Below, in pieces: positions 1 to 64,000 of a DNA stretch of 64,000 nucleotides. The position numbers and the translations under genes are program-made. How positions within the stretch are numbered: the first letter of the stretch is position 1; each line of letters starts with the position of its first letter. The DNA is from Bdellovibrio sp. ZAP7 (GTDB lineage Bacteria > Bdellovibrionota > Bdellovibrionia > Bdellovibrionales > Bdellovibrionaceae): NCBI RefSeq assembly GCF_006874645.1, contig NZ_CP030082.1, positions 3,286,001 to 3,350,000 on the forward strand, read 5' to 3'. Below the pieces are notes generated by a model. That model was not told where the DNA came from. It did not search any database and saw nothing but the letters and a program-made list of their open reading frames with translations.

Positions 1-305
1 ACTGATCATCCTCTCAGACCAGTTAAAGATCGTTGCCTTGGTGAGCCATTACCTCACCAACTAGCTAATCTTACGCGGACTCATCTTAGAGCGAAAAACC
101 TTTGACCCCTTGAACCGCAGTTCTTGTGGTCTTATGCGGTATTAGCGAATCTTTCGATTCGTTATCCCCCACTCTAAGGCAGATTATCCACGCGTTACTC
201 ACCCGTGCGCCACTAGTACTCACCCGAAAGCTTTCCCCGTTCGACTTGCATGTATTAGGCACGCCGCCAGCGTTTGTTCTGAGCCAGAATCAAACTCTCC
301 AGTTT
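1..305 (-). rRNA. 16S ribosomal RNA, 5' part (cut by left edge)
   Basis: The reverse complement carries the universal 16S 5' signature (GAGTTTGATTCTGGCTCAG), followed by the conserved GGCGGCGTGCCTAATACATG and the ACGGGTGAGTAACGCGTGG block. The gene runs off the left edge. The mature 5' end is placed near 305 by analogy with E. coli. The signature has T where most bacteria have C (GATTCTGG rather than GATCCTGG), a mismatch to the strict form of the common 27F primer site. The V1-V2 region reads like Bdellovibrio from memory. Confidence 0.97.
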
Positions 306-387
306 AAATTCTGTATCAATCAAACTACTAGCTTTTACGCTGTTGTTTGTTCGAATATATTTAATTTTGAAATTGTGAATACTAGTT

Positions 388-476
388 ACCCAGTATTCAA
401 AGAGCCCAAAAATCTATTTCTTCTAGCTATTCAGTTTTCAAAGAGCGAAACAAAAATTCGCTGCCTTTCAGCAGCG
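388..476 (-). promoter_or_regulatory. rRNA leader with boxB-like hairpin and two boxA-like copies
   Basis: Reading down the minus strand from the rRNA promoter, a hairpin (459-476, stem CGCTGC/GCAGCG) is followed by GCTCTTTGAAAACTGAAT (429-446). A second related copy, GGCTCTTTGAATACTGGGT, lies at 388-406. The first resembles the boxA antitermination element (NusB/S10 binding) of rRNA leaders, and hairpin-then-boxA is the classical nut order. The second copy looks like a duplication. Function is inferred from motif and position. Confidence 0.65.
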
Positions 477-486
477 CGAGGAACAG

Positions 487-514
487 ATATTACTCTGTAT
501 TTTGTCCTCGTCAA
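487..514 (-). promoter_or_regulatory. rRNA promoter
   Basis: On the minus strand a -35 hexamer TTGACG (509-514) and a -10 hexamer TAATAT (487-492) are separated by 16 bp. They lie about 180 bp upstream of the 16S 5' end and just before the leader hairpin. The promoter lies between tRNA-Ala and 16S, so the rRNA need not depend on the tRNA transcript. Confidence 0.7.
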
Positions 515-565
515 TCACTTTTTTAATTTTTCATCATTTCGACGAAAGTCCTAAAAAAGGAAATT

Positions 566-641
566 TGGTGGAGGTAACAGGGATCGAACCTGCGACCTTC
601 TGAATGCAAATCAGACGCTCTCCCAGCTGAGCTATACCCCC
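566..641 (-). tRNA. tRNA-Ala (anticodon UGC)
   Basis: The reverse complement folds as a complete 76-nt cloverleaf with an encoded CCA end (566-568). The anticodon loop TTTGCAT gives UGC. The acceptor stem GGGGGTA/TACCTCC contains the G3:U70 wobble pair that identifies alanine tRNAs, and GGTTCGATCC is the T-loop. It lies upstream (5') of 16S, not in the 16S-23S spacer where tRNA-Ala is commonly found. A weak promoter candidate (TTGACC at 679-684) precedes it. Confidence 0.97.
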
Positions 642-728
642 GCAAAGTGGGACTGGTTTTCGCTCAGACCCCGAAAAAGGTCAATAGCTTTTTTTCGAAA
701 ACTTAATGCAGGTTGAATTCTGCCTAAT

Positions 729-758
729 AAATAAACGAGGTTTGCACCTCGTTTATTT
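729..758 (-). terminator. Hairpin terminator after the 795-1310 gene
   Basis: A perfect 13-bp inverted repeat (729-741 and 746-758, 4-nt loop) with AT-rich outer stem lies 36 bp beyond the stop of the unknown gene. The A/T ends of the stem could serve as U-tracts in either direction. It separates that gene from the tRNA/rRNA unit. Confidence 0.65.
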
Positions 759-794
759 CGAAAAAACTATTTAAATATATGTAATTACTTAAAT

Positions 795-1310
795 TTAGGC
801 AGAAGCCTTGAATTTAGACGCAAGAAGTCGGTTTAACCACTTACGTTCTGCAGCTAGATCGAAACCAACCTTTTCGCCGCCACTAATAATTGCAAGGTAG
901 ACCTTTTTTAGAATCTCAACCTCAGTATCGTTCCCGTTATCGGCCCCCAAGGACTCTTCAATCGCATCATAAACACTCACTAGATCTGGAGTGGTTACTA
1001 CTTTTGGAATGCGGGTCATATCCAAACCAAGAGTTTCAATAGGTTTAAAACCAATCAAAGTCTCAGTTAAAAGAATTTTTGCGCCATTCTTAAAGTTCAC
1101 TTGAAGAAACGCCTTCCCCTCAGAGTCTGCTCTGTGAAGAACTTCGTTTACGTCTTGAGAACTGAATGTAAAAAGTTTTCCATCAAGATCCTGGCGTAAT
1201 TGCACTCGGCCAGTCTCGTTCATTTTCGCACGAAGCCCTTTTGAGGAATCGACAAAATTCAGGATGTGATCAAGTTCAGCGTGTGTCGACTTTGATTTAG
1301 AATTGCTCAA
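795..1310 (-). CDS. Conserved-looking hypothetical protein, 171 aa
   Basis: I do not recognise this family. The frame starts with TTG at 1310, chosen because a strong Shine-Dalgarno (GGGGAGGG) sits 4 nt upstream. The protein is soluble, with no signal peptide or membrane segment. It has a polar Ser/Lys-rich N-terminus, a middle region of alternating hydrophobic strands (about residues 30-90) and a helical C-terminus ending in a basic tail. It is monocistronic, between a hairpin terminator and a long non-coding gap. The codon pattern matches its neighbours. Confidence 0.8.
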   Translation of the reverse strand: MSNSKSKSTHAELDHILNFVDSSKGLRAKMNETGRVQLRQDLDGKLFTFSSQDVNEVLHRADSEGKAFLQVNFKNGAKILLTETLIGFKPIETLGLDMTRIPKVVTTPDLVSVYDAIEESLGADNGNDTEVEILKKVYLAIISGGEKVGFDLAAERKWLNRLLASKFKASA

Positions 1311-1621
1311 AATACCCTCCCCGTAACCGGGCCTTTCTTAACAATAAAGGTATCGACATCTGAGTGGGGGACTTAACGCCATTTTTTACTTTATGAAAGA
1401 TCAGGTCTCTTATCCTGTAGCAATTTGATTTTTAGCTCGGGAAGGTGTTTCAAGGCGAGTCAATCGCGCCGTGACTTGTAACTCATGTTCCGATTTGAGA
1501 TAAAGAAAGAACCGGAGATCAAGCAACCTTGATAACTTTCTGACCGGCACGGGAAGTGGAATTCACTCCCCTAAGCCCCAAGGTTGAATTGATGTCTGGC
1601 CTGACGAAAGAGGTTTATTTT
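1311..1621. other. 310-bp gap between divergent genes, possibly a structured leader
   Basis: I find no open frame or RNA gene I can name. The half nearest the cupin gene (about 1430-1600) is richer in G+C than most gaps here. It contains short self-complementary stems such as ATCAAG/CTTGAT (loop CAAC) and AGTCA/TGACT. It would be the 5' leader of the cupin gene if transcription starts near 1400. A riboswitch assignment was considered and not supported. Confidence 0.4.
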
Positions 1622-1927
1622 ATGATTATCACTCGCTGGCAAGCACCATTGGTGCCTAGCAAACAACAAGTTCACATGATTCTCGAGGCTGAGGGCTTGG
1701 AACCCTATGATGAGACTTATGCTCCTCAAACGAAGATCCCGGATCATCGCCATCCATTTGCTGAGGTTCGCATCGTTGTTGCTGGTGAGATGCTGTTCAA
1801 TATATCAGGAAACCAGTTTGTTTTGCGCCCTGGCGATCGCGTTGAAATTCCGGCCAACACCAAGCACACTCACACGTCCCAAGGATCTGCCGAGTGTATT
1901 TGTGTTTGCGCACAAAGGGCCATTTAA
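1622..1927 (+). CDS. Small single-domain cupin protein, 101 aa
   Basis: The protein is one cupin beta-barrel. Motif 1 is seen as DHRHPFAEVRIVVAGE (the two His and the Glu are the usual metal ligands) and motif 2 as LRPGDRVEIPANTKHTH, whose first His is the fourth ligand. It is therefore likely a metal-binding cupin. The substrate cannot be told; relatives include dioxygenases, isomerases and sensor proteins. The start at 1622 is preferred over the in-frame ATG at 1556 because GAAAGAGG lies 8 nt upstream and the domain begins right after it. It is followed by a bidirectional terminator shared with rarA. Confidence 0.85.
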   Translation: MIITRWQAPLVPSKQQVHMILEAEGLEPYDETYAPQTKIPDHRHPFAEVRIVVAGEMLFNISGNQFVLRPGDRVEIPANTKHTHTSQGSAECICVCAQRAI

Positions 1928-1954
1928 GAGAATTTTCAATGCGAATTATGAAAT

Positions 1955-1984
1955 AAAAAAAGGACCTCCATGGGTCCTTTTTTT
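1955..1984. terminator. Bidirectional intrinsic terminator (cupin / rarA)
   Basis: The inverted repeat AGGACC/GGTCCT is flanked by a 7-A run on one side and a 7-T run on the other, so it can terminate both convergent genes. It sits between the cupin stop (1927) and the rarA stop (1988). Confidence 0.85.
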
Positions 1985-1987
1985 ATT

Positions 1988-3343
1988 CTAACTGTCTTTA
2001 TTTTCTGCACGTTTTTGCTTCATCCACGCTAAATAATCCCGGATATTCTTTTCAAAACCGTGAGTCGTTGGCTCATAGATTTTTTCATCTTGAAGCTCTG
2101 AAGGCAGGTACGATTGCTCTGTCCAACCCGTCGGATAATCGTGGGGATATTTGTAGTCACGACCATATCCCATGTCTTTTGCTAAGGCTGTTTTTGCCGA
2201 ACGCAAATGCAAAGGCACTGGCAACGTTTTCGTTTGCTCCACGAGGGCTCGGGCTTTGTGAAGGGCCATGTACGAAGCATTGGATTTGGGACAAGATGCC
2301 AAATAGGTCGTCACTTGAGACAGAGTGATGGCCCCCTCGGGAAGGCCAATTGCCTCCACTGCCTGAAGGCCCGCAATCGCCACTGAAATCGCTCGTGGAT
2401 CTGCATTGCTGATGTCTTCGGATGCCAGAATAATCAGGCGGCGAGCGATGAATATCGGGTCCTCTCCCCCATCTAGCATTCGCGCGAGGTAGTACATCGC
2501 TGCATCAGGATCGCTCCCTCGCACGCTTTTAATGAATGCGGAAATCAGATCGTAGTGCATTTCCGAATTTTTATCGTAGCCGATAGGATTCTGCTGAAGA
2601 AGTTCGCGCATATCGTTAGTTGATAGCGGAGATTCTGCGCCGTCTTTCATGAAGCTATACAAAATTTCGAGACTGTTAATTAAACGGCGGGCATCCCCAT
2701 CCGAGAATTGCAGAAGATTTTCTATCGCCTCGGGCTGGAGAATTTCTGTGAGAGGTTTTTTGTATTGTGTCTCGGCACGGGCGACGATCTGGCGCAGGTT
2801 CGCTTCGCTTAATCGTTCAAAAACGACGACTCGACAACGACTGAGTAAGGCGCGATTGAGCTCGTAGCTTGGGTTTTCCGTTGTTGCCCCCACCAAAACC
2901 AGATCGCCCTTTTCGACAAATGGCAAAAGAACGTCCTGTTGTCCTTTGTTGAAACGGTGGATTTCGTCCACGAAAAGAATGGTTTTTTGTTGGTACTGCA
3001 GACGACGGTCATGGCCCGCTTCGCCGATTTCTCGCAAAACTTTTGTTCCCGCCTCGGTCGCATTAATGTTTTCAAAATGGGCTTTGAAATGTTGAGAAAG
3101 GGCCAATGCAAACGTTGTTTTCCCCGTCCCTGGAGGGCCCCAGATAATGAGACTTGGCAGGTAGCCTTTGCGAAGCATCTGTCCCAGTTTAGACTGGGAT
3201 CCAATAGTCTTTTCCTGTCCGATAATTTCGTCCAAGTTTTTTGGGCGAAGAATCTCGGAAAGAGGAGACGTGGCTAATGCTGCGGCTGATGAGGAAAACA
3301 AATCCATGCTGGATCTATAGTTCATCTGGGCAGTGAAATCCAT
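1988..3343 (-). CDS. rarA: Replication-associated recombination protein A (RarA/MgsA), AAA+ ATPase
   Basis: RarA is a clamp-loader-like ATPase that acts at stalled replication forks. The Walker A motif GPPGTGKT is at residues 69-76, Walker B is ILFVDEIHRFNK, and GATTENPSYELNRALLSRC carries the sensor and arginine-finger region. The C-terminal MgsA tetramerisation domain is recognisable from GYGRDYKYPHDY. Length 451 aa is normal for the family. The first ATG has no clear Shine-Dalgarno; starts at the Met codons for residues 7 or 13 are also possible. It is divergent from the small secreted protein gene only 27 bp away. Confidence 0.95.
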   Translation of the reverse strand: MDFTAQMNYRSSMDLFSSSAAALATSPLSEILRPKNLDEIIGQEKTIGSQSKLGQMLRKGYLPSLIIWGPPGTGKTTFALALSQHFKAHFENINATEAGTKVLREIGEAGHDRRLQYQQKTILFVDEIHRFNKGQQDVLLPFVEKGDLVLVGATTENPSYELNRALLSRCRVVVFERLSEANLRQIVARAETQYKKPLTEILQPEAIENLLQFSDGDARRLINSLEILYSFMKDGAESPLSTNDMRELLQQNPIGYDKNSEMHYDLISAFIKSVRGSDPDAAMYYLARMLDGGEDPIFIARRLIILASEDISNADPRAISVAIAGLQAVEAIGLPEGAITLSQVTTYLASCPKSNASYMALHKARALVEQTKTLPVPLHLRSAKTALAKDMGYGRDYKYPHDYPTGWTEQSYLPSELQDEKIYEPTTHGFEKNIRDYLAWMKQKRAENKDS

Positions 3344-3370
3344 CGTTTATTAAAAACCAAAGGAGTACGT

Positions 3371-3643
3371 ATGAAAAAACAAACTGTGTTGGTTGTTATT
3401 GGCGGAGCTTTAATTGTGGCAGGTGCCGCGTATGCTTCGGAGGCGACGCGGGTGAAGCCGCTGGGTGCCGCGATTGATACTTTTACTTTTGCCGATGGGG
3501 CTGTCGTGCAGTCCGCATTTATTAGTAGTGCCAATTCTGGGACTATGAATGTCGTGCAAATTAAGAATAGTAACGGGCAAACTTGCTATGCTGTGACGGG
3601 TTCTAGTGGGCAGTATGCAGCTATCAGCTGCCTTCCGCAGTAG
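3371..3643 (+). CDS. Small secreted protein of unknown function, 90 aa
   Basis: An N-terminal signal peptide (KKQ, then a hydrophobic stretch ending AYA before SEA) predicts export. The mature part is about 68 residues, rich in Ser/Ala/Val, with two cysteines near the C-terminus that could form a disulfide. The start is supported by AAAGGAG 5 nt upstream. I recognise no family. Its promoter must lie inside the 5' end of the divergent rarA. It ends in a bidirectional terminator. Confidence 0.75.
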   Translation: MKKQTVLVVIGGALIVAGAAYASEATRVKPLGAAIDTFTFADGAVVQSAFISSANSGTMNVVQIKNSNGQTCYAVTGSSGQYAAISCLPQ

Positions 3644-3660
3644 CTCTTTAGATAAAAATA

Positions 3661-3686
3661 AAAAAGGCCACTGTTAGGTGGCCTTT
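3661..3686. terminator. Bidirectional intrinsic terminator
   Basis: The stem AAAGGCCAC/GTGGCCTTT (3663-3671 and 3678-3686) has A/T flanks. It lies between the convergent secreted-protein gene (stop 3643) and lipoprotein gene (stop 3709). Confidence 0.8.
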
Positions 3687-3708
3687 CGTCTTTTCTGAAT
3701 CTAAATTT

Positions 3709-4281
3709 CTAGTATTGGCTTCCGTAGTTGAAGAACGTTGTTGCCGTGAATCCTTGAGTGTCGTCATCATTGTCAGGATCTTGAGTATATCCGTAAACTT
3801 TAATTGTTCCAGATGCCGTAAAATTTTTGGCATCCACGCTGATTCCACCACATTGGATAGAGCAGTCGGTTACTTTGTCAGAATCGGCCGCCCCCGCAGG
3901 GATGAGTGCGTACTTATTAGCGCTACTCCACCAAGTTGTTTTAAGGGCCGCTAGTTGGTCTCCACCAAAGGCGCAAGTCTGCTCACTGCCACCAGGGGGA
4001 GTATAATAAATTTTGATCGCTGATATATACGTATCCCTAGCGGCGTCTGAAACTTTAAAGGTGATTTTTGGAATAACGAAATAGGCCTCATCCACATCCG
4101 GTGTCGCCACCGTTCCCCCTGCCAACGCAGATTTGGTGGCATAGCAGGAAGTGCCTTTGGCCGGGATTGCCAATCTCATGGAACTTGTCACAGAAATTTC
4201 AACCACGCCAGTTTCAGCACTAGTACAGGAAGTCAGGCCTGCAAGAGAAATGAGTGATAATGTAAATATCAAATTCTTCAC
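3709..4281 (-). CDS. Hypothetical lipoprotein, 190 aa
   Basis: The N-terminus is a lipoprotein signal with lipobox LTSC (Cys19), so the mature protein should be anchored in the envelope. The rest is a beta-rich, Ser/Thr/Gly-rich domain with several cysteines, some of which may pair. No known family is recognised. It begins 9 bp after the pilQ stop on the same strand, so it may be the last gene of the pilus operon. Whether it acts in pilus biogenesis is inference from position only. Confidence 0.75.
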   Translation of the reverse strand: MKNLIFTLSLISLAGLTSCTSAETGVVEISVTSSMRLAIPAKGTSCYATKSALAGGTVATPDVDEAYFVIPKITFKVSDAARDTYISAIKIYYTPPGGSEQTCAFGGDQLAALKTTWWSSANKYALIPAGAADSDKVTDCSIQCGGISVDAKNFTASGTIKVYGYTQDPDNDDDTQGFTATTFFNYGSQY

Positions 4282-4290
4282 ACTGCCTCC

Positions 4291-6528
4291 TTATTGCATT
4301 GACCCCTGAGAGTCGTGATTGTTCTTGGCTGCCGCCCCCTGCTGACCAGTCACACGTGGGGTAAGGAAAACCAAAAGTTCAGACTTATCTTTAGTCACCG
4401 TGCTGACTTTAAACAGGTTTCCAAGGAATGGGATTTCTCTCAACCAAGGAACACCGCTTTCGTTTTCAGTCGCATCGCTCGTGTAGATACCACCGATAAC
4501 TGCTGTCTGACCGTTTTTAACCAGAACACGCGTATCTGCTTCACGGCTATTCGTAGAGAATGAACCGTCGGTTTCTTTCGCACCAGCGATTTGACGAGCA
4601 ACCTTCACCTTCATCATAACAGATCCGTCGGCAGTTACCTGAGGAGTTACATCCAAACGCAGTGCCAATGGCTTAAATTGATACGTCTCTTGGCTAGAAT
4701 TCCCCGTAATTGTAACCTGCTTAACTGGAACTTCTGTCGTCTGACTAATGTATGCCGGTTCATTCGACATTGTCATAATTCTAGGAGAGGAAAGAGTCTT
4801 AACCTTTGCCTCAGTCTCAGACAATGAAAGTGCCGCAGAAATACTTCCGAAAACATCCAGAGTTCCGACGTCGACGTTAAAGTTAAAGTTGCCGGATTGA
4901 GCCATCGTTGGATTGATGTTGAAACGAGGACTCATGTTCACCGGGCCACGAGTTGTATTGCCCAAGCTGATCGCCTGACCAGATACGTTCCAATTCACAC
5001 CCACGCTACGCAAGAAACGCTCGGAAGCTTCGACGATTTTTCCTTCGATCAAAACTTGCGGTGGTTGCGTGTCGAGAGATGCAATCAATTTAGCCGCGCG
5101 ATCCAGGTTTTCTGCGATATCAGTCACCACCACAGAATTCGTACGCAAATCACCTACGACTCTTCCGCGCTCGCCCAAGAAATCTTTCAATTTTTTCTCG
5201 AGCTCATCAACCTTGGCGTAACTAATATTGAACATACGAACTTTCAATGGCTCGGTATTTTTACGAGCCAAAGCCAGTTTCGCTGCATCGTCTTCCTCTG
5301 TGCGCAAGTCTCCCAATGGAGCGATTCTTAGAACGTTACCTTGACGAGTGTAACCAAGCTTACGCGCTCTCATCAAAACGACCAATGCTTGGTCCCAGGG
5401 TACTTGACGCAATTTCAGGCTGACGTTTCCTTTGACCTCGTCAGAAATAACCATGTTCACGCCGCTCTCTTCAGTAATGAAGTTCAGGGCGTCACGGATA
5501 TCCATATTGCTTGTCTCGATGGAAATCTTTTTACCGTAGAATTGCGTGTTGCCAGTCAAGAATTCCGTCAAATTTTGATTAGGGAGGATTTTTCCATCTC
5601 CACCCACAGCATGCTCATCAAACGATGCGCCGGAAGCAGCATCACCTGCTGCAACCTGTGATGTTGCGGCGGCTCCTGCAGCTACGATCAAAAGGGAATT
5701 ACCTTCGTTCTGAACTGCGGGCTCTGCAACACCGTCACGAAGTTGAATCACGAAGCGTGCTGTCGTCGAGCCGGGGTTTTGATAGGCATCAATTGCACCC
5801 ACGGCACCGCGGATGTCTTTCGTGTTCAGAGAGCGCTTCAAGCGGTCTGGAAGAATCGCATTTTCAACTTCAACGATGTATTGGTGCAAATCCGGATTCG
5901 TACGTGTCGTGTAGGTTAAAGGACGATTTCCAGAAACTACGACAGTTCCACCATTTTCATTTGATTTGAATTGCAAATCTGTGATCGTCGCAGGACGACC
6001 CTGGCTTGTAGAAGCTTGAGCCGGCTCTTGTGCTTGTGGAATTTCAGGAGCAGGAGCTTCTTCCATTGCTGGCTGCTCTGGAATATCCGCAACCTGAGGA
6101 GCCGCTGGTGGTTCTGTGTCTACGATCGGTGGCATTTCAACGGGACCAGCATCAACTGGTGCCGGAGCATCCTGTTGCGCTTGCTGAGGGGCTGCGCCAT
6201 CAGCTTGGTTAAACTCGTCTTCAAGGTTTCCACCTTGTGGTTCACTTTGACCAGCTTGATGAGCCTGATCTTCCGGAGAGTTATCGAAGTCTGCGAACTC
6301 GTCTTTTCCTCCGGCATCGGCTGGCGCTGCCGCTGTGTCATCAACAGGAGCCGCATCAGCTTCAGCCACTGCGTCTGAACTGCCCGTATCGTCAAGACTG
6401 AGCTCAGCTCCTGCAGAGGAATCCAAACCATCCTCTAAAGATAGATCGTCCTGCGCTGGACGGCTGGCGCATGAAGTGAGAGATGCAATCATTGCTGCTA
6501 CGATCATTAGTCTAATGAATCCGTTCAT
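4291..6528 (-). CDS. pilQ: Type IV pilus secretin PilQ
   Basis: PilQ forms the outer-membrane ring through which type IV pili pass. The signal sequence ends in a lipobox-like LTSC (Cys20). A long acidic Ala/Pro/Gln-rich linker follows (about 25-175), then an AMIN domain (about 180-285), the secretin N0/N1 domains, and the conserved secretin barrel from about 520, with VPWLREIPFLGNLFK near the end. Length 745 aa fits. It is the last assembly gene of pilMNOPQ, 20 bp after pilP. The acidic linker is longer than in many PilQ proteins and could span the periplasm. Type IV pili are needed for prey entry in Bdellovibrio. Confidence 0.97.
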   Translation of the reverse strand: MNGFIRLMIVAAMIASLTSCASRPAQDDLSLEDGLDSSAGAELSLDDTGSSDAVAEADAAPVDDTAAAPADAGGKDEFADFDNSPEDQAHQAGQSEPQGGNLEDEFNQADGAAPQQAQQDAPAPVDAGPVEMPPIVDTEPPAAPQVADIPEQPAMEEAPAPEIPQAQEPAQASTSQGRPATITDLQFKSNENGGTVVVSGNRPLTYTTRTNPDLHQYIVEVENAILPDRLKRSLNTKDIRGAVGAIDAYQNPGSTTARFVIQLRDGVAEPAVQNEGNSLLIVAAGAAATSQVAAGDAASGASFDEHAVGGDGKILPNQNLTEFLTGNTQFYGKKISIETSNMDIRDALNFITEESGVNMVISDEVKGNVSLKLRQVPWDQALVVLMRARKLGYTRQGNVLRIAPLGDLRTEEDDAAKLALARKNTEPLKVRMFNISYAKVDELEKKLKDFLGERGRVVGDLRTNSVVVTDIAENLDRAAKLIASLDTQPPQVLIEGKIVEASERFLRSVGVNWNVSGQAISLGNTTRGPVNMSPRFNINPTMAQSGNFNFNVDVGTLDVFGSISAALSLSETEAKVKTLSSPRIMTMSNEPAYISQTTEVPVKQVTITGNSSQETYQFKPLALRLDVTPQVTADGSVMMKVKVARQIAGAKETDGSFSTNSREADTRVLVKNGQTAVIGGIYTSDATENESGVPWLREIPFLGNLFKVSTVTKDKSELLVFLTPRVTGQQGAAAKNNHDSQGSMQ

Positions 6529-6548
6529 TAGTACCTCCCCTTAAGAGA

Positions 6549-7259
6549 TTATTTTTTAAATTCCATGATGCGAGATTCTTTAATAGGTTTGTCTTCATCG
6601 TATTTTGTCTCGATGACAACAATCTCACCCTCACGAATTGCCGAAATATATCCATCATTTCGGCCCATTTTAGAACTTTTAACGACTGTGTAAACGCCAC
6701 CATCCGGATCTCTGATCATCGCGCGAGGTGTTTTTACATCCCAAAGGATACCAACAATTTGCAAACGTTCCAAATCCCATCGCTGCAAAGGCTCGAGCTG
6801 ATCAGCAGGAGTTTCCTTTTTCGTCGCCTTGATAATTCGAAACGGCTTAAACGGGTCACGTTTGCCATTTGGATCGTAAGCGTAATTGTCTTTAGACAAC
6901 ATATCTGAAATAGACGGCGCATTCGGCGCTGTAACTGCATCACCCATAGCTGGTGGTTCCATAGAAGCACCTTGAGGTGGAGCAGGAATTGCTGGTGGTG
7001 CCGTTTGCGCATTCGCGTCCGGTGGAAGGTTCGCTGGCGGCGGGGGAGCTCCACCTGGTTGCGCCTGATTTACTTCATTCATAAATTCAGGTGGCAGGTC
7101 TCCGTTGCTAGGGCCACCAGACGGTGGAGCTGGGGGGGCTGCCGGCGGTTGCTCTTGAGAATGCGCAGGTGCCATAAACTTCGCGCTGACAGCAAATGCC
7201 AACCAAAGCCCTAATGCGGCAACTATAATGTAAGACATCATCCATCTTACGGACTTCAC
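6549..7259 (-). CDS. pilP: Type IV pilus assembly lipoprotein-like PilP
   Basis: PilP links the inner-membrane PilN/PilO dimer to the PilQ secretin. Here an N-terminal membrane or signal segment (about residues 9-27) is followed by a Pro/Ala-rich disordered stretch (30-110). The PilP beta domain then begins with NGKRDPFKPF, the motif family members show before the fold. No lipobox Cys is visible after the hydrophobic segment, so it looks anchored by a transmembrane helix rather than by lipid. The start overlaps the pilO stop by 4 bp. Confidence 0.93.
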   Translation of the reverse strand: MKSVRWMMSYIIVAALGLWLAFAVSAKFMAPAHSQEQPPAAPPAPPSGGPSNGDLPPEFMNEVNQAQPGGAPPPPANLPPDANAQTAPPAIPAPPQGASMEPPAMGDAVTAPNAPSISDMLSKDNYAYDPNGKRDPFKPFRIIKATKKETPADQLEPLQRWDLERLQIVGILWDVKTPRAMIRDPDGGVYTVVKSSKMGRNDGYISAIREGEIVVIETKYDEDKPIKESRIMEFKK

Positions 7260-7846
7260 TGCGGCTTCTCCGTTTTCTCTTTTTCAGGTGCAAGTTTATA
7301 ACCCACAACCAAACCTTCGAACTTTAATTTCTTTGTCGGATCAGTGCTATCTTGATCCGAAATAGTTATATTTCTAACTCTCGCCATTCTCTCGGAAGAA
7401 GAAACCAACGATACGAACTGAGCTAGCTGGGCATAACTGCCTTCGAGAGTCACCTCAACCGGCACTTCTTCCACGACTTCGCGTTTAATATTCTCCCCTG
7501 GCTTTTTGATCTTTACGCTGACACCAGCACCGCGGGCAAATCCATCGATCGCTTTATTGATATCGATAGAAAATAAAACCGTCGGAAGTCGGCGAGAAAT
7601 TTCCTGGTACTGCTGACTCAGTCGTCCGAGTTTTTCGCGCATCTCGTTGACTTGTTTCAAAGTCGCATCCGTGTCTTTCTTTTTGGCTTCCTGTTCTTGA
7701 ACTTGTTGCTGAATGGCCGCAATTTGCGCCTCGACCTGAGAGCCATCGTCATAGAGGGTGAAATAAAACAGCGCGCCCACGACGATTCCTAGACCGAAAG
7801 TCTTTCCGTAAGTGAAGCCAGCAAGAGTATCGAAGAACTTATTCAT
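7256..7846 (-). CDS. pilO: Type IV pilus inner-membrane protein PilO
   Basis: One transmembrane helix (about 16-35) is followed by a coiled coil (about 40-90, rich in Gln/Glu/Lys) and a small ferredoxin-like domain, the standard PilO layout. It pairs with PilN to form the periplasmic alignment frame of the pilus. Length 196 aa is typical. It is coupled to pilN and pilP by 4-bp ATGA overlaps on both sides. Confidence 0.93.
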   Translation of the reverse strand: MNKFFDTLAGFTYGKTFGLGIVVGALFYFTLYDDGSQVEAQIAAIQQQVQEQEAKKKDTDATLKQVNEMREKLGRLSQQYQEISRRLPTVLFSIDINKAIDGFARGAGVSVKIKKPGENIKREVVEEVPVEVTLEGSYAQLAQFVSLVSSSERMARVRNITISDQDSTDPTKKLKFEGLVVGYKLAPEKEKTEKPQ

Positions 7847-8451
7847 GGTGTTCTCTCCAATACGGCGCTGATTTCAAACTTTTTCAGGATCATTCCATCC
7901 AGGGTCACTTCCGTCGAATTGACAAGGTTTACGTCCATTAAGAATACGCTCTTGGTGAGAGCTTCCAAAAATTGTGAAACCTCAAAGTCGCTTAAGCCCA
8001 AGCCCTGAACATTCATACGATCGGGATTCAATGTGATCTTAGTTAACCAAGCTTTTTCCGGAATCACTTGTTGCATAAGATCGATGACGCGAATTTCGCG
8101 GGAGCGATCTCGGGAAATCTTATCCAGTGCTGAAATACGGGCTTCGATAATAGCTTCGTCTTCTTTAAACTTTTTAATTTCAGCCACGGATGCAGCTTGC
8201 TTGGAGTTGTAATTTTCAAGCTCGCTTAAAGTGGTCTGCAAAGAACCGAGACGTGCCTGCAATTCAGGGACGTGTTGCTCTTGGTAAGCATAAAGACCCA
8301 GAGCCGGTATCAACAAAATTACCAAGCGCTTCAGGGCCTCCTTACGGGCCTCATCACTTCCACCGCCATCTTCAAGGATGACATCGCCAAACTGGGCGCC
8401 AAGGGCTGCATTTGTACCAACTTGATTGGAGGCGAGATTAATTTTAATCAT
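7843..8451 (-). CDS. pilN: Type IV pilus inner-membrane protein PilN
   Basis: The extreme N-terminus MIKINLAS is the PilN motif that binds the cytoplasmic actin-like PilM. A transmembrane helix (about 43-58), a coiled coil (about 65-120) and a ferredoxin-like periplasmic domain follow. An extra acidic/Gly segment (about 18-35) separates the PilM-binding motif from the helix. 202 aa is normal. ATGA overlaps couple it to pilM and pilO. Confidence 0.93.
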   Translation of the reverse strand: MIKINLASNQVGTNAALGAQFGDVILEDGGGSDEARKEALKRLVILLIPALGLYAYQEQHVPELQARLGSLQTTLSELENYNSKQAASVAEIKKFKEDEAIIEARISALDKISRDRSREIRVIDLMQQVIPEKAWLTKITLNPDRMNVQGLGLSDFEVSQFLEALTKSVFLMDVNLVNSTEVTLDGMILKKFEISAVLERTP

Positions 8452-9503
8452 GCGCCATCCCCTTCCTGGCGAAGTGCCAGGCCGGTTACTACTCCTGCGA
8501 AGTTTTTAATTTGCGCAAGGTATTCTGGAGAGAATTTCTTTGGGTTCGCTTTGATTTTCGCAAACGGATTAAATGGCTCCATGGGAATGCCCGTCACGCG
8601 GGAGATTGTTTCAATCAAGCCCGATGTTTGTGAGCTGCCGCCCGTATAGAAGCAACGATTCAAAGTAAGTCCGTTAGTTGTGGCACTTAGGAAATCAAGG
8701 CTGCTGCGAATTTCTTCAGTCACGGCCTCGTTAGTCGCGCTGATAACACTGTGAACTTCGTCAGGTACATCACGACGAGAAACTGCACTCAATTTCAAAG
8801 CTTCAGCTTCACCTACGGTGACCCCCATAGCTTTGTGAATTTCATTTGTATAATTCGCGCCACCAACCGGGATATCACGGCAGAAGATGACCTCGCCGTA
8901 TTGAAGCACCACGAAATTAGTAATTGAAGCTCCGAAATTCAAAATACCGACAACTTCACCTGGGAATTTGCCGTAATTGACTTCGAATGAATTCGCCAAA
9001 GCAAAACCACTCACATCAAGAACGGAACATTTCAAACCGCTGAACTCAATGACTTGTGTGTATTGCGTTACTAATTCATTTTGTGCCGCAATCAATAAGA
9101 TATCCATCGTGTCCGGGCTGGCACTTGTCGAAAGAATGTGATGCGCAAGACTGATATTGTTAATATCAAAAGGAATATATTGCTCAGCCTCGAAGCGGAT
9201 CTGATCCCGAACAAGTTTTTTGTCCATTTTAGGAATCGTGATTTTCTTAACGATAACCGCAGTTCCCCACATAGCTGTTGCGAGATTTTTACGTTTGGAT
9301 TTTACTTCTGCGATCAGGTTTTGAATGGAGATACCGACGGCTGCGATATCCACGATCTCACCACCAGAAACGGAATTGGGAGGCGTTGGCGCAAAACCAA
9401 AGGAGAGTAACTGGGCTCCTTTACCACTAATATCCATTTCGGCTAATTTAATTGAACTCGTACCGATGTCGAGTCCGATTACTTTTTTAGATTTAAAAAA
9501 CAT
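8448..9503 (-). CDS. pilM: Type IV pilus actin-like ATPase PilM
   Basis: PilM is the cytoplasmic FtsA/actin-fold component of the pilus alignment complex. The phosphate-1 motif is VIGLDIGTSSIKLAEM at the N-terminus, GILNFGASITNFVV is the phosphate-2 region, and FYTGGSSQTSGL is the adenosine motif. The ATG at 9503 was chosen because GGGGA lies about 10 nt upstream and the fold starts immediately; a longer frame opens with GTG at 9530 without a ribosome site. It is the first gene of pilMNOPQ, and a good sigma-70-type promoter lies about 80 bp upstream. Confidence 0.95.
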   Translation of the reverse strand: MFFKSKKVIGLDIGTSSIKLAEMDISGKGAQLLSFGFAPTPPNSVSGGEIVDIAAVGISIQNLIAEVKSKRKNLATAMWGTAVIVKKITIPKMDKKLVRDQIRFEAEQYIPFDINNISLAHHILSTSASPDTMDILLIAAQNELVTQYTQVIEFSGLKCSVLDVSGFALANSFEVNYGKFPGEVVGILNFGASITNFVVLQYGEVIFCRDIPVGGANYTNEIHKAMGVTVGEAEALKLSAVSRRDVPDEVHSVISATNEAVTEEIRSSLDFLSATTNGLTLNRCFYTGGSSQTSGLIETISRVTGIPMEPFNPFAKIKANPKKFSPEYLAQIKNFAGVVTGLALRQEGDGA

Positions 9504-9582
9504 CCCTAGCTGCTTCCCCAGTTGAACCACTTCAATGTCTTTTTAAAGACTTACGTCTTTAGACCCAGGTCTAACATAGTAA

Positions 9583-9611
9583 ATTATTTCTGGTCGTAAG
9601 GTGAATGTCAA
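9583..9611 (-). promoter_or_regulatory. Promoter of the pilMNOPQ operon
   Basis: On the minus strand TTGACA (9606-9611) and AATAAT (9583-9588) are separated by 17 bp, close to the sigma-70 consensus. Just downstream, near the expected start, are two short palindromes: AGACCCAGGTCT (9561-9572) and AAAGAC-TTAC-GTCTTT (9545-9560). They could be operator or leader-hairpin elements; no regulator is known from the sequence. Confidence 0.6.
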
Positions 9612-9630
9612 ACCAGGGGTCCAGTAGACT

Positions 9631-10422
9631 TTAGCTTAATCCAGGCAGAAAAAGGTCTAGGTACCACTCCGCAATCGTCTGCCCACCAAATAGGTAAAGA
9701 ACAGCTCCAAGAGCGAGGTAAGGACCGAAAGGAATTACGGTCTTTAGTCCTGCTTTTTGTTTTCTTGCGGCAGCAAGTCCGATAATACTTCCGATGATGG
9801 CCGATGACATAATCACGAAAGGAATCGCTTTCCATCCAAGCAAAGCACCAATCCAGGCCAAGAGTTTAATATCTCCCCCACCCATGCCTTCTTGTTTGGT
9901 AAATATCCAGTAAAGGTAGGCCATACCCCAAAGGAACCCGCCCCCCATTAATACACCAAACAAGGAATCCAAAAATTCACGATTCGGGTTCAGCCAAGCG
10001 CCAATCAAACCAATCACAATACCTGAAAGAGTGAATTCATCCGGCAAGATCATGTGGTCTAAGTCGATGAAGGTGCAAATCACTAGGCCGAAAACAAAGA
10101 GAAGATATTCGATCAGATCCCAGGAAAGGCCCGCATAGTGATAGCAAAGAGCGAACATAACGCCCATGATGATTTCCACCATTGGATAGCGAAACGAGAA
10201 CTTAGCACCGCAATTGCGACACTTTCCACGAAGAATAAACCAGCTAAAGATCGGAATATTGTCATACCAGGCGATTTGTTTTTTACAGCCGTAGCAATAA
10301 CTGCGCGGCTTAACGATGCTTTCTTCGCGAGGCAAACGATAGATTACCACGTTGCCGAAGCTGCCAAACAGAGCTCCAAATATAAAGAAAACGACGTAAT
10401 AAAATAAATCGAAGTTAGACAA
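9631..10422 (-). CDS. pilD: Prepilin peptidase / N-methyltransferase PilD
   Basis: PilD cleaves the leader of type IV prepilins in the inner membrane and methylates the new N-terminus. The zinc-binding cytoplasmic loop has two Cys pairs (CYGC and CRNC), as in bifunctional enzymes. The two catalytic aspartates lie in FIDLDHMILPDE and GMGGGDIKLL (the GxGD signature). Eight or so hydrophobic helices and 263 aa are typical. It is the last gene of a unit that begins upstream with the ABC transporter, overlapping it by 8 bp, and is separated from pilM by the pil promoter. Confidence 0.95.
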   Translation of the reverse strand: MSNFDLFYYVVFFIFGALFGSFGNVVIYRLPREESIVKPRSYCYGCKKQIAWYDNIPIFSWFILRGKCRNCGAKFSFRYPMVEIIMGVMFALCYHYAGLSWDLIEYLLFVFGLVICTFIDLDHMILPDEFTLSGIVIGLIGAWLNPNREFLDSLFGVLMGGGFLWGMAYLYWIFTKQEGMGGGDIKLLAWIGALLGWKAIPFVIMSSAIIGSIIGLAAARKQKAGLKTVIPFGPYLALGAVLYLFGGQTIAEWYLDLFLPGLS

Positions 10423-11185
10423 TGTCTTTTCTCCTGAAGCTGAAATTCGTTAGCAGAACATAGATAATAAACCAACCAGTCATGTGTGCAACCATCCACA
10501 CCACGTCCTTACCCGGCACTCCTTCTTGAAGGAAATACGCTGACTTCCAGTTAAGACGATATAAGTTAGGAACGATCCAATGAAGTCCTTTTACGATGGT
10601 AACGAACATGGGTTCTTGGCTCTTAGAAGCGAAAAATGCCAAATCACCAAGCCAATGTCCTAAAAGAAATAAAACGATCCCCGCACTTAAAGCCAAAACA
10701 GGTCTGACCACGAGACTTGCCCACATCGCAAATGCCAGAATGACCGAGCTTTCGAACCACAGGCTGAGGCAAATCTCGGTAAAAGCAAGCCACTGCTTAG
10801 GTTCATTCCACACGCCCAACAAGAATGAAAGGATGATTCCCAATAAAACCATCAGAAGAGTGTTAAGCGCTAATACCCCAAAGACTTTACCTAAAATAAA
10901 CTGATCGCGGGTGACTGGTCGGGATAAAATTAGCAAGCAAGTCTGCTTTTCAACTTCTTTAGCAATTAAGTAAGCGCCAGAGAACAGAGAAATTCCGAGC
11001 AATGCGATTTGTACCGCCAAAAAACCGAAATCAGCCAAAATCTTTTTTTGTTCTGCAAAAGACAATGCACCCAACAGAAAGCTCATACTGATCATGATCG
11101 CAGCAATAACTATCACTACGAAAAAAATCTTTTCACGAAGCATTTCACGCAAAGTGGTTTTTGCTAAAGTCCACACCTTAGACAT
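10415..11185 (-). CDS. ABC transporter permease (ABC-2 type)
   Basis: There are six hydrophobic segments and an ABC-2-type start (TLREMLREKIFF). A helix-linked EVEKQTCLLILSRPVTRDQFILGK block follows; it is the coupling region of this permease class. It pairs with the ATPase encoded just upstream (8-bp overlap). It also overlaps pilD by 8 bp, so the three are transcribed together. The substrate is unknown. A role in export linked to envelope or pilus biogenesis is only suggested by context. Confidence 0.88.
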   Translation of the reverse strand: MSKVWTLAKTTLREMLREKIFFVVIVIAAIMISMSFLLGALSFAEQKKILADFGFLAVQIALLGISLFSGAYLIAKEVEKQTCLLILSRPVTRDQFILGKVFGVLALNTLLMVLLGIILSFLLGVWNEPKQWLAFTEICLSLWFESSVILAFAMWASLVVRPVLALSAGIVLFLLGHWLGDLAFFASKSQEPMFVTIVKGLHWIVPNLYRLNWKSAYFLQEGVPGKDVVWMVAHMTGWFIIYVLLTNFSFRRKDIV

Positions 11186-11921
11186 TTTTTGCCTCGCGAT
11201 TTTTTAGAACTTGGAACGCTTTTTCCAGACTTTGGAATTCGGACATAAACTGCGGCAAAGCTCCTTCATAGAGAATTTTACCTTTATTTACGACAACCAG
11301 GCGTGAACACAATTCTTCCATATCCTGCAAAAGATGACTGCTGAAGAAAAGAGTCACTCCCCTTTTTTGCTCTTCACGTAAAATATCTTTCACCATTGCG
11401 CGTCCATCGGGATCCAGGCCCGACATTGGCTCATCCAAAATAATCAAATCTGGACGAGTGAGAATAGCTTGGGCAATACCCGCCCGTTGCAACATGCCCT
11501 TTGAATAGGTACGAAGCCTTCGGTCTTTGGCATCAAACAGGTCCACTTTTTTAAGGGCTTCGTGAGCTCGCTCAACAAAGTCTTTCTGGGTCAGACCGAA
11601 ACAAAGATTCCAATGCAGTTTTAAAAATTCCATTCCCGTCAGGAACTCGTACAAATATGGACGCTCAGGGAGGTAACCAATACGGGTTTTAGATTTACTG
11701 TTTAAAGGTTCTCCAAAGAAATGGATTTTGCCATTGTCGGGGCGAATGAAGTCGAAAATGCACTTAATTGTCGTGGTTTTTCCGGCACCATTGCTTCCGA
11801 CGAACCCTGTTGTTTCACCTTGAGGAAGGTGAAAGGAAATATCCTGAAGAACATGGCGATCTTTTTCAAAGAGACCGCCTTTGAAGGTCTTATTTAACTT
11901 TTCAACCTGAAGTACTTCCAT
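11178..11921 (-). CDS. ABC transporter ATP-binding protein
   Basis: This is a full nucleotide-binding domain: Walker A GSNGAGKTT (residues about 38-46), signature YSKGMLQRAGIAQA, Walker B LIILDEPMSGLD and the H-loop SSHLL. It belongs to the exporter-type class that partners ABC-2 permeases. 247 aa is a normal length. It starts 7 bp after the PhnD-like gene and overlaps the permease, so the complex is an ATPase-permease pair with a possible but unusual binding-protein neighbour. Confidence 0.92.
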   Translation of the reverse strand: MEVLQVEKLNKTFKGGLFEKDRHVLQDISFHLPQGETTGFVGSNGAGKTTTIKCIFDFIRPDNGKIHFFGEPLNSKSKTRIGYLPERPYLYEFLTGMEFLKLHWNLCFGLTQKDFVERAHEALKKVDLFDAKDRRLRTYSKGMLQRAGIAQAILTRPDLIILDEPMSGLDPDGRAMVKDILREEQKRGVTLFFSSHLLQDMEELCSRLVVVNKGKILYEGALPQFMSEFQSLEKAFQVLKNREAKNV

Positions 11922-11928
11922 TGATGCA

Positions 11929-12828
11929 TTATGGTTTCAGCTCAATATTCAAAGCTTTTACCATCTCCCTAACAGGATCATACTGTTTAGAAGTGGCTGG
12001 CATCAAGTCACGAGATCCTAAAATTTCAGAATAAGTGTTCTTATCCGCGGATTGTTCCAGAATATCGATCAAAGCAAACATCATATCATGGGTTACTTTG
12101 GGATATTCATCATAGAAATCCTGGCGAACACAGAACGGATCGTTTGGAATAGGCGAGCTCATCCAAAGAATTCGCATTTTGGTTTTGGGGTCACCGAATT
12201 TTACCCACGCACCCTGCTTACCTTTTTCATCGTCACTGAATACTGCGGCCGCATCAACTTCTTTGGACTCAAGCGCCTTGATGGAAGCTTGATGGTTACC
12301 AGTGAACTGGACTTTGATGTCCTTATCTTCGATTTTTTTATTACGCAAAGCCATCTTTGGATACAAATACCCAGATGAAGACTGCTCGTCGACGAAGGCA
12401 ACTTTCTTACCCTTCAAATCTTCCAATTTTTTGATCTTCGAAGACGTCGGGACAATAATCGCCGAATAATAATAAGGCTCCTGCCATACTTTCTTAAGAA
12501 GAACCTTCGCGGCCGCCTGTTTTTCCGCAAATACATATGTTGAAGAAGAGAAAAACGCAAAGTCGACCTTTTTGTTTTTCATAGCCTCAACCAAGCCGGC
12601 ATAATTTTTGGAAATATACATGTTCACTGGAATCCCCAGACGAGTTTGCAAAGCTTGAGCTAACGCAATCCCCTGTTCAGATTCTTTCTTGGGATCTCCA
12701 CCGGGAATCATCCCGATGGTCATTTGAGCCGGAATTTTATCGGCCGCCATTGCAACCGATGCACTCAACGCGACGATCGCAAGAACGCCGCTGATAACTT
12801 TAGTGAACGTGCGCGGAAATGAAATCAA
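11929..12828 (-). CDS. PhnD-like periplasmic substrate-binding protein
   Basis: A signal peptide ending ASVAMAADK is followed by a two-lobed binding-protein fold of the phosphate/phosphonate (PhnD) family. Visible features include [13 protein letters not shown] near the start, [13 protein letters not shown] and [16 protein letters not shown]. The ligand is probably a phosphonate or related oxyanion, but family members also bind other compounds. The start overlaps the carB stop by 4 bp. The adjacent ABC-2 permease is an exporter-type partner, so it is unclear whether the three genes form one transporter. Confidence 0.85.
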
Positions 12829-15800
12829 AAGACCTCCATCGAAGGCAGTGCCTCGACAGATGATGACTCATTTCTGGTATTTTTCAAAGCAAGAACAAAG
12901 GCCTCGGCAGCATCACTTTCTGTCAGACAGGGGATATTATAGTCCGTGCATGCTCGACGAATGTCGAAACTTGCCTCGATCGCACGACGACCTGAAGTCG
13001 TATTGATAACAAAAGCCACTTCACCAGAGCGAATTTTATCCACACAATGCGGGCGCCCCTCATCGACTTTTCTTAAAGACAGGCAGTTAACACCCTTGTC
13101 ATTAAAAAAGGCCGCTGTCCCCGTCGTTGCAGAAACGCCGTAACCCATGCGCTGAAGTTCTTTAACCAACGGCAACATCGCCTCTTTATCTTTATCACGC
13201 AGCGAAAAGAAAACTTGGCCGATTTTTGGAAGTCTTATGTTACTTGAAAGGAAGGCCTTGCAAAGAGCTTCAGAATAATCTTTTCCGCGCCCCATGCTTT
13301 CCCCTGTCGATTTCATTTCAGGGCCCAGGATCGAGTCTGATTCTGGGAATTTTTTGAACGGGAAGACAACACCTTTAACAGACACGGTATTGGTTTTTCT
13401 CCATTTCAAATTGTCCAATTGAAGGTCTTTGGCTTTTTTGCCGAGCATTGCTGCCACACCCAAATCAATCAAAGGAATACCCGTCGCTTTTGCAACGAAT
13501 GGAACCGAACGAGAACTACGCGGATTTGCCTCAAGCATGTAAACGACATCGTTTTTTACAGCGAGTTGCAAATTCAAATGTCCAATCACTCCGATACGGT
13601 TCGCCAGCTGCACACTTAATTGCTCAATGCGATCACATGTTTCGTCTTTCAGACGGTGTGGCGGAAGCACTCCCATAGAGTCTCCCGAATGCACGCCTGC
13701 GGCTTCGATATGTTCAACCACACCACCGACCAGTGTCCAATCAACCCCACGAACCAAATCGACGTCCACTTCCAAGGCACCCGCCAAGAATTGATCCATC
13801 ATGCAAGGTTTATCAGTCGAGATATAATCTCCGTGACGTTGGAAGTAAGAAATCAATTCATCGCGATTTTCGATCACTTCCATACGACGACCACCCAAAA
13901 CATAGCTTGGTCGGCAGATCATCGGATAACCTACTTGTTTCTCACTAGCCAAGGCTACTTCAAGAGATCCTGCCATGGCAGAGTTGGGAATTTCAAAATT
14001 CAATTCACGGCAGATTTTTGTGAACAAACCACGGTCTTCCGCCAAATCAATTGTTTGCAGCGAAGAACCTAACAACTCGTATCCCGCCGCCACTAATTCT
14101 GGAGCAACGTTAATAGGAGTTTGACCGCCCAATTGTGCTACAAAACCACGTGGCTTCATAAAGCGCATGATTTCGATCAAGCTTTCCGAAGTTAAGGGCT
14201 CAAAGAACAACACATCTGAAGTATCGTAATCAGTCGAAACCGTCTCTGGATTCGAATTCACCATGATAACTTTTGTGCCGCTTTTTCTAAATGCTTTGAC
14301 GCCGCGAACACAGCTGTAATCAAATTCGATCCCCTGACCAATACGGTTGGGACCACTGCCGATAATAACAACAGCGTTTTTAGCATTCACTTCAGCAGAT
14401 TCTTGCGCCCAATATGTAGAATAGAAATATGGCGTAGATGATTCGAATTCACCTGCACAAGTATCCACTTGAGAATACTTAGGGAAAAGCTGATGCTTTT
14501 CACGCAAAGTCTGAATGTACTTTGCATTTTGTCCCAGCAAGGCACCCAAGCGAGCATCTGTGAAACCCTTGCGTTTCGCTGCAGTCAAAAGCTCGACATT
14601 ACCTTCATTGAACTCACGCTTAAATTTAACTTCAAACTTAATCAATCCCTCAATTTGCTCCAGGAAGTAAGGAATAATTCCTGTTAGCTCCTGTATTTCT
14701 GCCACTGTTTTACCATCGCGGAAGGCTTGAAATAGTTGATAAATACGAAGACTGTTTGGATAGGAAATTTTACCGATTTCAAGTTCGACTTCTGGAATTG
14801 CCTGCGGGCTCGCCTCTAGACTCGCCAAAGCTTTCATCATAGATTCCTGCAAAGTACGACCGATCCCCATGACCTCGCCCACGCTTTTCATTTGCGTCGT
14901 CAACGAGTCTTTAGATCCTTGGAACTTCTCAAATGCAAAACGAGGAATTTTGGTAACGACATAATCCAGTGCGGGCTCGTAGCAAGAAGGGGTTACTTGT
15001 GTGATATCGTTTTTAATTTCTTCAAGGCTGTAGCCAATTGAAAGAAGTGCCGCAATTTTAGCGATCGGGAATCCGGTAGCCTTGCTTGCCAATGCCGAAG
15101 AACGACTCACGCGTGGATTCATTTCGATCACCACACGCTCGTGAGTTGTCGGGTGTACCGCAAATTGAATGTTAGCTCCGCCCGTTTGAATTCCCACTTC
15201 ATTGATGATCTTGCAAGCTTCGTCGCGCATCGCCTGGTATTGACGATCACTCAATGTTTGCTGGGGAGCGATCGTGATACTGTCACCGGTGTGCACGCCA
15301 CACGGATCCAGGTTTTCAATGCTACAAACCACAACAAAAGAACCTTTGTAGTCGCGCATGACTTCAAGTTCGTATTCCTTCCAACCCAAGATACTTTCTT
15401 CAACTAAAACCTCGGAAGTTGGGCTTTCATGAAGAGCGCCCACCAACATTTTCTTATATTCTTCCGGAGAGTAAGCGATACCGCCTCCTCCGCCACCTAA
15501 TGTGTAATTCGGGCGGAGAATCATTGGATAGCCTAGATCGTCTGCGATTTGCATTCCGTGTTCAAAAGTACGAACCAAGTGACTTTTTGGATAGCGCGCA
15601 CCGATTTTATCAAGAAGCCCTCTGAAGATCTCGCGATCCTCGCCCGCTTTGATAACCTGCGGAGTAGCACCCAAAAGTTGCACTTTATACTTTTGCAAAA
15701 TCCCTTTGCCGTGCAGATCCAATGCTAGATTCAGAGCCGTCTGACCTCCCAAAGTGGGGATCACCGCATCGGGCATTTCTTTGGCAATAATTTTTTCTAG

Positions 15801-16019
15801 ATATTCGACTTTCAAAGGCTCGACGTAAACGCGGGTTGCGATTTCAGGGTCCGTCATGATCGTCGCGGGATTGGAATTCACCAGAATAACTTCAAGGCCT
15901 TCTGCCATTAAAGCTTTACATGCCTGAGTCCCGGAGTAATCAAACTCGCAGGCCTGTCCAATTACGATCGGTCCCGAACCAATGATCAAAACCTTTTTAA
16001 TATCGGACTTACGTGGCAC
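12825..16019 (-). CDS. carB: Carbamoyl-phosphate synthase large subunit
   Basis: CarB makes carbamoyl phosphate from bicarbonate, ammonia (passed from CarA) and two ATP, feeding pyrimidine and arginine synthesis. The two homologous synthetase halves each have a GSGP start ([13 protein letters not shown] and [13 protein letters not shown]) and an ATP-grasp domain, and the C-terminal MGS-like allosteric domain (about 935-1064) is present. I chose GTG at 16019, giving [10 protein letters not shown] as in family members, because AAGGGGGG precedes it; the ATG at 16043 has no ribosome site. A terminator separates it from the pyrB-carA unit upstream. Confidence 0.96.
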
Positions 16020-16063
16020 TCTTCCCCCCTTAGCAAAAAACATTAAAACTTCGAACTGCGCTC

Positions 16064-16091
16064 AAAAAAAACTCCGGATGTACCGGAGTTT
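16064..16091 (-). terminator. Intrinsic terminator between the carA unit and carB
   Basis: Read on the minus strand, the stem AAACTCCGG/CCGGAGTTT (16069-16077 and 16083-16091) is followed by an 8-T run. It lies 14 bp after the unknown gene that follows carA and 45 bp before the carB start. It should therefore stop or reduce transcription between the two synthetase subunits. Confidence 0.8.
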
Positions 16092-16104
16092 AAAAAACAA
16101 TAAA

Positions 16105-16752
16105 TTAAATACCGAGCTTTCCCTCGTTGGAATAGATCATCTCGGGCTTCACATGCTTGTACTGCTCAAACTTGTATCTCATCTTGATCAAACGAAGCAT
16201 CATAAGATCAGGATCCAAATCCGGATCTTTGCGATGGCGCTTCACTTCGCTCAAAATAAACTTTTTCGCACTTTCCGGATGGAAGCAGAAACCGCGAGTG
16301 AAAATGTAAGACTCCCCGTGAGGAATCAAACGCACTTCAAACAACTCATCGGGATCAAATCCGAAAACATACGGAGACTGCTTAACGACCAACTTTTTGT
16401 TCGCCATCAAGTCTTTGATATACACGTCGCCGTTTTTAATCTTATTGAATTCAAAGATAGAGTGACGATGTTTTTTTAAAACCTCGATCAACTGCACTTC
16501 TTCGGGAGTAAAGCGAAGTTCACGAACCAGGTGGCAAGCATCCAAGGGAGTTTGTCCGAAACCTTTTAGTTCGCGCGTGAAGAAATACCAGTCATAGAAC
16601 TGTGCCATGCGGGATTCAAAATGCTCGGAGTTTTCATCAAGAGTCCCGGCATTTTCAAAGAATTCCTTTTTGGCCATTGCCAACTCATCCTTGAAGGCTT
16701 CGCTAACAAAATGATTTAAAATCTTTTCGATTAACTTTTCGTATTCGTTCAT
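16105..16752 (-). CDS. Hypothetical protein between carA and carB, 215 aa
   Basis: I do not recognise this family. The protein is soluble and mostly helical, rich in Lys/Glu/Phe/Tyr, without a signal peptide or membrane segment. Its ATG overlaps the carA stop by 4 bp, so it is translationally coupled to carA. It ends before a strong terminator. A role in pyrimidine synthesis is suggested only by this placement. Confidence 0.8.
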   Translation of the reverse strand: MNEYEKLIEKILNHFVSEAFKDELAMAKKEFFENAGTLDENSEHFESRMAQFYDWYFFTRELKGFGQTPLDACHLVRELRFTPEEVQLIEVLKKHRHSIFEFNKIKNGDVYIKDLMANKKLVVKQSPYVFGFDPDELFEVRLIPHGESYIFTRGFCFHPESAKKFILSEVKRHRKDPDLDPDLMMLRLIKMRYKFEQYKHVKPEMIYSNEGKLGI

Positions 16753-17813
16753 ATCATCCGCTCTACAAAATAACTAAACAGGCCACTCGCTTCATGCGGG
16801 CCTGGGCAACTTTCAGGATGATATTGTATTCCCAAACACTTTCTTTTTTCACTATAAAAACCTGCCACAGTGCCATCATTTAGATTGGTGTGCGTCACTT
16901 TGACATCCTCAGGCAATGTGGCCTGATCGACGGCATAACCATGATTCTGACTGGTCATATAGATTTGATTCAAAATAGTATCCTGGATCGGGTGATTGCT
17001 GCCACGGTGCCCGAATTTTAGCTTATAGGTTTTACCACCCAAAGCGAGTCCCAGGATCTGATGCCCCATGCAAATACCAAAGATCGGTTTAACACCCAAA
17101 AGCTCTTTGACCGTGCCGATCGCCACCTTCACGTCCGCAGGATCCCCGGGACCGTTAGTTAGCATGATACCGTCGGGGTTGTAATCCATGATTTCCTGCA
17201 CGGAGCTGCGGCTATTGAAAATTTTGATTTCCGAGCAACGATGTTGAAGTTCACGCAGAATGTTTTCTTTGCTTCCAAAATCCAAGACGGCGACGCGTGG
17301 ACCGACCATATTGTCGCCACGACGAACTTCCGACTGCTGTCTGGATGCCAAATAAACCCAGTCTTTATCCAAATGCTTCTTTTTATCAATCAAAGCTTGA
17401 GCTAATGATTTCGCCTGAGTTTCATCATTCGCCTGAACCAACGCGCCCCAAGGAGTTCCACCCTTACGCAGGCGCATCACCAAATGACGAGTGTCCAGCT
17501 CCGTCAGCATAGGAATTTTATTATCGGTCAGACGTTTTTTCCAGGCTTGATCGCGCTCTGAATCCTGGATCTCAAGACAAATAAAACCTTCAATCCAAAG
17601 CTGGCGAGATTCCCAAGCTTCGTCTTCAATTCCGTAGTTACCTTGCATGGGAGCCGTCATCACCACGATTTGAGAAAAGTAAGAAGGATCCGTGGCGATT
17701 TCTTCGTAACCAGAATGAGAAGTGTTAAAGACCACTTCACCAGCACGGTTTTCACCGCCCTGCCAAGCGCCTTGATAAACTTCGCCCGTTTCTAAAACAA
17801 GCCAACCCTTCAT
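16749..17813 (-). CDS. carA: Carbamoyl-phosphate synthase small (glutaminase) subunit
   Basis: CarA hydrolyses glutamine and channels ammonia to CarB. The N-terminal CPSase domain (MKGWLVLETGEVYQG, GEVVFNTSHSGYEEIATDPSY) and the class I glutaminase domain with catalytic Cys in GICMGHQILG, plus the His/Glu of IQYHPE, are all visible. ATG at 17813 was chosen over the longer frame (17888) because GGGGGGA precedes it and it overlaps the pyrB stop as ATGA. The resulting 354 aa is near normal. Confidence 0.96.
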   Translation of the reverse strand: MKGWLVLETGEVYQGAWQGGENRAGEVVFNTSHSGYEEIATDPSYFSQIVVMTAPMQGNYGIEDEAWESRQLWIEGFICLEIQDSERDQAWKKRLTDNKIPMLTELDTRHLVMRLRKGGTPWGALVQANDETQAKSLAQALIDKKKHLDKDWVYLASRQQSEVRRGDNMVGPRVAVLDFGSKENILRELQHRCSEIKIFNSRSSVQEIMDYNPDGIMLTNGPGDPADVKVAIGTVKELLGVKPIFGICMGHQILGLALGGKTYKLKFGHRGSNHPIQDTILNQIYMTSQNHGYAVDQATLPEDVKVTHTNLNDGTVAGFYSEKRKCLGIQYHPESCPGPHEASGLFSYFVERMI

Positions 17814-18712
17814 AATCCCCCCAAAACTTCTAGCAAAATCGCCTGACGAATCAAAACGCCATTGCTGACTTGATCCAAAACACGGCAACGAGAATCCTTC
17901 TGCAAAACCTCAGCATCCATTTCCGTTCCCTGATTAATAGGACCGGGATGCATGATGAGTGCGTTTGCCGAAAGAGCTTTCAAATTCTCAACCGTAAAAC
18001 CAAAGTCTTTACGGTAATCTTCCAATGAATATTTAACTTGATGACGTTCCAGCTGCACACGCAAAGCCATGGCGACAGTCGCCCACTTCAATCCCTCGGA
18101 CAGAGAATGAAATATTTTGATTCCTGAAGTCTCAGGCAGGAAATTTTCAGGACCGCAGAAGGCCACTTGATAGTTCAGCTTTTTTGCGAGCTCCAAATGA
18201 GAGGCGGCAACCCGACTGTGACGAGCGTCACCGACGATCAAAACTTTCTGCCCCTCGATTTTTCCCAAGTGCTTGCGAATGGTGTACGCATCCAAAAGAG
18301 CTTGCGTGGGATGGCCTTTTTTACCCCAACCTGCATTGATCACCGGCATTTCCAATTTTGCCGCAAGAGATTTGAAATCCAATTCATCGCCGGAACGAAT
18401 GACCACGAAGGCGGGCTTCATCGCCGCAACATTCAGCACCGTATCTTCAAGAGTTTCGCCTTTTTCCAAACTGCTGCCGGATTTTCCGTCCAGCAACATG
18501 GGATGAATTCCCAATTGGGCACAGGCCGTTTCAAAACTCATTCTGGTGCGAGTGCTGGCTTCAAAAAACAAAAGGGCTCCGGTTTTTCCGAAGCCCTTCG
18601 ATGGTAAAAATGGATTCAATGCCAACTGATCTGCCGTTGAAAATAGACGACCGATTTTTTCTTTTTCAAGGCTAACTAAATCAAGAATGGAGTGCTGAGT
18701 TCTAGATGACAT
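17810..18712 (-). CDS. pyrB: Aspartate carbamoyltransferase, catalytic chain
   Basis: PyrB condenses carbamoyl phosphate with aspartate, the first committed step of pyrimidine synthesis. The carbamoyl-phosphate loop FFEASTRTRMSFE and the C-terminal HPGPINQGTEM are diagnostic of the transcarbamoylase fold, and the latter favours aspartate rather than ornithine. 300 aa matches the catalytic chain. No regulatory chain (pyrI) or dihydroorotase gene is in the window. It lies 35 bp after a signal peptidase gene and is coupled to carA. Confidence 0.95.
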   Translation of the reverse strand: MSSRTQHSILDLVSLEKEKIGRLFSTADQLALNPFLPSKGFGKTGALLFFEASTRTRMSFETACAQLGIHPMLLDGKSGSSLEKGETLEDTVLNVAAMKPAFVVIRSGDELDFKSLAAKLEMPVINAGWGKKGHPTQALLDAYTIRKHLGKIEGQKVLIVGDARHSRVAASHLELAKKLNYQVAFCGPENFLPETSGIKIFHSLSEGLKWATVAMALRVQLERHQVKYSLEDYRKDFGFTVENLKALSANALIMHPGPINQGTEMDAEVLQKDSRCRVLDQVSNGVLIRQAILLEVLGGL

Positions 18713-18747
18713 CTAGAAGAACAGCCTAGAAGGCAGAGGGTTTTATG

Positions 18748-19425
18748 TCAATGAACGGTGGAAAAAACTCTGTTCCAACGCACTGTAGGATAGCGGTCTC
18801 CGCCCCATTTTTCCTGCCAATCCAAAGAGAGCCAGATCAAAACGACTTTGCCCACAATCTGTGAGGTCGGAACGGAACCCCAATAGCGCGAGTCGTCACT
18901 CGCATCACGATTGTCTCCCAGAATAAAGGCTTCATCCGGAGGCACGATGATGGGTCCAAAATCCTTACCTTCCATCTGCTTTTGAAAGATCACTCTCCAA
19001 GATGAATCCTGATATTTCTCTTCAAAGACTTCGAACAATCCCGGATTTGGGTTGTCGACGGTATTATCTGCAGCCTTCACATATTCAAGGGATTGATCAT
19101 TTAAAATCACTCGGCCATCTTTGATTTCAATCTTATCACCCGGCAAACCGATCACGCGCTTTACATAGGAAATGCCTGGCTGATTGCTGTAAGTGAAGAC
19201 GATCAAATCACCTCTCTCTGGAGGTGTGATGTCCCAAATTTTATCGGTGAATGGAAGTCGAACTCCGTAGGAAACGCGGGAAGAAAAAATAAAATCCCCG
19301 GGTTTCAACGTGGGCTGCATGGAGCCCGTTGGCACTTTATAAGCCGTGACCAGATAGCTGCGCACGAATAGCGCAAAAAAAACCGCGATCACTAGAGTTG
19401 TTAAGTATTCTCGCCAACGAGTCAT
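18748..19425 (-). CDS. lepB: Signal peptidase I, paralogue 3
   Basis: This is a type I leader peptidase of the inner membrane. It has a single N-terminal transmembrane anchor (about 8-24), catalytic Ser35 in PTGSMQPTL, catalytic Lys89 in YVKRVIGLPGD, and the box GDNRDASDDSRYWG. It is the shortest of three paralogues here (225 aa). It is separated from the other two by a secreted protein gene and an inverted-repeat element. It differs from them in the presumed substrate-binding region. Confidence 0.93.
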   Translation of the reverse strand: MTRWREYLTTLVIAVFFALFVRSYLVTAYKVPTGSMQPTLKPGDFIFSSRVSYGVRLPFTDKIWDITPPERGDLIVFTYSNQPGISYVKRVIGLPGDKIEIKDGRVILNDQSLEYVKAADNTVDNPNPGLFEVFEEKYQDSSWRVIFQKQMEGKDFGPIIVPPDEAFILGDNRDASDDSRYWGSVPTSQIVGKVVLIWLSLDWQEKWGGDRYPTVRWNRVFSTVH

Positions 19426-19484
19426 AAAAAAATCTTAACTAACTTTTGCGATCGCGGATAGCTTTTTTGGAAATACGAAAAAAC

Positions 19485-19589
19485 TAGCAATCTGTCACAC
19501 TGATTTACACAAGGCGCAGCTGCCGAAGGCGTACTCCTCGTACTCCGAGGCAGCTGTAACGCAGAAGAAATCAGTGTGGCGGATTGCTA
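19485..19589. repeat. Inverted-repeat element 1 (shared core with element 2)
   Basis: Two 22-bp arms (19485-19506 and 19568-19589) are inverted copies with two mismatches. They enclose a 61-bp core beginning ACACAAGGCGC and ending AACGCAGAAG. The core has its own inner stem CAGCTGCC/GGCAGCTG. The element starts directly at the stop codon of the secreted-protein gene. Its core aligns with the core of the element at 26626-26727, whereas the arms differ, so both belong to one repeat family. It may act as a terminator or a REP/MITE-like element. Confidence 0.85.
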
Positions 19590-20027
19590 TTAGTAGTCGT
19601 AGCCTTCGTTGATTGGAGAAGGATTTACGTCTTTATTTTCCATATAGATCACAGCGCGAGTGTTGTTCAAAGATGGGTGGCTAATATGAACCAAGCAACC
19701 GCTGTTTTCGTTTCCTGGAGTCCAGATAACTTTAGTCTCGTAAGCTTGCGTGAAGGTTTTTGAAGAAGCGTCGTAAGAGCTTTCCAACAACAAAGTTTTG
19801 ATCACTTTACATTGAAAGCCACCTGCTTGGTCAGCAACGATTGCTGTTGGAACAACTGATTGACCAACACTTTGTACAACCACGCGCAAAGAAATAACGC
19901 CATCTTGGTTCGAAGCTGAAACCGCCTCAACGTAGTTAGACTTGTCATCAAGGTTTGTGTAGTTTGAACTAGCTGCCAAGGCACTTACAGAAGTCAAAAG
20001 AGCCGCAATAAAAGAAACCAATTTCAT
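19590..20027 (-). CDS. Secreted protein of unknown function, 145 aa
   Basis: A clear signal peptide (MKLVSFIAALLTSVSALA, then ASS) marks it for export. The mature domain is beta-rich, with two cysteines (GFQCKV and SGCLVH) that could pair. ATG at 20027 is preferred over a longer frame because TCCTGGAGATATC sits just upstream. It lies between signal peptidase paralogues 2 and 3 and might be a substrate, but this is position only. I recognise no family. Confidence 0.8.
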   Translation of the reverse strand: MKLVSFIAALLTSVSALAASSNYTNLDDKSNYVEAVSASNQDGVISLRVVVQSVGQSVVPTAIVADQAGGFQCKVIKTLLLESSYDASSKTFTQAYETKVIWTPGNENSGCLVHISHPSLNNTRAVIYMENKDVNPSPINEGYDY

Positions 20028-20162
20028 GATATCTCCAGGATTGATTTTGTTAATAGATTGCGGGTAGATACCACAAATTGCCCCGGGAAACACTGCAGCG
20101 CATAAATAGTGAAATTTACACCCACTATTTTATCAAATGTTAAAAACTGTAAATAGCTTCAA

Positions 20163-20876
20163 TTACTTAAGAACTTGAAACAGACGCGACCAGCGCATCT
20201 GAGCCGGATCACACATGAAAGTCATAGTCGGCAAAGTGCTTTCGCAGGAAAGCCAAATGGCCCAGGCGCGACCCACGATATAGTCTTTTTTAACAAATCC
20301 CCATACTCGAGAATCGCTGGATTGATCGCGGTTATCACCCATGAAGAAGTAATTGCCTTCAGGAACTTTGAAAACTTGCGGAGTCGCATCGTCATCAAAT
20401 TTGAAGTCCATAAAGCGAATGATGTGGCTCGCAGGTTCCATCGTTTCGGTAAAGTAGGTAAAACCACTTTCATTTTGCGTAGATTCAAATTTTTCCAGAG
20501 GAAGCTCTTGCCCGTTGATCGTGATCTTCCCCGCCCTAACGACAACTTCATCCCCCGGCAATCCCACCAGGCGCTTGATGTAATACACGTCTGGATTTTC
20601 AGGATATTTAAAGACGATGATCTGACCTCGTTCAGGTTGTGACCACTGAACCATCCACTTATCACTGAACGGTAAATGCAATCCGTAAGCGAATTTTTTT
20701 ACCAGGATATGATCATGCACTAACAAGTTGGGGATCATACTTCCGGACGGAATCACGAAGGGCTCAAACAATGCCCAGCGAACGCCCATCACCAGCACAA
20801 TAGGAAAAAGGAACGTTAGAATCGCCTGATTCCACGTTCCTTTTAGATTTTTCTGTGCTGGGTTTTCTGGATTCAT
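20163..20876 (-). CDS. lepB: Signal peptidase I, paralogue 2
   Basis: The protein has an N-terminal membrane anchor (about 18-33), catalytic Ser46 in IPSGSMIPNL, catalytic Lys101 in YYIKRLVGLPGD, and MGDNRDQSSDSRVWGF. Length is 237 aa. It starts 3 bp after paralogue 1 on the same strand, so the two are co-transcribed with lepA. Residues between the Lys and the C-terminal box are partly shared with paralogue 1, including DPAQMRWSR and NPLTIRWTR at the ends. Confidence 0.94.
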   Translation of the reverse strand: MNPENPAQKNLKGTWNQAILTFLFPIVLVMGVRWALFEPFVIPSGSMIPNLLVHDHILVKKFAYGLHLPFSDKWMVQWSQPERGQIIVFKYPENPDVYYIKRLVGLPGDEVVVRAGKITINGQELPLEKFESTQNESGFTYFTETMEPASHIIRFMDFKFDDDATPQVFKVPEGNYFFMGDNRDQSSDSRVWGFVKKDYIVGRAWAIWLSCESTLPTMTFMCDPAQMRWSRLFQVLK

Positions 20877-20879
20877 TTA

Positions 20880-21680
20880 TTAATTAACTGGATGGAAGAA
20901 GCGTGTCCAACGGATCGTCAATGGATTACAGATCATTGGCAAAGCTGGAATAGTTTCTTCACAAGAAAGCCATACAAACATCGCGCGGCCCAGGATGTTT
21001 TGCTTTGGCAAGAAGCTCCATACACGGCTGTCCATAGAGTTCATACGGTTATCACCCATCACGAATAAGTGATCAGCCGGAACTACAACAGGCCCGAAAG
21101 TCTCGTAGAAATCACCTTTACGAAGCAGGATCGAATGGTCTTTTCCTTCGCCGCCCTCTTTACCCGGAGGCAAAGCTTCAGTGAATTCAACGTAGTTAGA
21201 CTTTGCATCGTTCACGTTACCGTCACGAGTAAAGTCAGCATCCCGCAACCAATTGAAGTCGTCCTGATTCGCAGGAACTTTCTTTTCAACAGGTTTGTCG
21301 TTTACGTACAAAGTTCCATTTTCATAATAAATCTTGTCGCCGGGCTCGCCCACGATACGTTTGATGAAGAAAGTGCTCATATCGCGAGGATATTTAAAGA
21401 CGATCACTTCACCACGTTTTGGTTCGTTGAACTTAACCATCCAGTTTTCGCTGAATGGAACGCGCAAACCATAGGTCAGTTTGTTCACAAAAATATGGTC
21501 GTGAATCAACAAAGACGGAAGCATGGATCCTGACGGAATGACATAGGCTTCAACAAAGCCCCAACGAATGAACAGGGCGATAAAAACGGCTAGGAATAGG
21601 GACCCCCAACCTTCTGTCCAAAAATGTTTCGTTCTCCAGTCCCATGGAGGTGGTTTTGTCTGCTGTTGATCTTTTGCCAT
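20880..21680 (-). CDS. lepB: Signal peptidase I, paralogue 1
   Basis: This is a leader peptidase with an N-terminal anchor (about 26-40), Ser52 in IPSGSMLPSL, Lys107 in FFIKRIVGEPGD and MGDNRMNSMDSRVWSF. At 266 aa it is the longest of the three, with an extra periplasmic segment between Lys and the last box. It starts 4 bp after lepA, matching the classical lepA-lepB order of other proteobacteria, so it is the best candidate for the housekeeping enzyme. Confidence 0.95.
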   Translation of the reverse strand: MAKDQQQTKPPPWDWRTKHFWTEGWGSLFLAVFIALFIRWGFVEAYVIPSGSMLPSLLIHDHIFVNKLTYGLRVPFSENWMVKFNEPKRGEVIVFKYPRDMSTFFIKRIVGEPGDKIYYENGTLYVNDKPVEKKVPANQDDFNWLRDADFTRDGNVNDAKSNYVEFTEALPPGKEGGEGKDHSILLRKGDFYETFGPVVVPADHLFVMGDNRMNSMDSRVWSFLPKQNILGRAMFVWLSCEETIPALPMICNPLTIRWTRFFHPVN

Positions 21681-21684
21681 GATG

Positions 21685-23493
21685 CTAGTCCTCTACTTTC
21701 AAGATCGCTAAAAAGGCTTCTTGAGGCACGTCGACAGAACCGACTGCTTTCATGCGCTTCTTACCCTCTTTTTGTTTCTCTAAGAGCTTACGTTTACGTG
21801 AGATGTCACCACCATAACATTTGGCAGTAACGTCTTTTCTGATCGCCCCTTGAGTTTCACGAGCAATAATTTTCGAACCAATAGCCGCTTGGATATTGAT
21901 TTGGAACTGCTGACGAGGGATCAATTCCTTCATCTTCTCAGTCAGTTTACGACCACGAGTCACTGCTTTTGATCTGTGAACGATCAACGACAAAGCATCG
22001 ATCGGTTCAGAGTTGATCAAGATATCCAATTTCACTAAGTCAGCTTCTTCAAAGCCCAAGAATTCATATTCCAAAGACGCATAGCCCTTAGAAATTGATT
22101 TCAAACGGTCATAGAAATCCATAACCATTTCATTCATTGGAAGTTTGTATTCGATGATCACTTTCTTTTCGTTTACGTACTCCATCTTAAGCTGCGCGCC
22201 ACGTTTGTCTTCGCAAAGCTTCAAGATTCCCCCGATATACTCAGTGGGAGTATGCAACGTCACCTTGACGTAAGGCTCTTCAAATTTTGCAATTGTCGAT
22301 TCATCCGGCATTCCTGATGGATTTTCCAACATCAAAACTGTGCCGTCTGTTTTAGTGATTTGATAAACAACCGTCGGAGCTGTTGTAATCAAATCAAGAT
22401 TGAACTCACGCTCCAAACGCTCTTGAACGATTTCCATGTGAAGAAGACCCAAGAAACCGCAACGATAACCAAATCCAAGAGCTGCTGATTTTTCAACTTC
22501 GAAGGACAAAGAGGAGTCATTCAAGCAAAGCTTATCCAAAGCGTCTTTCAAGCTTTCGTATTCTGAAGCAACAACTGGGAAGATGCCGGCGAAAACCATT
22601 GGCTTGATTCTTTGGAATCCCGCCAAAGGCTCTGTCGCTGGATGTTTTGCACCCGTAACAGTATCACCTACTTTAACGTCACGGATATCTTTGATACCGC
22701 AGATGATAAAGCCCACTTCACCCGCCTCAAGAGTATCTTGCGGTGCAGGGAATGGTTTGTATTTACCCATACGCAAAACTTCATAGTCACGATCCGTGGC
22801 CATGAATTTGATTTTGTCGCCTTTTTTAATTGTTCCGTCCATCATACGAACTAGAACAACAACACCTTGATATGCGTCGAACCAAGAGTCGAAGATCAAA
22901 CCACGAGGAGTCAGTGTTTTATCTGCTTTGGGTGGAGGAACTTTTTCAACGATCGCTTCGAGAATATCAGTGATACCAATTTTTTCTTTTGCAGAAGCGT
23001 GAATGATTCCTGTTGTATCAAGACCTACGGTGTCTTCGATTTGTCTTGCAACGCCTTCTGGATCTGCAGATGGCAAATCGATTTTGTTTAAGACAGGAAT
23101 GATCTCTAGATTATTTTCCATCGCGAGATATACGTTCGCGAGAGTTTGCGCTTCAACCCCTTGAGCAGCGTCGACAACTAAGATCGCGCCTTCACAAGCA
23201 GCCAAAGAACGAGAAACTTCGTAAGAAAAGTCCACGTGCCCCGGAGTATCGATCAAGTTGATCTGATACATGTTGCCGTCTTTAGATTTGAAATCTAAGC
23301 AGACAGTTTGAGCTTTAATTGTGATCCCACGCTCACGCTCAAGTTCCATGTTGTCCAAAAACTGTTCTTTCTTTTCACGATCGGAAAGGGAACCAGTTGC
23401 TGAAAGAAGACCATCCGCCAAAGTTGATTTGCCGTGGTCGATATGAGCGATAATTGCGAAGTTACGTATAAACTTAGGATCCATTGGCGCCAT
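21685..23493 (-). CDS. lepA: Elongation factor 4 (LepA), back-translocating GTPase
   Basis: EF4 is a ribosome-bound translational GTPase. The G1 motif AHIDHGKST is near the N-terminus, G3 is DTPGH, and G4 NKID lies in [10 protein letters not shown]. Domains II, III and V and the LepA-specific C-terminal domain ([31 protein letters not shown] region, cited by position near 545-575) complete the 602-aa protein. Starts at the first or fourth codon (both ATG) are possible, as no clear ribosome site decides. It heads lepA-lepB1-lepB2. Confidence 0.97.
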
Positions 23494-23499
23494 TATTAT

Positions 23500-23535
23500 A
23501 AAAGAAGCGCCGAGTTGCTAGAGACAACTCGGCGC
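23500..23535 (-). terminator. Terminator after metK
   Basis: A perfect 11-bp stem GCGCCGAGTTG/CAACTCGGCGC (23507-23517 and 23525-23535) is followed on the minus strand by TTCTTTTATAAT. It lies between the metK stop (23567) and the lepA start (23493). Confidence 0.85.
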
Positions 23536-23566
23536 AATGATTAATAAATTTCAAATCTTAGAGAGA

Positions 23567-24730
23567 CTAAACTAGGCCTTTAACGGCTGCTTTAAGTTCT
23601 TCAACTTTATTTAGTTTTTCCCACGTAAAACCTTCTTCAGTTCGACCGAAGTGGCCATAAGCTGCTGTATTCGAGTAGATTGGTCTCAAAAGGTCCAAAT
23701 CCTTCGTAATACGAGCTGGGCGCAAGTCAAAGACTTGGCGAACTGCTTTTTCAAGCACTTCAGAGCCCACTTTGCTTGTTCCGAAGTCATTCACAGAGAT
23801 CGAAACTGGTTCTGCTACACCAATTGCGTAAGCAACTTGAAGCAAGCAGCGATCCGCCAGACCTGCACCCACGATGTTCTTCGCAATGTGACGAGCCGCG
23901 TAAGCCGCGGAACGATCCACTTTAGAAGGATCTTTACCAGAGAATGCGCCACCGCCGTGTGCACCGTGACCACCGTACGTGTCCACGATGATTTTACGAC
24001 CTGTCAAACCAGCATCACCCATTGGACCGCCTGTTACGAAGCGACCTGTTGGATTGATATAGAATTTTGTCTTAGCGTCGATCCACTGAGCAGGGATTGA
24101 TTTTTTGATCAACTCCTCAGTGATGAATTCTTTGATTGTTGCGTTGGAAACAGACTCTGCATGTTGAGTAGAGATCACAACAGCGTCGATACGTTTCGCG
24201 ATACCGTTTTCGTATTGAACAGTTACTTGGGATTTAGCATCCGGACGCAACCAGTCCACTTTGTTGGCTTTACGGATCGTCGCCAAGTCTTTCACAAGCT
24301 TGTGAGACATAGCAATGGAAAGAGGCATCAATTCAGGAGTTTCATTAACTGCATAACCGAACATCAAACCTTGGTCGCCAGCACCTTGATCGTCGGACAA
24401 AGTCTCTTTAACACCAACTGCGATGTCTGGAGATTGTTGGCCAACTGCAACCGTCACTGCGCAAGTTTTGTAGTCAAAACCTTTATCAGAGTGGTCGTAA
24501 CCAATACGTTTAACAACATCACGAGCGATTTCTGAAAAGTTCACTTTTGCAGAAGTCGTGATTTCACCAGCAACAACGATCAAACCTGTTGTTAGCAAAG
24601 TCTCGCAGGCAACGCGACCTTTAGGGTCTTGAGCCAAGATAGCGTCCAGAACGCCATCTGAGATTTGATCGGCCATTTTATCCGGATGACCTTCAGAAAC
24701 AGATTCACTCGTAAAAAGATAGTTTTTCAC
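23567..24730 (-). CDS. metK: S-adenosylmethionine synthetase
   Basis: MetK makes S-adenosylmethionine from methionine and ATP. The N-terminal [18 protein letters not shown] carries the ATP-binding His and the metal-binding residue region. [10 protein letters not shown] is the family hexapeptide region, and [19 protein letters not shown] is the P-loop-like signature. 387 aa is the usual length. It is monocistronic: a promoter lies about 75 bp upstream and a terminator follows. The roughly 60-nt leader shows no SAM riboswitch that I can identify. Confidence 0.98.
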
Positions 24731-24802
24731 TTCTTATTTTCCTTATCGAGAGGATTGCCACACCCTAACCGGGGCAGAGTGCAACTAGGTTTGTTTGACG
24801 AC

Positions 24803-24830
24803 ATTTTAAGTCAGATTCGCAACCTATCAA
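24803..24830 (-). promoter_or_regulatory. Promoter of metK
   Basis: On the minus strand TTGATA (24825-24830) and TAAAAT (24803-24808) are 16 bp apart, close to the sigma-70 consensus. The expected transcript start leaves a leader of about 65 nt with GATAAGGA as ribosome site. Confidence 0.6.
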
Positions 24831-24845
24831 ACTCGTATTTGGGGG

Positions 24846-26156
24846 TCAACTGATTGCCGGAGCCTTCTTAAGGAAAAGGCTAATACGCGTCCCTTTGTTC
24901 TTAGGATCGATATGACTGCAGACGCTGTGAACTTGAAGACGACCGTGTGCCTTATCGAGATAGTGCTTCATGAGTAAAAGTCCAAATCCTGTGCCCTTTT
25001 CACCCCATGTACCCAATGTGGACGCTAAGCCCCCCACACTCTCCCATTGCAAAATTCGTTCAGGGGGAATCCCTACACCGTGATCACGAATGACAAGCTC
25101 AAACTCGCTGCCATGGGAAACACCGCTGACTTCGATCTTGGCACCTGGCGAACTAAACTTGATCGCATTGGAAATGGCGTTATTCACCACTTGGGTTCTT
25201 AAACTTATCTCGTCACCAAGAACATGAATATTGCGGATATCAGGATCGACTTCCAGCACGATTTTTTTTTCGCGCAGACGCTCCTCGAACAAAGCTCCTA
25301 CGGAATCTAAAAGATTGCCGACTGAAACTGGTAGAATGTTCAAAACGACACGCCCCGAATCAGCGGCATCAAAATAGCGCGCATTTTCCACGGTCTGACG
25401 AATGTTTGCGATCGTTTTTCGCGAATGGTTCAGTTCAGATTCTAAATTGGGATACTGCTTGATTACGCGGCTTTGAGTAAATTCGATAGAAGCCAAAGGA
25501 TTCAATATATCGTGAGTAATGGCGCGAAACAGCTGACGGATCTGCATGTTTTTGGCGGAAATTTTATTATGATAAAAATAACCGAGCTCAATGAAGAACA
25601 AGGTGAAACCACCAACCAAACCGATCAGCCCCAGGCCCACCATGAACTGAGCGACAACTCGCCCGTCAGCCGTTAGTTGACTTGCTGGAACCAGACGACT
25701 CGTCTGCAAAAAGAACATCAACATGAAATCCATGACACAAATAAAGATCCACGCCAGAGCATGGGTTTTATTGGTTAAAATGCCCACGATCATTGGCAGC
25801 ACCGCAAACCAAATCAACGTCGGCGAATAAAATCCCCCCGTGTAATAAGAGAAAGAAAACTGAAAGACCATTCCCGCAGTGACCATCGTATACACGGAAA
25901 AAACCATCGAACGCGTGGTCTTATAAAGGACCGGACATAATGCATGAATGGTGGAGCACGCAAAGCCGATGATGGCGAGCTCTTCGCTTGTAATCAGGAA
26001 GATAGCTAAGAAGCTATACATCCACATTAGCATTCCTGTAAGCACCGTGATGATAACCAAAAGACGATACTTGTAAGATCTCGTCAGAGCATCATCCTCA
26101 ACCACTGAGGAAAACAACCAGTTACCAATTAAAGGACTCACCTCAGGCATTTTCAT
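24846..26156 (-). CDS. Membrane sensor histidine kinase
   Basis: The N-terminal half holds about six hydrophobic helices with very short loops, so sensing is probably within the membrane. The H-box is FRAITHDILNPLASIEF (phospho-acceptor His). The ATPase domain shows the N-box NAISNAIKFSSPG, the G1 box DHGVGIP and the G2 box GEKGTGFGLLLMKHYL. No receiver domain or partner regulator is adjacent. The frame opens with TTG at 26174; ATG at 26156 or 26150 is more likely. The hpf terminator ends 15 bp before the start, so a leaderless message or read-through is implied. Confidence 0.88.
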   Translation of the reverse strand: MKMPEVSPLIGNWLFSSVVEDDALTRSYKYRLLVIITVLTGMLMWMYSFLAIFLITSEELAIIGFACSTIHALCPVLYKTTRSMVFSVYTMVTAGMVFQFSFSYYTGGFYSPTLIWFAVLPMIVGILTNKTHALAWIFICVMDFMLMFFLQTSRLVPASQLTADGRVVAQFMVGLGLIGLVGGFTLFFIELGYFYHNKISAKNMQIRQLFRAITHDILNPLASIEFTQSRVIKQYPNLESELNHSRKTIANIRQTVENARYFDAADSGRVVLNILPVSVGNLLDSVGALFEERLREKKIVLEVDPDIRNIHVLGDEISLRTQVVNNAISNAIKFSSPGAKIEVSGVSHGSEFELVIRDHGVGIPPERILQWESVGGLASTLGTWGEKGTGFGLLLMKHYLDKAHGRLQVHSVCSHIDPKNKGTRISLFLKKAPAIS

Positions 26157-26170
26157 GAGGTCATTAAACA

Positions 26171-26199
26171 ACAAAAGGTGGTTTCAAACCACCTTTTGT
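26171..26199 (-). terminator. Terminator after hpf
   Basis: A 13-bp perfect stem (26171-26183 and 26187-26199, loop of 3) is followed on the minus strand by TGTTTAA. It separates hpf from the histidine kinase and sits almost on the kinase start. Confidence 0.75.
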
Positions 26200-26226
26200 T
26201 GAAGTTAATCGCTTAAAGAGAACTGC

Positions 26227-26577
26227 TTAAGCGGCTTTACGCACGCGCAGCATTTGATTCAGACGGCCTTCCTTGGAAAGCTCTGGTTTTTTATGATCTT
26301 TGAACATTTTAGCGGTTTTCAAGAATTGCTTTTCAAGCTTTTCCACGCACGAGTCCACGGCCGCATATACATCCACACTAAATGAAGATGCTTTAAAATA
26401 TTTTTCTCGGGTGTTTACCGAAATCTCCACACAGAATTCATTCTTGGTTTTACTAAAATAAACGGCTCCGTACCCATCCCTAAGCAGAAACTGTCCGATT
26501 TCTTCCATACGCTGTTCCGTATATTCAACAAGTGAATCGGAGTGATCAAGATGCTTAAAGGTTGTGTTCAATTTCAT
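26227..26577 (-). CDS. hpf: Ribosome hibernation-promoting factor (HPF/RaiA family)
   Basis: HPF binds the 30S decoding region and silences ribosomes in starvation. The single S30AE domain is seen in MKLNTTFKHLDHSDSLVEY and in the beta-strand EFCVEISVNTREKYFKA. At 116 aa it is the short type, without the dimerising C-terminal domain. It lies downstream of rpoN, apt and a nucleosidase gene, close to the rpoN-hpf pairing common in proteobacteria. For a predator with a non-growing attack phase, ribosome hibernation is a plausible role. Confidence 0.92.
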   Translation of the reverse strand: MKLNTTFKHLDHSDSLVEYTEQRMEEIGQFLLRDGYGAVYFSKTKNEFCVEISVNTREKYFKASSFSVDVYAAVDSCVEKLEKQFLKTAKMFKDHKKPELSKEGRLNQMLRVRKAA

Positions 26578-26625
26578 TATTCTCTCCTCCAGCCCCTTTC
26601 AAGGCCTTAGTTTCTGTGGGTCCCC

Positions 26626-26727
26626 AGCACGCTTTCAGATAAGTTTATTCAAGGCGCCGAGGAGGAAGCTGTACTTCTCGTACCGCGACGACGAGCAACG
26701 CGGAAGAAACTTATCTGAAAGCGTGCT
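26626..26727. repeat. Inverted-repeat element 2 (shared core with element 1)
   Basis: Two perfect 21-bp inverted arms (26626-26646 and 26707-26727) enclose a 60-bp core. The core begins CAAGGCGC after 3 nt, contains GTACTTCTCGTACC and ends AACGCGGAAG, in the same order and spacing as in the element at 19485-19589. The arms of the two elements agree at only about 12 of 21 positions, yet each pair is self-complementary. It lies 49 bp upstream of the hpf start and downstream of the nucleosidase gene. Confidence 0.88.
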
Positions 26728-26839
26728 ACATTAAGCTTATCGGGTCGACTGGACCAAAGATGAGCTCTATATTGAGAACCGGAGAGAATAATTTACGGTT
26801 AATTCAATTTCTCATTTTGAGAAATTAAATTTTCCCGGA

Positions 26840-27433
26840 TTAGGCTGGAGCATTGTCGTCAGAAGCGACCATTCTCTTATAAAAATACAATAATTTCTTA
26901 GCACCTGGGAGGAGATTAGCGGCCCAATCATTGTGCGCATTATGATCCGCCCCATCAGTGATGTATTTAAGCGAGATCAGTTGCACACCCATTTTGCGAC
27001 AAACCTTAGCAATGGCATAACCTTCCATATCGACAAGATCACATGGCAATTTCGGAGTACCTGTCTCGAAATTATCCCCAGTACTGCAGATTCCGTGAGG
27101 CAACTCACCGAAATAAGGAATCAAATCAATAGAGCCCGGAATGGGATCAAAGGGAGTCTCCCCCACTTTGAAGCCCAACGGTGTGATATCCATATCTCTT
27201 TGAACGAACGAGGACACTTCAATCAGTTCGTGAGTTTTAAACTTTGAACTCCCTGCTGTCCCCAGATTGATAATCACTTTACATTTGGTTTTATGAATAA
27301 CATCCATGGCCGTCAGAGCCGCGTTTACTTTACCAATACCGGTATAGTGCACGGGAATATTTTCGTTTTCGAAAACATTCTGAGATTCATGGGGAAGAGC
27401 CATCAATACTGCAACGTCTTTAATATTGAACAA
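26840..27433 (-). CDS. Nucleosidase / nucleoside phosphorylase family protein (MTA/SAH nucleosidase-like)
   Basis: The PNP/UDP phosphorylase fold is seen from the start VAVLMALPHE, the GIGKVNAAL motif, INLGTAGSS, and VDMEGYAIAKVC, where the Met-Glu pair binds the nucleoside ribose. The acidic D in YITDGAD matches the catalytic Asp of methylthioadenosine/SAH nucleosidases. At 197 aa it is shorter than typical enzymes (about 230). The product adenine would feed apt, whose gene overlaps by 14 bp, giving an adenine salvage pair. The exact substrate is inferred. Confidence 0.8.
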   Translation of the reverse strand: MFNIKDVAVLMALPHESQNVFENENIPVHYTGIGKVNAALTAMDVIHKTKCKVIINLGTAGSSKFKTHELIEVSSFVQRDMDITPLGFKVGETPFDPIPGSIDLIPYFGELPHGICSTGDNFETGTPKLPCDLVDMEGYAIAKVCRKMGVQLISLKYITDGADHNAHNDWAANLLPGAKKLLYFYKRMVASDDNAPA

Positions 27434-27917
27434 GGGAGTAGACCTCTTTACCGTTAAATTTCATTTGATTCAGGAAGGTTAAATTCACTAAAACCGCCAC
27501 GGCCTGAACTGTATATCCAGCCAGTGAGCTTAAATCAATAGCCGCCTGCAAAGTCCCGCCAGTCGCCAAAACGTCGTCTACAATCATTATATTTCCACCA
27601 CCAACCGGAAGCTCGATTTCCGCAGTGCCGTACTCAAGTGCATAAGAAATTCTTTTAGTAGGAGGAGGCAATTTTCCAGCTTTACGAATCGGCAAAAAGC
27701 CTTTTCCATGAGTCGCCGCCATATGTGACGCCAAAATAAACCCACGAGATTCAATACCGGCGAAATACTGAATTTGAGAAAGATCCACACCATTCACGAG
27801 ATTTTTAGAAACAAAATGCAAAGCATCGGGATTCTGCAAAAGCGGAGACATATCCCGAAAAAGAATGCCTTCTTTAGGAAAATTAGGAACATCTCTGATA
27901 AGCTTTTTTAAATCCAC
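27420..27917 (-). CDS. apt: Adenine phosphoribosyltransferase
   Basis: Apt converts adenine and PRPP to AMP. The PRPP-binding motif is IMIVDDVLATGGTL, and FAGIESRGFILA and the N-terminal IRDVPNFPKEGILFRDMSPLL are typical of Apt. 165 aa is near the usual 170-180. Its 3' end overlaps the nucleosidase gene, consistent with co-translation for adenine recycling. Predatory growth on host nucleic acids makes such salvage sensible, though that is inference. Confidence 0.95.
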   Translation of the reverse strand: MDLKKLIRDVPNFPKEGILFRDMSPLLQNPDALHFVSKNLVNGVDLSQIQYFAGIESRGFILASHMAATHGKGFLPIRKAGKLPPPTKRISYALEYGTAEIELPVGGGNIMIVDDVLATGGTLQAAIDLSSLAGYTVQAVAVLVNLTFLNQMKFNGKEVYSLVQY

Positions 27918-28016
27918 AGACCACTCTCCCTCTAAAACGGAGCAAAATTAAACAACATGGGCCCAAATCTCAACGAAAAATGCTTTCTTCAAGCAAAGAA
28001 AATACACTGGCCACCA

Positions 28017-28179
28017 GGCACAGCCGTATAATACAGCACCAAAACCGAGTTCCACAGCAAATTCTGAAAAGCTTAACTAAGGCAAAACACCATCGAGCTA
28101 CCCCAAAAACACGAAGTCCCCGCACGTTACCGAGCGAGGACTGTCCGAGAGTTTTGGTGCTGTATTATACGGCTGTGCC
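28017..28179. repeat. Inverted-repeat element 3 with perfect 29-bp arms
   Basis: The 29-bp arms at 28017-28045 and 28151-28179 are exact inverted copies enclosing 105 bp that shows no coding frame. The inner part holds a smaller stem AGTCC/GGACT (about 28115-28143). The element begins 8 bp after the rpoN stop and ends about 100 bp before apt. Its core shares nothing visible with elements 1 and 2. No target-site duplication is seen. It could be a MITE, a processed hairpin RNA or a strong terminator. Confidence 0.9.
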
Positions 28180-28186
28180 GGGTCGA

Positions 28187-29629
28187 CTAGAAGTACTTCT
28201 TCCTTTGCGAAGAAGGAAGGATCTTCAAAACGTCGCGGTATTTTGCAACCGTTCTTCTGGCGATTTGGATTCCGTCGACCTTTAACATATCCACGATCTT
28301 TTGGTCCGAAAGCGGATTCTTAGGATCTTCTTTGGAAACAAGGTCTTTGATTTTCACTTTGACTGATTCACTTGCCAATGAATCACCGTCGCTTGAGCTG
28401 ATCCCTGAATTGAAGAAGTATTTCAACTCATAGATACCTTGCGGCGTGTGAACGTATTTGGCTGTCGTTACACGGCTGACCGTTGATTCATGCATTCCGA
28501 TGTCGTTCGCGATATCGCGTAAAACCATCGGTTTCAAATGCTCTGAACCTTTTTCAAAGAACTCGCGTTGATGTTTTACGATCGACTCGGCCACTTTGTA
28601 GATAGTTCTTTGTCTTTGGTGAATGGACTTAATCAACCAAACAGCAGAGCGCAATTTTTCCTGGATATAATCCTGAGTTTTATCGCCTGTTGTTTTGCCG
28701 GTTTTCAGCATATTTTTATAGAAGTTTGAAATCTTCAAACGCGGCAAACCGTCTTCATTCAAAGACACGACGTAATCATCGCCGACTTTGTAAACATAAA
28801 CGTCTGGAGTGACGTAATGCGTGTCACTGGCCATAAAAGCGCGACCTGGCTTAGGATCCATCGCATAGATGATCTTACACATGTCGACAACGTCTTCGAT
28901 ATCACGCCCCAAAGCTTTAGCAATGGCTTCGTAATTTTTCTTTTCAAGATCTTTTAAGTGATTATTGATGAGGTTGACCAAATCGTGGGTGTCTTCTTCC
29001 AAGTGTTTGGCTTGGATCAATAGACACTCTTTCAAATCACGAGCACCCACTCCTGGAGGATCGAATTCGTGAATCAGAGTCAGAGTGTCTTCCAAAAGAT
29101 CTTTTTCGATCTTTTCTTCTTCAGCGATTTGTTCAATTGGAACTTTGAAGTAACCATCATCATCGATCGCGCCGATGATCGCATCCGCTGCGCGCTCTTC
29201 TTCTTCAGAAAAGCCATTCATCTTAACTTGCCAGTAAAGGTGATCGTGCAAAGTTTGAGACGCCGTGATGACATTTTCATAATTCATGATCTCTTCAGAA
29301 CCCGACATACCGGACTGAGGAGGTTTTTGATTTTGTTCAATGTAAGATTCCCACTCGAACTCATCTTGTTTTTGTGGGTCTTGAGAGATCTGATCGTTTG
29401 TAGACTCTACAGAGCCTTCGCCAGCAACTTCGTCGGCTGCCTCTTTAGTGCGTTGGAGATCTTCTTCTTTAAGCTGTTCTGCTTCTTCTAGAATTGGATT
29501 TTCTTCTAGCTCTGAACGAACCGCTGACTCCAGTTCCATACGCGACATCTGCAACAATTTGATAGCTTGTTGCAGTTGTGGAGTAATGACCAGAGATTGA
29601 CTCAGGTTCATGGTCTGTCGAAGAGCCAT
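28187..29629 (-). CDS. rpoN: RNA polymerase sigma-54 factor
   Basis: RpoN directs transcription from -24/-12 promoters with AAA+ activators. Region I is the Gln/Leu-rich LSQSLVITPQLQQAIKLLQMSRMEL, followed by an acidic region II (about 45-110) and the core-binding domain. The helix-turn-helix and the C-terminal RpoN box ARRTVAKYR bind the promoter. 480 aa is normal. It follows lptB by 28 bp, the classical lptB-rpoN order. An activator with FHA, AAA+ and Fis domains is encoded at 48.7 kb. Confidence 0.98.
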   Translation of the reverse strand: MALRQTMNLSQSLVITPQLQQAIKLLQMSRMELESAVRSELEENPILEEAEQLKEEDLQRTKEAADEVAGEGSVESTNDQISQDPQKQDEFEWESYIEQNQKPPQSGMSGSEEIMNYENVITASQTLHDHLYWQVKMNGFSEEEERAADAIIGAIDDDGYFKVPIEQIAEEEKIEKDLLEDTLTLIHEFDPPGVGARDLKECLLIQAKHLEEDTHDLVNLINNHLKDLEKKNYEAIAKALGRDIEDVVDMCKIIYAMDPKPGRAFMASDTHYVTPDVYVYKVGDDYVVSLNEDGLPRLKISNFYKNMLKTGKTTGDKTQDYIQEKLRSAVWLIKSIHQRQRTIYKVAESIVKHQREFFEKGSEHLKPMVLRDIANDIGMHESTVSRVTTAKYVHTPQGIYELKYFFNSGISSSDGDSLASESVKVKIKDLVSKEDPKNPLSDQKIVDMLKVDGIQIARRTVAKYRDVLKILPSSQRKKYF

Positions 29630-29657
29630 TGTTTACCTTTCTAAAAACGCACTAGCG

Positions 29658-30380
29658 TTACAGCCTAAAATTTTCACCCAGATAGAATTTACGAGCCAAC
29701 TCAGAATTCGTGATTTCGTCAGCACTTCCGCTAACCTGAATCGCCCCGTCCTTCAGTATATAAGCATAATCGCAAATGCCCAAAGTCTCACGAACGTTAT
29801 GATCCGTAATGAGAACTCCTATACCTTTGGCCTTAAGTTCGCGGATGATATTCTGGATGTCGCCGACCGCAATCGGGTCGATCCCAGCGAAGGGTTCGTC
29901 CAGCAAAAGGAACTTGGGTTCACCCGCAAGTGCACGGGCAATTTCCACACGACGACGCTCACCGCCTGATAAAGCGTAACCATAGCTGTCGCGGATGTGA
30001 CCCACGCGAAGTTCTGAAATTAACAATTCCAGACGCTCAGCTCGTTGGGCCCCGCTGAAGCCATGCGCTTCTAAAGCCACGGTGATGTTCTCGGCTACCG
30101 TAAGTTTACGAAATATACTGGGTTCTTGAGCCAAATAGCTAAGTCCCACGCGAGCACGTCTATACATGGGCTCTTTGGTGATATCGTCCTCGTCCAAGTG
30201 GATGGTGCCTTTATCTGGCTGAACGATTCCTACCACCATATAAAATGAAGTGGTTTTACCCGCACCATTGGGACCTAAAAGACCCACGACTTGGCCGGAT
30301 TCGACGGAGAATGAAGCACCATCAACGACTTTACGCTTTTTGAAACTCTTGGAAATTTCTTTGATGGTCAGGATGCTCAT
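29658..30380 (-). CDS. lptB: LPS export ABC transporter ATP-binding protein LptB
   Basis: LptB powers extraction of lipopolysaccharide from the inner membrane by LptFG. The Walker A motif is [16 protein letters not shown], the signature [15 protein letters not shown], the Walker [14 protein letters not shown] and the H-loop TDHNVRE. The Q-loop YLAQEPSIF is the LptB form. 240 aa is typical. It overlaps the LptC-like gene by 4 bp and precedes rpoN. Confidence 0.96.
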
Positions 30381-31390
30381 TTATCTTTGTTCTCCATCTT
30401 GGCACGCACTCTTTCAACCTTAACCTTTTTTCCGCCTTCAAGAAAGATGATTTCCTCACCACTCAGCTCGTCATTGTTTTGAATGACCTTAGGTTTTCCT
30501 TTAAAGACATACTTATTGGCAAGAAGGTCCAGGTTGACCACATCCGCCGTCGCAAATTTATCTGCGTCACTGACTTTTACACCGCCAAGAACGCTGATGG
30601 AGCTTAATAGATTGGCGCCTTTATCATAAAGGAAACTTGCCTCGGGCCCCTCGAGGCGCATGCCATCATAGTTCATGCGTACAGAGCCCAGAAATCTTGC
30701 CAAATTACTCTTACCACTAAATTCGGCACCATCAGCAACCACTTCAAAGCGCTTGCCGTCATTCATTGGTTTGGTCGCGGTCACTTTTTCTTTAATCAAC
30801 ATTTTCGACTGATCCACCAGAACTTGCATCGAACGTCCCTTTAGGACCATTCCTGCGCCCGTTTTATCGCGGGGACCTTCCATGTAAACATCTTCAGGGC
30901 TTTCAATCAGTCTTTTCACTGCTGAATAAGAAATACCTGGCGTCTTGAAAACATAGCCGTTTTCAGAGCGAGTCACGACATTGCCTTTAATATTGAGGTC
31001 TTTCGAATTCGAATCGATCGTACCCTCGTCACCTGTCGCAGTAAATTCAACTTTTTCTTTGTTATAGAAAAATACGCGGACTTTCTTAAGTTTCCAGTTG
31101 CCGCTGCCCTGACTGCCTTCGGCAGACTCAGAGAATAATTCCCAGTCACGTTGGCCCTTTTGGCTTTCCACCAAATGAACACCGCCCATCTTTTGTTCAG
31201 CGGTGGACTGTTTCTCTTTAGGGTCTTTACCCTGTTCTTCGAGCTCTTTTTTTCTTTTTTCTTGGAGTTCTACGCGAGCTTGAACTTTGGCGTCGTCGTC
31301 ATGTTCAAGTTTTTTGGGGAAAACGATAAGAACCTCAACGAACAATAAAACGAGAAGTACTGCAAAGATGAGGTTCTTGAACTTAGCCAT
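30377..31390 (-). CDS. lptC: LPS export protein LptC with an LptA/OstA-like C-terminal part
   Basis: A single N-terminal membrane helix (about 6-24) and a charged coiled-coil linker (about 30-65) precede a LptC beta-jellyroll (about 70-190). A further OstA-like stretch (about 190-330) follows. At 337 aa it is much longer than E. coli LptC (191 aa), and no separate lptA is next to it. It probably forms the inner-membrane base and part of the periplasmic LPS bridge as one protein. It overlaps lptB by 4 bp and follows the gliding genes after an 18-bp gap. Confidence 0.85.
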
Positions 31391-31408
31391 GGACCGATTC
31401 TACCCAAA

Positions 31409-32008
31409 CTATTGGGTAGAAGTCGACTGGTTAGAGTTTTTGGTCACTGCGAAATTGATTTCTCCGGCACCTGCTTCCGTCACAGTGAACATAACCTTCT
31501 TCACTGTAAGGAAATCGATACCTTTATCGGCCTGAATAGTTACTTTGCTCCACGCATTAGCATCATCAGTTGTTTGACCTTTTGTTTGATCAACAGCATT
31601 TTTGATTTTGTTTTGCAGTTTTGCTTCGTAATCCGATTTGCTTTTTGCCAAAGCCAAAGTCAGCTGCTCTTTCAATTTAGGAATATTCCAATCATCCGGA
31701 CCGGCTGCCTGGATTTCCTCAAACGTAGCCACAGTGTCTTTATCAAGAACGATTTCTTTATTGGAGATCGTTACAACGTGGGCTGGCTTCAATTCTTTAA
31801 CACTGGATGCCTTTGGAAGAGTTACTTCTTTTGGCATGTACAGGATGTCCCCTGTCGTATTGTAGTTTTGAAGAAGGAAGATAACCAGAACCGTAAACAT
31901 GTCGACCATCGCTGTCAAAGACAGAACTGCCGTCACGCCACGTTTCCCTTTTTTCTTACTCAAAATATTATGGTAGCGATGTCTCTCGCCCGGTCTAAAG
32001 ATTGCCAT
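31409..32008 (-). CDS. ExbD/TolR-type protein of the gliding motor (second copy)
   Basis: The single transmembrane helix carries the conserved proton-binding Asp in AMVDMFTVLVIFLLQ (about residue 35). A periplasmic domain of about 140 residues follows, longer than usual, with a charged insertion (about 95-140). It is the distal member of the TolQ-TolR-TolR set and should form the proton-driven stator with the two genes upstream (AglQ/AglS-like in Myxococcus nomenclature). The start shares one base with the stop of the preceding gene (TAATG). Confidence 0.87.
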   Translation of the reverse strand: MAIFRPGERHRYHNILSKKKGKRGVTAVLSLTAMVDMFTVLVIFLLQNYNTTGDILYMPKEVTLPKASSVKELKPAHVVTISNKEIVLDKDTVATFEEIQAAGPDDWNIPKLKEQLTLALAKSKSDYEAKLQNKIKNAVDQTKGQTTDDANAWSKVTIQADKGIDFLTVKKVMFTVTEAGAGEINFAVTKNSNQSTSTQ

Positions 32009-32484
32009 TATTGAGGCGCTCCTGTTGCGACTGAAATCGCGCTAAATCCCGAGATCAGGCAATTATCCATTGCCTTGATCAATTGGTCGTATGGCAATTC
32101 ATCTGCCATCGTCAGGATTGCATCCACTTTTTCTGGATAGATTTGTTTAACTCTTTGAAGTTGCGCAATGAGGCCAGCATCGTCAAATTGTCCGCCTTGC
32201 ATTGGAAGACTGATGACTTGTTTCCCAACAGTTAAAACATAACCAACAGGCTTCACATCCACCTTCAACACCACATCCGCATTCGGAGGAGGAGTCGGAC
32301 TTGGCTGAGTGTCGGATTTCTTACCGTACAAGGAACTTCCAATTTGAATCATAGAGATCTGAGTCCAAACGGCACTGATCAGGAGGAACGTAATAAGTAC
32401 GCTCATCAAGTCGATGACAGGAACGAGATTCAACTCGATATTCTTCGCCCTGCCGCCTTTGCCACTCTCTTCTATGTGAGCCAT
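32008..32484 (-). CDS. ExbD/TolR-type protein of the gliding motor (first copy)
   Basis: An N-terminal NIELNLVPVIDLMSVLITFLL shows the ExbD/TolR start and the conserved proton-binding Asp. A Pro-rich linker and a periplasmic domain of the TolR type follow. 158 aa is normal. It is expected to sit in a TolQ5:TolR2-like ring that converts proton flow into work. It lies 28 bp after the TolQ gene and is joined to the second ExbD by a one-base overlap. Confidence 0.9.
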   Translation of the reverse strand: MAHIEESGKGGRAKNIELNLVPVIDLMSVLITFLLISAVWTQISMIQIGSSLYGKKSDTQPSPTPPPNADVVLKVDVKPVGYVLTVGKQVISLPMQGGQFDDAGLIAQLQRVKQIYPEKVDAILTMADELPYDQLIKAMDNCLISGFSAISVATGAPQ

Positions 32485-32512
32485 GCTAAACCTCTAACTT
32501 TACCGTAAGTAA

Positions 32513-33229
32513 TTAATCTCTGATCTTTTCTCTGTTAGCTACAACCAGATTCAAAAGACTCATGCTTGTCTCAACAACTTCGTTCTCTGTTTTTTGGATA
32601 CGATGTTGGAACAAACCGTAAGCAACGATACAAACGATAGAAACCAAAAGACCAAACGCCGTACAATTCAAGGCATGCGAGATACCTTTTGAAAGTTCGA
32701 TAGATTTAGTCGCTGGATCCGCCACCGCAACCGCACGGAAGGAACCGATCATACCAATGATCGTACCAAGTAGACCCGCAAGTACCGCGATGTTACCGAA
32801 AACTGCAAGGAAGGAAACCCAACCTTCAACTTTTGGCATCTCTCTCATAACTGCTGCATCCATCGCCACTTGAATTTCTTCATCGGGGCGTTTGTTCATA
32901 GCTTGCACAAGACCGGCTTTAACAGTGTTCGTCAAAGCTGCCGGGCGAGCGTCGCAATAAGAAATAGCCTGGCGAAGATCACCTGCTACAACCATGCGGA
33001 AGATTTGATCTGTGAATTCTTTTTTATCCACGTTCAAATTTTTAAGTTTCATGATTCTGTCTACGATCACGATAATCGACATGATGGCGATCGCCGCGAT
33101 GATGTACATCACGATACCGCCCTCAGAGAATGCGCGTTGTAGGAAGTTCATATTGTCGCCTGCTGCAACCTGCATTGCTGCGTTAGTTGCTGACTGGGTT
33201 GCTGCTGCTGCTGCGTCTGTTGGGTTCAC
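32513..33229 (-). CDS. TolQ/ExbB/MotA-type proton channel of the gliding motor
   Basis: Three membrane helices and the MotA/TolQ/ExbB domain (AGLLGTIIGMIGSFRAV and the later helix ISHALNCTAFGLLVSIVCIVAYGLF) are clear. Family members with two ExbD partners next to a FHA-TonB-like protein are the AglR/AglX type of gliding motors. 238 aa is typical. It is preceded by the energy-transducer gene (49-bp gap), with no terminator between them. Confidence 0.93.
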   Translation of the reverse strand: MNPTDAAAAATQSATNAAMQVAAGDNMNFLQRAFSEGGIVMYIIAAIAIMSIIVIVDRIMKLKNLNVDKKEFTDQIFRMVVAGDLRQAISYCDARPAALTNTVKAGLVQAMNKRPDEEIQVAMDAAVMREMPKVEGWVSFLAVFGNIAVLAGLLGTIIGMIGSFRAVAVADPATKSIELSKGISHALNCTAFGLLVSIVCIVAYGLFQHRIQKTENEVVETSMSLLNLVVANREKIRD

Positions 33230-33278
33230 GAAATCTCCTCCTGTAGAGTAACTTTATTAATTTTTTAAACTTTAAATT

Positions 33279-35537
33279 CTATTGTTGGTTCAGAACGAAT
33301 GGGTAAGCTTCGATCACTGCCACGAGACCTGCTGGAGGTTCCGGGAATGTCCAACTTGCCAAACGATCTCTGATACAGTTTTCAACACCTTTATCTCCAA
33401 GTGTTGAACTCTTCACTTTCACATTACGCGCCTGACCTTGAGCCACGATTTCCCATCCCAGGATAACTTTACCCTCAAGACGAGTGCCTTTGGCTTTCGT
33501 GTTCAAAGCTCTTTCGTAACAGCTTTTCACTTCATGAAGTTTCGCACGGATCACACGACGAATAGCTTCTTTGTCAATAGTGCCATCGAAAGACTCTTCC
33601 ATACCGCCGCCTTCGATTGCCACTTGAGATTTCGAACCGAAACCCTCAGAAGCACCGTAAGCAGATTGGCCTGACCCACGACCTTTAGTTCCGATACCCG
33701 CGATACCTTGTGTCGCAGTCCCTTTACCACCCGCACCTGAGTCTTTGAATTTAGAACCTAGATCATCTCCGGCTCTGTTTTCATTGAAACCAGAAGTTCC
33801 TGTCGCTTTATCGGCCATACCCAAAACTTCACCCTGACCGGAATATGCCTGGTCAAGATTCTTTCTGTTACCACCGCCACCGAAGGCACCGAACAATCCG
33901 ACTTTAGAAAGGTCTTTGTTTTTCGACTGCGCGTTCGCACTGGCAGTCTCACCCATCTTAACTGCGCCACCTTGACGAGTTGATGTGAACGTCTTTCTCT
34001 TGTCTTTCGTTTCTTTAGGAGCCACTTCACTTGCTTTAGCCGCCGTGGAAGCCTTTTGAGAAAGCTGAGGTTTGTTCTCAGGCTTTTTCTCTTGAGCTGC
34101 TTTATCCTTATCGTTCACGACAACTTTCTTAGGAGTTGGTGTCGGAGTCGGCTGTTGTACCGGAGTAGGAGTTGGCTCTGGTGGTTTTGGCGTAGGTGCT
34201 GGTGGAGGCGTCGGTTTCTTATCAAAGATAACCTGCGCAATACGCTGCACGTCCTCCTGCTTATTTTCCTGCCAGTCTGGAGTTGTTGCAGAGATATACA
34301 ATGCAAGCAAGCCCACGATAACCAAAGACATCACCAAGCCCGTCAATTCAGAACCTGAAAGCATCACAGAAGTAATTGGTACAACTGGAGCTTGCGGAAC
34401 GAAACGAACGTACAAGTGAATGTTGCCACCTGGTAAAGCCAGGCAAAGCATTTCATTTTGATCAACACGAACCGAATAACCGCCACCCGCTCTTGAAGCG
34501 CGACCGTTTTTCTCAAGATCTTCGATACCCACCAAACCAGTGGAGCCTACCATTTCGATCTTCATGTCGGCAGCTGTGTTTACTTTCAGGCCGCCAGCCA
34601 TATCCAGGATCTGGAATCCTCTTGGCATGATCCCTTCTGGAAGAGCAATACTGTTTGGCTTGTCTTCACCCAGGTTCACATGAACGGATTGATTGCCTTT
34701 GAAATTGTACGTGTTCAGAATGCGTTCCTTCCAGGCAACGATCACTTGAACAGTCGGACCTTTTCCAGGCTTCAAATATGTTTTCAAATCTTGAATTTCA
34801 CTTGCCGGAGCGAAAGTCTTAACTTTCTTTTCCTTTTTAAATGAAACTTTTCCAGCACGAATCTCCGGACGAGTCGGGGCTACTGCTGTTGGCGTTGCCA
34901 TCGCAGGAGCTGCAGCGACCGGAGCTGCCGTTGCAACTGGTGCAGCAGCAACTGGAGGTGCTTTTTCATCGATCTTAGGAACTTCTGTTGGAATCGAAAC
35001 TTTCACTTCTTCTTTTTTATCTACTGCTGGAGGTGGCGGAGCAACTGGCTCTGCTTTTTGCACAACAGGTTCAGCAGGAGGAGGCATTGGCGCTGCCACC
35101 GCTGGAATCGAAGTCAAAGTTACTTCCTGAACCGGTGGTGGAGGCGCAACTGGTGCTGCGGCCGGTGGAGCCACTGGAGGCACAGCAACGGCTACATCTT
35201 CCAATTTTTCTTCACCCGGAGGAGGTCCTTTAGGTTTCGGCACACCCAGGAAAAACACGATTTTAAATGGACCGACAGTCACTTCATCGCCAGAAGCAAT
35301 GCTTTCATCAAGAACGGCCTGACCATTTTTGAATGTACCTGTTGAAGATCCCAAGTCGCAGATGTAATAGCCAGCGTCCCGTCTTTCTAAAAGACAGTGA
35401 ATTGGCGATACTCCATCACCATCAAGGTCGACGTGAACCTCTTCAGAGTGACCAATTACGATCTGATCTTGATCGAACTGCTTCACTCCAACAAGTTGGT
35501 TATCTTTAAAGATTCTGAATATTAACGGCGATCTCAA
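33279..35537 (-). CDS. gltG: FHA-TonB-like energy transducer of the gliding machine (GltG/PglI-like)
   Basis: The order is: FHA domain (about 5-95, with SPIHC and LGSSTGTFKNG, so it should read phosphothreonine), Pro/Ala-rich linker, a beta domain, one transmembrane helix (about 390-410), a Pro/Thr-rich rigid arm (TPPPAPTPKPPEPTPTP), a Gly-rich region, and a C-terminal AgmX/PglI-type domain (about 640-752, CYERAL to WTFPEPPAG). This is the layout of Myxococcus GltG/PglI, thought to bridge the inner-membrane motor and the outer-membrane complex. It overlaps the small upstream gene by 4 bp. FHA input suggests kinase control. Confidence 0.88.
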   Translation of the reverse strand: MRSPLIFRIFKDNQLVGVKQFDQDQIVIGHSEEVHVDLDGDGVSPIHCLLERRDAGYYICDLGSSTGTFKNGQAVLDESIASGDEVTVGPFKIVFFLGVPKPKGPPPGEEKLEDVAVAVPPVAPPAAAPVAPPPPVQEVTLTSIPAVAAPMPPPAEPVVQKAEPVAPPPPAVDKKEEVKVSIPTEVPKIDEKAPPVAAAPVATAAPVAAAPAMATPTAVAPTRPEIRAGKVSFKKEKKVKTFAPASEIQDLKTYLKPGKGPTVQVIVAWKERILNTYNFKGNQSVHVNLGEDKPNSIALPEGIMPRGFQILDMAGGLKVNTAADMKIEMVGSTGLVGIEDLEKNGRASRAGGGYSVRVDQNEMLCLALPGGNIHLYVRFVPQAPVVPITSVMLSGSELTGLVMSLVIVGLLALYISATTPDWQENKQEDVQRIAQVIFDKKPTPPPAPTPKPPEPTPTPVQQPTPTPTPKKVVVNDKDKAAQEKKPENKPQLSQKASTAAKASEVAPKETKDKRKTFTSTRQGGAVKMGETASANAQSKNKDLSKVGLFGAFGGGGNRKNLDQAYSGQGEVLGMADKATGTSGFNENRAGDDLGSKFKDSGAGGKGTATQGIAGIGTKGRGSGQSAYGASEGFGSKSQVAIEGGGMEESFDGTIDKEAIRRVIRAKLHEVKSCYERALNTKAKGTRLEGKVILGWEIVAQGQARNVKVKSSTLGDKGVENCIRDRLASWTFPEPPAGLVAVIEAYPFVLNQQ

Positions 35538-35806
35538 TTACTACCTCGAACTCGCTGGATGTCTTCTGCTGATTTTCTCATCTCAGGGATGAAATTCTCT
35601 CTAAGTTTGATCAATCGTTTATAATTGAAATTCTTCTTTTGGAAAAGGTACGACAACTCAGGCTTCTGAGTGCCGCCTTCAACCAATTCATCTTCGAAGT
35701 TAAGCGTTGCTTTACGCTCTTTTTTGGCAGCTTCTTGCGCATTTGCAAAACTACAAGCCAAGGAAATAAGTCCGAGCAATGATATGTATTTTAAAACTTG
35801 CAACAT
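35534..35806 (-). CDS. Small periplasmic protein in the gliding cluster (GltF-like by position)
   Basis: A signal peptide (MLQVLKYISLLGLISLACSFANA) precedes a 67-residue charged mature domain with a conserved-looking NFNYKRLIKLRENFIPEM. ATG at 35806 was chosen because GGGAG lies 7 nt upstream; the longer frame at 35830 lacks a site. It sits exactly where Myxococcus carries gltF, between the TPR lipoprotein and the FHA gene, and overlaps the latter by 4 bp. Function is inferred from order alone. Confidence 0.7.
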   Translation of the reverse strand: MLQVLKYISLLGLISLACSFANAQEAAKKERKATLNFEDELVEGGTQKPELSYLFQKKNFNYKRLIKLRENFIPEMRKSAEDIQRVRGSN

Positions 35807-35830
35807 GATGCTACTCCCTCGAGGATTCAC

Positions 35831-36688
35831 TTATTTTAAACCTGCTTTGGCCTTGTTTTCCAAAGCATTTATTCGATTACTCGACCCTGTCGGCCCACCT
35901 ACAAACTTTAGTCTGCTTATAACTTCGAGCCCGTCTTTATATTTTTCCATTTTATCGACCAGAAGAATAGCATAGTTCAGAATTGCTTCGCGGTTGTTGC
36001 TGTCGTCTTTGACGACTTTCTTGTATAGGTCGGCGGCTTTGTCGTAACTTCCCGTAGCAGTCAAAGCGACTGCATAATTGTTCAACACGCGCGGATCACG
36101 CACACCTTTGCTGTAAGCAACCTCAAGAGCCAACAGACCCTTCTTATAGTCCTTTTCCTGAACATAAATTGATCCCACGTTCGCGGATGCTACTGGATCA
36201 AGACCATTGACGGACAATGCTTTCTTGAAAGATTTAATTGCTTCACGTCTCTCATTTTGGGCCAATTGAACGACTCCAAGATTTGAATAAAGTTCGGACA
36301 TGTTTGCATTCGCCCCAATCGCCTTGCTTAAAAGGTAACGGGACAAATCAAAACGACCTTTTTTGAAGTGATACATCGCCAGTGCATTCAACGCTCTTGC
36401 ATCACTTCCATTTTGCGCCAGGATATCCGTCGCTGCACGATAGATACCTTCGTCATTCTGCGACTTAATAGCCGAATTAAGACTCGAGTATTGAGACGAC
36501 GCGACTGGAGCTGGCTTTACTTCCGGCTCATCGTGTTTCGCCCCCTTTGGCGCTTCTTCTTCGTGCACAGGAGTAGGAGCATCAGAAACGCCCTCCATCC
36601 CCATTGAATCTTCAGAACTTTGATTCGCTGTCGGAGCAGAAGAACAAGCAGCAATAAAAAGGACTGTTAACAATAGATACTTTTTCAT
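35831..36688 (-). CDS. TPR lipoprotein of the gliding cluster (GltE/AglT-like)
   Basis: The lipobox FIAAC at Cys15 marks an outer-membrane-directed lipoprotein. A Pro/Glu/Ala linker is followed by about five tetratricopeptide repeats (from about residue 70), ideal for protein-protein docking in the periplasm. The start overlaps the preceding stop (TAATG at 36688), giving 285 aa; the longer frame to 36703 is less likely. In Myxococcus the corresponding gene (gltE/aglT) is needed for focal-adhesion gliding. Confidence 0.82.
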   Translation of the reverse strand: MKKYLLLTVLFIAACSSAPTANQSSEDSMGMEGVSDAPTPVHEEEAPKGAKHDEPEVKPAPVASSQYSSLNSAIKSQNDEGIYRAATDILAQNGSDARALNALAMYHFKKGRFDLSRYLLSKAIGANANMSELYSNLGVVQLAQNERREAIKSFKKALSVNGLDPVASANVGSIYVQEKDYKKGLLALEVAYSKGVRDPRVLNNYAVALTATGSYDKAADLYKKVVKDDSNNREAILNYAILLVDKMEKYKDGLEVISRLKFVGGPTGSSNRINALENKAKAGLK

Positions 36689-39600
36689 TATTGACCCATC
36701 CAATTCACCAGACGAAGTTCAGAACCAACTTCACCACCGTTATAGTAGTTCACTGGATCCACTTTGCTCATATAATCCAAAGCCGCACGGTAGGCTTCGT
36801 TGTAGGCTTCAAGCTCCCAAGCGCGATCCACACAGGCTTTATAGCTGTCTTTGGCTTTGCCGTTAAACGGAGCCGCGAACTGTTCAACTCCCGCTTTGTA
36901 CTGTTTTGTCTCTTCCGCGTTCAGACCTGCTGGAAGTGGGGCATTGATAATCGTTTGCGCCATGTTGGAATTCGCATCACCCAACAACGCCAGAGAACTT
37001 ACAACTTCTTCAGCACTGTCGTACTTGATCACGTCGACCAATTCGCCAGAAAGCTTCGTCAACAAGCCGATTTTTTTATCAGCCGCTGCTTTTTGTCTTG
37101 CCGGATTGTTCGGGAATGTAACTGCGCGCATTTCTTTGAAAGTCATCAAAGCATCCGCAAATTTCAACTTAGCTGCGTAAGAAGCGCCTGGGCCTTTTTT
37201 GTTTGGCGCAAATCTTCTTTGAATCGCCAATGTTTTGCCGGCCCATTCTTTGGAGCGAGTGATAGCCCCCACTTCTTTGGACAATTCGTAAACCCAGTAA
37301 GCACTCTCCACGACTTTTTCCTGATCACGACCACCCGTTTCTACGTATTCCATGTAGTTACGGATTGCCGCACCTTTTTGATCTGCCTTACGGTGGATCG
37401 TCGCGATGCTATAAAGAACTTCCACGTTCTCGCTGCGTTTCTTGTTCATTTTAGTAAACTCTGTGTAAGCACGAATCGCTTCATCCCCACGTCCAAGAGC
37501 TTCATAAAGAACCGCGGCATTAAACATCAAGTTCGGAGAAAGAGGATCTTTTGGAGCTTCCTGTGCAAGTTGCTTGTACAGTCTTGCTGCTTCCTCAAAC
37601 TGAGCGGAATCTTGATATTGTTTTGCCAGGAATCGACGAACCTTAGGTCTCAACTTTTCAGCTTCTGGATCTTTTGAAGCCAATACACCTTTATAAGCCG
37701 CGATTGCCAAGCCATTTTGACCGGCGCGCTCATAGTTGATACCTGCATTGTACATCGCTGTCGTCGCCAAGTTGGAAGTCGGATTTGCCTTCGCGAAAGC
37801 CTCGTAAGCTTGAGCGGATTCAGCAAAGCGCTTTTGACCTTCTAGATCCTGACCTTTTTTGAACGAAGCCTTTTCCATGATTCCACGGATGTCTTTACCC
37901 ACTGGAGACGCTGCGATTGAAGGTACAGATAACATCTCTGCTCCGACTTTCTCTAGCCCCGCATAGTCTTTCTTCAAGTTGTAAATATCCAGGATCAAGT
38001 TCGCCGAGTACTCAGAGTACTTGGATTTAGGATTGTTCTTAACGATATCGCGGAACACCTTTACAGCTTCATCGAAATGATTCGATTGGTAATACAAACG
38101 ACCGATACGGAATTTAATTTCCGGAGTTTTTTCAGACTGCGGGAATTTACCAACGTACCAAGTTCCGGCTTTGATAAAGCGATCCACTTTTGGATCCAAT
38201 GGGATCGGATCCAAAGAGTTCCCAACACGTTTTTGCATCTCTGCATCTGTCGGAATCGTTTTCTCAACTGCTAAGATCAAGTTCTGTGCCGCTTTAGGAT
38301 AGAACTTGCTTGTCGGAGCTTTCTCAGCAACCCATTGGTATTGCACGAAAGCTTCGTCGTAACGTTGCATATCGTATAGCAACTCCCCGTAGTAGAAGTG
38401 CATATCGCCAATAACCGGAGAATCACCAAATTCACTCAAATAAAGCTTATAACCTTCGTTGGCTTGCGTTTGAGAGAATTGCGCACGAGAGTTTTGAGCT
38501 GTCTGATGCTGTTGCAAGATATAGTTACGCAAAGTTGTTTCGCGCAATTTATAAGAGCTATCCATCAGTTCTTTATTCTTATTATTAGCTGCGTACCAAT
38601 CGCTGCCTTTACCGTAGTCTTTTACCCAGCCATATAGTTCGTCTTTAAAGCGAGATGTATTCTTCGCATAAAAGAAGTTCTGTACGATTTGGTACTGGAA
38701 CTCGAAAGATTTAGGCGATGTCGGGTTGCGTGCGATCAACAGTTTAAAGATCTCACGAGACGCATCTTTATTACCGCGAGCTTGATACTGATAAGCCAGC
38801 TTCTCCAGATACTGATCGCTGCCTTGGCCAATCAAACCATCGAAATAGTTTGCCGCATTTGCAGGGTCACCACCCTCAGCATAGAATACAACCAAGTCAC
38901 GCATTGCTTCGCCTTCTAGACGAGTGCGGTTAACCGCTTTACCAGCAACTTGTTCTGCTTCTTCCTGACGGCTGCTTTTAATGATGTATTCAAGATATGC
39001 AAGACCTTGTTGGACTTTGCCCAAACGGAACAAACACCAACCGCCCTTGTACATCGCGAAAGTATGCAAACGGTGCTTTTTTTGCTTGATCAAGAATGTG
39101 TATTCTCTGTAAGCATCTGCCCATTTTTCATTTTCAAAGTAGTATTCACCCAAAGCGAAATGCGCTTCACCCACGTATGTGGAGTTCGGATAACGTTTTG
39201 TCAGGTCTTCGTAAAACTGAGCACCTTTTTTTACGTCGCCCAATTCGAAATAGTTATAACCCAGGAAGAACAATGCCTGCGGCATTTTTTGATCTTTAGG
39301 GAAGTCACGTTGGAACCATTCATACAATTGAACAGCTTTACGATTGTAATCGCGGGCTTCTTCCAGTTCCAAAACCGGTTTACGGTTGGTTTTCTTTTCC
39401 TGAAAGGCGCGAAGTTTCGCATCGTACTCATCTTGCTTGCGGGAGTCTACGATACTGGATTTTTCAACATACAACTCTGCCAAACGCAGCCACAATTCAC
39501 CGCGGTTCGGGCTGGTTTTGAATCTTTGGGTCAGCTTATAAAGCTCTTGAATCTGTTGGTCCAAAAGTTTTTCGTACTGAGCTTTTTGGTCTCCGCTTTT

Positions 39601-39912
39601 TGCGCGGGATTGCATGATCTCAGAAGAACGAGGCGGTTTTACGGCAGAAAGATTAACTTGATTGCCCTGAGTTGCGAAACCCATGTTGGCAGTCGGAAGT
39701 GCCGTGGAATCTTTCTTAACCTTGGCATTTTCACGGTCAGCTTGAGCTAACAACTCACCGACAGTTCTTGCACGAGAAGGCGCGGCTGCCGGAGCGGCCG
39801 CAGGTTTCGCTTTTCCCTTTTTCGGAGGAGCTGCATACACTGGCGCTACGGAGCCTGTAACCAGTGTCGTAACTAAACTTGTAACAAGAAGCTTGTGCCT
39901 ATTAAATTTCAT
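36688..39912 (-). CDS. Large periplasmic TPR protein of the gliding cluster (GltD/AgmU-like)
   Basis: A signal peptide (ending PVYA) and a Lys/Ala/Pro-rich linker are followed by more than a dozen tetratricopeptide-type helix pairs over about 1000 residues. The A/G/Y spacing of TPRs is clear in FFLGYNYFELGDVKKGAQFYEDL and similar segments. The length (1074 aa) and position match the AgmU/GltD protein that decorates helical tracks in Myxococcus. ATG at 39912 was chosen from AGGA upstream; TTG at 39927 is an alternative. It shares its first bases with the end of the TPR gene upstream. Confidence 0.85.
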   Translation of the reverse strand: MKFNRHKLLVTSLVTTLVTGSVAPVYAAPPKKGKAKPAAAPAAAPSRARTVGELLAQADRENAKVKKDSTALPTANMGFATQGNQVNLSAVKPPRSSEIMQSRAKSGDQKAQYEKLLDQQIQELYKLTQRFKTSPNRGELWLRLAELYVEKSSIVDSRKQDEYDAKLRAFQEKKTNRKPVLELEEARDYNRKAVQLYEWFQRDFPKDQKMPQALFFLGYNYFELGDVKKGAQFYEDLTKRYPNSTYVGEAHFALGEYYFENEKWADAYREYTFLIKQKKHRLHTFAMYKGGWCLFRLGKVQQGLAYLEYIIKSSRQEEAEQVAGKAVNRTRLEGEAMRDLVVFYAEGGDPANAANYFDGLIGQGSDQYLEKLAYQYQARGNKDASREIFKLLIARNPTSPKSFEFQYQIVQNFFYAKNTSRFKDELYGWVKDYGKGSDWYAANNKNKELMDSSYKLRETTLRNYILQQHQTAQNSRAQFSQTQANEGYKLYLSEFGDSPVIGDMHFYYGELLYDMQRYDEAFVQYQWVAEKAPTSKFYPKAAQNLILAVEKTIPTDAEMQKRVGNSLDPIPLDPKVDRFIKAGTWYVGKFPQSEKTPEIKFRIGRLYYQSNHFDEAVKVFRDIVKNNPKSKYSEYSANLILDIYNLKKDYAGLEKVGAEMLSVPSIAASPVGKDIRGIMEKASFKKGQDLEGQKRFAESAQAYEAFAKANPTSNLATTAMYNAGINYERAGQNGLAIAAYKGVLASKDPEAEKLRPKVRRFLAKQYQDSAQFEEAARLYKQLAQEAPKDPLSPNLMFNAAVLYEALGRGDEAIRAYTEFTKMNKKRSENVEVLYSIATIHRKADQKGAAIRNYMEYVETGGRDQEKVVESAYWVYELSKEVGAITRSKEWAGKTLAIQRRFAPNKKGPGASYAAKLKFADALMTFKEMRAVTFPNNPARQKAAADKKIGLLTKLSGELVDVIKYDSAEEVVSSLALLGDANSNMAQTIINAPLPAGLNAEETKQYKAGVEQFAAPFNGKAKDSYKACVDRAWELEAYNEAYRAALDYMSKVDPVNYYNGGEVGSELRLVNWMGQ

Positions 39913-39917
39913 AGTTC

Positions 39918-41495
39918 CTACTCGCAACTTTGTTTGCCCAGATAGTGATAGTTTCCGATTTCATCCAACCAGAACTCACCCTGGAACGGATAGTATTGGA
40001 AGCCATTTTCGATATAGAACTTACGATTCACATTATCGTCAATTTGCTCGCCAAGATCTTTACCAGCGATTTTCTTTTTAACAGTTTCTTTTCTTCCGTT
40101 GATCATTTCGTAACGGATGAAACCAGCTTGTTCGTAAAGATCATGAAGCTCTGTGCGCATGTTCAACAAATGCACTTTCATCATGTCGCCGATTGCAAGC
40201 TTGGTATTTTTCGAACGATTTGCCAGGATCTTCAAAGAGTACTGACCCAAAGCAGACGCACGGAACGTAGGGCTCCCCTCGACGCGGGATTTTTCCTGGT
40301 TCAAACGAGCCAGATAGTTCATCGCACGCTTCACGTCACCCTGATCCATGATGTTACGAAGAACGATGTATGGAAGGTGAAGATTCGCAGACTTATCAGT
40401 GGTCTTGATGATTTTTGCTTTCTCAAGTTCCTGATAGTAATAAGTGTTGTCGTTCGTGCTCTTAATGAAGTTACCGATTTTCGCACGTACCGGTCCATAT
40501 GTCGTCTCGAACAAGTTCAAGACCTTTTCCATCTCATCGTACTTACAGATGTAAAGGTATACGATCGAGCGTAAAAGTAAACTCTCCGGCATATAAAAGT
40601 CTTCATAATATGCCGAGTGGAGAGTTTGGAAATTACTCATAGCGGAACGAAAACGGGCTGCACGAAGCATTGCCCAAGACTGTTCAAAGATTGCATCATG
40701 CCATGCCAAAGTGTCACGAGGGACCTGAGAATACGCTTCGATAGCTGCATCCCAGTCTTTCTTTTGATAGTAAGCACGGGCCAAAGCCAATTGCGCCTGA
40801 ACTTTATTCGTATCTGTCACCGGAGCCGCCGCACGCGCATCAATCATATTTTGGAAAACAGTGATGGCTGCTGGCACTTCATTTGATTCAAGTTCTGACA
40901 AACCACGATTGTATAATGCCTGGAAGTAGTAAGAGCTGTTTGCTCCCACGCGACTGAACATATCGATCGCTTTAGGATACTCTCTGTTACGACGTTGGAT
41001 TTCTCCTAAGCGGTAGTAAACCATGTCTTTTTGACTTGCCGGGATGGAGTTCAAATCCACACGAGAGATCGCGTAGTTCATAATCGTATCGTCGCCCAAT
41101 CCATCGGCCACGATCGCAAGTTTTTCAATTGCAGGCTTAGAATAGCGAGGATTTCCAGAACGAATTACATCCACGAATTGGAAAGCGGCAGTTTGATAAA
41201 GCTTCAACTGCATCAACATTGTTCCCAGGATGTATTTGATCTGTGGACGCTCCGCTGCCAACTCCGGCTTTCTTGCCAAAGTGAACAGGTTATTCGCTGC
41301 TGCTGCATACTGACCGTTTTGGGCCATTTGCAAAGCTTTAGACAATTGCTGTTTTGCGTTCGGTGGTGCCACTGCTCTACGTTGCGTTGGAGCTTGAGCC
41401 GCACGTTTCGCAGGAGCAGCTTTTTTCGTCTGCGCCTCTGATACGACCGGCGTAACCATACTTGTTGCGATCAAGAGTAATAGTAGTTTTCTCAT
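39918..41495 (-). CDS. TPR protein of the gliding cluster (GltC-like by position)
   Basis: The signal peptide (ending VVSEAQ) is followed by a basic Ala-rich segment and at least six tetratricopeptide-like repeats. Examples are ALQMAQNGQYAAAANNLF and ALARAYYQKKDWDAAIEAY. 525 aa. It overlaps the outer-membrane protein gene upstream by 4 bp and abuts the large TPR gene, so the three are translationally coupled. In Myxococcus a TPR protein (GltC) is encoded next to the GltA/GltB barrels, and the same order is seen here. Confidence 0.82.
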   Translation of the reverse strand: MRKLLLLLIATSMVTPVVSEAQTKKAAPAKRAAQAPTQRRAVAPPNAKQQLSKALQMAQNGQYAAAANNLFTLARKPELAAERPQIKYILGTMLMQLKLYQTAAFQFVDVIRSGNPRYSKPAIEKLAIVADGLGDDTIMNYAISRVDLNSIPASQKDMVYYRLGEIQRRNREYPKAIDMFSRVGANSSYYFQALYNRGLSELESNEVPAAITVFQNMIDARAAAPVTDTNKVQAQLALARAYYQKKDWDAAIEAYSQVPRDTLAWHDAIFEQSWAMLRAARFRSAMSNFQTLHSAYYEDFYMPESLLLRSIVYLYICKYDEMEKVLNLFETTYGPVRAKIGNFIKSTNDNTYYYQELEKAKIIKTTDKSANLHLPYIVLRNIMDQGDVKRAMNYLARLNQEKSRVEGSPTFRASALGQYSLKILANRSKNTKLAIGDMMKVHLLNMRTELHDLYEQAGFIRYEMINGRKETVKKKIAGKDLGEQIDDNVNRKFYIENGFQYYPFQGEFWLDEIGNYHYLGKQSCE

Positions 41496-42331
41496 CGGTA
41501 TGTTGCCTCCGGAAAGAACCAGCTCACGCCTACAGTTAAGAACAAGTTGTTAAAGCTGTTATTAGATTTGTGGGATCCGATAACATTGCCGCTGCCATCT
41601 TTTTCTTTGATGGTCACGTTGGCATTATAGAAATTCCAGCTGAAGTCCCAACGGAATGCTACGGACTTCGTCAAAGAAAAGATCTGTCCGGCAGCCACGT
41701 GGACCGTTCCAGAACTTTCACCTGTGGATGTTTCAGTCATCCCGTAACCACCCGAGAAATACAGGTCGAAAGGAATGATACGGTTGTTGAACCAAGTCAT
41801 TTTACCGTAAATAGGCGACCACATAAGATCGGCACCGATATAGGATTTAGGATATGCCAAGCTCTCAGTCGAAACACCATTGTTCGATTCAAGTTCACGA
41901 GTCGATTCACGTTGTGCCGTCGTCAAACCAAAATAGTTCAACTCCACACCCCAAGATTCAGTCAGGAAGTACCCCGCCTTAAGAACACCACCCATTGTGT
42001 TAAAGAATGGGTCATTGGTTACGATGGTACCGCCACCAAACAATTCGAAGCGGCCTGTCTTAGGCATGAATCTTTTTTGAATGATCGAGATCTCTTGAAA
42101 TGGTGCAAGATTCGCAAGGCCTTTAAAGTCAGTGACATTCTTTTCATCATCACCAGCATAATTTTTCGCTGCTGCTGAATTTTCAATAGTCTGCCTTTTG
42201 GGAGCCGAGCGGTTTACTTCTGTTTCAATGCTGTCAACATCATCACCGCCACCCATATCCTGAGCTTTTGACAAACCCGGAGTCAGCATTGCGGAGATCA
42301 GTAAGAATGCGAAAAGTTTTTTGTTCAACAT
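41492..42331 (-). CDS. Outer-membrane beta-barrel protein of the gliding cluster (GltA/GltB-like)
   Basis: A signal peptide (ending LSKAQ) precedes an acidic stretch and a barrel of alternating amphipathic strands from about residue 85. It ends in Phe-Pro-Glu-Ala-Thr-Tyr-Arg rather than a terminal Phe. Strand patterns such as FELFGGGTIVTND and SWGVELNYFGLTTAQ are typical. 279 aa. It resembles the small barrels GltA and GltB of Myxococcus, which expose the gliding complex on the surface. Confidence 0.8.
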   Translation of the reverse strand: MLNKKLFAFLLISAMLTPGLSKAQDMGGGDDVDSIETEVNRSAPKRQTIENSAAAKNYAGDDEKNVTDFKGLANLAPFQEISIIQKRFMPKTGRFELFGGGTIVTNDPFFNTMGGVLKAGYFLTESWGVELNYFGLTTAQRESTRELESNNGVSTESLAYPKSYIGADLMWSPIYGKMTWFNNRIIPFDLYFSGGYGMTETSTGESSGTVHVAAGQIFSLTKSVAFRWDFSWNFYNANVTIKEKDGSGNVIGSHKSNNSFNNLFLTVGVSWFFPEATYR

Positions 42332-42344
42332 CTTTCAACCTCGC

Positions 42345-43070
42345 TTAAAACAAGTAAGACAAACCAACATCGAGGTTTGTAGTGTAAGTGAGTCTGTCTT
42401 CAAATGAATCTTTTGAAGGTTTTGTAGGGACGCTTGGTTTCAAAGCCGGATTGAATGGGATCGGCGCTTGATTCATATAAAGTCTCAAATCGAATCTCAA
42501 CGCCCACTGAGACGTGAAATAGAATTTTTGTCCCAGGCCGAGTGCCAACGCCGGATAAGCTTTGTTTTCAAACTTAACCATTCCCAAGGCAGCGGTTCCG
42601 AACAACTGGGTATTGATCACAGTCGCTTTGGTTAAACTCATCTTTCCATAGAAAACTTTAAGATTGTAATCCGCCATCAAAGTCATTTCCGGCTTTGGTG
42701 CGTAGTTATAGTCCAAGCCGTATTCCGTATATAGCTGCTTAGCATATGTAGATAAGCCCGATGAGTTTTTCGCGAACAAGAAACCAATGGCGTGGTCTTC
42801 ATTCCAGTTATAATACGCGGACAATCCGAATTTACTGACATCGTAAATCGGCTCTGTCAGCGCCATACCATAGAACAAGTTCGCATCAATGCGACCTGCG
42901 GTAACAACACGACGGTTTTTAACGCTCACCGATTTATCAAAGATCGGGAGTACAGATTCTTTCGCCAGTTCTTCTACTGGCAACTCGACCAACTCAGCTG
43001 CGAAAGCTGTTTTATGCAGAAGCAAAGCTGCACCAATGATGATCAAGGCTTTCAAACCATTCTTTAGCAT
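42345..43070 (-). CDS. Second outer-membrane beta-barrel protein of the gliding cluster
   Basis: A signal peptide (ending FAAE) is followed by a small barrel whose last strand ends YTTNLDVGLSYLF, a classical outer-membrane sorting end with terminal Phe. 241 aa. It lies 13 bp before the other barrel gene and 3 bp after kdsC, so it is within one long transcription unit. Like its neighbour it is GltA/GltB-like in size and place; which is which cannot be said. Confidence 0.8.
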   Translation of the reverse strand: MLKNGLKALIIIGAALLLHKTAFAAELVELPVEELAKESVLPIFDKSVSVKNRRVVTAGRIDANLFYGMALTEPIYDVSKFGLSAYYNWNEDHAIGFLFAKNSSGLSTYAKQLYTEYGLDYNYAPKPEMTLMADYNLKVFYGKMSLTKATVINTQLFGTAALGMVKFENKAYPALALGLGQKFYFTSQWALRFDLRLYMNQAPIPFNPALKPSVPTKPSKDSFEDRLTYTTNLDVGLSYLF

Positions 43071-43073
43071 GAA

Positions 43074-43577
43074 TTACCTACCTGAGGAAAAGGCCCCATA
43101 TTTATAAATGTAATCACAAACTTCACGTACTGCTCCGCAACCACCGGGCCGCTTCGTCACGTAATCTGCAATCTCAATCACTTCATCAACTGCTTCAGGA
43201 ACTGTGGCTCCGAAGGACACTGCTTGCAAAAGTGGGATATCGAAAATGTCGTCCCCCACATACGCCATCTCACTTGGTGAGATGCCGGATTCTTTTTGCA
43301 GCTGTAAGAAAGAAGGCTCTTTGTCGAGAGCACCTTCGTAAAAATAATGAATACCCAGAGATTTGGCACGAGCACGAACGTCCTCTGCCTTTGTTCCAGT
43401 AATGACGGCGATCTTGTAACCCGCTTCTGTCAAACGTTTGATGCCCACGCCATCACGGATGGAATAAAAACGACGCCATTCGCCGTTTTCAAACCAGATC
43501 CTTGTGTCGGTCATGACACCATCGACATCCAGCACCAACATCTTGATATTTTTAAGTTTTGATATTTCTACTGCCAC
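43074..43577 (-). CDS. kdsC: 3-deoxy-D-manno-octulosonate 8-phosphate phosphatase
   Basis: KdsC removes phosphate from KDO-8-P in LPS core synthesis. The HAD motif I is VLDVDGVMTD, motif II VITG, and motif III VGDDIFDIPLL. The C-terminal VTKRPGGCGAVREVCDYI is specific to KdsC. GTG at 43577 gives a natural 167-aa length. The frame extends to a TTG at 43631 with AAAGG just before it, so the start is uncertain. KDO genes kdsD and kdsB are nearby, giving most of the pathway within 5 kb. Confidence 0.9.
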   Translation of the reverse strand: MAVEISKLKNIKMLVLDVDGVMTDTRIWFENGEWRRFYSIRDGVGIKRLTEAGYKIAVITGTKAEDVRARAKSLGIHYFYEGALDKEPSFLQLQKESGISPSEMAYVGDDIFDIPLLQAVSFGATVPEAVDEVIEIADYVTKRPGGCGAVREVCDYIYKYGAFSSGR

Positions 43578-43684
43578 GAAATCATTGTGGGAAATTATTA
43601 CAAGAGGAGCAAGTGTCGCACCCCGATACAAGACCTTTGTCCCACTGGATGAAGGTCTGGAATGATCTCTTTACCGACAGAATT

Positions 43685-43700
43685 TTGTTAAAGGTAACAA
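43685..43700. promoter_or_regulatory. Short palindrome between tonB-like and kdsC genes
   Basis: TTGTTA-AAGG-TAACAA is a perfect 6-bp inverted repeat in the 150-bp gap upstream of kdsC. It resembles an operator in size and symmetry. Another stem (AGACCTT/AAGGTCT, 43630-43657) follows on the way to the gene. No regulator can be assigned. Confidence 0.3.
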
Positions 43701-43781
43701 CAAACCTGCGCTAAAGTATGTTCCCTTTGCGCGAACTGGACCCATGCAAATGTGAATGTTAATGGACAGTGGCGAGCAGAT

Positions 43782-44435
43782 TTATTGCAAAGAATATTCG
43801 ATAGGAATTTCAAGTTTAGCGGATGATTGCTCAAACTCACTCGGCAGTGGTTTGTATTTACCAATGCCAGCAATCAAACTTTTAGCGGCTTCATTCAAAC
43901 GATCGAAAGCCGTACCCTGCTTGATTTCTACGGCAGTGATTGTGCCATCATTTTGCACCGTAAACTCAACTAAAACTCGTCCACTTTCACGAAGGCGTTT
44001 CGAAGTGACCGGATAGACCTTACGCCCTTCGATAAGAACTCGCAGTTCATATAAATAGCGTTCTTTAATGGAAGCCAAACGATTTCCATTGGCTTCACCC
44101 AGAGGTCCTGAAGTCAGATTTCCATCTGCATGACCCAAAGTTTTCGCTCCGCCAGTTTCAACAACCTTTGGCGGTTGAACTTGGACCTGTTTTTTCTTTT
44201 GAGTGACAGCGATATCGCCCTCATCGTGCAAAACGGGCGCCGAGATTCTTGGAACTGATTTAACGGGTGAAGAAAAGGAATCAAATTCGACGACAACAGC
44301 GCCACCCTTTTTATAGGATCCAAACGGCACTAGAACTTCAGGCTTCATTGCAACAATAGAAATCCCCGCAAACACCGCTAGGTGCAGGAAAAGGGAAATT
44401 GCAAATGGGGGTAATTCTCTAATTTTTAAGTTCAA
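43782..44435 (-). CDS. TonB-family energy-transducing protein
   Basis: One N-terminal membrane helix (about 10-30) is followed by a basic/Val-rich linker and a C-terminal TonB domain (about 130-217), with RVLVEFTVQNDGTITAVEIKQGTAFDRLNEAAKSLI. It should couple an inner-membrane proton motor to outer-membrane partners. The Pro/Lys arm is shorter than in TonB. No ExbBD genes are immediately next to it, but the gliding motor TolQR lies 10 kb away on the same strand. Confidence 0.88.
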   Translation of the reverse strand: MNLKIRELPPFAISLFLHLAVFAGISIVAMKPEVLVPFGSYKKGGAVVVEFDSFSSPVKSVPRISAPVLHDEGDIAVTQKKKQVQVQPPKVVETGGAKTLGHADGNLTSGPLGEANGNRLASIKERYLYELRVLIEGRKVYPVTSKRLRESGRVLVEFTVQNDGTITAVEIKQGTAFDRLNEAAKSLIAGIGKYKPLPSEFEQSSAKLEIPIEYSLQ

Positions 44436-44534
44436 GAAAAGCCTCTTAAGATAACTATAGCAGAGGTGTATTGGAGGCCTCTTAAAAAGTCACCTCACAT
44501 GGACCTAAATGAAAACCAAAGGAAAAATGGGAGT

Positions 44535-44555
44535 GGGGCTTCAGGCTGAAACCCC
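44535..44555 (-). terminator. Hairpin after kdsD
   Basis: GGGGTTTCA/TGAAGCCCC (minus strand, one G-T mismatch in the stem) lies 7 bp after the kdsD stop and is followed by ACTCCCATTTTTCC, a weak T-rich tail. Confidence 0.6.
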
Positions 44556-44561
44556 GTTTAA

Positions 44562-45542
44562 TTAGCGTACACGCGCTTTCAACAAATCCTGAACGTGAAT
44601 GATGCCGACTGGCTTCAAAGGCTGGGAGGATTCTTTATCCATCACAAACAACATGTTGATCTGAAATTGCTCCATCACAAACAAGGCTTTTTCAGCGAGT
44701 TCATTCTTATCAATCGTACGAGGGTTCGTGGTCATCAAATCTTTTGCCTGCCCCGTAAAAGGATCATTCGATTTATCCAAACGACGACGAATCTGCCCGT
44801 CCGTGATAACTCCGACTAAATCACCTTTATCATCGACGATACCAGCAGCGCCGCGCACATCTTTGTGGGTCATGATAGCAAAAACTTCTTTCAGTGGAGC
44901 GTTCAGTCCCACCGTCGGCAAAGCATCACCCGCATGCATAACATCTTTCACACGAGTCAAAAGACGGTAGCCAAGGCTGCCACCTGGATGGAATTCCGCA
45001 AAGTCAGCAGAGCTGAATCCTTTTTCCGCCATCACACACATCGCAACTGCATCACCCATCGCCAACGTCGCCGTACTGCTCGCTGTGGGAGCCAAACCCA
45101 AGGGGCAGGCTTCTTCAGAGACCGCTACATCCAAAGTGAACTTTGCCGCTTTAGACAATGAAGAGGAAGGTTTACCTGTCAAGGCGATCAAAGGAATACC
45201 TTTGCGGGCAACGAAACTCAATACACCTGAAAACTCGGGCGACTCACCACCGTACGACAACGCCATAATCACGTCGTCATTTGTGACCATGCCCAAATCG
45301 CCGTGATTACCTTCAGCAGGATGTAAAAATACAGCCGGAGTTCCTGTTGAGGAAAAAGTACTCGCCAATTTGCGGGCGATTTGACCGGATTTCCCAATGC
45401 CAGTAACAACCAGTTTGCCCTTACAGCCCACAATCAATTTTACGACCTGTTCGAAATCAGCACCTATGCGCGGTTTTAAAGCCAACACGGCTTGCGCCTC
45501 GACTTCTAAAACCTTCAATGCTTGCTCAGTCAATTTTGACAT
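44562..45542 (-). CDS. kdsD: Arabinose-5-phosphate isomerase
   Basis: KdsD converts ribulose-5-phosphate to arabinose-5-phosphate for KDO synthesis. The SIS domain (VVTGIGKSGQIARKLASTFSSTG, HPAEGNHGDLGM) and two C-terminal CBS domains (from about 210) give the normal 326-aa layout. It follows pyrG by 9 bp, so KDO and CTP supply (CTP is the co-substrate of KdsB) are in one unit. Confidence 0.95.
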   Translation of the reverse strand: MSKLTEQALKVLEVEAQAVLALKPRIGADFEQVVKLIVGCKGKLVVTGIGKSGQIARKLASTFSSTGTPAVFLHPAEGNHGDLGMVTNDDVIMALSYGGESPEFSGVLSFVARKGIPLIALTGKPSSSLSKAAKFTLDVAVSEEACPLGLAPTASSTATLAMGDAVAMCVMAEKGFSSADFAEFHPGGSLGYRLLTRVKDVMHAGDALPTVGLNAPLKEVFAIMTHKDVRGAAGIVDDKGDLVGVITDGQIRRRLDKSNDPFTGQAKDLMTTNPRTIDKNELAEKALFVMEQFQINMLFVMDKESSQPLKPVGIIHVQDLLKARVR

Positions 45543-45550
45543 ATCTGATC

Positions 45551-47984
<2,434 letters not shown>

Positions 47985-47988
<4 letters not shown>

Positions 47989-48557
47989 GCTTTAATCCAA
48001 TTGGCGTAGATATAGTCTTCCACTTCTTCTTGGCCGGTTTTCTTGATAGCCGAAGTTGCAAAGACAGCGCTCAAGCCTGTTTCTTTTTTTATTTTGTTAA
48101 CTGCCTGAAGCATTTGTGAGCGAGACATTTTATCTGCCTTCGTCAACACCACGGCCAAAGGGAAGCCCTGAGTTTCAGAGAAACGACGAAGAAGCTCTTC
48201 ATCCTCACTCCAGGAACGACGAATATCCATGACCAAAATCAAACCCGCCAGACTTTCGCGTGAGTTCAAATAGACTTCGATCATTTTATGCCAGTCACGA
48301 ATCTCATCGCCAGAACGTGCCGCAAATCCATAACCTGGCATATCGACAAGCACGAAAGAATCCATATCAAAGAAATTCAACAGACGAGTTTTACCCGGCG
48401 TCGAACTGACCTTGGCGATTTTATTTGTCGCTAAACCATTAATAAATGAACTTTTGCCAGCATTGGATCTACCTGCGATCGCCACTTCAGCTTTTTTGTG
48501 GACGGGGTAGTCTTTCTCAAGAACGGCGCTTTTGATGAATCTGATCTGTTTTGGCAT
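47985..48557 (-). CDS. engB: Ribosome-biogenesis GTPase EngB (YihA/YsxC)
   Basis: EngB is a small essential GTPase for 50S assembly. G1 is GRSNAGKSS, G3 is DMPGYGFA and G4 is TKAD; the switch I TPGKTR is also present. ATG at 48557 is used because the frame upstream opens with TTG at 48572 and has no ribosome site. 190 aa is typical. It is the first gene of the kdsB-pyrG-kdsD unit and is divergent from the sigma-54 activator. Confidence 0.95.
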
Positions 48558-48720
48558 AACGTAGGCTACCAATAAATAAGCCGATGCTCAATTCTCAATT
48601 CTTGGAAACCTATCTTAGGCCCAATACATCATGGCCCCAAAACAGCCCCGGCGATCACTTATATTCGAATTGAGCCCTGGCGAGGCCCTTGCTCTAGAAA
48701 TCCTCGCGAAGGAGAAAATC

Positions 48721-49953
48721 ATGAACCAAGCTTTACTAAAACACATGGGTGAAAACCCGAAAACCTATCAAGTCAGCGACTTTCTGACAGTCGGCAAAGA
48801 CGCCCAATGTCAGATTCAAATCTTCGGAGAAGAACTCGCCGAGCGTCACTTTAGAATCGAGCGTCGCGAGCAAACCTACTACATCCGAGACCTTAGAAGC
48901 CCTCAGGGAACCTATCTAAATAATGCCCGTATTATGGAAGCGATCCTGCAAGAAGGCGATATTATCCGCGCCGGCAGCCAGGAACTTTTATTCACCTATA
49001 AAACCAACGAGGAATCTTCGGAATTTCCTTTAAAAAGTAAGAACGAAGTTTGGAATGAAGAGTTGCAAAGTCTTCGTCACGTTGCCGTCACTGAATTCCC
49101 CGTCCTTATCTTGGGTCCCTCAGGAACCGGCAAAGATGTTATTGCTCAAGCCCTGCATAACGAAAGCTTACGCAAGAATGCAAACTTTATGAGCGTGAAC
49201 TGCAGCGCTTTAAGTGAAACGTTGATCGAGTCTGAACTTTTTGGACACGTGAAAGGCAGCTTTACTGGCGCTATTTCTGATCGCAAGGGTGCATTTGAAG
49301 CTGCCCGCGGCGGAACCTTGTTCCTGGATGAAATCGGTGATCTTTCCTATGCTCTGCAAGCGAAACTCTTGCGCGCACTGGAAAATGGTGAAATTCGTCC
49401 CGTGGGAGCAGACCGCAACATCAAAACCGATGTGCGAATCATCGCAGCCACTCATCAGAGCTTGCCTGAAAAAATTCGTGAAGGTGCTTTCCGCGCCGAC
49501 TTGTATTTCCGTTTGAATGTCGTAACAGTGACTCCCCCCGCACTGGTTCACCGCATGGAGGACTTTGAAGACCTGCTTTACATGTTTGCTAAAAAAATGC
49601 GTGTGCGTTTTTCGTTCGGCGCTATTGCCCGTTTGAAAAAGCATCCGTGGCCAGGTAATATCCGTGAATTGAAAAATCTGGTTACGCGCACGGCGGCCCT
49701 TTATCCTCGGGAGCATATCGAAGAGAAACATATCGAAAAGCTTCTGGATAAAACGTTGCTGACACCTTCTGAAGCCGACTCCACTAACGATATCCCGGTC
49801 ATTAAAGAGATTGAAAAACAAATGATCATAAAACGTTTGACGGCAAATCGTGGCAATCAACGTCGCACAGCTGCTGATTTGGGTATGCCTAAATCAACTC
49901 TGCACGATCGTTTGAAGTACTATAATATCAAGGTGGAAAACTTTAAGGTTTAA
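48721..49953 (+). CDS. FHA-domain sigma-54-dependent transcriptional activator
   Basis: An N-terminal FHA domain (about 15-95, with AERHFRIER and [12 protein letters not shown]) replaces the usual receiver, so input is likely a phosphothreonine partner. The AAA+ domain has Walker A GPSGTGKD, the sigma-54 loop as GSFTGA (the standard is GAFTGA), Walker [13 protein letters not shown] and the R-finger [12 protein letters not shown] Fis-type helix-turn-helix ends the protein. ATG at 48721 has AAGGAG 8 nt upstream; a longer frame starts at 48631. rpoN is in the same window. Targets are unknown. Confidence 0.92.
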
Positions 49954-50923
49954 TAACAGCGGTTTTATAGAAGATCCTGCGCACTTTACCCTTGGTCAGG
50001 ATCTTATTGATTTCTTTGCGAAGGCGTTCACACAACATCTGCTTGCCTTCAACTGAAGACAATTGATCGTAATTCATATCTTCAACGACTCTTAAAAACA
50101 GATCTTTCACTTCAGGCTCGCGGTCTTTGATTTCAACGACCACGTCGGCGTCCGTACCCTCGACATAAAATTCCAGGGCCGCCATCGGGTTCGGGCCTGA
50201 TTGTGAAGACTTCCGGATATTCGCAAAAATTCTTTGTGTACTGAAAATATTCTGAGCCACTCGAGTGGAGTCATAAAAAGGCTCCACTTGATCCGCTTCA
50301 AAAAATTCCTTTTTATCTGCCCAGTCTTCCAAAGTCGGCAAAAACAATTCCTCTTGATGAGGGATCAGTTTGTTATTGGCGATTTTATACAGAACAACTC
50401 CACCGACACCGGTTGCGATCAACAAAACCACAACTCCCAGCTTTTGCATCAAAGAGAATGTTTTGAAGGTCGCACCCAAATCACCAAGCCAGCTTTTAAT
50501 ACGTCCTAAAACTTCAATGATCCCATGTTTTAAGTTAGGCCCCAGGTTTTTAAGGAAATGAATGGTTTGTTCTTTGGTTTTTCGCCATGTCAGGCGCAAA
50601 GCCATGTGTTGCAGGCGAACGTAGTACGAAATACGAGGCAAGAAGGGAAGAAATTTAACCAACTTCTTGCGCCAGCCTTCTTGGCGATTCCAGTATTTTA
50701 CTTCATCTTCAATTTTATATTCTAGATCTGATTCTTCGATGACGATGGGATTTGAAGGATCATCGGGACCGATACTCTTAAGAGACTTGGCGAACTCGGG
50801 ATCCTCTTTTTCCAAAATAGAATCCAAAGATTCCAGTGACAAAAGATCTTCCGAACTTTCCTCTTCTGGTGAATCCTCAGGTTTTTGCGACTCTACTTTG
50901 GTCGGGTTTTCGTTTTCAGCCAA
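49943..50923 (-). CDS. FliL-like protein with long acidic cytoplasmic N-terminus
   Basis: The last 120 residues match the FliL fold (VVEIKDREPEVKDLFLRVVEDMNYDQLSSVEG and a terminal beta-strand [10 protein letters not shown]). They follow a single transmembrane helix (about 170-190). The N-terminal 165 residues are acidic and then basic, unlike the short tail of ordinary FliL. The TTG at 50923 is preceded by GGGAG; the frame extends to another TTG at 50959. FliL supports the flagellar stator, but no flagellar genes are here, so it may serve another motor such as gliding. Its 3' end overlaps the convergent activator gene. Confidence 0.75.
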   Translation of the reverse strand: MAENENPTKVESQKPEDSPEEESSEDLLSLESLDSILEKEDPEFAKSLKSIGPDDPSNPIVIEESDLEYKIEDEVKYWNRQEGWRKKLVKFLPFLPRISYYVRLQHMALRLTWRKTKEQTIHFLKNLGPNLKHGIIEVLGRIKSWLGDLGATFKTFSLMQKLGVVVLLIATGVGGVVLYKIANNKLIPHQEELFLPTLEDWADKKEFFEADQVEPFYDSTRVAQNIFSTQRIFANIRKSSQSGPNPMAALEFYVEGTDADVVVEIKDREPEVKDLFLRVVEDMNYDQLSSVEGKQMLCERLRKEINKILTKGKVRRIFYKTAVIKP

Positions 50924-51025
50924 TGATTGCTCCCAAGACGATTGTAAGAAAAGAACCAAATACCCCGCAAGAACAATTTATAAACAAGCCCTCATCCAGT
51001 AGAATAAAACCTTAGGAGTTCATTC

Positions 51026-51655
51026 ATGAGAGTATTGTTTGTCGTATCTGTTTTGGGCTTATCATTGTCTGCTTGTACAGGTTTTCAAAGATCCGCGAAT
51101 AGTGGGTACGGATCCTCGTCCGATTATACTTCTCGGGACTCTCGTGATGTCATTCGCGACCGCTCGGTTCGTCAAACAGCTTATGAGTTGGGTAAAGACC
51201 CAGGCAATCTGAGCGCCAGCGACATTCAAGAAATCCAAGATCGCAATACAGTTCGCCAAATGGAACGAACTCTGCGTTCAAACAAGGAAAAAGAGCAATA
51301 TTCACGCATCTTGCCTTGGCTGCAGTCCGATGCCGAAAAGATAGAGTTTTTATCCATCCCATCAATCGAGGGACGTCAGGTTTGGATCAATAAGAATAAA
51401 ATCTGGAGCCGCTCAACAGCTCCAAGCCAAATGAAAGATCTGGTTGAAAACCAAGATATCGCCGTTGGCATGCCCCAGGAATACGTCAAAAAATCTTGGG
51501 GTGAGCCGACATCAGTCGATGTCTCAGGAAATCCGATCTATAAAAACGAACGTTGGCGCTATGAACGCCAAAGCTCGACATCTTCGGGCTACCGCAAAGA
51601 AACCCGCTTCGTATACTTCGAAGGCGGCCGCGTCGTCGGCTGGGAAACCCAATAA
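51026..51655 (+). CDS. Hypothetical lipoprotein, 209 aa
   Basis: The lipobox LSAC places the lipid Cys at 17. The mature part is Ser/Arg-rich, then mixed alpha/beta, ending with a beta-strand GGRVVGWETQ. It ends with a small domain (PQEYVKKSWGEPTSVDV) of the kind seen in SmpA/OmlA-like folds. ATG has TTAGGAG about 9 nt upstream. It is transcribed divergently from the FliL-like gene. Function unknown. Confidence 0.75.
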   Translation: MRVLFVVSVLGLSLSACTGFQRSANSGYGSSSDYTSRDSRDVIRDRSVRQTAYELGKDPGNLSASDIQEIQDRNTVRQMERTLRSNKEKEQYSRILPWLQSDAEKIEFLSIPSIEGRQVWINKNKIWSRSTAPSQMKDLVENQDIAVGMPQEYVKKSWGEPTSVDVSGNPIYKNERWRYERQSSTSSGYRKETRFVYFEGGRVVGWETQ

Positions 51656-51680
51656 CAAAAAACACGCATACCAGTGCGGG

Positions 51681-54260
51681 TCAGTGCGCTTCGTCCCAGT
51701 TGTCACCGATTGCATAGTTCACTTTAAGCGGAACGCGTAGCTGAGCCACGTTTTCCATTATGCTCACAAGTTGCGGAGTTAGTTTTTCCAAGCTTTCAGT
51801 AAAATCTTCGAAGATCAATTCGTCATGCACCTGCAAGAGCATGCGCACGGGAACCGTTTTATTCACTTCGATCATGGCTTTTTTCACTAGATCGCTGGCT
51901 GTACCTTGAATAGGAGCATTGATGGCTGCGCGTTCTCCGAATTTCTTTAGCATGGCATTGCCGGATTGAAGCTCATCGATATAACGACGGCGGCCGAATA
52001 ATGTTTCGACGTAACCTTTTTCATGGGCCAGTTTGATCGTGTTATCGATATACTCACGAACATTTTTAAAGCGTGTGAAATAGCGATCGATAATGTCTTT
52101 ACCCTCGGTACGTGAAATACCCAAAGTTTCCGCCAAACCGAAGGCACCCTGCCCGTAAGCGATACCAAAGTTCACGGCCTTGGCTGTGCGACGATGTTCT
52201 GCATTCACGTCTTTCAACGGTATATTGAAGATTTCTGCTGCTGTTGCCGCATGGATGTCCAAGTCTTCGGCGAAGGCTTTGCAAAGATTTGGATCTTCGG
52301 AAATATGGGCAAGAATTCTTAACTCAATTTGCGAGTAGTCCACTGACAATAGTTTCATGCGAGGATTTGCAATGAACGCTTTACGCACCAACTGACCACG
52401 AGGCGTGCGGATCGGGATGTTCTGCAAGTTAGGCGATGTACTGGAAAGACGACCTGTCGTCGTTAATGCCTGATTAAACCTGGTATGAACACGGCCGTCT
52501 TTGGCATGTACCATCGCTGGTAAAGCATCGACGTATGTTGATTTAAGTTTGGAAAGCTCGCGCCACTGCAGAACTAACTTCGCAATGGGATGTTCCAGGG
52601 CTTCCAGAACATCTTCACCGGTGGAATAACCAGTTTTCGTTTTCTTACCCGCAGGCAGACCCAGTTTTTCAAACAAGATCACACCCAGCTGTTTGGGACT
52701 ACCAACGTTAAAGTTTTCACCCGCTTGCTCATGGATTTGCTTTTCCAAAACTTCGATTTCTTTTTCAAGTTCTTTACTTAAGTTGTGCAAAAGATCCGTA
52801 TCGATGCGAACGCCCAGGTTTTCCATGTTCAAAAGAACTTTCACCAAGGGAAGCTCCAGATCACGGAAAACTTTTTCACCATGGATTTCGTGAAGCTTTT
52901 TATCCAATGTTTTCGCTAGGTGCAGGTGCGCATTGTACGTTTGACTTGGAGAAGCCATTTCTGGCAACGCTTCGCCCATGTGTTTTTCATAGACCTTGCT
53001 AAAGTCTGACGTATCAGAGGCTTTCAAAACATATGCTGCAAGCATTGAATCCCAATCAGCCAGAGGATTCTTGGAACCGATTTTATGCCATAGATCTTTT
53101 AAATCGTAGCCCTTCCAATTCACTTTGAAAGTATCCGTTAATTTACCCAGGAACTCGGCATCGGAGACATTAATAATATCAGAGTCTGTTCCAATGAAAA
53201 CGCCTCTTGTATCAGAAAAACCCCACAACGGTTGGTTCGCCGCGAACATTCCCGCCAATTCTTTGGTGGAAAGAGTTTTTTCATTAAATTCTTTCGTCTG
53301 ATGTTCGGCCAACATCGGTGTCGCCATCGCATCAGGGGCGGCGGCCGGCGTTGCGGCTTCAGCATAGTAAGCCTTACCCGCTTCAGCAGGCGTCATCGGT
53401 GAAGATCCGGCCTCACCGAAAAGATTTTTTTCAAATGTTTTAAAATTGAATTCACGCAAGTAAGCGCGAAGCTCGTCGTCTTTGCGCGGACGTAGACGAT
53501 AGCTTTCGATATTGTGGTCTATAGGAATTTCAGTCGCGATGGTCACCAATTTTTTAGATAGGAAGGCCATCTCTTTGGCATCGATCAATTTCTGCTTGAT
53601 GCTTTTGCCTTCGACCTTGTCGATGTTTTCATAGATGTCTTCAAGATGCTTAAACTGTTCTAAAAGTTTGATGGCACCTTTTTCACCGATGCCTTTGACT
53701 CCCGGAATGTTGTCCGATGTATCGCCAACGATGGCCAGATAGTCGATAAATTGATCAGGGCGTACGCCCCACTTTTCAAAGACTCCCGCAGAATCATAAC
53801 GATGATCTTTCATGGTGTCGTAAAGAATCACACCGTCTTCGATCAACTGGCCAAAGTCTTTATCGCCACTGACAATCACGACTTCAACGCCGTTCTTTTT
53901 ACCGACTTTCGCTAATGTCCCGATGATGTCATCAGCTTCATAGCTGGGAATTTCCAAGGCAGGAATTCCCAGAATATCGGCAAGTTGTTTGATGTAAGGA
54001 ATTTGTACCGCAAGATCTTCAGGCATTTCTGAACGATGGGCTTTGTATTCCACGTACATATCATGACGGAAGGAAGGCTCTTTGCGGTCATAACAGAAAA
54101 CCATGTACTCTGGTTTTTCTTCCTTCATGAGTTTGGTAACCATGGAGATAAAGCCGTAGATGGCATTAACGGGCATGCCCTTAGGAGAAGTCAGCTGTCT
54201 AATCGCAAAGAATGCGCGAAAGAACATCGAGCTGACATCAATAAGATAGATTTTTTTCAT
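51681..54260 (-). CDS. polA: DNA polymerase I without visible proofreading residues
   Basis: Pol I fills gaps and removes primers. The 5'-3' exonuclease (about 1-290, with YDRKEPSFRHDMY and ISGDKDFGQLI-like VVSGDKDFGQLI) and the polymerase domain are complete: motif A LLSVDYSQIELRILAH, O helix RRTAKAVNFGIAYG, motif C QVHDELIFE. The 3'-5' exonuclease region (about 325-470) lacks the DxE of motif Exo I (here GFSDTRGVF), so proofreading is probably lost, as in Taq and Bacillus Pol I. ATG at 54260 has GGGAG upstream; a frame of 9 extra residues is less likely. Confidence 0.95.
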   Translation of the reverse strand: MKKIYLIDVSSMFFRAFFAIRQLTSPKGMPVNAIYGFISMVTKLMKEEKPEYMVFCYDRKEPSFRHDMYVEYKAHRSEMPEDLAVQIPYIKQLADILGIPALEIPSYEADDIIGTLAKVGKKNGVEVVIVSGDKDFGQLIEDGVILYDTMKDHRYDSAGVFEKWGVRPDQFIDYLAIVGDTSDNIPGVKGIGEKGAIKLLEQFKHLEDIYENIDKVEGKSIKQKLIDAKEMAFLSKKLVTIATEIPIDHNIESYRLRPRKDDELRAYLREFNFKTFEKNLFGEAGSSPMTPAEAGKAYYAEAATPAAAPDAMATPMLAEHQTKEFNEKTLSTKELAGMFAANQPLWGFSDTRGVFIGTDSDIINVSDAEFLGKLTDTFKVNWKGYDLKDLWHKIGSKNPLADWDSMLAAYVLKASDTSDFSKVYEKHMGEALPEMASPSQTYNAHLHLAKTLDKKLHEIHGEKVFRDLELPLVKVLLNMENLGVRIDTDLLHNLSKELEKEIEVLEKQIHEQAGENFNVGSPKQLGVILFEKLGLPAGKKTKTGYSTGEDVLEALEHPIAKLVLQWRELSKLKSTYVDALPAMVHAKDGRVHTRFNQALTTTGRLSSTSPNLQNIPIRTPRGQLVRKAFIANPRMKLLSVDYSQIELRILAHISEDPNLCKAFAEDLDIHAATAAEIFNIPLKDVNAEHRRTAKAVNFGIAYGQGAFGLAETLGISRTEGKDIIDRYFTRFKNVREYIDNTIKLAHEKGYVETLFGRRRYIDELQSGNAMLKKFGERAAINAPIQGTASDLVKKAMIEVNKTVPVRMLLQVHDELIFEDFTESLEKLTPQLVSIMENVAQLRVPLKVNYAIGDNWDEAH

Positions 54261-54317
54261 AAGGCTCTCCCGTATTTTGCAGTTCAAAAAACTACAACGG
54301 GAGAGTGCGAATGTCGA

Positions 54318-54620
54318 TTATTCTAAGTCTGCTTTGACGCGTGAAAAATCAACTTGATCAAGTGCTTGCTTATCGCACTCGTTTTCACACGCTGGAGTAA
54401 AGCGAACTTGGTCAGAGCACTCATCTGCTTGACGATGAATCAGAGCTAACTCGCCCTTGATGTGCGGATTAAAAAGCAACTCGCCCTGACCCTCTTCCCA
54501 TGATTCGATGTCTGTTAGCTCACACTTTAATCTGCGAGCCATATCAGAACGACTCCAGCCAAGACGAAGGCGAAGCGCGCGAAGAGTGTCTTTATTCCAT
54601 TCATTTGAGTTTTCGAACAT
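54318..54620 (-). CDS. Small XRE-like helix-turn-helix protein with Cys-rich tail
   Basis: The N-terminal half (about 10-50) is an XRE-type helix-turn-helix: LRALRLRLGWSRSDMARRLKCELTDIESWEEGQ. The C-terminal half has four cysteines (DECSDQ, PACENECDKQ and one in the helix region) and no recognisable domain. The Cys cluster might bind metal or sense redox state. GGGGG lies upstream of the ATG. A palindrome in its promoter region (54671-54686) could be its own operator. It precedes polA but there is a 58-bp gap. Confidence 0.72.
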   Translation of the reverse strand: MFENSNEWNKDTLRALRLRLGWSRSDMARRLKCELTDIESWEEGQGELLFNPHIKGELALIHRQADECSDQVRFTPACENECDKQALDQVDFSRVKADLE

Positions 54621-54670
54621 AACCGTAAACCCCCGGTATCACTTCAAAATAGATTTGAAATAGAGTTGAG

Positions 54671-54686
54671 ATACTATTGCTAGTAT
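54671..54686. promoter_or_regulatory. Operator-like palindrome upstream of the XRE gene
   Basis: ATACTA-TTGC-TAGTAT is a perfect 6-bp inverted repeat about 50 bp upstream of the start. Two-fold sites of this size are normal targets of XRE regulators, so autoregulation is suggested. It is an inference from position and symmetry. Confidence 0.4.
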
Positions 54687-54720
54687 ACCCGAGAGACATC
54701 AAATAACGATTCGCGTTAGG

Positions 54721-55026
54721 CTATTGTTCAGGGAAAACGAAAACTAAGTCGTGTTCGCCAGCCAGGTCTAATTTATCGCGAGCCTGGCGCTCAATAAATG
54801 CTGGATCTTTGGCTTGCTTGAGCTGGACTTCAAGGTCAAGTGTGGCTTTTTTGCTATCATTGATCTCTGTTGTGATGCGGTCGAAATCTCTGTGGAGTCC
54901 CCATAGGCGCCATAGGTTTCCGTTTAATACAATGGAAACACCGAAAATGAGCATGCAAATGAATGCGACTCTTCCCGGGTGATTTAATAGACGACGTAAT
55001 CCGACGGCGAAACGACTATAAGACAT
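54721..55026 (-). CDS. ftsB: Septum formation initiator FtsB/DivIC family protein
   Basis: One membrane helix (about 20-38) is followed by a coiled coil (about 45-75) and the C-terminal motif ERQARDKLDLAGEHDLVFVFPE, which is diagnostic of FtsB/DivIC. It acts at the divisome in complex with FtsL/FtsQ. 101 aa is usual. In E. coli ftsB follows eno directly; here the two are close (1 kb) but separated by a VOC gene, a decayed gene and an inverted repeat. Confidence 0.93.
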   Translation of the reverse strand: MSYSRFAVGLRRLLNHPGRVAFICMLIFGVSIVLNGNLWRLWGLHRDFDRITTEINDSKKATLDLEVQLKQAKDPAFIERQARDKLDLAGEHDLVFVFPEQ

Positions 55027-55057
55027 AACAAAAGTCTACGGCCGCTCTTTTCTTCGT

Positions 55058-55264
55058 GGTAGTCCAGATCGTTCTTCTTCGAACGTTCTGATCTTTGCCC
55101 GTCAGCCTTGGAGGTATGTGTTTCTTGGGCACGCCACATCCATGGCTCATCAGCGCCGGCTTCGCCGGTTCGCGCATCCAGCGCCGCTGAAGGCCCGGCG
55201 AATCACATACCTCCAAGTCTGCCAGTCAAAGCTCAGAGCTCTCGGAGAAGTTCGATGGACTACC
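55058..55264. repeat. Inverted-repeat element 4, long imperfect hairpin
   Basis: The arms 55058-55120 and 55204-55264 are inverted copies of about 60 bp, with several mismatches and small gaps; the best-matched inner part is CTTGGAGGTATGTG. They enclose 83 bp that is G+C-rich and contains CCGGC-TTC-GCCGG. The element lies 31 bp upstream of ftsB. Flanking duplications are not seen. It differs from the other three elements and may be a degenerate non-autonomous mobile element. Confidence 0.8.
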
Positions 55265-55302
55265 CCTGCGTTCATCGCTCGTTTTTGCGGAGAGAAGAAA
55301 AT

Positions 55303-55333
55303 AAAAAAGCCACCCGTCGAGGGTGGCTTTTTT
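55303..55333. terminator. Intrinsic terminator after the VOC/GrpB-like genes
   Basis: AAAAAAGCCACCC/GGGTGGCTTTTTT is a 13-bp perfect stem with a 5-nt loop and T/A runs at both ends. It works for the minus-strand VOC unit. Its stem closely resembles the terminator after eno (GCCAC/GTGGC). Confidence 0.85.
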
Positions 55334-55531
55334 AGGATTTGGGGATGGCTAGAATTTTTTGGATGAAGTCTTCGAATTCGGAACCTTGCTCTACTAATTG
55401 GATTCCTGCATCCCGGAAGAACCGATGTGATCAACTTTGGCATGGGGTAAAACTTTCGATAGTTTTTTTGCTAAATCGAAATATATGGCCCCAACTTTTT
55501 TCGAAAATTCCGACGGCGATAGAAACTTCAT
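55332..55531 (-). pseudogene. Decayed GrpB-family nucleotidyltransferase-like gene
   Basis: Directly after the VOC stop (ATG at 55531 follows the TAG) a frame encodes 45 residues ending AKVDHIGSSGMQESN, then a stop. VDHIGSS matches the GrpB family active-site region. Two bases shifted, the next segment reads GIQLVEQGSEFEDFIQKILAI and stops at 55332; VEQGSEFEDF resembles the C-terminal part of GrpB proteins. Full-length members are about 170 aa, so roughly 100 residues are missing. This is most simply an internal deletion with frame change. Confidence 0.6.
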
Positions 55532-55915
55532 CTATTTTAGAGCCGCGAACAGGTCTATGGAGTTTCCGTCGGGATCTTGCACTGTTGCGTATCTTTGGCC
55601 CCAGAAGGCGTCCCAGGGTTCTTTTTCTGATTTGAAACCGGCGCTGGTAATTTTTTTGAAAGTTTCGTCTACACCTTTTGGTGTTTCACAATCGAATGCC
55701 AATGCCATTGATGCGATAGTTGGTTTTACCCAGTGGGGTTTTAGTTTTTTGATAAGCTCTTCTGCGTCTAGCATTATTCGCAGACCGGATTTGGTTGTGG
55801 CTTCCGTGTGTTGAGTTGTTTTGTCGCAGGCCTCGAATTGCAGACCTAATAGACTGTAGAAACGAACGGATTCAGGGATGTTTGTTGAGACGATTCCGAT
55901 TGCGCTTAACTGCAT
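55532..55915 (-). CDS. VOC (glyoxalase/bleomycin-resistance) family protein
   Basis: The paired beta-alpha-beta modules of the vicinal-oxygen-chelate fold are seen in IGIVSTNIPESVRFYSLLGLQFE at the N-terminus and in RYATVQDPDGNSIDLFAAL at the C-terminus, with a Glu/Asp where the metal ligand lies. ATG at 55915 has GGAGG 5 nt upstream; the longer frame starts in the eno terminator. The substrate is unknown. The stop is followed directly by the ATG of the decayed GrpB-like gene. Confidence 0.88.
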   Translation of the reverse strand: MQLSAIGIVSTNIPESVRFYSLLGLQFEACDKTTQHTEATTKSGLRIMLDAEELIKKLKPHWVKPTIASMALAFDCETPKGVDETFKKITSAGFKSEKEPWDAFWGQRYATVQDPDGNSIDLFAALK

Positions 55916-55931
55916 ACTGCCTCCGAAAATA

Positions 55932-55960
55932 AAAAAGCCACCCATTAAGAGTGGCTTTTT
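55932..55960 (-). terminator. Terminator after eno
   Basis: AAAAAGCCAC/GTGGCTTTTT (55932-55941 and 55951-55960) with T-run extensions lies 22 bp beyond the eno stop. It overlaps the leader of the downstream VOC gene. Confidence 0.85.
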
Positions 55961-55981
55961 TTTATTTTTGAAGCAAGTGGC

Positions 55982-57250
55982 TTATCTGAAAGCTGCTTTG
56001 TCCCAGTATACGCCCATTCCACCCAAGTCTTCTTCGATTCTTAGTAGTTGGTTGTATTTGGCGATACGTTCAGAGCGACACAAGCTGCCGGTTTTGATTT
56101 GGTGACAGTTCAAAGCCACTGCTAGGTCGGCGATGAATGTGTCTTCTGTTTCGCCTGAGCGGTGGGACATGACTGTTTTATATTTGTTACGTTGAGCTAG
56201 GTTTACGGCTTCGAATGTTTCTGTCAAAGTTCCGATTTGGTTTACTTTAACTAGCAAGGCATTCGCAGCTTTTTTCTCTAGGCCCATGCGCAGACGTTTT
56301 GGGTTTGTTACGAACAAGTCGTCACCAACCAATTGCATTGTGTTGCCCATTTCGGATGTGCATTTTACCCATGAATCCCAGTCGTCTTCAGAGAAACCGT
56401 CTTCGATTGTGATGAGTGGATATTTTTCTGCCCATTTTTTGTAAACGCCCAATAGATCCGTTGGAGAGATCAACTCACCGTCGAATTGGTATTTACCGTC
56501 TTTGTACATTTCTGTCGCTGCAACGTCCAAGCCCAAGAATACGTTTTGACCTGGATCGTATCCAGCATCAACGATGGCGTTCATGATCAAGTCCAAAGCT
56601 TCTTGGTTGCCAGACAATTTTGGAGCGAAGCCACCTTCGTCACCCACTGCTGTCGTTAAACCTTTTTTGCCCAAGATTTTTTTAAGCGCGTGGAAGATCT
56701 CGGCACCTGCGCGAAGAGATTCTGCGTAAGAGTTATTCACAGTTGGAACGATCATGAATTCTTGAATGTCCAAACCGTTGTTGGCGTGCGCGCCACCGTT
56801 CAACACGTTCATCAAAGGAACTGGCAAGCGGCAAGCTTGAGAACCACCGATGTAACGGTACAAAGGAAGATTTACGTCAGCAGCAGCGGCTTTCGCAGCA
56901 GCCAAGGACACACCCAGGATCGCATTTGCGCCCAAATTTGTTTTGTTTTCAGTTCCATCGATTTCGCGAAGAACTTTGTCCAAGTAAACTTGTTCAGTTA
57001 CTTGCAGACCCAAGATTTCAGGAGCGATTTTTTCACGGATATTATCAACCGCTTTGAATACGCCCTTACCACCGTAACGATTTTTATCACCATCACGAAG
57101 CTCACAAGCTTCATGGGCACCTGTCGAGGCACCTGATGGAACTGCTGCGCGACCGATATTGCCTTCAGCTGTTGTTACTTCAACTTCAACTGTTGGGTTA
57201 CCACGGCTATCAAGAATTTCACGAGCTACGACACTGATGATTTCAGACAT
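55982..57250 (-). CDS. eno: Enolase
   Basis: Enolase interconverts 2-phosphoglycerate and phosphoenolpyruvate. [18 protein letters not shown], the catalytic region [23 protein letters not shown] with metal ligands, and [13 protein letters not shown] plus [17 protein letters not shown] are all present. 422 aa is usual. The ATG has GGAAGG upstream, inside the 3' end of the preceding gene (8-bp overlap), so enolase is translated with that unknown protein. Confidence 0.98.
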
Positions 57251-58304
57251 GATGAGTACCTTCCTTCTCGGATTGCTTAGAGTTTATTTTTTTAACAAGT
57301 TCCATGCTGTTGAAAACAGTGCGCGGGTATTCGGTTTTCACGAATTCCCAGTCCACACGTCTCATGGCTTCCTTCACGGCAGGATTTGTTTTGCCTTGAG
57401 AAGCCAGCATAGTGATCAATTGCTGAGCGCGCACCATGTAGTCATGCATACGTGCCAGGTTTTGATTCAAGGAATACGCAGGTGATTCCACATCGAAATT
57501 CAGATGCGCCAAAGAACCTTCGTGAGGAATCAATGAGGCTTTGCCTTCGATAGTATCAGCCGCTTCAATTTGTGCTGCCTGCTGCTGTCTTTGCTTTTCA
57601 AACGTGCGAATTTTATCTTCAAGATCGCCCACGTATTTTTGCAGGTCTTCGCGCTCACGTTGAGTGCGTTGCAAATCGTTTAGCAAGCTTTGGAATAAAT
57701 CCGGGCTGACCTGATGACCGACGTTTTCATTTTCACTGAAGATCGTTTGCTGTTGTGTTGCCCAGCTTAATTTCAAAGTGATACCGGACCATTCACAACG
57801 TGCTAAAGGTTGACCCACATAAACGGGCAAAGACTCGAACGCCGCCTTCAGGTAGGTCGTCACCAACGGATATTGTTCGGCAGGAAGTGGCAAATCGAAA
57901 GAGATGCTGACTTCGTCTTTACGAAGATTATCAATCGGTGGTTTTGGAGAAATAAAATAGGACAAGAACTGTTCAGGCTGATTAAAGATTTCCTGCGGAC
58001 GAGGCATCATGCGCAGCACGCTGTCGAGCACTCCCCAAGCACGCAATTCTGGTCCGTTGTGACCCGCACGAATCAAAACATCGCCATCTTTTTTGAGCGG
58101 AAGTCGCAAACACATTTCTAGGAATTGCTCCATGTCAGGAGCACTGATCCAATAGGAAGAATCTCGCAGCAACTCAACCGATAGATGAGTTTGTTCATAG
58201 AGGGGCGTAAGGTCTTCACCTTGCTCCTCAAGAACCGTCAAAACTGAGTTGGAGATCTTACAACTAAAGTGCACGCAAAAGTGATAGCCCAAATGCGAAG
58301 CCAT
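57243..58304 (-). CDS. Unknown coiled-coil protein, possibly a degenerate histidine kinase
   Basis: The first 180 residues form an alpha/beta region with no family I can name. A Gln/Arg/Glu-rich coiled coil follows (about 205-255). The last 85 residues ([13 protein letters not shown] to [25 protein letters not shown]) follow the pattern of the dimerisation region of bacterial histidine kinases (usually HEINNPL... then IDxxFLxEDxPxLLxES). The phospho-acceptor His is missing and no ATPase domain follows. It is coupled to eno by an 8-bp overlap. The relation is inferred from pattern only. Confidence 0.65.
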
Positions 58305-58483
58305 TGAAATAACTATATTATGCTTAAACCAGATGACGCGGATCAGTCAGAAAATCAACCAATCCTCTGCATTTTAGGGCCTCGCCAGTACTTTACAGAT
58401 CTAAGCACGACTCATTGAGTCGGTTAGGTGGAGTTAAGCGGCGATTATATGCGGCGCGGCCGTAAGTAGGACCTGGCACCTTT

Positions 58484-59590
58484 TTAGGCAGCTTTGTTGA
58501 ACTTGGCTTTGGGGAACGGAAGTTTGTTGTCGATTATTTCTTCCATGAACGTTGGAACGTTTCCAGTTGCTTCCAACTTACCTTCAAGGGTTCCGTCGGG
58601 ACGACGTACTAATCGTCCCAGTTCAAATATTGGAACCACATCGTAAGAACCATCGGGCAAGAAGCCACGAACTTCACTGATCGCACCGATACGACGTGAA
58701 CCGTCTCCGTAACGAGAGATTTGTACGATCAAATCAATTGCGGATGCCACTTGTTGACGAAGAGCACGCTCGCTGATTTTGCCATCCCCGCCTTGAGCCA
58801 AAGCTTCCAGACGTACGATCGCATCTTCAGGCGAGTTCGCATGCACCGTGCCCATACAACCCTTGTGACCTGTGTTCATCGCATTCAAAAGCTCAAGAGC
58901 TTCGCCCGAACGAACCTCCCCGACGATGATACGATCAGGACGCAAACGAAGAGCACTCTTCACCAGATCTTTGATCGTCACTTCGCCTTTGCCTTGCGCA
59001 TCGGCCATACGAGTTTCAAACATCACCAAGTGTTCATAATCGACCTGAAGCTCTGATGAGTCTTCGATGATCAACACTCGCTGACCTTTGGGTATACGTG
59101 AACACAAGAGCGACAACAATGTCGTCTTACCGGAACCGGTACCACCGCTGACGATAATGTTTTTCCCCAAAAACATCGCGATATCTAAAAAGCGTGCGCC
59201 GTCTTCAGAAATTGTGCCCATTTTGATGTAGTCATTGAAAGTAATTTTAGTGCTCGTAAATTTACGAATCGACAGAGTCGTGCCTTTACGGGACATCGGT
59301 GGAATCACCGCTGCGATACGGGACCCATCCGGCAAACGCGCATCCAAGCGAGGATTCTCGTCATTGATACGACGGCCGACAGATTGTGCGATAGAGTTAA
59401 CGGCGGCACGCAGGTCGTCTTCGGAAGGAAACTTTTCAGAAACCTTTTCGAGCTTACCTTTGCGTTCGACGAAAATTTCACTGGGACCATTTACAAGAAT
59501 CTCGGAGACACCCGGGTCATCAAGATACTTCACAACAGGACCGAGGTTCTGCTGAATAGTCTGCTTGAAAACGTTCGACTGATCCGACAT
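58484..59590 (-). CDS. cpaF: CpaF/TadA-type secretion ATPase
   Basis: The ATPase belongs to the type II/IV secretion superfamily that drives Flp/Tad pili. The N-terminal domain ([22 protein letters not shown]) is followed by Walker [13 protein letters not shown] (about 150-160), Walker B and Asp box [19 protein letters not shown], and His box [19 protein letters not shown]. 368 aa is somewhat short but complete. No Tad platform or pilin genes are adjacent; it follows a cupredoxin-like gene by 17 bp. Confidence 0.93.
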
Positions 59591-59607
59591 GGGTGCACCG
59601 ATCGTAA

Positions 59608-60126
59608 TTAGTTAGAAGCGGGTTTTCTGCCACCTGGGACAGAATTCGCATCTGAATAAATAATGAATTTACCTTGCACTGCTGTTTCAGGGCATTGGTA
59701 AGAGAAGATACCGTCTGTTTTCGGCATCACATTGAAAGTCTTCTCTTCACCAAACACAGTGTTATGGTGTTCAGAAAATGCATCCAACACGAAGCTAACG
59801 TTTTTCTCTTTACCGTTCACGTTCACCACGTGAATGCGATAGTTGTTACCCTTTTTCAGGCGCACAGTTTCTGGGACGAAACCTTTTTCTGTATTCATGA
59901 TAACGATATCCTGAGTCGGCTCGACCGAGTCGAACACGTTGCTCAAAATACTTACGGATTGATCTTCTTTGATACTGGCAGGCAAGCGATCTTCGTTCGT
60001 CACCTTGTTGAAATCAACCTGACGACGAGAAAAATCAACTTCCCAGGCATTAGCCACGCTGGTGATAAGCAGAGCTGTTACAAGACTAGTGCAAATCTTT
60101 ACGGTCTTGGAATTCACAAAACTCAC
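59608..60126 (-). CDS. Secreted cupredoxin-like protein
   Basis: A signal peptide (ending VANA) precedes a cupredoxin-like beta-sandwich. VRLKKGNNYRIHVVNVNGKEKNVSFVLDAFSEHH, with paired His, and DGIFSYQCPETAVQGKFIIY, with a Cys, place possible copper ligands as in type-1 or CuA folds, although the usual final ligand is not certain. The GTG at 60126 has GGAGG 6 nt upstream, inside the previous gene (41-bp overlap). A role in copper handling or folding is possible. Confidence 0.75.
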   Translation of the reverse strand: MSFVNSKTVKICTSLVTALLITSVANAWEVDFSRRQVDFNKVTNEDRLPASIKEDQSVSILSNVFDSVEPTQDIVIMNTEKGFVPETVRLKKGNNYRIHVVNVNGKEKNVSFVLDAFSEHHNTVFGEEKTFNVMPKTDGIFSYQCPETAVQGKFIIYSDANSVPGGRKPASN

Positions 60127-60364
60127 GAGCGACCTCCATAGCGATATAACTTACGGATCTTTGATCCATCATGTGTAGCTTTTGGATAAGTAGATCTTTG
60201 TCTCCACGGCAACCGTTGATGCTTTGAAAAGCTTCACTCAAAAGTGCTGGGTTTGCCATCATCTCTTTTGTGACTTCTTGCCAATCTAATTTAAGCACAG
60301 GATCAATTGCGCCCACGCTGTAAAGTGCATCGAACATAACTTGTAAATCGCCTTGAAGAAACAT
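60086..60364 (-). CDS. Hypothetical protein, 92 aa
   Basis: A soluble, mostly helical protein. The ATG at 60364 has GGAGG 5 nt upstream, so it is preferred to the frame at 60385. It contains one Cys pair-like CRGDKD and a final HDHLK-like EFQDRKDLH. I recognise no family. Its last 41 bp encode the start of the cupredoxin-like protein, a strong sign of coupled translation. Confidence 0.7.
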   Translation of the reverse strand: MFLQGDLQVMFDALYSVGAIDPVLKLDWQEVTKEMMANPALLSEAFQSINGCRGDKDLLIQKLHMMDQRSVSYIAMEVAREFCEFQDRKDLH

Positions 60365-60516
60365 TGAATCCTCCATCTGCTGCACTCTGATTTTTTAAAT
60401 CAAAGTGGAGAGCATCCTGCTCCCCGTTACCTATTGTTTCTATCGGTAGGAGTTCATTAGAACTTGAGTCAATTTGAGGCGATTTTCAGAGAGTTGAGGA
60501 GGTCTTTGTTTTGACG

Positions 60517-60548
60517 CTGGTCTCTGGTCAGAAAGTACCAGAGACCAG
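60517..60548. repeat. Perfect 12-bp hairpin in the 225-bp gap
   Basis: CTGGTCTCTGGT and its inverse (60517-60528 and 60537-60548, loop 8) lie between the 211-aa protein gene and the 92-aa gene on the minus strand. No T-run follows on either side, so it is not a standard terminator. It could be an RNA stem or operator. Confidence 0.6.
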
Positions 60549-60610
60549 TCGGGTCGAGGGAAAATTTTGCCGGATTTACAGTTTATCCGACGAACTTATG
60601 GCGAACTTAT

Positions 60611-61228
60611 CTACTTCTTTTTCTTCTTCTCGTCTTTAGAGGCAGCTGGCTTCTCTATTGGATTCTGCTCAAGCACACGCTTCGCCAAATCCGATGGTGA
60701 ATCACCCACTTTCATGCCACGAAGACTACGCTCATTTTTTGCCTCTCGGGTCATTTCAATTTTTGCGTCGCGGATTTTTTCTAAAAGTTTGCGCTCAAAA
60801 CCGTTGGATTTTGCGTAAGGTTTAGATTCAGCAACGAAGTTTTCCAAAAAGACAGCATACGTGTTTTGAATGACAGGTTTGACACCTTTAGGATGCTTAA
60901 GTGCATCAACGGCTTCATCAACCAGGATCGTCAACGCGTTCTCCCATTGATCCAGTTCATCCAACTTCGTGCGCAATGGACCGACGACCTTATCAATCAT
61001 GTCATCCGTTCCATCTGGGCGCGAGAAAACGGCTTGAAGGGCTTCCTTCAAGGGTACGTATTTCTCGTCATGCAGCTGCTCTGATTCCTGGATCTTTTCA
61101 TTCACGAGCTCGTTCATCTGATCGAGATCTTTAGTCGCCAGGGTTGCGTAGTTTGCGATAAGACCGGCTTGTGCGTGAAGGCAAAAAGCGGTCACGAATG
61201 TTGCTAAAATAAAATTTGGTTTTTTCAT
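60611..61228 (-). CDS. Secreted helical protein of unknown function, 205 aa
   Basis: A signal peptide (MKKPNFILATFVTAFCLHAQA) is followed by an almost entirely alpha-helical mature chain with heptad-like spacing and a Lys-rich tail (KDEKKKKK). ATG at 61228 follows CTGGAAAC; the longer frame to 61246 lacks a site. No family is recognised. It is transcribed divergently from the DsbA-like lipoprotein gene. Confidence 0.78.
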   Translation of the reverse strand: MKKPNFILATFVTAFCLHAQAGLIANYATLATKDLDQMNELVNEKIQESEQLHDEKYVPLKEALQAVFSRPDGTDDMIDKVVGPLRTKLDELDQWENALTILVDEAVDALKHPKGVKPVIQNTYAVFLENFVAESKPYAKSNGFERKLLEKIRDAKIEMTREAKNERSLRGMKVGDSPSDLAKRVLEQNPIEKPAASKDEKKKKK

Positions 61229-61403
61229 AGTTTCCAGTCTAAACACACAGAAACTTCACGCAAGTCCAATCACTTCATGCAGCACGGCAAGAATAGGGTA
61301 CAGGACTTAGGTTCAGGTTTTTTTCCTTCCCTCGTGGAAAATACATGGCACAATGGGAGGGCTTTTGAGTTTTAACAAATTAAATTCCTTTATGGAGGCG
61401 ACA

Positions 61404-62189
61404 TTGAAAGCATTTAAATTAGCAGCAGTTTCAGCGTTGGCACTTTCCCTTGTGAACTGTGCTCCATCCGCAAAACAACTTAAAGAAGTAGTAGAAAAAG
61501 ATCCAAGCATCGTTTTCGCAGCTATCGAAAAAGACCCTGAGCAATTCATCGAAGTGGTGAACAAAGCAGCTCAAGGCGCTCAAAAGAAAGCTCAAGAAAA
61601 AGCTATGGCTGAAGAAGGCAAAAAGCGTGACGAAGAGTTCGCAAGTCCTTTGAAACCAGCTATCGACGACAGCCGTGTATTCTTCGGTCCTAAAGACGCG
61701 AAAATCACAATCGTTGAATACTCTGATTTCGAATGCCCATACTGCTCTAAAGGTCACGCGACAGTTGATGAAGTTATGAAAGCGTACCCTAAAGACGTTC
61801 GCGTAATCTACAAACACTTGCCTTTGGATTTCCATCCTATGGCGATGCCTGCAGCACGCTACTTCGAAGCAATCGCAATGCAAGACCATGCGAAAGCTGA
61901 AAAGTTCTACAACATCGTTTTCGAAAACCAAGGCGAACTTCGCACTAAAAAAGAAGCATTCTTGAAAGATGCTGCGAAAAAAGCTGGTGCGGACTTGAAA
62001 CGTGTTGAAAAAGATCTTAAAGACGAAAAAATCACTAAAATCATCGAAGCTGACATGGAAGAAGCTAAAAAATTCAACTTCTCCGGAACTCCAGGCTTCT
62101 TGATCAACGGCGTTTCCCTTCGTGGTGCGTATCCGTTCTCTGAGTTCAAAGACATTATCGACCGTCACTTGAAAACTGCGGCTAAATAA
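61404..62189 (+). CDS. DsbA/thioredoxin-like lipoprotein
   Basis: The TTG at 61404 is used because GGAGG lies 5 nt upstream and it gives a perfect lipoprotein signal ending SLVNC (Cys19). A helical Lys/Ala/Glu linker follows, then a DsbA-type thioredoxin fold with CXXC motif ECPYC at 111-114 and the cis-Pro segment SGTPGFLING. Family members oxidise or isomerise disulfides in exported proteins. It is lipid-anchored, so it may serve the envelope. An ATG at 61392 or 61353 is the alternative. A hairpin terminator follows. Confidence 0.9.
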   Translation: MKAFKLAAVSALALSLVNCAPSAKQLKEVVEKDPSIVFAAIEKDPEQFIEVVNKAAQGAQKKAQEKAMAEEGKKRDEEFASPLKPAIDDSRVFFGPKDAKITIVEYSDFECPYCSKGHATVDEVMKAYPKDVRVIYKHLPLDFHPMAMPAARYFEAIAMQDHAKAEKFYNIVFENQGELRTKKEAFLKDAAKKAGADLKRVEKDLKDEKITKIIEADMEEAKKFNFSGTPGFLINGVSLRGAYPFSEFKDIIDRHLKTAAK

Positions 62190-62214
62190 TCTCTTTGCAC
62201 AGGGTGCACTGAAG

Positions 62215-62247
62215 AACCCACAGCTCTCAAGGCTGTGGGTTTTTTTA
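62215..62247 (+). terminator. Terminator of the DsbA-like gene
   Basis: ACCCACAGC/GCTGTGGGT with a 7-nt loop is followed by seven T. It sits 26 bp after the stop. Confidence 0.9.
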
Positions 62248-62319
62248 TTTGCAAAAGCGCAACGATCTTTCATGATTAATTTGCGTTTGCTCAATGATGA
62301 GCCCGCAGAGGAATCTGCA

Positions 62320-64000
62320 ATGTCTTTAAAAGTAAAATTTCTGCTGATTGTTTCGGTTCTTTTAATCGCTTCTTCCGCGACTATCTTTTTCTTAAATCGT
62401 GAGACTTTTCTCTCTGACAAACGCTCTTATGTCTATGCCAATGCCCTCGAGAGAATCGATGGAATCAGTCAAAATTTTGATCAGGATTTCAATACCAGTT
62501 TCGAAAGAATTCGCTCCGCACTTCAGCTTTTTGATGCCTCTACTCAACAGTTCCCTCCCCAGGTCAAAGCCCTCGCCAACAACCAAAAATGGGGTGATAT
62601 TTCGATTTATGTCGCTCAAGAAGGTTTCCCACTGCGTCTTATGGACGTTCTCGGAACACAAATTTCCACCTCGGAAGCAATCACCAGCCGACTAACTTCC
62701 TTGAAGGAAAATGAGCTCATCGTCGAAAGCGACATTCAATTTCCTGACAAGCTCACCGTCATGTTTCGCCAGGGTCCTTACCGAGTTTACGCAAACTTGA
62801 ACTTCCCTTTTTTTAAAAATCTTCAAAGCCGCAATGAAGTCGCCCTCTACCTGGCTAAAACCAATCAATGGTGGTTTCCCGCCTCTACCAATGATGGTTT
62901 CAACTCCATCACGCCCCGCCTGAATGAATTTTTTCAGCAAAGCTCCAGTGGCGTGAAGGACATCGACTTAAATAACCGACGTTATCTGATGTCTTTCAAA
63001 AAACTATCACAGCTGGATATATATGTTTTTGAAGTTTTCGATAAGAAAAGTATTTTCTCAGTCGTCGATTCCATCATGAACAAAACCTTGGCTGCGAGCT
63101 TGATCATACTGGTGATCGGCTTGGTTGCCGTCTTCCTTTCCATCGATAGTCTTACGCAAAACCTGCTTCGCCTGGCAAATGCCATGAGTGAGTTTTCAAA
63201 ACACGGGACTGCGAAGCCTTTGAAAATCACCAATAAAGATGAAGTTGGGCAAATGGCGGAAGTTTTTAATTCCATGCAGAGCAAGATCGAAGGACTGCTG
63301 CAACAGACTCAGGAGAAAGCACGAATGCAGGCGGAACTTGAGACCGCCAAAGAGGTTCAGACGACTCTGCTTCCGAAAATGAAAATGGAAACAGAGGCGT
63401 ATTCCCTGAAAGGATATTATCACCCCGCTTCGGAGTGCGGCGGCGATTTGTGGTTTCATAACTGCGCCGATGATAAAATTTTTGTATTTATTGGCGATGC
63501 AACCGGACACGGAGTTCCGGCTGCTTTGATCACGGCGGCGACTCGCTCCATCTTGTCCTTGACGGTAGATGAAAAAATCTGGAGCCCGGGAAGAACGTTG
63601 GGTCGGATCAATCAAGTTCTGTGTGACGTCGCCAAGGGAGAGAAAATGATGACCGCCTTTGCCGCCACAATCGATTTGAAGGCAGAGACAATCACTTACG
63701 CCAATGCTAGCCACGAACAACCGCTTTTACTTCCTTTAAGTGAAGAAGGACGCAAGTTCAAAAAATCAGATATCACATTGCTGGGCGAAGTAAACGGAAA
63801 ACGACTGGGACACGAGAAAGACACCGTATACGAGGAGATTTCAACCGATTTCAAATTAGGGCAAACTCTTTTTGCCTACACCGATGGTTTGACTGATGCC
63901 GAGAACACTAAGAAAGAACAATTCGGAGAGCGCACCGTATTTAAGTTGGCAGCGGATGCTTGTACAAAAGGATCTCAGCGAAGTCTTCACGATCAAATAG
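62320..64000 (+). CDS. Membrane HAMP-SpoIIE/PP2C serine phosphatase (cut by right edge)
   Basis: The frame is open from ATG at 62320 (AGAGGA about 6 nt upstream) to the right edge, 560 codons. It has an N-terminal helix (about 5-24), a periplasmic domain of about 215 residues, a second helix (about 245-268), a HAMP region, a coiled coil and a SpoIIE/PP2C phosphatase domain with metal-binding SECGGDLW and FIGDATGHGVPAALITAATRS. The C-terminus is outside the window. It is a membrane sensor whose output dephosphorylates a protein, often an anti-sigma antagonist. Frame integrity was checked codon by codon. Confidence 0.9.
   Translation, partial: MSLKVKFLLIVSVLLIASSATIFFLNRETFLSDKRSYVYANALERIDGISQNFDQDFNTSFERIRSALQLFDASTQQFPPQVKALANNQKWGDISIYVAQEGFPLRLMDVLGTQISTSEAITSRLTSLKENELIVESDIQFPDKLTVMFRQGPYRVYANLNFPFFKNLQSRNEVALYLAKTNQWWFPASTNDGFNSITPRLNEFFQQSSSGVKDIDLNNRRYLMSFKKLSQLDIYVFEVFDKKSIFSVVDSIMNKTLAASLIILVIGLVAVFLSIDSLTQNLLRLANAMSEFSKHGTAKPLKITNKDEVGQMAEVFNSMQSKIEGLLQQTQEKARMQAELETAKEVQTTLLPKMKMETEAYSLKGYYHPASECGGDLWFHNCADDKIFVFIGDATGHGVPAALITAATRSILSLTVDEKIWSPGRTLGRINQVLCDVAKGEKMMTAFAATIDLKAETITYANASHEQPLLLPLSEEGRKFKKSDITLLGEVNGKRLGHEKDTVYEEISTDFKLGQTLFAYTDGLTDAENTKKEQFGERTVFKLAADACTKGSQRSLHDQI

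Follow-up and report, generated by a model that had tools for sequence, protein, structure and literature searches.

A probable Agl-Glt envelope motor of the Bdellovibrionales type next to LPS-export genes in Bdellovibrio sp. ZAP7

In Bdellovibrio bacteriovorus, the Bd0828-0838 cluster was described in 2010–2011 as one of four tonB/agl operons (PMC2797640) and as the best gliding candidate, closest to the Myxococcus motor genes (Luciano 2011, PMC3169522). A transposon insertion, Bd0838::tn, is reported to cause the loss of attachment, killing, and prey rounding (PMC6561027), and in microarrays Bd0828-0838 was reportedly upregulated during prey-independent growth and not 30 minutes into predation (PMC2797640). 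The gliding machinery of Bdellovibrio is called unidentified in a 2026 review (PMC13104615).

We analyzed a stretch of 64,000 nucleotides from Bdellovibrio sp. ZAP7 (NZ_CP030082.1, positions 3,286,001 to 3,350,000), hereafter called the window. It very probably carries the ortholog of this already known cluster type, namely a Bdellovibrionales-type Agl-Glt envelope motor likely serving gliding and prey attachment, in which kdsC and ten further genes form the natural block in the window's family and lptCA-lptB-rpoN is an old neighbor. The eleven locus tags Bd0828-Bd0838 of strain HD100 would correspond to kdsC and ten Glt genes, AglS being Bd0838.

The ten Glt/Agl open reading frames of the window were all found on the minus strand, at 31409-43070, in the transcription order gltB-gltA-gltC-gltD-gltE-gltF-gltG-aglR-aglQ-aglS, flanked by kdsC and lptCA-lptB-rpoN. 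Their products included a TolQ-like protein, two ExbD/TolR proteins, a protein with an FHA domain and an AgmX/PglI tail, three TPR proteins, and two OMP_myx_plus barrels. The original prediction of ten contiguous genes of these kinds, following kdsC and leading into LPS genes and rpoN, was confirmed by these matches and by those to KdsC, LptC, LptB, and RpoN at the flanks. Its overlaps of 1-4 bp need correction, as they reached 16 bp with the first possible start codons. Calculated in this way, the successive gaps from kdsC to gltF were 3, 13, -4, -10, -16, and 0 bp, and those from gltF to rpoN were -4, 49, 28, -1, 18, -4, and 28 bp.

All genes described below are on the minus strand. The kdsC gene, encoding KDO-8-P phosphatase (43074..43631; KdsC, 148 bits), lies 3 bp from the first barrel gene, and is probably the first gene of the operon in the window's family. 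Translation probably begins at a GTG some 54 bp into the reading frame, as judged by eye. A TonB-like gene lying between kdsD and kdsC was rejected as a part, because it was not seen between these genes in the relatives read. The barrel at the GltB position (42345..43070) matched OMP_myx_plus with 103 bits (cut-off 60), and its order and size agreed with the M. xanthus table. The barrel at the GltA position (41492..42331) matched the same family with 128 bits and gave OmpW/OmpA-like matches; its structure model (m3e704f411444) had eight strands, with ten-residue means of pLDDT of at least 75 from residue 91 onward. Next come gltC, for a periplasmic TPR protein (39918..41495; GltC, 183 bits, E 9e-54) with no solved-structure relative at E 0.001, and a gltD-like gene for a large TPR protein of 1079 residues (36688..39927), named from its position, size, and conserved neighborhood. 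The gltE-like gene (35831..36703), also named by position, encodes a TPR protein that is probably a lipoprotein, as judged by eye, and its GltE match of 33.5 bits was outscored by generic TPR families; gltE was fused to gltD in five stretches of relatives. They are followed by gltF, encoding a small periplasmic protein of the CglF family (35534..35830; 46 bits, E 3e-12), and gltG (33279..35537; GltG, 225 bits; myxo_SS_tail, 101 bits). The motor genes are aglR, for a TolQ/MotA-type channel subunit (32513..33229; MotA_ExbB, 89.5 bits), and aglQ (32008..32484; ExbD, 57 bits) and aglS (31409..32008; ExbD, 51 bits), both of the TolR/ExbD type. Downstream, lptCA (30377..31390) encodes LptC (62 bits, cut-off 38), the C-terminal half of which resembles LptA (26 bits against a cut-off of 71.7), and is probably a neighbor outside the gliding unit, as are the adjoining lptB (29658..30380; LPS_export_lptB, 362 bits) and its usual partner rpoN, encoding sigma-54 (28187..29629; family match).

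The profile search proposed with the original prediction linked the cluster to the Glt/Agl families through GltC, GltG, CglF, and OMP_myx_plus, with scores for GltG, GltC, and CglF of 225/650, 183/450, and 46/90 bits against the curated NCBIfam cut-offs, respectively, and with generic TPR families as the only matches of GltD. All seven genes of the Agl-Glt core of Luciano 2011 (aglR, aglQ, aglS, gltC, gltD, gltE, and gltG) were clustered, GltD and GltE being assigned by position and fusion and not by a specific model. The expanded gliding set (gltA, gltB, and gltF in addition) was represented by two barrels, one modelled and the other recognized by family match, and by GltF below its cut-off. 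Because relatives across the order Bdellovibrionales show the same gene order, the arrangement goes beyond chance. On the other hand, the machine is not as complete as had been proposed. A model search of the genome for full-length GltJ yielded tail or linker matches only, of at most 33.7 bits against a cut-off of 450, and GltH, GltI, GltJ, and GltK are reported by Luciano 2011 (PMC3169522) as absent from Bdellovibrio; the cluster is therefore not a complete M. xanthus gliding machine.

Residues of the predicted channel were conserved. Thr residues in AglR and a membrane Asp in a TolR-type subunit serve in the channel; T156 and T190 were invariant in 27 aligned AglR rows, D36 was invariant in 26 aligned AglS rows, and AglQ of the window kept its membrane Asp (VIDLM). 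From these residues and the TolQ/TolR homology, AglR with AglQ/AglS would form an inner-membrane proton channel. GltG would carry the motion across the periplasm via its TonB-like tail, and GltC, GltD, GltE, and GltF would serve as the periplasmic link between this motion and the outer-membrane GltA/GltB barrels, with surface gliding and prey attachment as the likely roles predicted for the window species. Contact between AglR and GltG was reported in Myxococcus by two-hybrid analysis (PMC3169522).

The structure model of GltG (mbef41192064f) comprised an FHA domain (residues 1-97), a Pro-rich linker (about 100-240), a second beta domain (about 250-380), a membrane helix (395-418), and the TonB-like tail (654-750). 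In fold comparison, the FHA part alone was matched among the matches listed, the second beta domain being barely covered. An Arg, a Ser, and an Asn of FHA domains read phosphothreonine; the corresponding residues in the window GltG were His, Ser, and Thr, two of the three being replaced. The contact Arg occurred in four of 25 GltG rows, all outside family f1, and the contact Asn in three of 25. The FHA fold seen in the original prediction is thus real, but the kinase control read from it is doubtful with the contact Arg and Asn replaced.

Paralogous clusters raise the question of which one drives gliding. Two further Glt-like clusters were found in the window genome (L024 and L025) and three in a genome of the size of HD100 (L099-L101). 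The motor, GltC/D/F/G-like proteins, and a barrel are common to the window and the other Bdellovibrio types (Bd0412-0420, Bd1473-1483, and Bd2368-2377). However, GltG of the five paralog clusters was shorter (376-488 residues), that of L024 and L025 had no FHA-family match in NCBIfam scans, and a MIDAS/CglD-like adhesin gene was present in all five, whereas no MIDAS match was found in the window cluster. This adhesin distribution would suit a division of labor in which gliding falls to a paralog cluster and the window cluster has a different job in the envelope, for example transporting an adhesin or polymer over the cell surface, like that reported for the Nfs system in Myxococcus sporulation (PMC3858216). 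In proteomics, Bd2368-2377 was associated with exit and Bd0411-0421 with early bdelloplasts (PMC12546842), and bd1480 is reported as a surface-induced gene (PMC9140294), which also fit such a division. We nevertheless consider it somewhat unlikely: the MIDAS gene was inconstant, being seen in two of the eight clusters of the Bd1473-1483 type from other families (L102-L109); of the clusters compared, the window type alone showed two barrels and a GltE match; Luciano 2011 placed Bd0828-0838 closest to the motor genes (PMC3169522); and the AglS insertion is reported to block prey attachment (PMC6561027).

Of the 35 genomes of the order that could be tested, 32 had a Glt cluster next to lptCA (the window, 9/10 of L029-L038, 8/8 of L040-L047, and 14/16 of L120, L121, and L123-L136), versus none of 41 stretches outside the order. 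Gene order was kept in seven stretches (L009-L015) as far as the contigs reach, and across the order. That most of the examined relatives in the order keep the cluster beside the same LPS-export gene looks new. The lptB and rpoN genes were adjacent in 37 of the 41 outside stretches, none of which showed a Glt cluster; since they are an old pair, rpoN is present here and its position beside lptB is ordinary. The Glt block would have settled beside an old lptCA-lptB-rpoN unit by the common ancestor of the order.

This shared neighborhood, together with tight aglS-lptCA spacing (18 bp in the window and L013, 23 bp in L033, and 22 bp in L034) and overlap of the two reading frames in L036 and L037 (first start codons), would be expected if kdsC, the Glt machine, lptCA-lptB, and rpoN were one co-expressed unit tying motility to LPS supply. 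Relatives make this improbable. A terminator was found in the aglS-lptCA gap of L029, L031, and L032, the last with order and neighbors as in the window and a gap of 108 bp against 18 bp; a similar hairpin was read by eye in L010. An opposite-strand GYF-GYF-PilZ gene (for example, L042:4822-5568) adjoined lptCA in 23 of the 26 stretches that belong to the order but not to family f1; in eight other families, it separated aglS from lptCA in most stretches. In one genome (G086), kdsC and all ten genes (L118) were located away from lptCA-lptB-rpoN (L038), marking the cluster edges: kdsC stays with the Glt block and lptCA-rpoN does not. In addition, kdsC was matched in only one of L040-L047. The single unit joining the machine to LPS export and rpoN, as put forward in the original prediction, is thus not supported as a general rule, and the 18-bp gap of the window is probably secondary. 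Within the window itself, co-transcription is possible, because no interruption was found from kdsC to rpoN. The genome of L032 (3,782,950 bp) has the size of that of B. bacteriovorus HD100, and its terminator would lower the chance that the published aglS insertion acted on lptCA through polarity.

A promoter before lptCA is not claimed. A home-made sigma-70 score had a median of 7.8 there (n=17), but the maximum, 9.7 in 17/17, was before gltF and is due to the conserved end of the gltE coding sequence, so that the scores upstream of lptCA prove nothing. Scanning of both strands gave 23 promoter-like sites (23.0 expected) and 29 terminator-like sites (18.9 expected), neither being used as evidence.

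A possible second-messenger sensor gene often lies between the cluster and lptCA, which also looks new. A speculative and rather improbable reading is that three parts make up an old locus in the order, namely the Glt machine with FHA-type GltG, the GYF-GYF-PilZ gene, and lptCA-lptB-rpoN. In such a locus, PilZ would sense c-di-GMP or cGAMP and GYF would grip the Pro-rich GltG linker, so that the protein stands in for the cytoplasmic regulatory portion of GltJ, which is missing. Myxococcus GltJ carries a GYF domain. Such a locus would give a route from the Bdellovibrio cyclase Bd0367 to the switching on of gliding; the genus would have kept the GYF-GYF-PilZ gene but moved it, so that the window looks like one operon. 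The cytoplasmic linker of 13 GltG proteins of the FHA type was Pro-rich (6 to 17 Pro per 40 residues), unlike that of nine paralog GltG proteins, including the Bd1473-1483 type (1 to 5 Pro). For the Bd1473-1483 type, this speaks against gripping of GltG by GYF, as a GYF-PilZ gene is inside or beside the cluster but the linker is not Pro-rich. PilZ ligand motifs are RxxxR and a second motif with D/N; RxxxR was present in all seven aligned rows and the usual D/N in none of them, as judged by eye, which makes ligand binding uncertain. Since L130 and L136 keep the gene beside lptCA without Glt in the stretch, its partner may be lptCA and not Glt. The repeated site beside LPS export, the behavior of its edges, and the GYF-PilZ neighbor provide a handful of parts through which Bdellovibrio gliding could be tested.

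Compared with M. xanthus, whose glt/agl genes (G1, G2, and M1) occupy three loci, the probable Agl-Glt motor is encoded at one locus in the window. Homologs of AglRQS and GltA-G are common to both, and their sizes as well as the domain layout of GltG are similar, whereas the window genome is without full GltJ, and GltH, GltI, and GltK are those reported absent in Bdellovibrio (PMC3169522). No match to the Pal and TolB families was found among the ten window proteins. The logic of a channel and a TonB-like tail is common to the window and to Tol-Pal and ExbB-ExbD-TonB, to which the window adds two TolR-type proteins and the Glt periplasmic proteins.

The ten genes gltB-gltA-gltC-gltD-gltE-gltF-gltG-aglR-aglQ-aglS lie on the minus strand at 31409-43070 of the window (C1:3286001-3350000, within a 4.12-Mb single-contig genome). 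The original prediction located this cluster correctly: the ten ORFs were real and all ran in the same direction, with no gap longer than 49 bp and no overlap longer than 16 bp. A scan of named genomes with the GltG protein, which may have excluded the record of the window itself, gave seven loci, all in Bdellovibrio or Bdellovibrionaceae records, and the genome is accordingly treated as a Bdellovibrio. Pfam and NCBIfam searches identified one TolQ-like channel, two ExbD/TolR proteins, two barrels matching OMP_myx_plus (103 and 128 bits), two further TPR proteins, and a protein with an FHA domain and an AgmX/PglI tail that matched GltG (225 bits). GltC (183 bits) and CglF (46 bits, on a protein with the size and place of GltF) were also matched, and none of the GltG, GltC, and CglF matches reached the curated cut-off. 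The GltE model gave 33.5 bits on the 290-aa protein, lower than generic TPR models; the 1079-aa protein had no match to any Glt model. These two were named GltE and GltD, respectively, from their position and length relative to the M. xanthus table as excerpted from PMC3169522, and from gltD-gltE fusions in five relatives (L041, L042, L043, L045, and L047), in which the fused product has 1279 to 1299 aa. Across the window genome, the GltJ model yielded tail or linker matches only. The one barrel that was folded was eight-stranded and gave OmpW- and OmpA-like matches. In the GltG model, an FHA domain and a second beta domain were visible, along with a single membrane helix and a TonB-like tail (mean pLDDT 64, with low confidence in the long linkers).

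The rpoN search covered 87 genomes of the phylum, and stretches around rpoN were taken from 60 of them (19 in the order Bdellovibrionales, 41 outside). Twenty stretches around GYF-PilZ matches of an order-wide search were added, 18 of which came from genomes outside family f1 (the family including L029-L038). L039 (3.4 kb) and L119 (3.2 kb), which were too short, and L122, without rpoN or lptCA, were left out of the Glt-lptCA count. When aglS-lptCA distances up to 8.9 kb (L134) were counted, the Glt cluster adjoined lptCA in 32 of 35 testable genomes of the order: the window, 9/10 of L029-L038, 8/8 of L040-L047, and 14/16 of L120, L121, and L123-L136. The exceptions, with no Glt cluster by lptCA in the stretch, were L038, L130, and L136; the last ends with its contig about 5 kb past lptCA, and may have a more distant cluster. 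Outside the order, no Glt cluster was found in the 41 stretches, some of which were shortened by contig ends (shortest, 7.1 kb); L073 held a single ORF with a lone weak GltG-profile match (E 2e-7). L111, also from outside the order, contained a Glt block on a contig different from that of rpoN; its GltG has 720 aa, and aglRQS were not seen in that stretch. Since kdsD or kdsC adjoined lptCA in 7/41 outside-order stretches (L061, L062, L074, L076, L078, L079, and L080; one 96-aa ORF intervenes in L074), the results suggest that kds and lpt genes were neighbours first and that the Glt block was added to them later. As lptB and rpoN were adjacent in 37/41 of these stretches, rpoN is uninformative on gliding. 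A limited literature search on Bdellovibrio gliding with lptB, rpoN, or kdsC gave no title on such linkage, and novelty is unproven; the conserved site beside lptCA is one of two parts worth following.

The other is its GYF-GYF-PilZ neighbour, a candidate second-messenger sensor. This gene was found on the opposite strand, head to head with lptCA (e.g., L042:4822-5568), in 23 of 26 in-order stretches outside family f1, covering eight families (7/8 of L040-L047 and 16/18 of L119-L136), and sat between aglS and lptCA wherever Glt was present in these 23. The 18 stretches were selected by the GYF-PilZ match and not by the place of the gene, so that the share applies to genomes owning such a gene. 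One ORF separated the gene from lptCA in L119, and the exceptions were L045 and L122. It was not found at the lptCA site in f1 stretches, and the copy of the window genome lies near another Glt cluster (L025). Two copies (L137 and L138) had no Glt gene in the stretch, and the weak matches outside the order (L063, L067, L068, and L085) did not adjoin lptCA. In the paralog type Bd1473-1483, a GYF-PilZ-profile match was located in or beside all 11 clusters examined (L024, L100, and L102-L110), which were fetched via GltG or motor matches, with both domains confirmed by Pfam only in L024. A limited search revealed no publication joining PilZ, GYF, and gliding, and novelty is again unproven.

The claim that the Glt genes, LPS export, and rpoN form a single unit did not hold up well, given the uninformative rpoN, the opposite-strand GYF-PilZ gene, and two further observations. 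In G086, kdsC (124 aa by ORF call) and all ten genes were together (L118), and lptCA-lptB-rpoN lay at another place (L038). The 108-bp aglS-lptCA gap of L029, L031, and L032 contains a GC stem and a T run, and a similar hairpin was seen by eye in the 115-bp gap of L010. Because the GYF-PilZ gene adjoins lptCA outside f1 and is missing there in f1 stretches, the close packing of the genes from kdsC to rpoN in the window is probably a derived state.

In the window, the aglS-lptCA gap (31391-31408) is just 18 bp, with a TAGAAT box 6 bp upstream of the ATG; if this box is used, lptCA would be nearly leaderless. The lptCA gene (30377-31390) is a single ORF that joins LptC to a C-terminal half resembling LptA, and its profile matched ORFs of similar length in many stretches phylum-wide. 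A TonB-like 217-aa protein is encoded between kdsD and kdsC (43782-44435) and was not seen there in the relatives read.

The FHA fold of GltG was clear, but the suggestion of kinase control drawn from it fared poorly. Compared with GarA, the contact Arg and Asn are replaced by His and Thr, respectively, in the window, and Ser is kept. Arg was present in 4/25 GltG rows (L041, L042, L043, and L047, all outside f1) and Asn in 3/25 (L013, L041, and L042). Kinase control is therefore weakly supported for the genus Bdellovibrio. In the motor, T156 and T190 of AglR were invariant in 27 rows and D36 of AglS in 26 rows, paralogs included. The AglQ of a Bd1473-1483-type cluster (L024:14786-15343) lacks the membrane Asp, and AglS of the same cluster retains one. 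Within the genus, each of five paralog Glt clusters (L024:16707-17774, L025:14136-15434, and L099-L101) carries a MIDAS/CglD-like adhesin gene, which was not found in the window cluster; the only match in the window genome above the NF052240 cut-off (C1:3278951-3280090) lies just outside the window, about 37 kb from aglS.

Four tonB/agl operons of B. bacteriovorus HD100, including Bd0828-0838, are named in the available part of PMC2797640, which describes Bd0828-0838 as upregulated in prey-independent growth and not at 30 minutes of predation. According to the accessible text of PMC3169522, Bd0828-0838 is the best gliding candidate, and GltH, GltI, GltJ, and GltK are absent. As excerpted from PMC6561027, insertion in Bd0838 (AglS) abolished attachment, killing, and prey rounding, and Bd0836, which is AglR by tag count, is among the putative c-di-GMP binders required for predation. 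Bd1482, which encodes a PilZ protein and stands at the 5′ terminus of one of the four gliding operons, is a candidate receiver for DgcA (Bd0367) in the portion of PMC3271064 consulted. The window cluster is an ordinary member of the known Bdellovibrio cluster type represented by Bd0828-0838.
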